IMG/VR virus record: IMGVR_UViG_3300048642_000020
Coordinates: 1 to 25,833 of that record
Reading direction: 5' to 3' (one strand)
DNA from: a virus
DNA: 25,833 nucleotides
Part shown: piece after piece, positions 1-25,833 of the stretch
Layout: each line of letters starts with the position of its first letter
Numbering within the stretch: the stretch's first letter is position 1
The notes under the pieces: generated by a model
What the model was told of the DNA's origin: nothing
The model's database searches: none
The model's input: the letters and a program-made list of their open reading frames with translations, nothing else
Program-made: the position numbers and the translations under genes

Positions 1-1
1 C

Positions 2-298
2 ACCTTCGACAAGATCGCCCATGCAACCCTGAACTACATCGCCATGAGCGGTCTGGCTGGCGACTTCCTGGACGTCACCTCCTCGGTTACCGGGGTGGGT
101 GAATCTACCGGTGGTCGTGCAGGCCAGGGTCAGAGCTTCCTGGGCAACGTGGTGGCACCCGCCGCCGGGCTGCTGGAGGATACCTACAAGGGTATCCAGA
201 ACACCAAGGATGGCACTGACCCCAAGCAGCTGCTGCGAAGCATGCCCTTCTCTCGCGTGCCCTACCTGATCCCCGCGATCCAGGCACTGGGTGGTTGA
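2..298 (+). CDS. C-terminus of a large virion protein (partial, probably ejected internal protein)
   Basis: The reading frame is open from base 2 and ends at TGA 296-298, giving the last 98 residues of a protein whose start lies outside the window. The segment is rich in Gly, Ala and hydrophobic residues and ends in a Pro/Leu-rich tail (LLRSMPFSRVPYLIPAIQAL). Nothing catalytic is visible. In T7-like genomes the gene just before the tail fibre is the large internal virion/ejection protein (gp16 position), and the tail-fibre adaptor follows here at 370, so position supports that role. An internal ATG at 44 could be read as a start but has no good ribosome site, and the frame continues upstream, so a truncated gene is preferred. 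The family assignment is inferred from context. Confidence 0.6.
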   Translation, partial: TFDKIAHATLNYIAMSGLAGDFLDVTSSVTGVGESTGGRAGQGQSFLGNVVAPAAGLLEDTYKGIQNTKDGTDPKQLLRSMPFSRVPYLIPAIQALGG

Positions 299-301
299 TT
301 C

Positions 302-317
302 GGTACCGCATAAGAAC
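302..317 (+). promoter_or_regulatory. Candidate phage RNA polymerase promoter, copy 1 (phi17 position)
   Basis: The 16-base element GGTACCGCATAAGAAC occurs exactly twice in the window, here and at 9513-9528, and 7 of the 11 bases upstream also match. This copy starts just after the stop of the virion protein and lies 52 bases before the tail-fibre adaptor gene, where T7 places promoter phi17. It is not a sigma70 promoter. It loosely resembles SP6-type single-subunit polymerase promoters (GGT, then C.C, then AGAA). Function is inferred from position and repetition. Confidence 0.45.
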
Positions 318-323
318 GAAAGC

Positions 324-352
324 GCCGGGCTCCGCAAGGGGTCCGGCCTTTT
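324..352 (+). terminator. Rho-independent-terminator-like hairpin
   Basis: A 10-bp stem (324-333 with 338-347, two G-U pairs) closes on a GCAA tetraloop and is followed by CTTTTG. It has the form of an intrinsic terminator and lies between the virion protein gene and the tail cluster. It also sits only 6 bases after the candidate promoter at 302-317, so it may instead be a 5' stabilising hairpin on transcripts that start there. Confidence 0.65.
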
Positions 353-369
353 GTCGTTTGGAGAACACA

Positions 370-780
370 ATGGTCCCTGCATACGGCGACAGCTACACCG
401 TCTGGTGCCAGCCTACCCCGGGCACGACGCTGTGGCCCTTCCAGTTCAAGGATGGCTACATCGACCGCAAGTACGTCAGGATGCGATACAAGGCATTCGA
501 CGGCAAGTGGTACCCGCTGCTGGTCACCCCCAACTCGTTCGCTGATGACTACACCCTGAAGGTCACCCCTGCGCTCCCGCCGTGTGAAATGGTGGAGATT
601 TACCGGGACACCCCGAAGGATGCACCCATCGTCCTCTACGGCTACGGCGGTTCGCTGCTGGCCGATGAGTCTCGCAACGCGGCGGCGCGGCAGTCCATGC
701 ACGCTGTCATCGAACTCAAGGAGGCGATCAACCGTACCGACCTTGAATGCAAGTGCGAGTGCGCGTTGTCACAGGCATGA
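370..780 (+). CDS. T7 gp17 N-terminal-like tail-fibre adaptor
   Basis: A 136-residue protein resembling the phage T7 tail-fibre N-terminal domain, which fixes fibres to the tail. Visible family features in order are a FxFKDGYIDRKYV strand near residues 20-32, a DGKWYPL turn, an EMVEIYRDTP strand near residue 75, and a final helix with Q-S-M-H-A near residue 110. It ends in a Cys-rich tail (ECKCEC). The length equals a single adaptor domain with no receptor-binding part, so it probably acts as a docking plate for the following fibre proteins. Start ATG 370 has TGGAG 6 bases upstream; the frame is open further upstream, but that would run through the hairpin at 324-352. It overlaps the next gene by ATGA. 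The family assignment is by motif pattern, not search. Confidence 0.7.
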   Translation: MVPAYGDSYTVWCQPTPGTTLWPFQFKDGYIDRKYVRMRYKAFDGKWYPLLVTPNSFADDYTLKVTPALPPCEMVEIYRDTPKDAPIVLYGYGGSLLADESRNAAARQSMHAVIELKEAINRTDLECKCECALSQA

Positions 781-2024
781 TCATCACCAACAAGCTCGTC
801 AAGATCCACTTCGAGGGGTTCCCTCCCGGGACCACGAAGTGGCCTCTTGGCACCTACATCCCCGAAGGCATTCTCGATCCATCCCACCTCCAGGTGCGGT
901 GGCGGACTGCCACGAACTATTGGTCCGCGTGGTTCCCCTCCCTCATCCAGTGGGACGAGGCCACGAAGACCGGCACCTGGGTACCCAACCCAGGCATCGT
1001 ACCCACCGAGGTTGAGATCCGTCGCGTCACGCCACGGTACTCCCTCTGGCGGGATCCGCAAGACCCAACCTCCCGTGTCTCCCAACCCCACCTCCAGTCC
1101 AATGCGGACCAGGGGCTGATGGTTGCCCTCGAATGGGCTGCCGACTACGGGGTCAACGGGCACGACACGATCATCCCAGGCGATGGCCCGGTCCTCACCG
1201 GCACCATGCACACCCAGAACCACTGGGGACCTGAGGCTGACTTCCACCAGAAGGTCTGGAACTTCCAGTTCACTGGCGGGTATCTCGACAAGACCCACGT
1301 GCGAGCCCAGGCCCGGGTCGATGGTGTTTGGCAGAGCCTTCCCATCGACTACGCTCCGCCGCCCGTGGCGTCCCCTTTCCGCATGCACGGAGAGTACCAG
1401 CTTTACCTCGACCTGTCAACCCTTGGCGGTGTCGTGGATGGGCTGATCATCTTCCGCCGCACCATTCGCGAGGTCCACGTCTCGTCCCCTGCGGACAAGG
1501 CCACGATCACCGCGACCAACATGACCCCATCTGCCAAGCACTCGTTCTTCGTGAGCGTGGAGCTGGGCGAGCTGATGAGTCGGATGGTGCCGGAGTGCGA
1601 GTGCGACCTGACCTACACGACGACGCTGCTACCGTTCTTTATCGAAGACAGGCTGGGCCGTAGTGCTGCGGAAATCACCGACGGCGGTACCCGCAACTTC
1701 CCGGTCGAGGAGTTTGCCCGTAGCCCTGCTGAACTGGCTGAGGGTGTTCTCCGTGACATCCTGATCCAGTACACGACCACTGAGCAGATGGCCCGTAACC
1801 CGGCCGCCCTGACCGCTGGCGTGATCGAGGAAACCCGCAAGGATATCTTCTACACGAACTGGCGAGACGTGGCACCGGACAAGACCCAACGCAACGCAGC
1901 AGTCCTGACAGCAGGCACGTTGGTCGTCACCATCGCGTACATCAACTACACCAACTGGCGAGACGTGGCACCCGATGTGATGACCCGTCAACCAGCATCA
2001 CTCCCAGGAGGTACCCTCACATGA
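777..2024 (+). CDS. Tail-fibre protein with two adaptor-like domains and C-terminal repeats
   Basis: A 415-residue protein coupled to the preceding gene by ATGA. Residues about 1-130 repeat the gp17-N-terminal pattern (FEGFPPG, ILDPSHLQV, PTEVEIRRVTP, NADQGLMVALEW). Residues about 155-270 repeat it again (FQFTGGYLDKTHV, LIIFRRT, then a helix ending SVELGEL). A short Cys motif (ECEC) then resembles the end of the previous protein. The C-terminal 130 residues are a series of degenerate units of the form RxxAxLxxGxL, two of which contain an identical TNWRDVAPD block 32 residues apart. No enzymatic motif is seen. It is most likely a branching adaptor that carries other receptor-binding proteins, a role inferred from domain duplication and from the next genes. 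Confidence 0.6.
   Translation: MIITNKLVKIHFEGFPPGTTKWPLGTYIPEGILDPSHLQVRWRTATNYWSAWFPSLIQWDEATKTGTWVPNPGIVPTEVEIRRVTPRYSLWRDPQDPTSRVSQPHLQSNADQGLMVALEWAADYGVNGHDTIIPGDGPVLTGTMHTQNHWGPEADFHQKVWNFQFTGGYLDKTHVRAQARVDGVWQSLPIDYAPPPVASPFRMHGEYQLYLDLSTLGGVVDGLIIFRRTIREVHVSSPADKATITATNMTPSAKHSFFVSVELGELMSRMVPECECDLTYTTTLLPFFIEDRLGRSAAEITDGGTRNFPVEEFARSPAELAEGVLRDILIQYTTTEQMARNPAALTAGVIEETRKDIFYTNWRDVAPDKTQRNAAVLTAGTLVVTIAYINYTNWRDVAPDVMTRQPASLPGGTLT
1851..1972 (+). repeat. In-frame tandem repeat in tail-fibre gene
   Basis: Bases 1851-1876 and 1947-1972 are identical except for one base, 96 bases apart. They encode the two copies of TNWRDVAPD. The third positions are conserved too, so the duplication is recent compared with the more divergent neighbouring units at 1714-1830. 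Confidence 0.85.
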
Positions 2025-2941
2025 CCGAGGTGGTAACCGGTATCCGTGGCGAATATATGTTCGTCCTCAACCAAGGCACGTCGGAGGAGAAGTCCACAGG
2101 CTGGATGAAGAACCTCATCACCGACAAGGGGATGGACAAGATCGGCACGTCCTCCATCAACGGAAGCATCTGGTACTGCGTCGTCGGTACCGGCACTGCC
2201 ACCCCGCAAGTGTCCGACACCGCCCTTCAGGCCAAGACCGGCCCTGCTGTGCAGGACACGTCCGAGGTGGTCAGCGGTACCGGTGCTCCGCTCTACAACG
2301 TGGTGATCAACAAGTCGTACCAGTTCCCGCAAGGGTCGGTGGTCGGCAACATCGCCGAGGTGGGTGTGTGCGGCGACTCGTCGGGCAACAACCTGTTCAG
2401 CCGGGCCCGAATCATCGACGGTGCCGGTACCCCGACCACCATCACGGTGACGAGTATCGACCAGCTGACGGTGTACTACCGCTTGACCTGTACCCAACCT
2501 TTGACCGACGTGTCTGGTTCGGTGACGGTCAGCGGTACGGCCTACCCGTACACATTCCGGCCTGCCCGGGCGGGCGATGGCCCGCAGCGTTGGGCTCAGT
2601 CCAGTCACGCTGCCGACATCAACACCTGCGAGATTTACGCGGCCAACGCGGCTCTCGGCCCGATCACCGGCTACCTGACTGGCACGGACTACGCTGGCTA
2701 CAGCACGGTGTCCTTCCCCGCCTACGTGCCTGGGTCGTTCTACCGCGATTCGGTCGTGGTGTTCAACCCGGACAAGGTGGTCACGGGCGGCATCGGCGGG
2801 CTGGGCTTCTTCTGCGGTCGCCCGTTCGGTGGAGGACAGGGCTGGCCCTGCGGACAGTTCAAGTTCGCGTCCCCTATCCCGAAGACCAACACCCAGCAGT
2901 TCACCATCACCATCCGGCACAGCTGGGTGCGGAGCCCATGA
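2021..2941 (+). CDS. Probable tail-fibre/receptor-binding protein
   Basis: A 306-residue protein beginning at ATG 2021, with a strong GGAGG 9 bases upstream and an ATGA overlap with the previous gene. It is rich in Gly, Thr, Ser and Val, with many short beta-type segments and few charges, typical of phage fibre or tip proteins. The early NLITDKGMDKIG segment recalls the 'N-L-I-T-D-x-G' motif near the start of many tail-fibre and tail-tip proteins. The C-terminal 60 residues have several Gly-Phe and Gly-Gly turns and end in a TITIRHSW strand. No catalytic residues are apparent. Position within the fibre cluster supports a receptor-binding part docked onto the preceding adaptor proteins; the exact family is unknown. 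Confidence 0.55.
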   Translation: MTEVVTGIRGEYMFVLNQGTSEEKSTGWMKNLITDKGMDKIGTSSINGSIWYCVVGTGTATPQVSDTALQAKTGPAVQDTSEVVSGTGAPLYNVVINKSYQFPQGSVVGNIAEVGVCGDSSGNNLFSRARIIDGAGTPTTITVTSIDQLTVYYRLTCTQPLTDVSGSVTVSGTAYPYTFRPARAGDGPQRWAQSSHAADINTCEIYAANAALGPITGYLTGTDYAGYSTVSFPAYVPGSFYRDSVVVFNPDKVVTGGIGGLGFFCGRPFGGGQGWPCGQFKFASPIPKTNTQQFTITIRHSWVRSP

Positions 2942-3510
2942 TCCCGCTGTGGACGCCTCGGCCCATCGGGGCTGTCTTCCTGCCGCCGTACGACGAACCG
3001 TACGATCCGGCAGTGGAGGCGGTCCTCGGTGGCCGGAACATCGGTGACCCTGGTATCGGGCGTACCAGTCAACGCTGGACGGCAGCCATCGAGGGCAGCA
3101 ACATCATCGTTGCCGACGAGCAGGGTGTGATCCGCTGGACCACTCCGGCACCCGGCGCTCAAACGGTGAGCCTCGCTTTCGATGCCAACATGGCGGTGGT
3201 TCTCGCCTGGACCACCGCCACCGCTGGCATCCTCTACTACTACGACTCTCGTATCGAGCGACACACCACCATGACCATCCCTGGCGCTACCAGCGTCAGG
3301 GTTGGGGTGGATGATCCTCGCTTGGTCAACGAGGGCAACTCCGACGTGCTGTTCTTCTACACGCACTCGGCCATGCTGCATTGTCGCGTACAGCGTGAGC
3401 GCTATGAGGTCGACCACATCGTGGGCCCATCTGGCGATCAGCTGCTTGTCCGCGCCGCGTGGCACTCGCAATACCGCTTCCAGGTTCGCCTGGAGAAACC
3501 TCAGGATTAA
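2938..3510 (+). CDS. Putative tail-associated protein, beta-rich
   Basis: A 190-residue protein coupled to the previous gene by ATGA (GGAG just upstream). The first 35 residues are Pro-rich and look flexible. The rest alternates short beta strands and turns in a propeller- or sandwich-like pattern (for example WTAAIEGSNIIVADEQGVIRW, two similar halves ending in aromatic strands such as ILYYYDSRIERH and VLFFYTHSAMLHC). No enzyme motif is recognised. It is the last gene of the fibre cluster and immediately precedes the holin, so a tail structural part is likely, but I do not recognise the family. Confidence 0.45.
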   Translation: MIPLWTPRPIGAVFLPPYDEPYDPAVEAVLGGRNIGDPGIGRTSQRWTAAIEGSNIIVADEQGVIRWTTPAPGAQTVSLAFDANMAVVLAWTTATAGILYYYDSRIERHTTMTIPGATSVRVGVDDPRLVNEGNSDVLFFYTHSAMLHCRVQRERYEVDHIVGPSGDQLLVRAAWHSQYRFQVRLEKPQD

Positions 3511-3511
3511 C

Positions 3512-3706
3512 ATGGACGACACCAAGGCCGAATTGGCAAAGATGGCCCCGCCGACCTCGGTCTTGGGCCTGCACTTCGCGGGCATCCCGCTGAACGACTG
3601 GGTGAGCATCCTCACCATCATCTACCTCCTGCTCGCTATCCTGGACAAGCTGTTCCCGGAAGTGCGTGCGGGTCTGAGCCAGTGGCTGAAAGGACTCATG
3701 CGATGA
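3512..3706 (+). CDS. Type II holin, T7 gp17.5-like
   Basis: A 64-residue protein with a short polar N-terminus (AKMAPPTSVLG), an amphipathic segment ending in LNDW, one hydrophobic helix (about residues 31-50, VSILTIIYLLLAILDKLF) and a charged tail. This matches the plan of the T7 gp17.5 holin, including the APxxxxG start, the L-N-(D/E)-W motif and the K after the helix. Holins form inner-membrane lesions that time lysis. The gene order (tail fibre, this gene, small terminase, large terminase) is also that of T7 17-17.5-18-19, which supports the call. Start ATG 3512 has AGGA 6 bases upstream and lies 1 base after the previous stop. Confidence 0.8.
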   Translation: MDDTKAELAKMAPPTSVLGLHFAGIPLNDWVSILTIIYLLLAILDKLFPEVRAGLSQWLKGLMR

Positions 3707-4053
3707 GCAAGGCTACCGAAGAAGACCTGGGTGGGCTGCATGGCGAGATCGCCCGTGGCCTGACCACGGTCATTCGCGACGGCGAAACCATCGGCCTCGC
3801 TGAGGACGGTGTGACCCCGCTGAAGCGGACGGCCAGTGCCGCCTTCTTCATGGCGGGCATCACCTTCCTGAAGAACAACAACATCACGGCCAGCGCCTCG
3901 AAGAACGAAGCCCTGACCGACCTTCAAGCTGCCATGGCCGCCAAGCGCCTGCGCCGCAAGCAGACCGTCTCTGGCATCGAGGACGCTGTCCAACAGGCCC
4001 AGGACAAGCTGGACCACATGATGGGCGTCAACGCTGACGGTCTCATGCAATGA
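3703..4053 (+). CDS. Terminase small subunit, T7 gp18-like
   Basis: A 116-residue mostly helical protein between the holin and the large terminase, overlapping each by ATGA. The N-terminus (KATEEDLGGLHGEIARGLT) has the pattern of T7 gp18-type small terminases, in which an opening helix carries L-x-x-L-H. The middle is Ala-rich and contains KNNNITAS, a loop seen before the second helix in this family, and the C-terminus is a charged coiled helix. The small subunit binds DNA and regulates the packaging ATPase. It is somewhat longer than T7 gp18 (89 residues). The internal ATG choice is set by the overlap and by AGGA upstream. Confidence 0.8.
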   Translation: MSKATEEDLGGLHGEIARGLTTVIRDGETIGLAEDGVTPLKRTASAAFFMAGITFLKNNNITASASKNEALTDLQAAMAAKRLRRKQTVSGIEDAVQQAQDKLDHMMGVNADGLMQ

Positions 4054-5825
4054 GTCAGCGCGAATCCCCTGAGCTGGCAAAGCTCCGGTGGGAGCGTCTG
4101 GAACTGCTGCAAGCTGAGTACCCCTCCTTCATCCCCTTCCTCGAAGATGGGATGATCGAGCTGGGCTTCTCGGCCACGCAGATCCAGAAGGAGATCGGAG
4201 CATGGCTTGAGCACGGCCCGCAGTACCTCATGGTTGAGGCGCAGCGTGGGCAGGCCAAGACCACGGTTGCCGCACTGTACGCAGTGTGGTGCCTGATCCA
4301 TTCCCCTGCCCACCGCATCCTGATCATTTCCGCTGGCGGCACGCAGGCCACCGAGATCGCGACCCTGGTCGTCCGTCTGATCACGACGATGGACATCCTG
4401 GAGTGCATGGTGCCGGACAAGATGGCAGGCGACCGCTCGTCGGTCGAAGCCTTCGACATCCACCACAGCCTCAAGGGCCTCGACAAGTCGCCCTCCGTGG
4501 CCTGCGTCGGTATCGACTCCAACCTCCAGGGTAAGCGAGCCGACCTGCTGATCGCCGACGACGTGGAGTCCGGGAAGAACGCAGCCACACCCATGCAACG
4601 GGCCAAGCTGCTGCACATCACCAAGGACTTCACCTCCATCAACTCGACGGGTCGGATCATCTGGCTGGGAACGCCCCAGACTCTTGACTCTATCTACAAC
4701 AGCCTCCCAGGTCGCGGTGTCCACATCCGCATCTGGCCGGGCCGTTACCCGACTCCTGAACAGCGCAAGTTCTACGGTAGCCATCTGGCCCCGACCATCG
4801 CTGCACGTCTCGACGCTCGTCCCGAACTGGGCACTGGTGGCGGGCTGCTGGGCGACCAGGGTCAGCCAATGGACCCGGTGATTCTGGACGAGCACAAGCT
4901 GCAAGCCAAGGAACTGGACCAGGGCACTGCCTACTTCCAGCTCCAGCACATGCTGAACACCTCGCTGAGCGATGCCCTCCGGTATCCGCTGAAGCCAGAG
5001 CTGCTCATCGTGATGCGCCCCTCCGGGGATCGCTGGCCGCTGCAAGTCGTCCGTGGCATGACCGAGGACAAGCTGCGACACGCCCAGTCCGCGGGCTTCG
5101 CCTTCAAGCTGACGATGCCCCACGAGGTATCGACGGAGACGGCCAAGCCCGAGCACGTCGTCATGTACATCGACCCCGCCGCTGGTGGCGCGAATGGTGA
5201 CGAGACGGCGTGGGCCATCGGTGGCATGCTCAACGGCACGTTGTTCGTGCTGTCCGTGGGCGGCATCGCTGGTGGCTACACGCCCGACAAGCTGAACTTC
5301 CTGGCCCTCAAGGCCAAGGAGTACAAGGTCGACATCGTCAAGATCGAGAAGAACATGGGCTTCGGCGCGTTCCGCGAAGTCCTGTCACCGGTGCTCCGCA
5401 AGGAGTGGCCGACTTGCCAGATCGACGATGACATGGTGTCCGGTCAGAAGGAAGCCCGCATCATCGCCACGCTCGCACCCATGATGGGTCGCGGGGCCAT
5501 CGTGTTCCACGAGGACATCGTGCGCGAGGATGAGCACTACTGCCAGTCCTACGTCGCTGCCGCCCAGCAGTCGTACTCGCTGTTCTATCAACTCGCCAAG
5601 CTGACCAACCAGCGCAACGCCCTCGTCCATGACGACCGGGCCGATGCACTGGAAGGGCTCGCCCGGCATTTCCAAGAAGCCATGTCCCGTGACTCCGACA
5701 AGCAGCTGAAGGCTGCCAAGGATCGGGCGTGGAAGGAACTGACCAAGGATCCCCTGGGTCACAATCGGTACAAGACCCCCGGCCAAGTGAGCCAGGGTAA
5801 CTCAATGCTGCGACGCCGTCGCTGA
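4050..5825 (+). CDS. Terminase large subunit, T7 gp19-like
   Basis: At 591 residues it is close to T7 gp19 (586). The ATPase domain has a Walker A at residues 64-71 (AQRGQAKT), a Walker B with LLIAD-D near 166-171 followed by the likely catalytic Glu 173, and a coupling motif around WLGTPQT. The C-terminal RNase H-like nuclease has its first acidic residue in MYIDPAAGG (Asp 375) and later acidic residues in HDDRADALEG (Asp 528/529 and 532). It packages concatemeric DNA into the prohead and cuts at the terminal repeat. The small subunit is translationally coupled upstream. The type implies a T7-like genome with direct terminal repeats, which bears on the non-coding region near 9213-10752. Confidence 0.95.
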   Translation: MSQRESPELAKLRWERLELLQAEYPSFIPFLEDGMIELGFSATQIQKEIGAWLEHGPQYLMVEAQRGQAKTTVAALYAVWCLIHSPAHRILIISAGGTQATEIATLVVRLITTMDILECMVPDKMAGDRSSVEAFDIHHSLKGLDKSPSVACVGIDSNLQGKRADLLIADDVESGKNAATPMQRAKLLHITKDFTSINSTGRIIWLGTPQTLDSIYNSLPGRGVHIRIWPGRYPTPEQRKFYGSHLAPTIAARLDARPELGTGGGLLGDQGQPMDPVILDEHKLQAKELDQGTAYFQLQHMLNTSLSDALRYPLKPELLIVMRPSGDRWPLQVVRGMTEDKLRHAQSAGFAFKLTMPHEVSTETAKPEHVVMYIDPAAGGANGDETAWAIGGMLNGTLFVLSVGGIAGGYTPDKLNFLALKAKEYKVDIVKIEKNMGFGAFREVLSPVLRKEWPTCQIDDDMVSGQKEARIIATLAPMMGRGAIVFHEDIVREDEHYCQSYVAAAQQSYSLFYQLAKLTNQRNALVHDDRADALEGLARHFQEAMSRDSDKQLKAAKDRAWKELTKDPLGHNRYKTPGQVSQGNSMLRRRR

Positions 5826-5835
5826 AAGGAACCAC

Positions 5836-6321
5836 ATGCGTTACGATGCTCTCCCGTCCCCCGGCCCGATCACCTCCGGCCTGCAACTGCGCAACCTCGC
5901 CGCGATGATGATCTCGCAGGTCCAGATCGGCGCCCAGTCCACCCCGGACAAGAAGTCGCCCCGCGCCAAGCAGCTGCAAGCGTTCTTCACCGCCTGCGCC
6001 GCTGCCCTGACCCCGCTGGTCCGCGCCGTCACCCTGTCGGTCGTGACCCGCAAGCTGTCGACCTCCGACAACACCACGGTCGAGATCGCCCTGTCGGGCG
6101 AGGCCAAGGGTGGCGTGAAGTCGGCCTTCGCCTTCGGCGGTGCCCCGGCCCGCACGGTCAAGTCCATCGCCATCGTCGGCAACGTCCTGAAGGTCACCGC
6201 CTCCGGCGCCCTGACGGCCGGTACCCACACCATCGCCTACACCCAGCCCGCTGCGGCTGACCGTGTCCGCGACTCCGAAGGCAACGAGCTGGCGTCCTTC
6301 ACCGCCGCTGCCATCGCGTAA
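5836..6321 (+). CDS. Putative virion protein with Ig-like (SwmB-type) domain
   Basis: A 161-residue protein with start ATG 5836 and AAGGA upstream. Residues 1-60 are polar and helical. Residues about 65-161 form a beta-domain with the pattern seen in SwmB/bacterial Ig-like repeats: a TVxIxL strand, a TVKSIxxxGNxLxVTxSGxL hairpin, TxxIxYTxP, then D-x-x-GN-x-x-xSF near the end. Such domains decorate capsids or tails and bind surface glycans. Very strong codon bias (nearly all third positions G or C) suggests high expression, as for an abundant structural protein. Location between terminase and endolysin is unusual for a capsid gene. Whether it is a head decoration or tail part cannot be decided here. 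Confidence 0.5.
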   Translation: MRYDALPSPGPITSGLQLRNLAAMMISQVQIGAQSTPDKKSPRAKQLQAFFTACAAALTPLVRAVTLSVVTRKLSTSDNTTVEIALSGEAKGGVKSAFAFGGAPARTVKSIAIVGNVLKVTASGALTAGTHTIAYTQPAAADRVRDSEGNELASFTAAAIA

Positions 6322-6791
6322 TGGCTGGGCCCGTCCTCAAGCGGGCCGCTGCTGTCCTCGCTCTCTCGGCTGCCGGGCTCCTCGCCACGGCTACCCGTGA
6401 GGGCGGCTTCATCAAGACCGCCTACCCTGACCCTGTCGGGATCTGGACCATCTGCGCTGGACACGTGCAGGGAGTCAAGAAGGGCGACACCGCCACGCAG
6501 TCCACCTGCGAGCGGCTGCTGAACGAGGACACGGCCATTGCCCAATCCGCCGTCCGCCGTCTCGTCAAGGTCCCGCTCACGCAGACCCAGTACGATGAGC
6601 TGGTGGACTTCACGTTCAACGTTGGGCAGGGTGCCTTCGCTGGCTCTACCCTGCTCAAGAAGATCAACGCAGGCGACTGCTACGGCGCCGGTGCCGAGTT
6701 CCCCAAGTGGCGCTATGCCAAGGGCGTGGAACTCCGTGGCCTCGCCATTCGCCGCGAAGCCAACCGCAAGGGCTGGGAGTCTGGATGCTGA
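6321..6791 (+). CDS. Endolysin, GH24 lysozyme with SAR-type N-terminus
   Basis: A 156-residue muramidase. The triad is visible as Glu 27 (TREGGF), Asp 37 (AYPDPVG) and Thr 43 (IWTICAGH), then the family motif DELVDFTFNVGQGAF near residue 95. One extra residue separates Glu and Asp compared with T4 lysozyme. Residues 8-25 (RAAAVLALSAAGLLATAT) form a weakly hydrophobic Ala/Gly-rich segment typical of a signal-anchor-release helix, so export is probably Sec-dependent and activation follows membrane depolarisation. Four Cys residues could form regulatory disulphides. Start ATG overlaps the previous stop by one base (TAATG). It fits the lysis cassette with the holin upstream and spanins downstream. 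Confidence 0.9.
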   Translation: MAGPVLKRAAAVLALSAAGLLATATREGGFIKTAYPDPVGIWTICAGHVQGVKKGDTATQSTCERLLNEDTAIAQSAVRRLVKVPLTQTQYDELVDFTFNVGQGAFAGSTLLKKINAGDCYGAGAEFPKWRYAKGVELRGLAIRREANRKGWESGC

Positions 6792-7081
6792 CCAACCACA
6801 TGCTGCGCAAATGGTTCCACGAGTTCAACCGTGAAATCTTCGGCGGCACCGTGGGGTATCGTCCTTGTGTCGTGGGCTACACCGGCCCCGACTACGAGGG
6901 CTGGTGCTGGGGCCATGGTGTCCTGATCTCCGACCGCCTGTCGGTCAACCTCGCCCGAGCGGCGCTGGCTCACGAAATGATCCACCTCTGGCAAGACCAG
7001 CACGGCCTGCCCATGGATCACGGCGAGAGCTTCGAGAACTGGAGGAAGCCATGCTTCGACTACAACGGCTTGGAGGTCTGA
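6785..7081 (+). CDS. Small HExxH metallopeptidase-like protein
   Basis: A 98-residue protein with a zincin motif, HEMIH (His 63, Glu 64, His 67), followed by His 73 and His 79, either of which could be a third zinc ligand. The overall plan (helix, GYTG..YEGWCWGHG strand, then the HExxH helix) recalls a minimal SprT-like peptidase core. There is no signal peptide, so it should be cytoplasmic. It overlaps the end of the endolysin by 7 bases and is overlapped by the Rz gene, so it is embedded in the lysis operon. A substrate is not predictable. The zinc motif is clear; the SprT relationship is tentative. Confidence 0.6.
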   Translation: MLTNHMLRKWFHEFNREIFGGTVGYRPCVVGYTGPDYEGWCWGHGVLISDRLSVNLARAALAHEMIHLWQDQHGLPMDHGESFENWRKPCFDYNGLEV

Positions 7082-7350
7082 TCCTCGCCGTGGCGCTGCT
7101 GGCCGGGACCGGCTGGTACATCCGTTCGCTACACGCCCGAGTGGCCGTGGCTGAGCAAGCCGCCAAAACGGCCCAGGACGCTCTGAAAAAGCGTGCCGCC
7201 ACTTCCGCCCGTCGGGAGCGAGATCGTGCAGCCAGCGCCCGCGCAGCGGCCTCGGCGGCCCTGTCTCTCCAGAATGCCCTGACGGCCCAGCCGGAATGGC
7301 GTGATCAACCCGTCCCCGAGGAGGTGCAACGTGCGCTGGCTCAAGACTGA
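7051..7350 (+). CDS. Rz-like inner-membrane spanin
   Basis: A 99-residue protein that begins within the preceding gene and has a strong GGAGG 5 bases before ATG 7051. An N-terminal transmembrane helix (about residues 7-24) is followed by an Ala/Arg/Glu-rich coiled coil (about 28-78) and a C-terminal WRDQPVPEEVQRAL segment, the hallmark end of Rz proteins. Spanins fuse the inner and outer membranes in the final step of Gram-negative lysis. The partner Rz1 gene starts inside this one at 7331 in another frame, the usual arrangement. T7 keeps its Rz gene (18.5) between 18 and 19, so the placement after the endolysin differs from T7 and is closer to phiKMV-type cassettes. Confidence 0.85.
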   Translation: MLRLQRLGGLILAVALLAGTGWYIRSLHARVAVAEQAAKTAQDALKKRAATSARRERDRAASARAAASAALSLQNALTAQPEWRDQPVPEEVQRALAQD

Positions 7351-7600
7351 CTGGGACTTCAAGCTCGCCTTCCTGGTGTTCGGCGTCCTGCTCCTGCTCG
7401 GCGGCTGCGCTACCACGGCAGCCCCGGAAACGCCCGCTGAGCTGATGCAGGACTGCCCGGCACCTCTGGTATCAACCCGCACGAATGGCGAGCTGGCAGA
7501 GGGCATTCTGGCCCTGCGTGCCGCTCTCCGGCAGTGCAACGACGACAAGGCCGCTCTGCGGTTTCACTATGACGTTCCCGACTACCGCGATCGGCCCTGA
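7331..7600 (+). CDS. Rz1-like outer-membrane spanin lipoprotein
   Basis: An 89-residue protein with a signal sequence (AFLVFGVLLLLGG) and lipobox ending LLGGC, so it should be a lipoprotein in the outer membrane. The mature part is Pro-containing at first (TTAAPETPAEL) and ends in a predicted helix. GTG 7331 is chosen because GAGGAGG lies 5 bases before it; the alternative GTG 7301 has no such site and would put 10 extra residues before the signal. The start overlaps the last 20 bases of Rz in a different frame. It pairs with Rz to form the spanin complex. Confidence 0.8.
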   Translation: MRWLKTDWDFKLAFLVFGVLLLLGGCATTAAPETPAELMQDCPAPLVSTRTNGELAEGILALRAALRQCNDDKAALRFHYDVPDYRDRP

Positions 7601-7736
7601 CGGAAAGGTCCGTTCTATCCTGGTGGATGCCACGGGGAAGCTGGTCACGACCCAGAACCCCAAGCCCGCCGTTACCTACCCGATCACGCAGCGCAGTCTC
7701 GTGGTCGACAACGAAGGAAAGGTTCGCACGACATGA
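7569..7736 (+). CDS. Small protein with VD-x-x-GK repeats
   Basis: A 55-residue protein that overlaps Rz1 by 32 bases and the following fibre gene by ATGA. It contains two copies of a short beta-hairpin motif (RSILVDATGKLVTT and RSLVVDNEGKVRTT) and the same motif recurs at the start of the next protein (VSLRVDAEGKLLV). It may be an accessory or adaptor of the S74 fibre, or a decayed duplicate of its N-terminus. No ribosome site is obvious, so translation probably depends on coupling to Rz1. No family is recognised. Confidence 0.55.
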   Translation: MTFPTTAIGPDGKVRSILVDATGKLVTTQNPKPAVTYPITQRSLVVDNEGKVRTT

Positions 7737-8971
7737 CCGTGCTCGATCCCAACAAGAAGCCCGTCAGCCTCCGCGTGGATGCCGAGGGCAAGCTGCTGGT
7801 TGCCGGTGGCAGCAGTGGCGGCGGTGTCACCAACCTGGCCCTCGATGCTCCGACGGCCACCACCCAGCCGATCACCAACTCGAATGGCACGGGTGTCACC
7901 CTGGTCGCTGCGACTGTCTCGTCCGCTGGTCTGATGAACGCTGGCGACAAGACCAAGCTGACCAACCTCCCGGATGCCACGACCCTCCAGACTTCCCTGG
8001 ACGCCAAGCTGGACAAGACGGCCAAGGCTGCCTCTGCCACCACGGCGGACAAGCTGACCACGGCCCGGACCATCAACGGTGTGGGCTTCGATGGCTCGAC
8101 CAACATCACCGTGGCCGATGGCACCAAGGTCGCCAAGTCGGGTGACACCATGACCGGCCCGCTGACTGCTCCTGGCTTCATCTACGCTGGTGTGACCAAG
8201 GCTCCCTGGGCATCGACCCAGAATACCGTGGACCTCCAGGGTGGCTCCCTGTCCTCGGGTGGCCCGTCCGAAATGTTCCTCGGCCAGAATATCTACTACG
8301 GTGGTGCTCCGCTGGCTGACCGCTACGTGGCGGGTGGTGTCGCAACGACCAGCCTGGGTATCTTCGGCGGCCAATTCATGATCCGCACGGCCCCGGCTGG
8401 CACCAAGGACGGCACGATCACCTGGAAGTACGTCATCAAGACGAACACCAACGGGTCCGTGTGCCTCGCCTCCGACCAGGAAGACCCGATCGCTGCAACG
8501 ACCGTGGGCTCCTCGTGGAACGCTGCTACCCAAGCCTGGACGGTCTGGTCCACCAGCATCGGCCTGTATGTTGGTCGGCCCAACGATGGTCCCGTGGCCC
8601 AGTGGTACCGCGGTGCTGGCAACAGCCCTGGCAATATCAGCGTGACCACCACGCAGACGAGCTACAACACCAACTCGGACTACCGGCTCAAGGAAGACAT
8701 CAAGCCCCTCGTGAACGCGTCCTCGGTCATCCAGACCCTGAACCCGATCAACTTCGCGTGGAAGGCGGACGGCTCCCGACAGGATGGCTTCATCGCCCAT
8801 GACCTCCAGGCTGCTGTGCCCTATGCGGTGACGGGCCAGAAGGATGCCATGAACGGGCAGTACCCTGCCTACCAGAGCGTGGACCTCTCCAAGCTGGTGC
8901 CTCTGCTGGTGGCGAGCCTGCAAGAAGCCCTGGCGCGACTCGAAGTGCTGGAGGCACGTAATGCTGGCTAA
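7733..8971 (+). CDS. Tail fibre with C-terminal S74 intramolecular chaperone
   Basis: A 412-residue fibre. Residues 1-30 share a VDxxGK motif with the 55-residue protein upstream. Residues about 60-150 are a low-complexity Ala/Thr/Asp stalk with the common fibre motifs (AKLDKTA, ADKLTTARTINGVGFDGS, KSGDTMTGPLTAPGF). The middle is beta-rich. The C-terminus from about 310 is a peptidase S74 chaperone: SDYRLKEDI contains the Ser 315/Lys 320 dyad with the usual spacing of five, followed by GFIAHDLQAAVP and a terminal coiled coil (LQEALARLEVLEAR). The domain trimerises the fibre and is then cut off. The gene lies after the lysis genes, well apart from the adaptor cluster at 370-3510. Confidence 0.85.
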   Translation: MTVLDPNKKPVSLRVDAEGKLLVAGGSSGGGVTNLALDAPTATTQPITNSNGTGVTLVAATVSSAGLMNAGDKTKLTNLPDATTLQTSLDAKLDKTAKAASATTADKLTTARTINGVGFDGSTNITVADGTKVAKSGDTMTGPLTAPGFIYAGVTKAPWASTQNTVDLQGGSLSSGGPSEMFLGQNIYYGGAPLADRYVAGGVATTSLGIFGGQFMIRTAPAGTKDGTITWKYVIKTNTNGSVCLASDQEDPIAATTVGSSWNAATQAWTVWSTSIGLYVGRPNDGPVAQWYRGAGNSPGNISVTTTQTSYNTNSDYRLKEDIKPLVNASSVIQTLNPINFAWKADGSRQDGFIAHDLQAAVPYAVTGQKDAMNGQYPAYQSVDLSKLVPLLVASLQEALARLEVLEARNAG

Positions 8972-9212
8972 GCTCAAGGCTTACCGGCACTACGACAAGG
9001 TCCTGCATGCTGCGGGTGGCTCTGTCATTGGGGCCCTCGTGGCCCTTGTGACGGGCAACCCGTGGCTGGCCTTGGCGTGCGTGAACCTCGTAGGGTGGGT
9101 AAAGGAGCAGTACGACTCCTACCACCCCGACAAGCACACCGTGGACCCTTGGGATGCTCTGGCAACCCTGGGTGGTGGCGTCGTGGGTACCCTCGTGGTA
9201 GCCTTGGCGTAA
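8961..9212 (+). CDS. Small membrane protein with DKxxH and KExxD motifs
   Basis: An 83-residue protein with GGAGG 6 bases before ATG 8961, overlapping the fibre gene by 11 bases. Two hydrophobic helices (about 16-35 and 66-83) flank a polar loop. Conserved-looking residues are YDKVLHAAGG, GWVKEQYDS and DPWDALATLGGG, a pattern shared by phage and bacterial small membrane proteins of the YfiM/DUF2279 or VanZ-like kind, where D-K-x-x-H and K-E-x-x-D face each other. It could contribute to lysis, but no evidence beyond location supports that. It is the last gene before the long non-coding region. Confidence 0.6.
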   Translation: MLAKLKAYRHYDKVLHAAGGSVIGALVALVTGNPWLALACVNLVGWVKEQYDSYHPDKHTVDPWDALATLGGGVVGTLVVALA

Positions 9213-9512
9213 CCCAGTCTCAAAATTGGTCCGGGATTGTGAGGGGGCACCTCCGATCCCAGCGTGCTCGCGTACCCCGTACCGGGTGCGTTGACGCGGG
9301 CGGAACGCGTGTGCATGTGCGGGTGCGACTCGCGTGCGTCAACGGGCGCGGACCGTGCGGGCCTACGTGTGCGGGCGTGCGATAGCTCCTCTGCTGCCGG
9401 TGGCTCAGGCCCTGGTGGCAGGGTGGGCGTAGGGCTGAGCGTGCGGCGGCGGGAGCGGGCATCTGTCTCCTCGCTGCGCCGAGGGTGGCCGTGGGCTGCT
9501 GGCGGTTTAATT
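9213..9512. other. Very GC-rich non-coding segment with long stem-loop
   Basis: No credible gene. The segment is strongly G-rich on the + strand. Bases 9289-9297 pair perfectly with 9336-9344, and 9305-9309 with 9331-9335, giving a 14-bp stem with a 7-base bulge on the 5' side and a 21-base loop. A second small hairpin CCCTG/CAGGG lies near 9409-9422. There is no T-run, so a simple intrinsic terminator is not indicated. It lies where late transcription should end. Confidence 0.5.
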
Positions 9513-9528
9513 GGTACCGCATAAGAAC
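9513..9528 (+). promoter_or_regulatory. Candidate phage RNA polymerase promoter, copy 2 (phiOR position)
   Basis: Exact second copy of the 16-base element at 302-317. It lies after the last late gene and before the repeat and promoter region, where T7 carries phiOR near the right genome end. A short hairpin with a GCAA tetraloop (9560-9571) follows, as a GCAA hairpin also follows copy 1. No gene begins close downstream, so a role in replication or packaging, as for phiOR, is more likely than gene expression. Confidence 0.45.
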
Positions 9529-9613
9529 AGGACTATCCACGACCCTACGCGGTACGGGAGGGCGCAAGCCCGTCTATCCATTGCCTCCGTCATCTATTCG
9601 ACGAGGTCGGAAC

Positions 9614-9745
9614 GGACGGGACCAGGGACACCAGGGCGGCAGGGACCAGACGGATGGGACAGCCCGGACGGACAGGCTACGGACAACCCTACGGACCGCG
9701 TGACGGACGGCCGCTCAGGTAGCAGGCACGGACAAGCCATCGGAC
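9614..9745. repeat. Cluster of GGAC short repeats
   Basis: GGAC begins at 9614, 9619, 9626, 9643, 9657, 9666, 9670, 9681, 9693, 9705, 9730 and 9742. From 9670 on, most steps are 11-12 bases (one is about twice that), close to one helical turn. No comparable cluster is seen in the genes. T7 has short repeat arrays beside each terminal repeat; this may be the equivalent, or a binding array for terminase or a replication protein. Confidence 0.6.
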
Positions 9746-9751
9746 ACCCAC

Positions 9752-9781
9752 TTGACAACGGCAATGGATGTGTGGCACAGT
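9752..9781 (+). promoter_or_regulatory. Host sigma70 promoter P1
   Basis: TTGACA at 9752-9757, an 18-base spacer and CACAGT at 9776-9781. The -10 box is weak, but the bases CAGTCCA that follow align with those of P2. A 6-bp hairpin (9788-9793 with 9807-9812) lies in the initial transcript. Confidence 0.5.
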
Positions 9782-9846
9782 CCAACCCATCGACACAGAC
9801 ATCACATCGATGACTGACCGATCGGATAGGGACGACACCCTACCGC

Positions 9847-9876
9847 TTGACAGGTAGGCAGGACATGCAGTACAGT
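9847..9876 (+). promoter_or_regulatory. Host sigma70 promoter P2
   Basis: Perfect TTGACA (9847-9852), 18-base spacer starting GGTAGG, and TACAGT at 9871-9876. Confidence 0.65.
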
Positions 9877-9884
9877 CCACCTCA

Positions 9885-9913
9885 TTGACACGTAGCTAGG
9901 TAGCTAGTAACTG
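9885..9913 (+). promoter_or_regulatory. Host sigma70 promoter P3 (weak)
   Basis: TTGACA at 9885-9890, 17-base spacer and TAACTG at 9908-9913. The -10 box overlaps the start of a perfect 7-bp inverted repeat (9911-9917 with 9934-9940). P2 and P3 are only 38 bases apart. Confidence 0.4.
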
Positions 9914-9964
9914 ATCCTCTTCAGGCTGTGCCGGGATCAGCAGAACGGACCACAAGGCTACGGG

Positions 9965-9993
9965 TTGACAGGTAGGCTAGAATGTAGTAGACT
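9965..9993 (+). promoter_or_regulatory. Host sigma70 promoter P4
   Basis: TTGACA at 9965-9970, a 17-base spacer starting GGTAGGC as in P2, and TAGACT at 9988-9993. A 5-bp hairpin (10009-10013 with 10021-10025) follows the predicted start. Confidence 0.65.
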
Positions 9994-10101
9994 GGCTACC
10001 AAGCAAGTCAGGCATGAGTCGCCTGGACCAGACAGTAGAGGGATACGATTGATTGCCTAGTGCATGACACTCATCCGGTATGCTGACGAGTCCTCCGCAG
10101 C

Positions 10102-10131
10102 TTGACAAGCGATAGCCGACAGTGCTACACT
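10102..10131 (+). promoter_or_regulatory. Host sigma70 promoter P5
   Basis: TTGACA at 10102-10107, 18-base spacer and TACACT at 10126-10131, preceded by TGC (extended -10-like). A small nested hairpin lies downstream around 10165-10186. Confidence 0.65.
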
Positions 10132-10195
10132 GAAGGCTCGAAGCTGTGGATCAGCGGTTGGGTACTCAGGCTCCCTTAGGGTTGAGCTAGGGTAC

Positions 10196-10224
10196 TTGAC
10201 AAGTAGGTTGGCATCTGTTCTAAT
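10196..10224 (+). promoter_or_regulatory. Host sigma70 promoter P6
   Basis: TTGACA at 10196-10201, spacer of 17 starting AGTAGG, and TCTAAT at 10219-10224. It is the promoter nearest the structured region, with a predicted start near 10231, about 520 bases before the first early gene. Confidence 0.55.
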
Positions 10225-10225
10225 G

Positions 10226-10735
10226 GATGCCATGACGACAGGGCCTTTGAAGCCCGTGTGACTGGATTAGTAGGTGGATGCGATGCTCACGCTTTATGCA
10301 CAGAGCTAGTGGATGCCGAAGTGATGGTCACTTGGTCACCGGAGAGTACATGCCGGACCCAAGGTGCAATGCTCATGACATAGACGTGAGGTGTCTGGAT
10401 TAGTACGCCAGAATAGCCAAAGCGGAATGGGTGTGAGAGATCCTAGCGATAGGATGGGTGGAAGCTGAGACGGTCATGCCTTAATGACCTGAGCGTAGGC
10501 CACCGACCCTGATGAACTCAGGGCTCAACACACAGAGGGTTAACCTCACTATCTGGTCCGCCTAGCGTGCTGTCTCTGGCCGCATGCTAGCCACCGGGTA
10601 GGCTTAGGATACCTCTCCACACTGCACGTAGCTTTAGGGTGCAAGGCGCGTAGACCAGCTAACTACTGGCCGCCACCAAGACCGGGCTACCTCACTCCCT
10701 GACTCTGTGTGTTGAGCCCTGCGCTTTGCAGGTTA
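10226..10735 (+). ncRNA. Candidate large structured RNA / early leader
   Basis: This gene-free stretch downstream of P6 holds many compact hairpins: AAGTGA/TCACTT (10319-10333), CTCATG/CGTGAG (10372-10390), TCTGG/CCAGA (10394-10412), ATCCTA/TAGGAT on a GCGA tetraloop (10440-10455), GGTCAT/ATGACC (10472-10489), CCCTGA/TCAGGG (10508-10524), a 9-bp stem with one G-U pair (10562-10570 with 10582-10590), TGCAC/GTGCA (10623-10643) and CCTGC/GCAGG (10718-10732). A perfect 19-bp helix pairs 10520-10538 with 10703-10721 and encloses a multi-hairpin domain. The base composition is lower in G+C than the flanking genes. It could be a stable RNA in its own right or a processed 5' leader; I cannot assign it to a known class. 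Confidence 0.5.
10520..10721. repeat. Perfect 19-bp long-range inverted repeat
   Basis: Bases 10520-10538 are the exact reverse complement of 10703-10721, with 164 bases between. The 3' arm ends 31 bases before the first early gene. As RNA it would make a helix long enough to be an RNase III substrate. Confidence 0.9.
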
Positions 10736-10752
10736 TCTGTTGAAAGCATCAC

Positions 10753-11286
10753 ATGAACACCTCCGAACTGATGACGGCAATCGACGCCTGGACCGCCAAG
10801 GGCAAGCAGTGGGCCGAAGAAGGCCACACGCTGGCTCTGTCGATCCTGGCCCACCACACGGAAACCGGCGACATCGGCCCGGTCAACCGCCTGCTGACCA
10901 CGATGCCCAAGGGCACCAAGCGGAATGCCATGGCCGAGTGGTTCCTGGCCTTCGGCAAGCTGTCGGTGACGGACGACAAGTCCCGCCCGATGAAGCACGA
11001 CAAGACCAAGGAAGCCAAGCTGGAAGACGCCAAGGCCACGCCGTGGTACGAGTTCCAGCCCGAGAAGGAAATCGTCGAGGTCTTCGACCTCCAGGCTGCC
11101 CTCAAGTCGCTGCTGGCCCGTGCTGGCAAGGCCACCAAGGTCAGCGATCCCGAGCTGTTCAAGGCCCTGGAAGCCGCCAAGGCCGCCGCCGAGGAAGCTG
11201 CCCAGAAGGCCGCCGAGTCGACCCAGCCCGAGACGACCGGTGACCCGCTGGCCGCGATCAGCGACCCGGCGACCCAACCCGCCTAA
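10753..11286 (+). CDS. First early protein, unknown function
   Basis: A 177-residue soluble protein, the first gene after the promoter array. Residues 1-75 are predicted helical and include KGTKRNAMAEWFLAFGKL, which looks like a conserved phage early-protein segment. The middle has a charged loop rich in Lys and Asp, then PWYEFQPEKEIVEVFDLQAAL. From residue 125 it becomes an Ala/Glu/Lys helix and ends in a Pro/Thr/Ala tail. No catalytic or DNA-binding motif is evident. The ribosome site is weak (GAAAG 6 bases before ATG 10753), and it lies just after the 19-bp helix, so structure may control its translation. Codon bias is extreme, suggesting high expression. In T7 this position holds host-takeover proteins, a role that can only be suggested here. 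Confidence 0.75.
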   Translation: MNTSELMTAIDAWTAKGKQWAEEGHTLALSILAHHTETGDIGPVNRLLTTMPKGTKRNAMAEWFLAFGKLSVTDDKSRPMKHDKTKEAKLEDAKATPWYEFQPEKEIVEVFDLQAALKSLLARAGKATKVSDPELFKALEAAKAAAEEAAQKAAESTQPETTGDPLAAISDPATQPA

Positions 11287-11287
11287 G

Positions 11288-11428
11288 GTGGACCGGCTGG
11301 CCCTGGAGCGGTTGGCCTTCCCCTGGAAGGAACCGCGAGATCCGACGCCGAAGCCGCCCAGGGGATACTGGGGCGCTGATGGCTACCACGGCCCGCCCTG
11401 CCCTCCGGCATGGTTGCGGCTTGCGTAA
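11288..11428 (+). CDS. Possible 46-residue Pro-rich protein (GTG start)
   Basis: A GTG codon one base after the previous stop opens a frame of 46 residues rich in Pro, Trp and Gly (PTPKPPRGYWGADGYHGPP). There is no clear ribosome site, and expression would rely on reinitiation. It fills what would otherwise be a gap before the leader of the next gene. It may be a real small early protein or chance; no homology is recognised. Confidence 0.35.
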   Translation: MDRLALERLAFPWKEPRDPTPKPPRGYWGADGYHGPPCPPAWLRLA

Positions 11429-11437
11429 TGCAGCGGA

Positions 11438-11478
11438 GCATGGCATCTGAGGGTGCCATGTCCAGTGCAATCCGCACT
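11438..11478 (+). other. Two hairpins in leader of the 11492 gene
   Basis: CATGGCA/TGCCATG (11439-11445 with 11454-11460, extended by a G-U pair) and AGTGC/GCACT (11464-11468 with 11474-11478) directly precede the ribosome site GAGGA at 11483-11487. They may stabilise the mRNA or mark a processing point. Confidence 0.5.
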
Positions 11479-11491
11479 TTGTGAGGACACA

Positions 11492-11785
11492 ATGAGCATC
11501 GTCAAACTCATCCCGGCGGTCCCTGCCGTCACCGAAGTCAAGGTCATCACGCCGGAAGTGCCGGAGCAGGTCCAGATCACCCTGACCCGCGACCAAGCCC
11601 TGCGTCTGCGTGCCATCATCGGCCGCACCACCAACGAGACCCTGCCGGGCAGCTACGCCCTCTACTCCGGCATCGCCAAGGCCATCTACGGCAAGGAACA
11701 CCTGACCCGCTCGGAAGAAGGGTATGACGTGAAGCGGGTCGAGCAGACCGGCTTCCGTGTCATCGATCTGGTGAAGTACGACTGA
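11492..11785 (+). CDS. Early protein, unknown function
   Basis: A 97-residue protein with GAGGA 4-5 bases before ATG 11492. The N-terminal third is Val/Pro-rich. Then comes a strand-helix unit, QVQITLTRDQALRLRAIIGR, resembling many small phage proteins that place 'xxLTxxEAxxLRxIxG' before a helix. A second helix follows (YALYSGIAKAIYG). The C-terminus is charged and ends in a hydrophobic strand. No enzyme motif is seen. It is preceded by two hairpins and followed by a nearly 300-base gap with more hairpins, so its mRNA probably ends or is processed on both sides. Confidence 0.7.
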   Translation: MSIVKLIPAVPAVTEVKVITPEVPEQVQITLTRDQALRLRAIIGRTTNETLPGSYALYSGIAKAIYGKEHLTRSEEGYDVKRVEQTGFRVIDLVKYD

Positions 11786-12083
11786 CCACAACCGCCCAAC
11801 GAGGAGGGACGATCGATGCGCTGGCGAAGATAGCCGGTACCTGACCTGTGCCCTAGGGCATTGGTAGAACGCCTTGCAGACAGACTTGCGTATAGGCGGG
11901 ACCTTAGGGCAGTGGCCCGAACTCTAGCCGACGACCGGATGATCCGGGCAGGTGATTGAGACAAGCAGCTTTGAACGTAGCCCGTAGCCCATAACCGGGA
12001 AGACCCTCAGGACGTAACCTGAACGTCGGATCGCATTGGGCCTCGGAGTGCGTTTGCACTCCATCAACCTACTGGAGGACATC
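11786..12083 (+). other. Gene-free structured leader
   Basis: Hairpins include TGCC/GGCA as a palindrome (11848-11859 region), CGCCT/AGGCG around 11868-11899, GGGC/GCCC near 11907-11918, CCGGA/TCCGG near 11935-11947, and a perfect 7-bp stem with a GTTT loop (12045-12051 with 12056-12062) just before the next ribosome site. A strong GAGGAGG at 11801-11807 precedes a five-codon frame (ATG 11816 to TAG 11831-11833, peptide MRWRR). No tRNA cloverleaf and no promoter with good boxes were found. Confidence 0.5.
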
Positions 12084-12515
12084 ATGATCCGCCTTAGCTC
12101 CGGCCTGTTGCGCCGGATGATCGAGAAACTCCCGCGTTCGGAGTTCATGTGCAACGCCCTGGAGGAGATCCGGGACGTTCCCGTCGCTGACCGCCGTGCC
12201 TTCGAGGCCATCGTCATCAGGGCCCACGGCCACACCTCAGGCTGGGCCGTGCCCGACACGATCCGGCACTTCCTCACCGGAACCACTGTCAACGACTTCG
12301 AGGCCCGCCGCATGTTCGGGAACAGGTCGTTCAACTACGCCCAGATCAAGGCCGCGTACCGCCTGGGCTTCCTCAAGGCCCTGGAGGCAGCTGCGGCGTT
12401 GCAGGAAGAACGGATCGAGGCACGCATCCGTCAGGAGAGCCTGCTCAACGCCCTGCGGGCTCATCCTCCGATCATCGTGGCGGGCGCTGACTCCGAGGGT
12501 GGTGATCATGACTGA
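12084..12515 (+). CDS. Early helical protein, unknown function
   Basis: A 143-residue, predicted all-helical, Arg-rich protein with GGAGG 7 bases before ATG 12084. Visible features are an N-terminal amphipathic helix (SSGLLRRMIEKLPRSEF), an ADRRAFEAIVIRAHG helix and a long Ala/Glu/Arg C-terminal helix. The middle HFLTGTTVNDFEARRMFGNRSF could form a helix-turn-helix-like unit, but the pattern is not convincing. The gene starts directly after a strong 7-bp hairpin and overlaps the next gene by 8 bases. No family is recognised. Confidence 0.7.
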   Translation: MIRLSSGLLRRMIEKLPRSEFMCNALEEIRDVPVADRRAFEAIVIRAHGHTSGWAVPDTIRHFLTGTTVNDFEARRMFGNRSFNYAQIKAAYRLGFLKALEAAAALQEERIEARIRQESLLNALRAHPPIIVAGADSEGGDHD

Positions 12516-12771
12516 GCAGATCCTGTTCGGCCTGCTCGTCTCGGCACTGCTCGTCATCCTCGTGCTGTCCTTCGTGGTCCACGAGAAAAGCCGCGACATC
12601 CGGGCCATCTGTGCCCGATACGAGGACCGGCTGCATCGTGACAGCCTGCGCCACAACCACGCCATCTACTGGCGGGACGGCGAGATCCGCCGCCTCAAGG
12701 CCATGGCCGCGTGGCCGTATCCGCCGAAGCCGGCCATCATAGAAGACTCGGTCGTCAAAGCCGGTCGCTGA
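12508..12771 (+). CDS. Single-pass membrane protein with charged cytoplasmic tail
   Basis: An 87-residue protein with an N-terminal hydrophobic helix (about residues 5-24, ILFGLLVSALLVILVLSFVV) and a long Arg/His/Glu-rich tail likely to be helical (about 27-65), ending in a Pro-containing segment. The positive charges after the helix predict an N-out, C-in orientation. It overlaps the preceding gene by 8 bases and is followed by a terminator. It is one of several single-helix proteins of the early region, which could act on the host envelope or on superinfection, but nothing specific can be shown. Confidence 0.7.
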   Translation: MTEQILFGLLVSALLVILVLSFVVHEKSRDIRAICARYEDRLHRDSLRHNHAIYWRDGEIRRLKAMAAWPYPPKPAIIEDSVVKAGR

Positions 12772-12776
12772 CCCAC

Positions 12777-12800
12777 GAAACGGCCCGCTGGGCCGCTTTC
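12777..12800 (+). terminator. Rho-independent terminator, possibly bidirectional
   Basis: CGGCCC (12781-12786), loop GCT, GGGCCG (12790-12795), preceded by GAAA and followed by CTTTC. The flanking A and T runs extend the stem around one bulged C. It directly follows the 12508 gene. A second hairpin, GTGCC/GGCAC near 12804-12824, follows. Confidence 0.7.
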
Positions 12801-12859
12801 CAGTGCCTTCCCATCCGAGGGCACCGGCAAGCAATTTAAACGCAACCTGGAGCGATCTG

Positions 12860-13003
12860 ATGCGTCTCTACCGCCACTCCAAATACTGGCTCTGCATTCT
12901 GCTGGGCACCTTCGCCATCTATCACGATGCCCAGTGGGCCGCCGTGGCGCTGTTCGTCATCGCCGCCCTGCAACCGGTCATCGACACCTGGAGCCCGCAG
13001 TGA
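12860..13003 (+). CDS. Small hydrophobic membrane protein
   Basis: A 47-residue protein with GGAG 8 bases before ATG 12860. Two hydrophobic stretches (about 9-21 and 26-41) are separated by a His-Asp turn (YHDAQW). A basic N-terminus (RLYRHSK) should stay in the cytoplasm. It lies after the terminator and an AT-rich spot (AATTTAAAC) and overlaps the next gene by GTGA. No homologue is recognised; size and hydrophobicity suggest a membrane-acting early protein. Confidence 0.65.
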   Translation: MRLYRHSKYWLCILLGTFAIYHDAQWAAVALFVIAALQPVIDTWSPQ

Positions 13004-13236
13004 TCCGCACGCCCTACTTCCACCAGACCGATCCGGCCAAGCAGGCAGGGCAGTACGTCAACAAGGCCGTTGGCCTGCCGACTCTGCTGAAGCCTGCCGT
13101 GGTCCCCAAACCCACCGACGCGGAGGAACGTCAAGCCGTCCGCGACGCCATTGACTTCGCCCTGTGTGAAGGCACCCGGGCTGCTGCCCACCCACCCGGC
13201 CACTACCCGATGGGTCCGGCCAATCCCAAGGACTGA
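13000..13236 (+). CDS. Small early protein, unknown function
   Basis: A 78-residue protein starting at GTG 13000, whose last two bases overlap the preceding stop (GTGA). No Shine-Dalgarno is seen, so translation is probably coupled. It has a basic N-terminal half with YFHQTDPAKQAGQYVNKAVGLP, a central helix with PTDAEERQAVRDAIDFAL, and a short C-terminus with His and Pro (AAHPPGHYPMGP). There is a single Cys. No domain is recognised. Confidence 0.6.
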   Translation: MIRTPYFHQTDPAKQAGQYVNKAVGLPTLLKPAVVPKPTDAEERQAVRDAIDFALCEGTRAAAHPPGHYPMGPANPKD

Positions 13237-13237
13237 C

Positions 13238-13765
13238 ATGACCACCAACACTTTCAAGCCCGGCGACAAGGTCGTCGTCAACCAGGACGCCACGGCGAAC
13301 GCCAACATCGGCAATCCGGATCTGCTGCGTGCCCGTATCGAAGGCACCGTGCTGACCGTCAAGAAGGCCGAGGAGCCCTTCATCCGCGTCGAGGAATTCG
13401 AGGGTCAGTTCTACGCCAAGCGCTTCCAGCTGGCCCCGAAGGCCAAGCCCAAGCGCGATTACGTCGCCGACCATGCCCGCCGCAGTCTGCGTACCGCTGG
13501 CCTGACGCCGGAGCAGGCCGCCAAGTTCGTCGAGAACGCCAAGAAGCTGAAGCCCTACGGCGCCGTCCCCGACCACGTGATCGGCACCAACAAGGTCACG
13601 GGGCACATCGACCTGTCCGGCCTGAGCCGCATGACTCAGCCGGGTCGCGTCGCCGATGTCCTGGGCTACGCCTTCAGCTGGGGTGCCTCGCCCGAGGGCA
13701 CGGCCTACTGGGCCAAGGCCCACACCCATCTGAGCCGCCTCGCGGCCAACCCCCAACCGAAGTGA
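13238..13765 (+). CDS. Early protein with N-terminal SH3/KOW-like domain
   Basis: A 175-residue protein with AAGGA 5 bases before ATG 13238. Residues 5-68 look like a small SH3-like barrel: FKPGDKVVV, a loop, ARIEGTVLTVKK, FIRVEEFEGQFYAKRFQLAP. Such domains bind protein or nucleic acid. The rest is helical, with LTPEQAAKFVENAKKLKPYG and a C-terminal AFSWGASPEGTAYWAKAHTHL segment that closely parallels the end of the next protein (AFDYRDTREGRSYWQDLEEKL). Lys-rich composition would suit nucleic-acid binding. The shared C-terminal module suggests a duplicated functional unit. Confidence 0.65.
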   Translation: MTTNTFKPGDKVVVNQDATANANIGNPDLLRARIEGTVLTVKKAEEPFIRVEEFEGQFYAKRFQLAPKAKPKRDYVADHARRSLRTAGLTPEQAAKFVENAKKLKPYGAVPDHVIGTNKVTGHIDLSGLSRMTQPGRVADVLGYAFSWGASPEGTAYWAKAHTHLSRLAANPQPK

Positions 13766-13770
13766 GCGCC

Positions 13771-14025
13771 ATGTACGCCAACACCAATCCCGACTTCGCC
13801 AACTGGCTGCAACGCCGTGGCGTGCCCATCGGCGCCGCCCACCGCGCGGCCTACCTCAACCGCAACGTGACCCCGAAGCAAGCCAAGGAGCTGGGCGAGG
13901 ACAACACGCTGACCTACGGGCAGCAGGCCGCGACGGCGCTGCACGCCGCCTTCGACTACCGCGACACCCGCGAGGGCCGCTCGTACTGGCAAGACCTGGA
14001 AGAGAAGCTGAACCAACAGCCCTGA
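13771..14025 (+). CDS. Small early protein sharing a C-terminal module with its neighbour
   Basis: An 84-residue helical protein from ATG 13771. A GTG at 13762 overlaps the previous stop and would add three residues; neither has a clear ribosome site, so coupling is likely. The N-terminus contains PDFANWLQRRGVPI, the middle NVTPKQAKELGEDN, and the C-terminal half ALHAAFDYRDTREGRSYWQDLEEKL parallels the end of the 13238 product. I recognise no family. Confidence 0.65.
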   Translation: MYANTNPDFANWLQRRGVPIGAAHRAAYLNRNVTPKQAKELGEDNTLTYGQQAATALHAAFDYRDTREGRSYWQDLEEKLNQQP

Positions 14026-14028
14026 AGT

Positions 14029-14238
14029 ATGCGACACTGGAACCTCCTCAGCCCTCTGGCCCGGGCTCGCATGGAACTCCATGCCCTGCGTGAGCAGAAA
14101 GCACCCGCCGCAGTGCAGATTGCGGCCGAGCAAGCCATCGAAGCGGCTGAGGAGGGCCGGGCCGTGCCCTTCGCAGCACAAGCAACCCTCATGGGCTACG
14201 CAGCCCAGCAACAACGACAGAACAGGTACGGCAAATGA
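14029..14238 (+). CDS. Small Ala/Gln-rich helical protein
   Basis: A 69-residue protein from ATG 14029, three bases after the previous stop, and overlapping the next gene by ATGA. The composition is dominated by Ala, Gln, Glu and Arg, with two likely amphipathic helices (about 8-22 and 27-44) and a basic C-terminus (QQQRQNRYGK). No ribosome site better than GAAG is seen. Function is unknown; the position between coupled genes supports it being real. Confidence 0.6.
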   Translation: MRHWNLLSPLARARMELHALREQKAPAAVQIAAEQAIEAAEEGRAVPFAAQATLMGYAAQQQRQNRYGK

Positions 14239-14990
14239 CCATCACCACCCTCAACATCGGCACGCTGCGGTCCCATGAGCTGGGCAATCACGATGACCGA
14301 CAACTCCGGGAGGCCCATGTCCGGCGTGCTGTCTGGCGGCATGCCTACTCGATGCAGAAGCCGCTGTGGATGGGCATTCGCGAAGTCAAGAAGCCCGACG
14401 CCGACGAGGGCACGTGGGTCGTCCAAGTGCAGTGCTTCCTCGCACCGAGCCATGTGGCTGCCATCGCCAAGGAACTGAACCAGCTGGTGATCGCCGCCGT
14501 CGCTACCAAGACCGACGCCAGCGGGATCGGCATCGAGGGTTACTCGGGTCTGGTGGACCAGGACGGTAACCTGAACAACTTCACCCAGTACGGTGCCTTC
14601 GACCTCGCGAAGTTCACCACCTGGGAGCAGGCCCAGCCGTGGGTCAGCCGCGAGGATTACTCGAAGCTGGAACTGCGCATCCTGTCGCTGGAGAAGTGGG
14701 CGGCGCAGTTCTCGCAGCACGCCGAGAATGAGCGTACCATTCGTGTCGGTCTGGAGGCCAGCGTCAAGTCTCTGGATGAGAAGCTGAAGGCGAAGGACAC
14801 CGTCGAGTATGCGAACGGCATGGAGACCGTCCTGCATCAACACACGGCTGACCTGCTCGGCGTGACCCGGGGCGACCTCGTGTCCATGCGAGCCGCCATG
14901 CGGCACTGGCGGATCAACGCCAGCAACTGCGACAAGGCCCGCTCCGACCGCATCTACCACATGCTGGACGCCCTCATCAAACGACTCTGA
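14235..14990 (+). CDS. Early protein with C-terminal coiled coil, unknown function
   Basis: A 251-residue protein coupled by ATGA to the preceding gene. The first 150 residues look like a globular mixed alpha/beta domain (REAHVRRAVWRHAYSM, TWVVQVQCFLAP, HVAAIAKELNQLVIAAVATKTDASG). Residues about 140-185 form a Leu/Glu/Lys heptad-like helix (YSKLELRILSLEKWAAQFS, then LEASVKSLDEKLKAKD). The C-terminus is a short basic helical bundle. No catalytic motif is recognised. It is the largest gene between the promoter array and the primase and is followed by hairpins at 15003-15042. Confidence 0.7.
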   Translation: MTITTLNIGTLRSHELGNHDDRQLREAHVRRAVWRHAYSMQKPLWMGIREVKKPDADEGTWVVQVQCFLAPSHVAAIAKELNQLVIAAVATKTDASGIGIEGYSGLVDQDGNLNNFTQYGAFDLAKFTTWEQAQPWVSREDYSKLELRILSLEKWAAQFSQHAENERTIRVGLEASVKSLDEKLKAKDTVEYANGMETVLHQHTADLLGVTRGDLVSMRAAMRHWRINASNCDKARSDRIYHMLDALIKRL

Positions 14991-15002
14991 GCCTAGCTCC
15001 CG

Positions 15003-15042
15003 TAGCCCTAGCGATGGGGCTATCGAGGTGGGCTTTACCACC
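15003..15042 (+). other. Two hairpins before the 15067 gene
   Basis: TAGCCC/GGGCTA (15003-15008 with 15017-15022) and GGTGG/CCACC (15027-15031 with 15038-15042). No T-run follows. They may be a processing site or 5' protection for the downstream mRNA, like the hairpins before the 11492 and 12084 genes. Confidence 0.5.
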
Positions 15043-15066
15043 GTAACTTCAACAAAGGAAATTCTC

Positions 15067-15408
15067 ATGTCCGCACTGAACAAGGTCGCCAAGCTGGAAG
15101 CTCAAATCGCCGCGCTGGAGATCAAGCTGGCCGAGGCCCGCGAGCTGGCGAAGAACGAGGTCGACCTGGACTCGCTGGTCGGCGGCGAGAGCATCACCGT
15201 CGAGATCGGCCGTGGCGAAGACAAGCTGGTCGTCGAGGCCGTGCTGGAAGGCGTGAAGCGCGTCGAGGGCGAGTCGCCGCTGTTCAAGGTCAAGGTCGGC
15301 ACCGGCTTCGACGCCAAGACGCAGATCGTCTTCGGCAAGGCCATCAAGTCGGTGGTCAAGGCCGACGAGCAGCCCGCCGAGCAGGCGTCCGAAGTCGTCG
15401 GCGAGTAA
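15067..15408 (+). CDS. Coiled-coil plus beta-domain protein, unknown function
   Basis: A 113-residue acidic protein with GGAAA upstream of ATG 15067. Residues 1-35 are a clear coiled coil (NKVAKLEAQIAALEIKLAEAREL). Residues about 38-95 alternate hydrophobic and charged residues in strand-like runs (ESITVEIGRGEDKLVVEAVLEGVKRV, LFKVKVGTGFDAKTQIVFGKAI), probably a small barrel. The C-terminal 18 residues are acidic and disordered. Codon bias is extreme, suggesting high expression. Oligomerisation through the coiled coil is likely. The role is unknown. Confidence 0.7.
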   Translation: MSALNKVAKLEAQIAALEIKLAEARELAKNEVDLDSLVGGESITVEIGRGEDKLVVEAVLEGVKRVEGESPLFKVKVGTGFDAKTQIVFGKAIKSVVKADEQPAEQASEVVGE

Positions 15409-15413
15409 TCGCC

Positions 15414-15788
15414 ATGAGCCGCAACCTGACCGGCGGGCGGTTCTCGCTCGCCCTGGTGGCGGCCCTGGTCATCTTCTCCAGGGTCGTCCACTTCGTGGAG
15501 CAGGCATTCGACCGCGTCGCCCAGTTCCTGTGGGACTTCCGGTGGGTGCTGCGCGAGCAGACCGATTACGTCTTCGAGCAGTATCGTCAGATCCTGATCG
15601 ACATCGAGACGGATCGGCGTGTGCGTGCTGACTCCGAGAAGCTCCATGCCCTGACCAGGGCTCGTGAACTGAAGGACCAAGCTGCCCGCATCGAGAGCGC
15701 CGCGTCGATCAAGCATCGGCAGGCCGTCTTCGAGACGGAAGCCAACATCCAGGCCGCCGAGGGCCTGCTGTCGCCCACCCAGGGCTAA
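15414..15788 (+). CDS. Membrane-anchored coiled-coil protein
   Basis: A 124-residue protein with an N-terminal transmembrane helix (about residues 11-28, SLALVAALVIFSRVVHFV) followed by a long charged helix (about 32-115) rich in Arg, Glu and Gln. The start ATG 15414 lies 5 bases after the previous stop. Lack of a lipobox or signal cleavage site suggests it stays anchored with the coil in the cytoplasm. It may tether phage or host proteins to the membrane. No family is recognised. Confidence 0.65.
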   Translation: MSRNLTGGRFSLALVAALVIFSRVVHFVEQAFDRVAQFLWDFRWVLREQTDYVFEQYRQILIDIETDRRVRADSEKLHALTRARELKDQAARIESAASIKHRQAVFETEANIQAAEGLLSPTQG

Positions 15789-15797
15789 GGAGAGAAC

Positions 15798-16592
15798 GTG
15801 CTGTCCCTGCAATCGTGGCGACCATTGGCCGAGGGCCTGGAAGTTGGGCGTCGCATTCGTGTCAACCACGATTGCGGGGATGGCCGTACTCTCACCATTT
15901 CCCGAGACGAGGGAGGTTACCGTGCATACTGCTTCCGGTGTAACGACTCTGGGCGCAGTGCCCCACCGCCCGAATCTCTTGCTGAGCGCTTGGCTCGCCT
16001 CAAGGCCCAAGCAGCAGGTGATGCCATCATTCAGGTGGCGGGTACGTCTTTGCCCATGCCAGCTGTGTACGACGTTGGCAAGTGGCCCGTACCGTTCCGC
16101 GTTTGGCTGGCACGTGCCGGACTGGGCCGAACTGAACTCGGCACCCTTCGGGCGTACTACCACCCACCAAGTGACCGCATTGTGCTCCCTGTACTTGATG
16201 ACGCAGGGTGCCCTGTCTTTTGGCAGGCGCGATCACTGAACCGACAACCCAAATACATGGCCCCACCCGTCGACAAGGCGAATGTCTTGCCAAGGTGGGG
16301 CAGCTCGCCCTCCCCGACACTCACCGAAGACCTGCTTTCAGCGTTCAAGGTGGGCTTGGTCGGGGAGGGATGGGCATTGCTAGGCACCCAACTTTCCAAG
16401 CGTGTGCTGCTGGAGTTGGAGAAGCGCGGCCAGCGTGTCAACGTCTGGCTCGACCCGGACGCCGCAGGCCAGCGCGGTGCCACCAAGATCATCAAGCAGC
16501 TGCGACTGTTCGGCATCGAGTACCGCAACATCATTTCCACCCGCGACCCCAAGCTACACACCCGTGAAGAAATCAGGAGCTACCTCTCATGA
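15798..16592 (+). CDS. DNA primase (zinc-binding and TOPRIM)
   Basis: A 264-residue primase resembling the N-terminal half of T7 gp4 without the helicase. A zinc site is formed by His 24/Cys 26 and Cys 45/Cys 48 (YCFRC). The TOPRIM part has LTEDLLSAFKVG (catalytic Glu), VNVWLDPDAAG (D-x-D) and a final TRDPK motif. It makes RNA primers for lagging-strand synthesis with the helicase encoded at 16921. GTG 15798 is chosen because GGAGA lies 5 bases before it. Codon use in about the first 600 bases is more relaxed (more T-ending codons, CGT, GGT, TTG) than in all neighbours and returns to normal after about 16430, suggesting a recombinant origin. Confidence 0.85.
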   Translation: MLSLQSWRPLAEGLEVGRRIRVNHDCGDGRTLTISRDEGGYRAYCFRCNDSGRSAPPPESLAERLARLKAQAAGDAIIQVAGTSLPMPAVYDVGKWPVPFRVWLARAGLGRTELGTLRAYYHPPSDRIVLPVLDDAGCPVFWQARSLNRQPKYMAPPVDKANVLPRWGSSPSPTLTEDLLSAFKVGLVGEGWALLGTQLSKRVLLELEKRGQRVNVWLDPDAAGQRGATKIIKQLRLFGIEYRNIISTRDPKLHTREEIRSYLS

Positions 16593-16912
16593 GCCTCGAA
16601 CCCATCACCGTCGATCCGATCTTCCTCAACCCGCCGCATGACCGCTGGCTGAAGGACAAGGACTTCCAGAAGGAGCAGGACCGCGTCGAGAAGGGCGTGC
16701 TGGCTGACGTGCAGCGGCAGGTCCGCAAGAAGCTCAAGCTGAAGTGGGCGCCGGTCAGCCACGGCAGCATGATGACCAAGGTCAAGCTGACCGGTCAGGT
16801 CTTCGTGCTGACCGAGGACGAGATCAACAAGCTGCGGGTCGAGGCGTTCGCCCAGGGTCGCCGTGCTCTCCGCAGCGAGCTGGCGGCCAAGATCGTCGAG
16901 CTGCTGGACTAA
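16589..16912 (+). CDS. Small basic protein between primase and helicase
   Basis: A 107-residue, mainly helical, Lys/Arg-rich protein coupled to the primase by ATGA with AGGAG upstream. It opens with a Pro-containing segment (PITVDPIFLNPPHDRW), has a charged helix (FQKEQDRVEKGVLADVQRQVRKK), a beta strand pair (VKLTGQVFVLTEDE), and a C-terminal helix. Position suggests a replisome accessory such as a helicase- or primase-binding factor, but no motif confirms it. Confidence 0.6.
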   Translation: MSLEPITVDPIFLNPPHDRWLKDKDFQKEQDRVEKGVLADVQRQVRKKLKLKWAPVSHGSMMTKVKLTGQVFVLTEDEINKLRVEAFAQGRRALRSELAAKIVELLD

Positions 16913-16920
16913 GGAGAATC

Positions 16921-18231
16921 ATGTCCCTCGACCTCACCACCCTGCAACTGCTGAAGTTCCGGGAGCGGTTCGACCGTTATCGTGGAGCCGTGCCACCCAA
17001 GGCACTGGACCCGATGACCAAGACCCTGCTCGATGACTTCGGGCGGTTCTTCAAGGACTTCCCCGACGCCAAGGTCGTTGACAAGTCCGCCTTCAACATC
17101 CTGTTCCGGCAGCTGCACCCGACCCTGAAGGACGAGCAGTTCGCCGTGTTCGACAACCTGATCGGCAAGGCCCTGCGTGAGAACGTCAGCGCCGACATCG
17201 AGGCCGGGCTGATCAAGCGTCTGATGGAGGCGCAGATCGCGGTCGAGACTGCCGAGGTGCTGGACAAGTACCAGCAGGGCGCCGACGTGAACGTCCGTCA
17301 GCATCTGGCCTCTCTGATCGACCAGTACGACATGCATGTCGAGCGGAAGATCAAGAACCCGCAGGTGCTCGACTCGATCGAAGACCTGCTGCTGGCCGAG
17401 CAGAACGACACCGGCTTGCACTTCCGCATGGAGTGCCTCAACCTGCACATCAAGCCGCTGCAAGCTGGCGACTTCGTCATCCTCGCGGCGCGGCCCGACA
17501 AGGGCAAGACCTCGTGGTGTGCCTCCGAGCTGACGCACATGGCGGCGCAGGTCGACACGCTGTACCCCGGCGAGAAGCGCAGCATCCTCTGGTTCAACAA
17601 CGAGGGACCGGGCAAGCGGATCGTCACTCGCACCTTCCAGGCTGCGCTGAATGCCACGATGGAAGACCTCGTGAGGATGGCGAACCAGCCGTCCATCGAC
17701 CCGCGTTGGAAGACGAAGGTCCGCGAGGAGTACGTCAAGGCCATCGGCGGGCGGCCCGGTGTCCTCCGCATCATGGACATCCACGATATGTGGAACCATG
17801 AGGTCGAGGAGATCATGGAGACGCACAAGCCTGCGCTGGTGCTGTTCGACATGATCGACAACATCAAGTTCGGCGGGCAGGTTCTGAACGGGGGCACCCG
17901 CACGGACCAGCTGCTCGAAGGGATGTACCAGTGGGCACGCCTGATGGGAGTGAAGCACGACTGCGCTGTGATCGCGAACTCGCAGATCAGCGCCGACGGC
18001 GACGGCCTCCAGTTCCCCACGCTGCCGATGCTGAAGGACAGCAAGACCGGCAAGCAAGGTGCGGCTGACCTCATCATCACGATGGGTGCGGTGAATGACG
18101 ACGCGCTGTCCAACTCCCGCTACTTCGGCACGACCAAGAACAAGAAGGTTCGGACGGGCATGAAGTCTTCCCCCAATCGCGAGGTCATCTTCGATGGCAA
18201 TCGCTCTCGCTTTGTGGAGCCTCCGCAATGA
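16921..18231 (+). CDS. Replicative DNA helicase, DnaB-like
   Basis: A 436-residue RecA-fold helicase. The P-loop is ARPDKGKTS (about residues 190-198), the ARPxxGKT form found in DnaB, with Lys 196. Walker B is ALVLFDMIDN near residue 313. The linker before the P-loop (DLLLAEQNDTGLHFRMECLNLHIKPLQAGDFVILAA) matches the standard start of the C-terminal motor domain. A sensor-like segment (AVIANSQISADG) and a C-terminal basic region (YFGTTKNKKVR) follow. It should unwind the fork 5' to 3'. The primase is a separate gene, unlike T7 gp4 where the two are fused. GGAG lies 5 bases before ATG 16921. Confidence 0.9.
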   Translation: MSLDLTTLQLLKFRERFDRYRGAVPPKALDPMTKTLLDDFGRFFKDFPDAKVVDKSAFNILFRQLHPTLKDEQFAVFDNLIGKALRENVSADIEAGLIKRLMEAQIAVETAEVLDKYQQGADVNVRQHLASLIDQYDMHVERKIKNPQVLDSIEDLLLAEQNDTGLHFRMECLNLHIKPLQAGDFVILAARPDKGKTSWCASELTHMAAQVDTLYPGEKRSILWFNNEGPGKRIVTRTFQAALNATMEDLVRMANQPSIDPRWKTKVREEYVKAIGGRPGVLRIMDIHDMWNHEVEEIMETHKPALVLFDMIDNIKFGGQVLNGGTRTDQLLEGMYQWARLMGVKHDCAVIANSQISADGDGLQFPTLPMLKDSKTGKQGAADLIITMGAVNDDALSNSRYFGTTKNKKVRTGMKSSPNREVIFDGNRSRFVEPPQ

Positions 18232-18371
18232 GCTACTTCTTTGGTTGCGCCGCCGCTGGTGCTGCTGCCTTCGCCATGGTCTACGAACAGAACGGCCCCG
18301 CCGGTGGTGCCGTGTTCGGCGCGGTCTTCGGACTGCTGGCGGTGGTCTGCTACATGGTGGAGAATACGTGA
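18228..18371 (+). CDS. 47-residue Gly/Ala-rich membrane protein
   Basis: ATG 18228 overlaps the helicase stop by ATGA, with GGAG 8 bases upstream, and the frame ends at TGA 18369-18371, which overlaps the next ATG. Two hydrophobic Gly/Ala-rich helices (YFFGCAAAGAAAFAMVY and GAVFGAVFGLLAVVCYMV) are separated by a short polar turn. Coupling on both sides supports translation. The plan resembles very small phage membrane proteins, and no function can be stated. Confidence 0.65.
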   Translation: MSYFFGCAAAGAAAFAMVYEQNGPAGGAVFGAVFGLLAVVCYMVENT

Positions 18372-18625
18372 TGAGCTACGTCCTCCTGTTCATCACGAGC
18401 CTGATCTTCATCGGGCTGCGTGCCTTCCAGCAGCTGAACGTCCAGCATGACCGGTATCTCTGGGTGCCTCCGACCACGGCCTGCATGGCTGTCGTCGAGA
18501 TCACTCAGCTGTTGACGGTGGTCAAGCAGGGCACGCTGCTGGCCGCCATCCCCGTCGCCATCGGCGGCGTGCTGGGCTGCTGGCTCAGCATGTACTACCA
18601 TGCCAAGCTGAGGAGCAAGCGATGA
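18371..18625 (+). CDS. Small multi-pass membrane protein
   Basis: An 84-residue protein with about three hydrophobic helices (residues 3-17, 37-52, 56-75) and a basic C-terminus (KLRSKR) expected in the cytoplasm. The first loop is LRAFQQLNVQHDRY. ATG 18371 shares one base with the preceding stop (TGATG), with GGAG upstream. The pair of membrane genes between helicase and polymerase suggests a membrane-associated replication or host-modulation function, unproven. Confidence 0.65.
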   Translation: MSYVLLFITSLIFIGLRAFQQLNVQHDRYLWVPPTTACMAVVEITQLLTVVKQGTLLAAIPVAIGGVLGCWLSMYYHAKLRSKR

Positions 18626-18864
18626 GCCACGTCATCAAGATAAACGGGCGGCACTATCAAGCCGTGCCGTCGCCAAAGTACACCAGCTGTTCCAACTGCG
18701 CCTTCAGCATGGCACACAAGCTGAACAGCACGGTGCCGATGCTCGACCGGGCGGACGGTTGTCTCGCTGACAGCAGGCGAGGTATCCGTGAGGATGGCAA
18801 ATCCTGCATCATCAATCGCCACCACTACGTCGAGATCGGGGTCAGCTATGCCGATGCTCCCTGA
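18622..18864 (+). CDS. Small four-cysteine protein A, likely zinc-binding
   Basis: An 80-residue protein with AGGAG upstream of ATG 18622, overlapping the previous gene by ATGA. After an N-terminal strand (HVIKINGRHYQAV) it carries C-x2-C-x-F (SCSNCAF), then GC near residue 47 and SC near 62, followed by YVEI. Four Cys in this order suggest one zinc site. The next protein shows the same C-x2-C-x-F...C...C...Y pattern, so the two are probably tandem paralogues. Function is unknown. Confidence 0.65.
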   Translation: MSHVIKINGRHYQAVPSPKYTSCSNCAFSMAHKLNSTVPMLDRADGCLADSRRGIREDGKSCIINRHHYVEIGVSYADAP

Positions 18865-19054
18865 CGGCACGGTGCTGGAGGTCAAGGGCAAGCGGGTCCA
18901 GTTCATCAAGACCGGCCCCGTGATCCTGCCTCCGGCTGCACAGATCAAGAGCCACCCGGACTGCGAGGTCTGCGTGTTCTCCGACCGCAAGTATGACGAG
19001 CAGTGCTTCGTCGCACCGTGCGGTGGCGGATACTTCAAGGAACCAAAGAAATGA
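18848..19054 (+). CDS. Small four-cysteine protein B, paralogue of A
   Basis: A 68-residue protein starting inside the previous gene (ATG 18848, with GGGGT upstream; ATG 18854 is an alternative). The layout repeats protein A: an N-terminal strand pair (VLEVKGKRVQFI), C-x2-C-x-F (DCEVCVF), then Cys in EQCF and PCGG, ending GYFKE. The spacing between the second and third Cys is shorter than in A. A zinc-binding mini-domain is likely. It overlaps the following gene by ATGA. Confidence 0.6.
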   Translation: MPMLPDGTVLEVKGKRVQFIKTGPVILPPAAQIKSHPDCEVCVFSDRKYDEQCFVAPCGGGYFKEPKK

Positions 19055-19401
19055 TCGTCCACTACCGTGACGGCCTCGTCCGCCGTCTGGTCAATCGGAT
19101 CGAGACGCTGAAGCTGTCGGGCCACGAGCCCACGTTCATCGAGCTGACGCATGTCGAGTACGCCGCCATCATCAGTAGCCCCGAGGCACAGCGGTTCATC
19201 ACCATGGTGCCGATCTCTGCTCGGGACAGTCGCGTGCTCTCGTCCACCGACTTCAAGAAGTACCAGATCGAGCCTGAGGATCGGGCCTACACGTACTCGT
19301 GGGAGACCCCGCGCTACGTGCCGGGCCCGTCTCCCTGGGAGCCGAAGTTCATGGGCCTCGACATGGTCGCAGTGCCCGATGGTTGGAGGATCAAGCAATG
19401 A
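19051..19401 (+). CDS. Protein of unknown function upstream of polymerase
   Basis: A 116-residue protein from ATG 19051 (AAGGA upstream), overlapped by ATGA at both ends. It has an N-terminal basic helix (GLVRRLVNRIETLKLS), an EPTFIELTHVEYAAIISSPEA strand-helix unit, and a C-terminal Pro/Trp/Tyr-rich part (ETPRYVPGPSPWEPKF). The 'E-L-T-x-x-E-Y' unit occurs in many short phage proteins without a known role. Tight coupling with the DNA polymerase suggests co-expression. Confidence 0.6.
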   Translation: MIVHYRDGLVRRLVNRIETLKLSGHEPTFIELTHVEYAAIISSPEAQRFITMVPISARDSRVLSSTDFKKYQIEPEDRAYTYSWETPRYVPGPSPWEPKFMGLDMVAVPDGWRIKQ

Positions 19402-21896
19402 GTCTCACCTCGTGGGACATCGAGACGACGATCAAGGCCCGCTTCAAGCGTAAGGCCACGCCGTTCGGTGACCTGAATCACACCGTGGTCCACGGTTGGA
19501 AGCATGCGGGCGGTGCTGGTACCGGCCACTACTTCTTCGGACGCAACAAGCCCGGCCCCGGCTGGCTGGCCCACCCGCTGCGCTACGATCCCGTCACCGG
19601 GACGTTCGGCACCAAGCTGCTGGCCGGGATGAACATCAAGTTCGACCTGCTGCATGCCCTGCAAGACCCGGACAACCTGCGGATGTGGATGAGCTACGTC
19701 GCTGGCGGCGGGCAAATCTGGGACATCCAGCTGGCCGAGTACCTGCTGGAAGGCATGGGCCAGAAGCACCACATGCTCAGCCTCGACGAGATCGCCCCGC
19801 GTTACGGCGCCGACCTCAAGATCGACGAGGTCAAGCTGCTGTGGAATGCGGGAGTCGAGACGACGGACATCGACCCCGACCTGCTGGTCCGATACCTCGT
19901 CGGCGAGGACACGCCGGAAGGCCGCCGCAAGGGTGACGTCGAGAACACCGAGCACATCGCACTGGCCCAGATCAAGCGGGCCCGCGAGGTCGGCCAAGTC
20001 AACAGCATCATGCTGAACATGGGCGCCCTGCTCTGCACGATCGAGATCGAGCGGAACGGGATGTACGTGGACATGGCGCTGGCCCTGAAGCTGGCCGAGG
20101 AACTGAAGGTCGCCATCGACGCCTGCCGCGTCACGCTCGAAGCGTACCTGCCGACCGACCTGCCCTTCGAGTTCAAGTGGACGAGCCGCTTCCACAAGTC
20201 TGCGCTGATCTTCGGCGGGACCGTGCAGTGGGATGCCCACGAGTACGACACGAAGGAAGGCGGGCGGATCTACAAGCACGAGTACGACGGTCGCAAGGCT
20301 GCGGGCTTCAAGGTGCCCGAGCTGGTGTATGCCCAGAAGGACGAGCTGCACTACCTGCTGACGGACGGGCATACAATGAACGTCGACGAGTGGCATGCCC
20401 GAGAACTCCGTGCGTTCGATGGCCTTGAAGAATCTCCCCGCGAGCAGGTACGCTTCGCTTCCGGCAAGAACGCTGGCGAGCCGAAGACCAAGAAGGTCAA
20501 GGTCGACAACCTCGACAAGCCCAAGGGTCGCGGCGTCAAGGCGCCGTACCAGTTCGCTGGCTTCACCAAGCCCGAGAAGCGGTGGGAGTCTGCCGAGCCC
20601 GGCGTGTACTCGACGGCCAGCGAGGTCATCGAGGAGCTGTCCACTCGCGGCGTCCCGTTCCTGGATGCGTTCGCCAAGCTGCAATCCCTGACCAAGGATC
20701 TGTCCACGTACTACATCGTGACGGACCCAACGACCGGCGAGAGCAAGGGCATGCTGTCCCTGGTGGACGAGCACGGCATCATCCATCACCGCATCAACCA
20801 CACGTCGACGGTGACGGGCCGCTTCTCCTCGTCGGATCCGAACCTCCAGAACGTGTCCAAGGGCATGCTCAACCCGAAGACGGGGGAGTGGGAAGGCTCG
20901 AAGATCAAGCTGGTGTTCATCAGCCGCTTCGGCAAGGACGGCTCGATCATCCAGTCGGACTTCACCGCCCTGGAAGTGTACGTCCAGGCGATCCTGACGC
21001 AGTGCAAGCAGCTGATCGAAGACCTGCGGGCTGGCCTGGACATGCACTGTGTCCGCGTCAGCCAGAAGGAGAAGATCCCCTACGAGGAAGCGTTCCGGCT
21101 CTGCAAGGGCTACAAGAACGAGGACGGCACCAAGGTTCCGGCCGATCCGATCTGGGACAAGAAGCGTACCAACGCCAAGGTCTTCAGCTTCCAGCGTGCA
21201 TACGGCGCCGGGGCTCCGAAGATCGCCGCCTCGCTGGGCGTGCCGGTGGAGGAGATCGAGGAACTGATCGCGGCGGAGACGCTGCGGTATCCCGAGATCG
21301 ACAGCTACTACGAGAACCTCACTGCGATCATCAAGGCGAACCGACGTCCGCAAGGGCTGGCTGTGCCGCACCCCGAGATCAAGGGCGTGATGTGCAACCT
21401 GGGTACCTCGTCGTACCGCACGCCGGACGGCAAGCTGTACAGCTACCAAGAGCACCCGGCCCCCGAGTACCTCGTCAAGCGTGGCACGTTCTCCTCGTTC
21501 TCTCCGACCGAGATCAAGAACTACGTGGCGCAGGGCGAAGGCGGAGAGTGGGCCAAGGCTGCGATGTGGCTGGCGGTCCGCGAGTTCTACCGCAACGGGA
21601 ACTGGGGCGGGCTTGGCCTGCTTATCAACCAAGTCCACGACGCGGTGTACGCCGACTCGCACAACGACGTTCGCACCGAGGTCGCCGCGACGCTGCATGC
21701 CTGCATGGAAGCCGCGTCCGAGTTCATGGAGTGGTTCTTCAAGTGGGAAGTCCCGGTGCCTGTGCCGAGTGACACCACCTGGGGCTCGTCCATGTCCGAG
21801 GAATCGCCTGCCGAGGGCATCAAAGAATTGGCACAGAAGATCCGCCTGGATCTCCGCAGCCGATACATGGCGGGCCACGTCCCGTCGTTCAACTAA
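19398..21896 (+). CDS. DNA polymerase, family A, with 3'-5' exonuclease domain
   Basis: An 832-residue polymerase; GGAGG precedes ATG 19398. The exonuclease domain has DIET (Asp 7/Glu 9), N-x2-FD (Asn 79, Asp 83) and a third acidic motif near DVENTEHI. The palm has motif A DFTALEVYV (Asp 521), motif B with Arg 590, Lys 594, Phe 598 and Tyr 602 in the exact Pol I spacing, and motif C QVHDAVYAD (Asp 748). In motif C the usual Glu after Asp is Ala 749, a departure from the VHDE of E. coli Pol I and T7. Phe 598 predicts discrimination against dideoxynucleotides. A charged insertion (about residues 345-400, rich in Lys) lies between exonuclease and polymerase parts. No 5' nuclease domain is present; that activity is a separate gene at 22990. 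Confidence 0.93.
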   Translation: MSLTSWDIETTIKARFKRKATPFGDLNHTVVHGWKHAGGAGTGHYFFGRNKPGPGWLAHPLRYDPVTGTFGTKLLAGMNIKFDLLHALQDPDNLRMWMSYVAGGGQIWDIQLAEYLLEGMGQKHHMLSLDEIAPRYGADLKIDEVKLLWNAGVETTDIDPDLLVRYLVGEDTPEGRRKGDVENTEHIALAQIKRAREVGQVNSIMLNMGALLCTIEIERNGMYVDMALALKLAEELKVAIDACRVTLEAYLPTDLPFEFKWTSRFHKSALIFGGTVQWDAHEYDTKEGGRIYKHEYDGRKAAGFKVPELVYAQKDELHYLLTDGHTMNVDEWHARELRAFDGLEESPREQVRFASGKNAGEPKTKKVKVDNLDKPKGRGVKAPYQFAGFTKPEKRWESAEPGVYSTASEVIEELSTRGVPFLDAFAKLQSLTKDLSTYYIVTDPTTGESKGMLSLVDEHGIIHHRINHTSTVTGRFSSSDPNLQNVSKGMLNPKTGEWEGSKIKLVFISRFGKDGSIIQSDFTALEVYVQAILTQCKQLIEDLRAGLDMHCVRVSQKEKIPYEEAFRLCKGYKNEDGTKVPADPIWDKKRTNAKVFSFQRAYGAGAPKIAASLGVPVEEIEELIAAETLRYPEIDSYYENLTAIIKANRRPQGLAVPHPEIKGVMCNLGTSSYRTPDGKLYSYQEHPAPEYLVKRGTFSSFSPTEIKNYVAQGEGGEWAKAAMWLAVREFYRNGNWGGLGLLINQVHDAVYADSHNDVRTEVAATLHACMEAASEFMEWFFKWEVPVPVPSDTTWGSSMSEESPAEGIKELAQKIRLDLRSRYMAGHVPSFN

Positions 21897-21905
21897 GGAA
21901 CCCGA

Positions 21906-22070
21906 TTGGAAACCTACCTGTCCTATCTGCTGGGTCGCAAGATCGGTGCGACCACGTACCAGGAACTGGTGGCGGGTGACATGGAGGGCCGCATCGCTGC
22001 GGTCACCGTGATCATCATCGTCACCACGACCTTCGTCTTGGGCGCAGCCAAGATCATCTCCTTCATCTGA
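21906..22070 (+). CDS. 54-residue membrane protein with TTG start
   Basis: Between polymerase and the next gene, TTG 21906 has AGGA 6-7 bases upstream and opens a 54-codon frame to TGA 22068-22070. The product has a polar N-terminus (ETYLSYLLGRKIGATTYQELVAGDMEGR) and one C-terminal hydrophobic helix (AAVTVIIIVTTTFVLGAAKIISFI). It fills the only gap in a gapless operon and keeps the local codon bias, which supports it. A start at ATG 21981 would leave just the helix. No function is known. Confidence 0.55.
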   Translation: METYLSYLLGRKIGATTYQELVAGDMEGRIAAVTVIIIVTTTFVLGAAKIISFI

Positions 22071-22078
22071 AAGACACC

Positions 22079-22987
22079 ATGAGCATCACCAACAAGTTCG
22101 CCAACATCGCCGACCAAGCCGCCCAGACCACCAACATGACCGAGGCCCAGTCGGGCGGTGGCGACTTCACGCCGCCCGAAGCTGGCCCCTGCCGCCTGCG
22201 TCTGATCGGCTACGTGGAGCTGGGCAAGCACATGCCCGCCAAGGGCTTCAACGGTGCCCCGCCGAAGGAGCAGAACAAGGTCGAGGTCTACTTCGAGGTG
22301 AGCGGTCCGAAGCACCCGCCGCGTGAGCACGACGGAAAGAAGTACCCGCACATCATCAAGGTCCAGGAGAACCTGAGCCTGAACGAGAAGGCCCGTTTCT
22401 TCAAGCTGTTCCAGCTGCTGAACTACGCCGGTACCGCCCGCCACATCACCCAGCTGCTGGGCTCGGCCTACAAGGGCACGATCATCCACCGCGAGTACAA
22501 GGGCAACGACGGCAAGATGCGCAAGGTCGCCGAGCTGTTCGACAAGGTCAGCGGCTCGTGGAAGATCGAGCCCCCGCGCTACGAGGTCGTCGATCCCGAG
22601 ACCGGCCCCACCGGCGAGTTCGCTGCCCTGAAGGTGGATGATCCGATCACCCCGCTGAAGTGCTTCATCTGGGACTACGCTGACATGGAGCAGTGGAACT
22701 CGATCTTCATCGAGGGCCAGTACGCTGCCGAGGAAGCGAAGGACGGCAAGCCGGCCCGGGCTGCCCGCACGAAGAACGTGCTCCAGGAGAAGATCAAGGC
22801 GGCCCGCAACTTCAAGGACTCGCCGATGTACACGCTGCTGCTCAACAACGGCCAGAGCGTGGACCTGTCGATCCCGGCGGACGAGCTGGGCGACGGCGAG
22901 GAAGGCGGCGGTGACGAGGACGCGGCACCGGCTGCGCAGGCTGGTAACCAGTCCGACGTGGATCCGCTGGCTGGCATGGGGGTCTGA
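22079..22987 (+). CDS. Putative ssDNA-binding protein with acidic tail
   Basis: A 302-residue protein between polymerase and 5'-3' exonuclease. The first 30 residues are flexible; residues about 30-215 alternate strands and loops in a way consistent with an OB-like fold (CRLRLIGYVELGKHMP, KVEVYFEVSG, YKGTIIHREYKG). The C-terminus is Gly/Asp/Glu-rich and disordered (DELGDGEEGGGDEDAAP), the typical acidic tail by which phage and bacterial single-stranded DNA-binding proteins contact replisome partners. Very strong codon bias suggests abundance. The family was not identified by motif, so this is inference from tail and location. The ribosome site is weak. Confidence 0.55.
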   Translation: MSITNKFANIADQAAQTTNMTEAQSGGGDFTPPEAGPCRLRLIGYVELGKHMPAKGFNGAPPKEQNKVEVYFEVSGPKHPPREHDGKKYPHIIKVQENLSLNEKARFFKLFQLLNYAGTARHITQLLGSAYKGTIIHREYKGNDGKMRKVAELFDKVSGSWKIEPPRYEVVDPETGPTGEFAALKVDDPITPLKCFIWDYADMEQWNSIFIEGQYAAEEAKDGKPARAARTKNVLQEKIKAARNFKDSPMYTLLLNNGQSVDLSIPADELGDGEEGGGDEDAAPAAQAGNQSDVDPLAGMGV

Positions 22988-22989
22988 CC

Positions 22990-23916
22990 ATGAGCCGCTT
23001 TGCTGACGCCATCGCGGCGGTAGCGGCGGCTTCCCCGGTCATCGACAGCCGCATCCCTCCCGTCCCGGGTCGGGTGCTGCTGATCGACGGGGACTCCCTG
23101 GCCTACTCGTGTGCAGGAAACGACGAGTGCGACCCGGGCCAAGCCCGGATCAACGTCGTGAACCGCATCGAGCAGGCCAAGCGCCGCAGCGGAGCCGAGG
23201 AGGTCCGCATCCTTATGACGGCCAACGGTTCCCACAAGGGCCACCGCTACGCCATCGCCACGGTGAAGGACTACCAGGGCAACCGCAGCAGCGGGCGCCG
23301 TCCGAAGAACTGGCAGTACCTGCGGGATTACCTGCTGGGCCTGCCGAACACCGAGGTGTCCAACAACGCCGAGGCCGACGACCTGTTCGCCAAGTACGCC
23401 CACAACCTGCTGGACGCTGTGCTGCATTACCAGGACAAGGACATGCGGCAGATCGACGACTGCTGGCACCTGACCTGGGACGACTTCCAGCTGATCCGTG
23501 TGCCCAAGGGTGCGTGGTCGGTTGTCGCCAACGGCAAGCAGTACGGTCGCAAGTGGTTCTGGTTGCAGATGCTGCACGGCGACACCGCCGACAACATCCC
23601 GGGCCTGCCCAAGTACGTGAACCCGAAGGGCAGCCTCGCTCTGTGCGGCGAGGTCACGGCGGGCAAGCTGCTGGCGATGGTCGAGTCGCAGGCCGAGGCG
23701 TTCGATGTGGTGCTGGAACTCTACCGGGGCTACTGGGGCGAGAGGGCCGAGGTCGCGCTGCTGGAGCAGGCCATCCTGCTGTGGCTGCGTCGCATCCCGG
23801 GCAACGTCTTCGACTGCATGGAGTCGGGTGGCCCGCTGGCGAAGCTGGCCCACCAGGGCGCTGTCTACGAGATCGAATCCCGTGTCGCGAAGGCCCAGTC
23901 CTATGCGGAAACTTAA
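22990..23916 (+). CDS. 5'-3' exonuclease, T7 gp6-like
   Basis: A 308-residue FEN-type nuclease. Metal ligands appear in order: LLIDGDSLAY (Asp 33, Asp 35), NAEADD (Glu 128, Asp 130, Asp 131), YQDKDMRQ (Asp 149, Asp 151) and HGDTADNIPGLP (Asp 198, Asp 201), the last being the helix-hairpin start typical of the family. KGHRYAIATVKDYQGNR is the basic arch region. It removes RNA primers and degrades host DNA in T7. It starts three bases after the SSB-like gene and overlaps endonuclease VII by 14 bases. The N-terminal 25 residues (Ala-rich) extend beyond the usual family start. Confidence 0.9.
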   Translation: MSRFADAIAAVAAASPVIDSRIPPVPGRVLLIDGDSLAYSCAGNDECDPGQARINVVNRIEQAKRRSGAEEVRILMTANGSHKGHRYAIATVKDYQGNRSSGRRPKNWQYLRDYLLGLPNTEVSNNAEADDLFAKYAHNLLDAVLHYQDKDMRQIDDCWHLTWDDFQLIRVPKGAWSVVANGKQYGRKWFWLQMLHGDTADNIPGLPKYVNPKGSLALCGEVTAGKLLAMVESQAEAFDVVLELYRGYWGERAEVALLEQAILLWLRRIPGNVFDCMESGGPLAKLAHQGAVYEIESRVAKAQSYAET

Positions 23917-24280
23917 GGCGACGGAGGTCGCTGGTATCAGGTCGGCGCAGCTGGTGGCGCAGGGTGGCAAGTGTGCCCTCTGTGGTCTGCCGCTGACGCC
24001 GACCAATGCCCGCTTGGACCATGACCATTCGACCGGCGCCGTGCGCGGCACGCTGCACAACGGCTGCAACGCACTGCTCGGCAAGGTGGAGAACAACGCG
24101 GCCCGCTTCGGGCTGAAGTCCATCCCCGCCTTCGGCCATGGCCTTGGTGCTTACATCGCGAAGCACCAGACCAACATCACCGGCCTGATCCATCCGACTC
24201 ACAAGACCGAGGAGGAGAAACGGCTGGCCCGCAACGCCAAGGCCCGCAAGGCCAGGGCAACCAAGAAAGGAACCGCATGA
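23903..24280 (+). CDS. Recombination endonuclease VII
   Basis: A 125-residue His-Cys-type nuclease. CALC (Cys 24/Cys 27) begins the zinc site, LDHDHSTG (residues 38-45) is the catalytic DHDH loop, and VRGTLHNGCNALLGKVEN completes it. The third zinc ligand is His 52 in LHNGCN instead of the Cys of T4 endonuclease VII. The tail is Lys/Arg/Ala-rich. The enzyme resolves branched DNA such as packaging intermediates. No endonuclease I gene (T7 gp3) is present in the window, so this gene probably serves that role, as in phiKMV-type phages. Confidence 0.88.
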   Translation: MRKLKATEVAGIRSAQLVAQGGKCALCGLPLTPTNARLDHDHSTGAVRGTLHNGCNALLGKVENNAARFGLKSIPAFGHGLGAYIAKHQTNITGLIHPTHKTEEEKRLARNAKARKARATKKGTA

Positions 24281-25089
24281 CCAAGCCACCCCACAAGAAG
24301 AAGTTGACTATCGTGGGGCCGAAGATCCTGCACATCGACATCGAAACGGCTCCGCTGGAGTCGTATCACTGGGGCCTGTGGCAACAGAACATCGGACTGA
24401 ACCAGATCAAGGTGGAGTGGAGCATCCTCTCCTTCACCTGGAACTGGGATCACGAGGACAAGTTCTTCTACATGGACACCTTCGAGAAGGCCGACCTCCG
24501 CGATGACAGCGACCTGCTGGCAAAGCTGTGGGAGCTGCTCAACGAGGCGGACATCGTGGTTGCACAGAACGGCGTCCGCTTCGATCTGAAGAAGATCCGA
24601 GCCCGCATGCTGCTGCTGGGCATGGCGCCCTTCAGCCCGGTCAAGGTCAGCGACACGCTCCTCACTGCGAAGAACGAGTTCGGCTTCACCAGCAACAAGC
24701 TGGAGTGGATGTCGAGCAAGTTCTCCACGGTGGCGAAGCGCAAGCACGGCAAGTTCCCGGGCTTCGATCTGTGGGTCGCCTTCCTGGACCGCAACCCTGC
24801 GGCCCGAAAGGAAATGCGACTCTACAACATCGACGATGTCCGCTCGATGAAGCAGGTCTACCACCGCATGCGGCCCTGGGATTCCAAGGCCCCCAACCTC
24901 GGCGCTTACTACGAGGACGAGGAAATGCGGTGCCGCTGCTGCGGGTCGACCGACGTGCAGAAGCGTGGGATCTCCCGCACCAACTCCGGCCAGTACCAAC
25001 GCATCCACTGCAAGGCGTGCGGCGCCTGGAGCCGTACCCGCTACACCACCAACACCCTCAGCAAGCGCAAGGCTAGCCTCAGCGCGTAA
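24277..25089 (+). CDS. DnaQ-fold 3'-5' exonuclease with C-terminal zinc ribbon
   Basis: A 270-residue protein coupled to endonuclease VII by ATGA, with AAAGGA upstream. The exonuclease fold shows Exo I HIDIETAP (Asp 21, Glu 23), Exo II NGVRFDLKKI (Asp 103) and Exo III LYNIDDV (Tyr 183, Asp 187). From residue 217 a four-Cys zinc ribbon follows (Cys 219/222 and Cys 245/248, MRCRCCGS and HCKACGAW) with the form of a DNA-binding ribbon seen in transposases. The polymerase already contains its own proofreading domain, so this is a second exonuclease of this fold, perhaps acting on host DNA, repair or recombination intermediates. Confidence 0.75.
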   Translation: MTKPPHKKKLTIVGPKILHIDIETAPLESYHWGLWQQNIGLNQIKVEWSILSFTWNWDHEDKFFYMDTFEKADLRDDSDLLAKLWELLNEADIVVAQNGVRFDLKKIRARMLLLGMAPFSPVKVSDTLLTAKNEFGFTSNKLEWMSSKFSTVAKRKHGKFPGFDLWVAFLDRNPAARKEMRLYNIDDVRSMKQVYHRMRPWDSKAPNLGAYYEDEEMRCRCCGSTDVQKRGISRTNSGQYQRIHCKACGAWSRTRYTTNTLSKRKASLSA

Positions 25090-25098
25090 AGGAACGAC

Positions 25099-25752
25099 AT
25101 GACTTTCAAGATCGGCGACCGCGTGCGTCGCACCAGCCATCCGTACAGCAACAACAGCGGCTTCTCCATCTTCCCGGGTGATGAGGCCACGGTGTCCCAG
25201 GTCCGAGCGCATGACGGATCGCTGATCTTGGAGGGCATGCTGTCCGGTTCCTGCGACGACCGGTACTTCGAGCTGGTCAGCAAGGCCAAGGCCAAGGTTC
25301 TCGGGGTGGAGGTGGACCGGAAGGACACCAACCCCAAGCAGGCTGTCGGCGAGACCCGCATCCCGCTGCACCTGATCCCCGACGGCGCCCTTGCCTGGGT
25401 CGCCATGGCGTTCTACGAGGGCGCCACCAAGTACGGGGCATTCAACTGGCGAGTCGCTGGCGTGCGTGCCAGCACGTACATCGCGGCGGCTCGTCGCCAC
25501 ATCATGAAGTGGTGGAACGGTGAGCGGGAAGACCCGAAGACCCGCGTCCATCACCTCGCCAACACCATCGCCGGTCTGATGATCCTGCTGGACGCCGAGA
25601 TCCAACAGATGCTGGAAGACGACCGGCCGCCGAAGCAGAAGATCACCGACCTGTTCGACGAACTCCAGGGCGTGCAGAAGTTCCTGACGGAAGCTCACGC
25701 CAACCTAAACCCCAAGCATGCCACCGAGAAGGACCAACATGCACCCCGCTGA
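25099..25752 (+). CDS. dATP/dGTP diphosphohydrolase-like protein (MazG-related)
   Basis: A 217-residue protein with AAAGGA before ATG 25099. Residues 1-62 resemble a small KOW/SH3-type domain (FKIGDRVRRT, GDEATVSQVR). Residues about 75-180 match the DUF5664 pattern, annotated in Pfam as dATP/dGTP diphosphohydrolase N-terminal domain: NPKQAVGETRIPLHLIP, AFYEGATKYGAFNWR, YIAAARRHIMKWWNGE, HHLANTIAGLMILLDAE. These helices carry the acidic and His residues of a MazG-like fold that hydrolyses nucleotides to monophosphates. The family is common in phages and some members (MazZ) supply the 2-aminoadenine pathway. The N-terminal fused domain is unusual, to my knowledge. Confidence 0.65.
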   Translation: MTFKIGDRVRRTSHPYSNNSGFSIFPGDEATVSQVRAHDGSLILEGMLSGSCDDRYFELVSKAKAKVLGVEVDRKDTNPKQAVGETRIPLHLIPDGALAWVAMAFYEGATKYGAFNWRVAGVRASTYIAAARRHIMKWWNGEREDPKTRVHHLANTIAGLMILLDAEIQQMLEDDRPPKQKITDLFDELQGVQKFLTEAHANLNPKHATEKDQHAPR

Positions 25753-25833
25753 CCTCGCCATCTTCATCCGCAAGCAGTATTGGGACACCATCGAAGAAGG
25801 CGAGCCCGACTTCGAGGAGGCCGTGCATCGCGG
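25739..25833 (+). CDS. Start of a further gene (partial)
   Basis: ATG 25739 lies within the end of the preceding gene, with AAGGA 6 bases upstream, and the frame is open to the window edge. The 31 visible codons encode an acidic helix (ADLAIFIRKQYWDTIEEGEPDFEEAV). Too short to name. Confidence 0.6.
   Translation, partial: MHPADLAIFIRKQYWDTIEEGEPDFEEAVHR

Follow-up and report, generated by a model that had tools for sequence, protein, structure and literature searches.

The locus and its promoters

The window, the whole stretch of 25,833 bases analysed here, is a virus record with a T7-like gene set comprising terminase, lysis, primase, helicase, DNA polymerase and exonuclease genes, and the phage is phiKMV/Kalppathivirus-like. 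Positions 10226-10735 form an untranslated leader, preceded by tandem host promoters and followed by the first early gene. That gene (10753-11286, plus strand) encodes 177 amino acids assigned to phrog_1448, function unknown; it belongs to no Pfam family, and a profile of its relatives matched no solved structure. An earlier note on this DNA had described the region as free of genes, and no open reading frame of at least 60 amino acids is indeed found on either strand from about 9880 to 10687. The note had also held that the composition differs from that of the flanks. The difference is present, with a G+C content of 53-59% against 63-73%, but the drop already begins near 9750 and spans the promoters. 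Near the other end of the window, Pfam recognises a dATP/dGTP diphosphohydrolase domain in 25099-25752, and the label that PHROGs gives there, an endolysin inhibiting RNA polymerase, is probably misleading.

Six TTGACA boxes stand in a row at 9752-10196, upstream of the first early gene. Five belong to sigma-70-type promoter-like sites on the plus strand (9752-10131, with TTGACA at 9752, 9847, 9885, 9965 and 10102) that are directed into the leader, and those at 9847, 9965 and 10102 each score 10/12 in a promoter scan where 0.7 sites are expected. The last promoter-like site, P6 (10196-10224, plus strand), consists of TTGACA, 17 nt and TCTAAT, with a predicted transcription start near 10231. 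It was left out by the strict scan because of a C at position 2 of its -10 box.

Candidate signals for a phage polymerase accompany the leader. The sequence GCGGGCATCTGTCTCC at 9455-9475, about 250 nt past the last late gene, contains the ATCTGT of the T7-type RNA polymerase class II pause/termination signal, and ATCTGTT occurs again at 10213, overlapping P6, and at 10735, just past the last hairpin of the leader. In most of the relatives described below, and in the isolated Curvibacter phage P26059B, the context G-rich-[CT]ATCTGT is again present upstream of the leader, which suggests that the site at 9455-9475 is the concatemer junction. At least one ATCTGT copy lies inside the leader in most relatives; in P26059B five of the six sense-strand copies do.

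Predicted structure of the leader in the window

The leader contains an inverted repeat, 10519-10537/10703-10721, which forms the perfect 19-bp helix announced in the earlier note. Within a span of 260 bases the 25.8-kb window has no second perfect repeat of more than 12 bp, and the longest perfect helix in 150 dinucleotide shuffles of the leader measured 12 bp. Its core of 14 bp, here called helix B, joins a 5′ arm at 10524-10537 (CUCAACACACAGAG) to a 3′ arm at 10703-10716 (CUCUGUGUGUUGAG) and encloses a folded domain of 165 nt (10538-10702). Immediately upstream lies hairpin A (10507-10523, CCCUGA-UGAAC-UCAGGG), delineated by folding and by comparison with relatives. The CCCUG at 10717-10721 that follows the 3′ arm has two possible partners. 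It can pair with 10519-10523, extending helix B to 19 bp, or from 10718 onwards it can enter hairpin C (10718-10732, CCUGC-GCUUU-GCAGG), which lies 20 nt upstream of the start codon and is matched letter for letter by hairpin C of the related contig L035. All of these elements, and those that follow, are on the plus strand. The extended helix gives the window a folding energy of -99.3 kcal/mol against -94.9 kcal/mol for A, B and C as separate elements, so that the extended form is favoured by 4.4 kcal/mol.

Further upstream, fold prediction places hairpins at 10241-10255 (GGGC-CUUUGAA-GCCC), 10440-10455 (AUCCUA-GCGA-UAGGAU, with a GNRA-type loop) and 10472-10489 (GGUCAU-gccuua-AUGACC). A long-range helix at 10286-10390, present in both the minimum-energy and the centroid fold, pairs CUCACG-c-UUUAUG (10286-10298) with CAUAGA-CGUGAG (10379-10390). 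The local hairpins that the earlier note had listed are thus recovered at their places, for instance at 10241-10255, 10472-10489, 10507-10523 and 10718-10732, as is its GCGA tetraloop (10446-10449, within CCTA-GCGA-TAGG). A direct repeat, CTGGATTAGTA, occurs at 10262-10272 and 10395-10405, and the CTGG of either copy can pair with CCAG at 10408-10411.

Folding energies divide the region. The 3′ part (10504-10737) has a z score of -4.9, with none of 200 shuffles as stable, and the middle (10404-10506) reaches -2.8, whereas the first 195 bases (10226-10420) carry no fold signal relative to shuffles (z +1.4) and the whole 527 nt attains only -1.6, with 7 of 100 shuffles folding equally well. The proposal of one large structured region therefore stands for the middle and 3′ parts and not for the first 195 bases or the whole.

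No Rfam family matches the region at its gathering score, in agreement with the unassigned class under which the element was originally noted. The likeness to GOLLD or ROOL that was suggested at that time extends to their being large folded RNAs found in phages and is not supported beyond that: neither family is among the Rfam matches up to an E value of 10, and the nearby tRNA genes typical of GOLLD and ROOL have no counterpart, there being no tRNA in the window. Repeated GGAUG motifs raised the possibility of a sponge for CsrA/RsmA, which was rejected: GGA occurs 10 times against 10.4 expected and ANGGA 0 times against 2.4.

A hairpin-helix-hairpin architecture in related phages

Exact copies of the region are found in only one other contig (L004-L006), and the window itself thus provides no sequence variation. 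A DNA similarity search with the leader in phage records returned matches to the first early gene only. Homologues of this gene and of the terminase gave access to leaders in viral contigs and isolated phages. In fourteen relatives, the closest being L076, the corresponding place is taken by a hairpin A that directly abuts a long-range helix B, which in turn directly abuts a hairpin C. In L076 these are CUCUACugaguGUAGAG (A), ACUAGGUGGCAGU/ACUGCCUCCUAGU (the two arms of B) and CCCUGCacuucGCAGGG (C). In the Kalppathivirus-like phages, which include P26059B, the order hairpin A, 5′ arm of B, a loop of a few to about 136 nt, 3′ arm of B and hairpin C makes up the last 70-200 nt before the gene. 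The element is kept before the first early gene in related freshwater phages while its letters change. A scan of about 347 kb for a flush hairpin-helix-hairpin, tolerating no more than a single mismatch or G-U among 12 bp, matched the leader in the window and in L013, L041, L038, L020, L019, L024, L059 and L076 and nothing elsewhere, all weaker matches having at least two defects. A processing element repeated throughout the genome was considered and rejected, the A-B-C anchor sequences occurring once in P26059B.

Helix B is 96% paired across 15 sequences including the window and L076 (158 Watson-Crick pairs, 15 G-U, 1 A-C and 6 others), and a double Watson-Crick change is seen at each of its 12 positions. 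The preponderance of G-U over A-C pairs, 15 to 1, points to a constraint on the sense RNA rather than on the DNA. This bears on the idea that a DNA-level feature of the genome end (a cruciform, or a signal for the phage RNA polymerase or for packaging) mimics RNA structure. Such a feature would suit a leader that follows the likely concatemer junction and has ATCTGTT, the T7 RNA polymerase class II pause sequence, at 10735. The G-U bias speaks against it, as does the better folding of the sense than of the antisense strand in the Kalppathivirus-like relatives; this does not hold in the window or L076, where the strand comparison is uninformative since their helix B has no G-U pairs. The polymerase of phage VSW-3, a phage polymerase of this broad kind, ignores ATCTGTT (PMC9624206). 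Taken with these points, a DNA-level origin is highly improbable.

The 3′ arm and loop of hairpin A also pair with the 5′ arm and loop of hairpin C, a relation first hinted at by RNAalifold and then borne out by counts. In 13 relatives, with the window and L076 left aside, the resulting extended helix is 94.3% paired against 77.3 ± 1.5% when shuffled, and its covariation score is 0.590 against 0.238 ± 0.025. In a separate count the A:C extension is equalled in 0 of 5000 shuffles. These figures overstate significance in that the shuffle tests ignore relatedness, inner loops were trimmed and the arms, register and ends were chosen by the authors. In the alignment of the 13 relatives, changes on both sides are seen in 18 of the 22 pairs of the extended helix, and sliding the arms by one to three columns lowers pairing to at most 42%. 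The version with separate hairpins is 90.3% paired with a score of 0.493; stems of unequal length in the alignment depress the per-column counts for hairpin C, and by inspection every sequence has a full C stem. The comparisons accordingly support both predicted pairings, the extended helix and the separate hairpins, which are mutually exclusive at the base of B. The extended form corresponds to the 19-bp helix described above for the window and comprises about 22 bp in the relatives.

The covariation of the A and C loop positions would also be compatible with kissing loops atop helix B, forming a compact block to exonucleases and not a cleavage site. The pairing runs from the loops into the stem arms nearly unbroken, as one long helix would, and of the 5 loop-loop positions in the window just 2 form Watson-Crick pairs and 1 a G-U pair, a weak contact. 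Kissing loops are an improbable account.

The inner loop of helix B is modular. An insert of about 40 nt in this loop distinguishes the contigs L063 and L064 from each other, and other members share a conserved stem, CCGAANAAUNGU..CACNUAUGAUGG..GRGNC, with the compensatory pairs GCUC/GAGC, ACCC/GGGU and GCCC/GGGC. This apical stem module is common to Curvibacter-type and Sphaerotilus phages, and an exact pattern search for it found five viral contigs, all within the set of relatives. A bacterial origin of the motif was rejected after 0 matches in 84,980 genomes.

Upstream of A-B-C, the Kalppathivirus-like leaders contain a further domain of four helices, 93.7% paired against 72.0 ± 2.1% shuffled, with a score of 0.677 against 0.247 ± 0.031. 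Its parts include P1 (GGC/GCC), P2 and a long-range pairing GUrGA-UUGUG../..CACAG-AA-UAC with an unpaired GA/AA step. The covariation in relatives that the earlier note had named as a check is thus strong for A-B-C and extends to this upstream domain in the Kalppathivirus-like phages. In P26059B (L069) a second stretch of about 650 nt without an annotated gene, 35440-36095, directly follows the first early gene.

Two covariance models were built from these leaders. R1, for A-B-C, finds the element before the first gene of the Sphaerotilus phage SnaP-R1, which was absent from its training (E 0.0036), a check independent of the chosen arms and ends. R2, for the upstream domain, finds L072, likewise absent from training (E 5e-12). 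Neither has a match in the window leader at E up to 10, and profile HMMs built from the relatives' leaders also have none there; R1 in addition misses or barely finds the relatives with long inserts, L041, L013 and L056, and is for that reason a weak test of whether the window belongs. The Kalppathivirus-like leaders and that of the window share their position, the order A-B-C, a helix B of about 14 bp and the A:C extension. They differ in that their sequences are unrelated, the window escapes both models and it lacks the apical motif CCGAANAAUNGU..CACNUAUGAUGG. Judged by sequence comparison, the A-B-C architecture is common to the window and its relatives, and membership of the window in the R1 or R2 family is unsupported by the models. 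By eye, the first 195 bases of the window's leader show in the same order GGGC/GCCC at 10241, a possible counterpart of P1; GGAUUAG and CAGAAUA; and CUCACGcUUUAUG/CAUAGACGUGAG, with the helix at 10286-10390 as a candidate P4. Since R2 and R1 miss the window, these correspondences to P1, P0 and P4 are retained as a lead only.

Proposed processing of the early transcript

A-B-C is a real conserved RNA element, most economically read as belonging to an elaborate leader of a T7-like early transcript. The region has the anatomy of a leader continuous with the first early gene. In phage T7 the R0.3 site before gene 0.3 is an RNase III processing site. Like the present element it lies behind tandem host promoters with the first early gene next in line, and the T7 leader folds a hairpin there; in the window a long duplex lies directly before that gene, behind host promoters. 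By this analogy the leader may end in an RNase III-type processing site, the positional counterpart of T7 R0.3, with hairpins A and C capping the products; we give this reading a probability of about one half. Host RNA polymerase would make the leader from the tandem promoters as the start of the earliest transcripts. In the nascent RNA the 3′ arm of A and the 5′ arm of C would join helix B in one duplex of 19 bp in the window or about 22 bp in the relatives, a putative substrate of host RNase III, and a cut would separate the leader from the early mRNA. Each freed arm could then return to its own hairpin, with A sealing the leader at its 3′ end and C protecting the mRNA at its 5′ end, immediately upstream of the ribosome-binding site. 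RNase III favours duplexes of at least about 20 bp, so that the extended fold alone would be suitable as a substrate, and the retention of A, of C and of their mutual pairing could all be accounted for by this single scheme of cutting and refolding. Unlike T7 R0.3, the window and its relatives have a long-range helix that encloses a few to 165 nt with modules, two flush hairpins able to pair with that helix and further structure upstream. The 165-nt domain within B and the 280 nt upstream exceed the needs of a simple site and count against the processing-site reading.

An alternative is a stand-alone phage RNA of about 400-500 nt, comparable to the large ornate RNAs. Such a stable molecule, once freed from the early transcript, would act in trans or serve as a scaffold early in infection, and B and the hairpins would do no more than trim its end. 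The covarying four-helix domain of the Kalppathivirus-like phages is needless for a simple processing site, and the exchangeable modules in the loop of B, one of them conserved in sequence between Curvibacter-type and Sphaerotilus phages and present in no bacterial genome of the collection, fit such a molecule. No clear terminator lies between leader and gene, however, and the upstream part of the window has no fold signal, is unmatched by R2 and, with the rest of the region, has no Rfam match. A stand-alone RNA is for these reasons rather unlikely. It is also doubtful, if a little less so, that these leaders constitute an undescribed family of large modular RNAs that T7-like phages of Burkholderiales make first in infection, in which the element is cut and caps both products and the freed leader is functional.

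The two exclusive pairings also recall an attenuator. Segments 1:2 and 3:4 (hairpins A and C) and 2:3 (the extension) are all kept by compensatory changes, as expected if the alternation between A/C and the extended helix, with C as terminator or as a control on the ribosome site, governed how far the first early gene is read through or translated. A terminator scan lists C, at 10718-10732, as its one weak terminator-like site. In the stretch scanned 1.4 such sites are expected by chance, however, the stem of C is 5-6 bp and its T run (TTATCTGTTG) is poor, and the extended fold is the more stable by over 4 kcal/mol, with no known ligand. A regulatory switch is thus unlikely, and less probable than a stand-alone RNA.

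Judged by Rfam 15 and the open papers searched, in which nothing was found on this RNA, the family in Kalppathivirus-like phages appears to be undescribed. The early leader of T7-like phages is often dismissed as a promoter region. Here an RNA architecture is kept by compensatory change across phages with unalignable leaders, drawn from the isolate P26059B and from metagenomes, and early mRNA processing outside the T7 model becomes testable. R1 and R2 supply covariance models of two domains missing from Rfam, and the freed leader, if stable, would rank with the earliest phage products to appear in the infected cell.

The flush hairpin-helix-hairpin was not found in the leaders of the Pseudomonas, Acinetobacter, Providencia and Aquamicrobium phages that were fetched, some of which have other long helices. 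In phage phikF77, positions 1564-1640, upstream of the first gene at 1654, contain a hairpin together with paired stretches. In Acinetobacter phage vB_AbaP_B5 (L098) two near-perfect long-range helices of about 20 bp or more, at 905-1193 and 1193-1408, each enclose one small early gene (B5_01 and B5_02).
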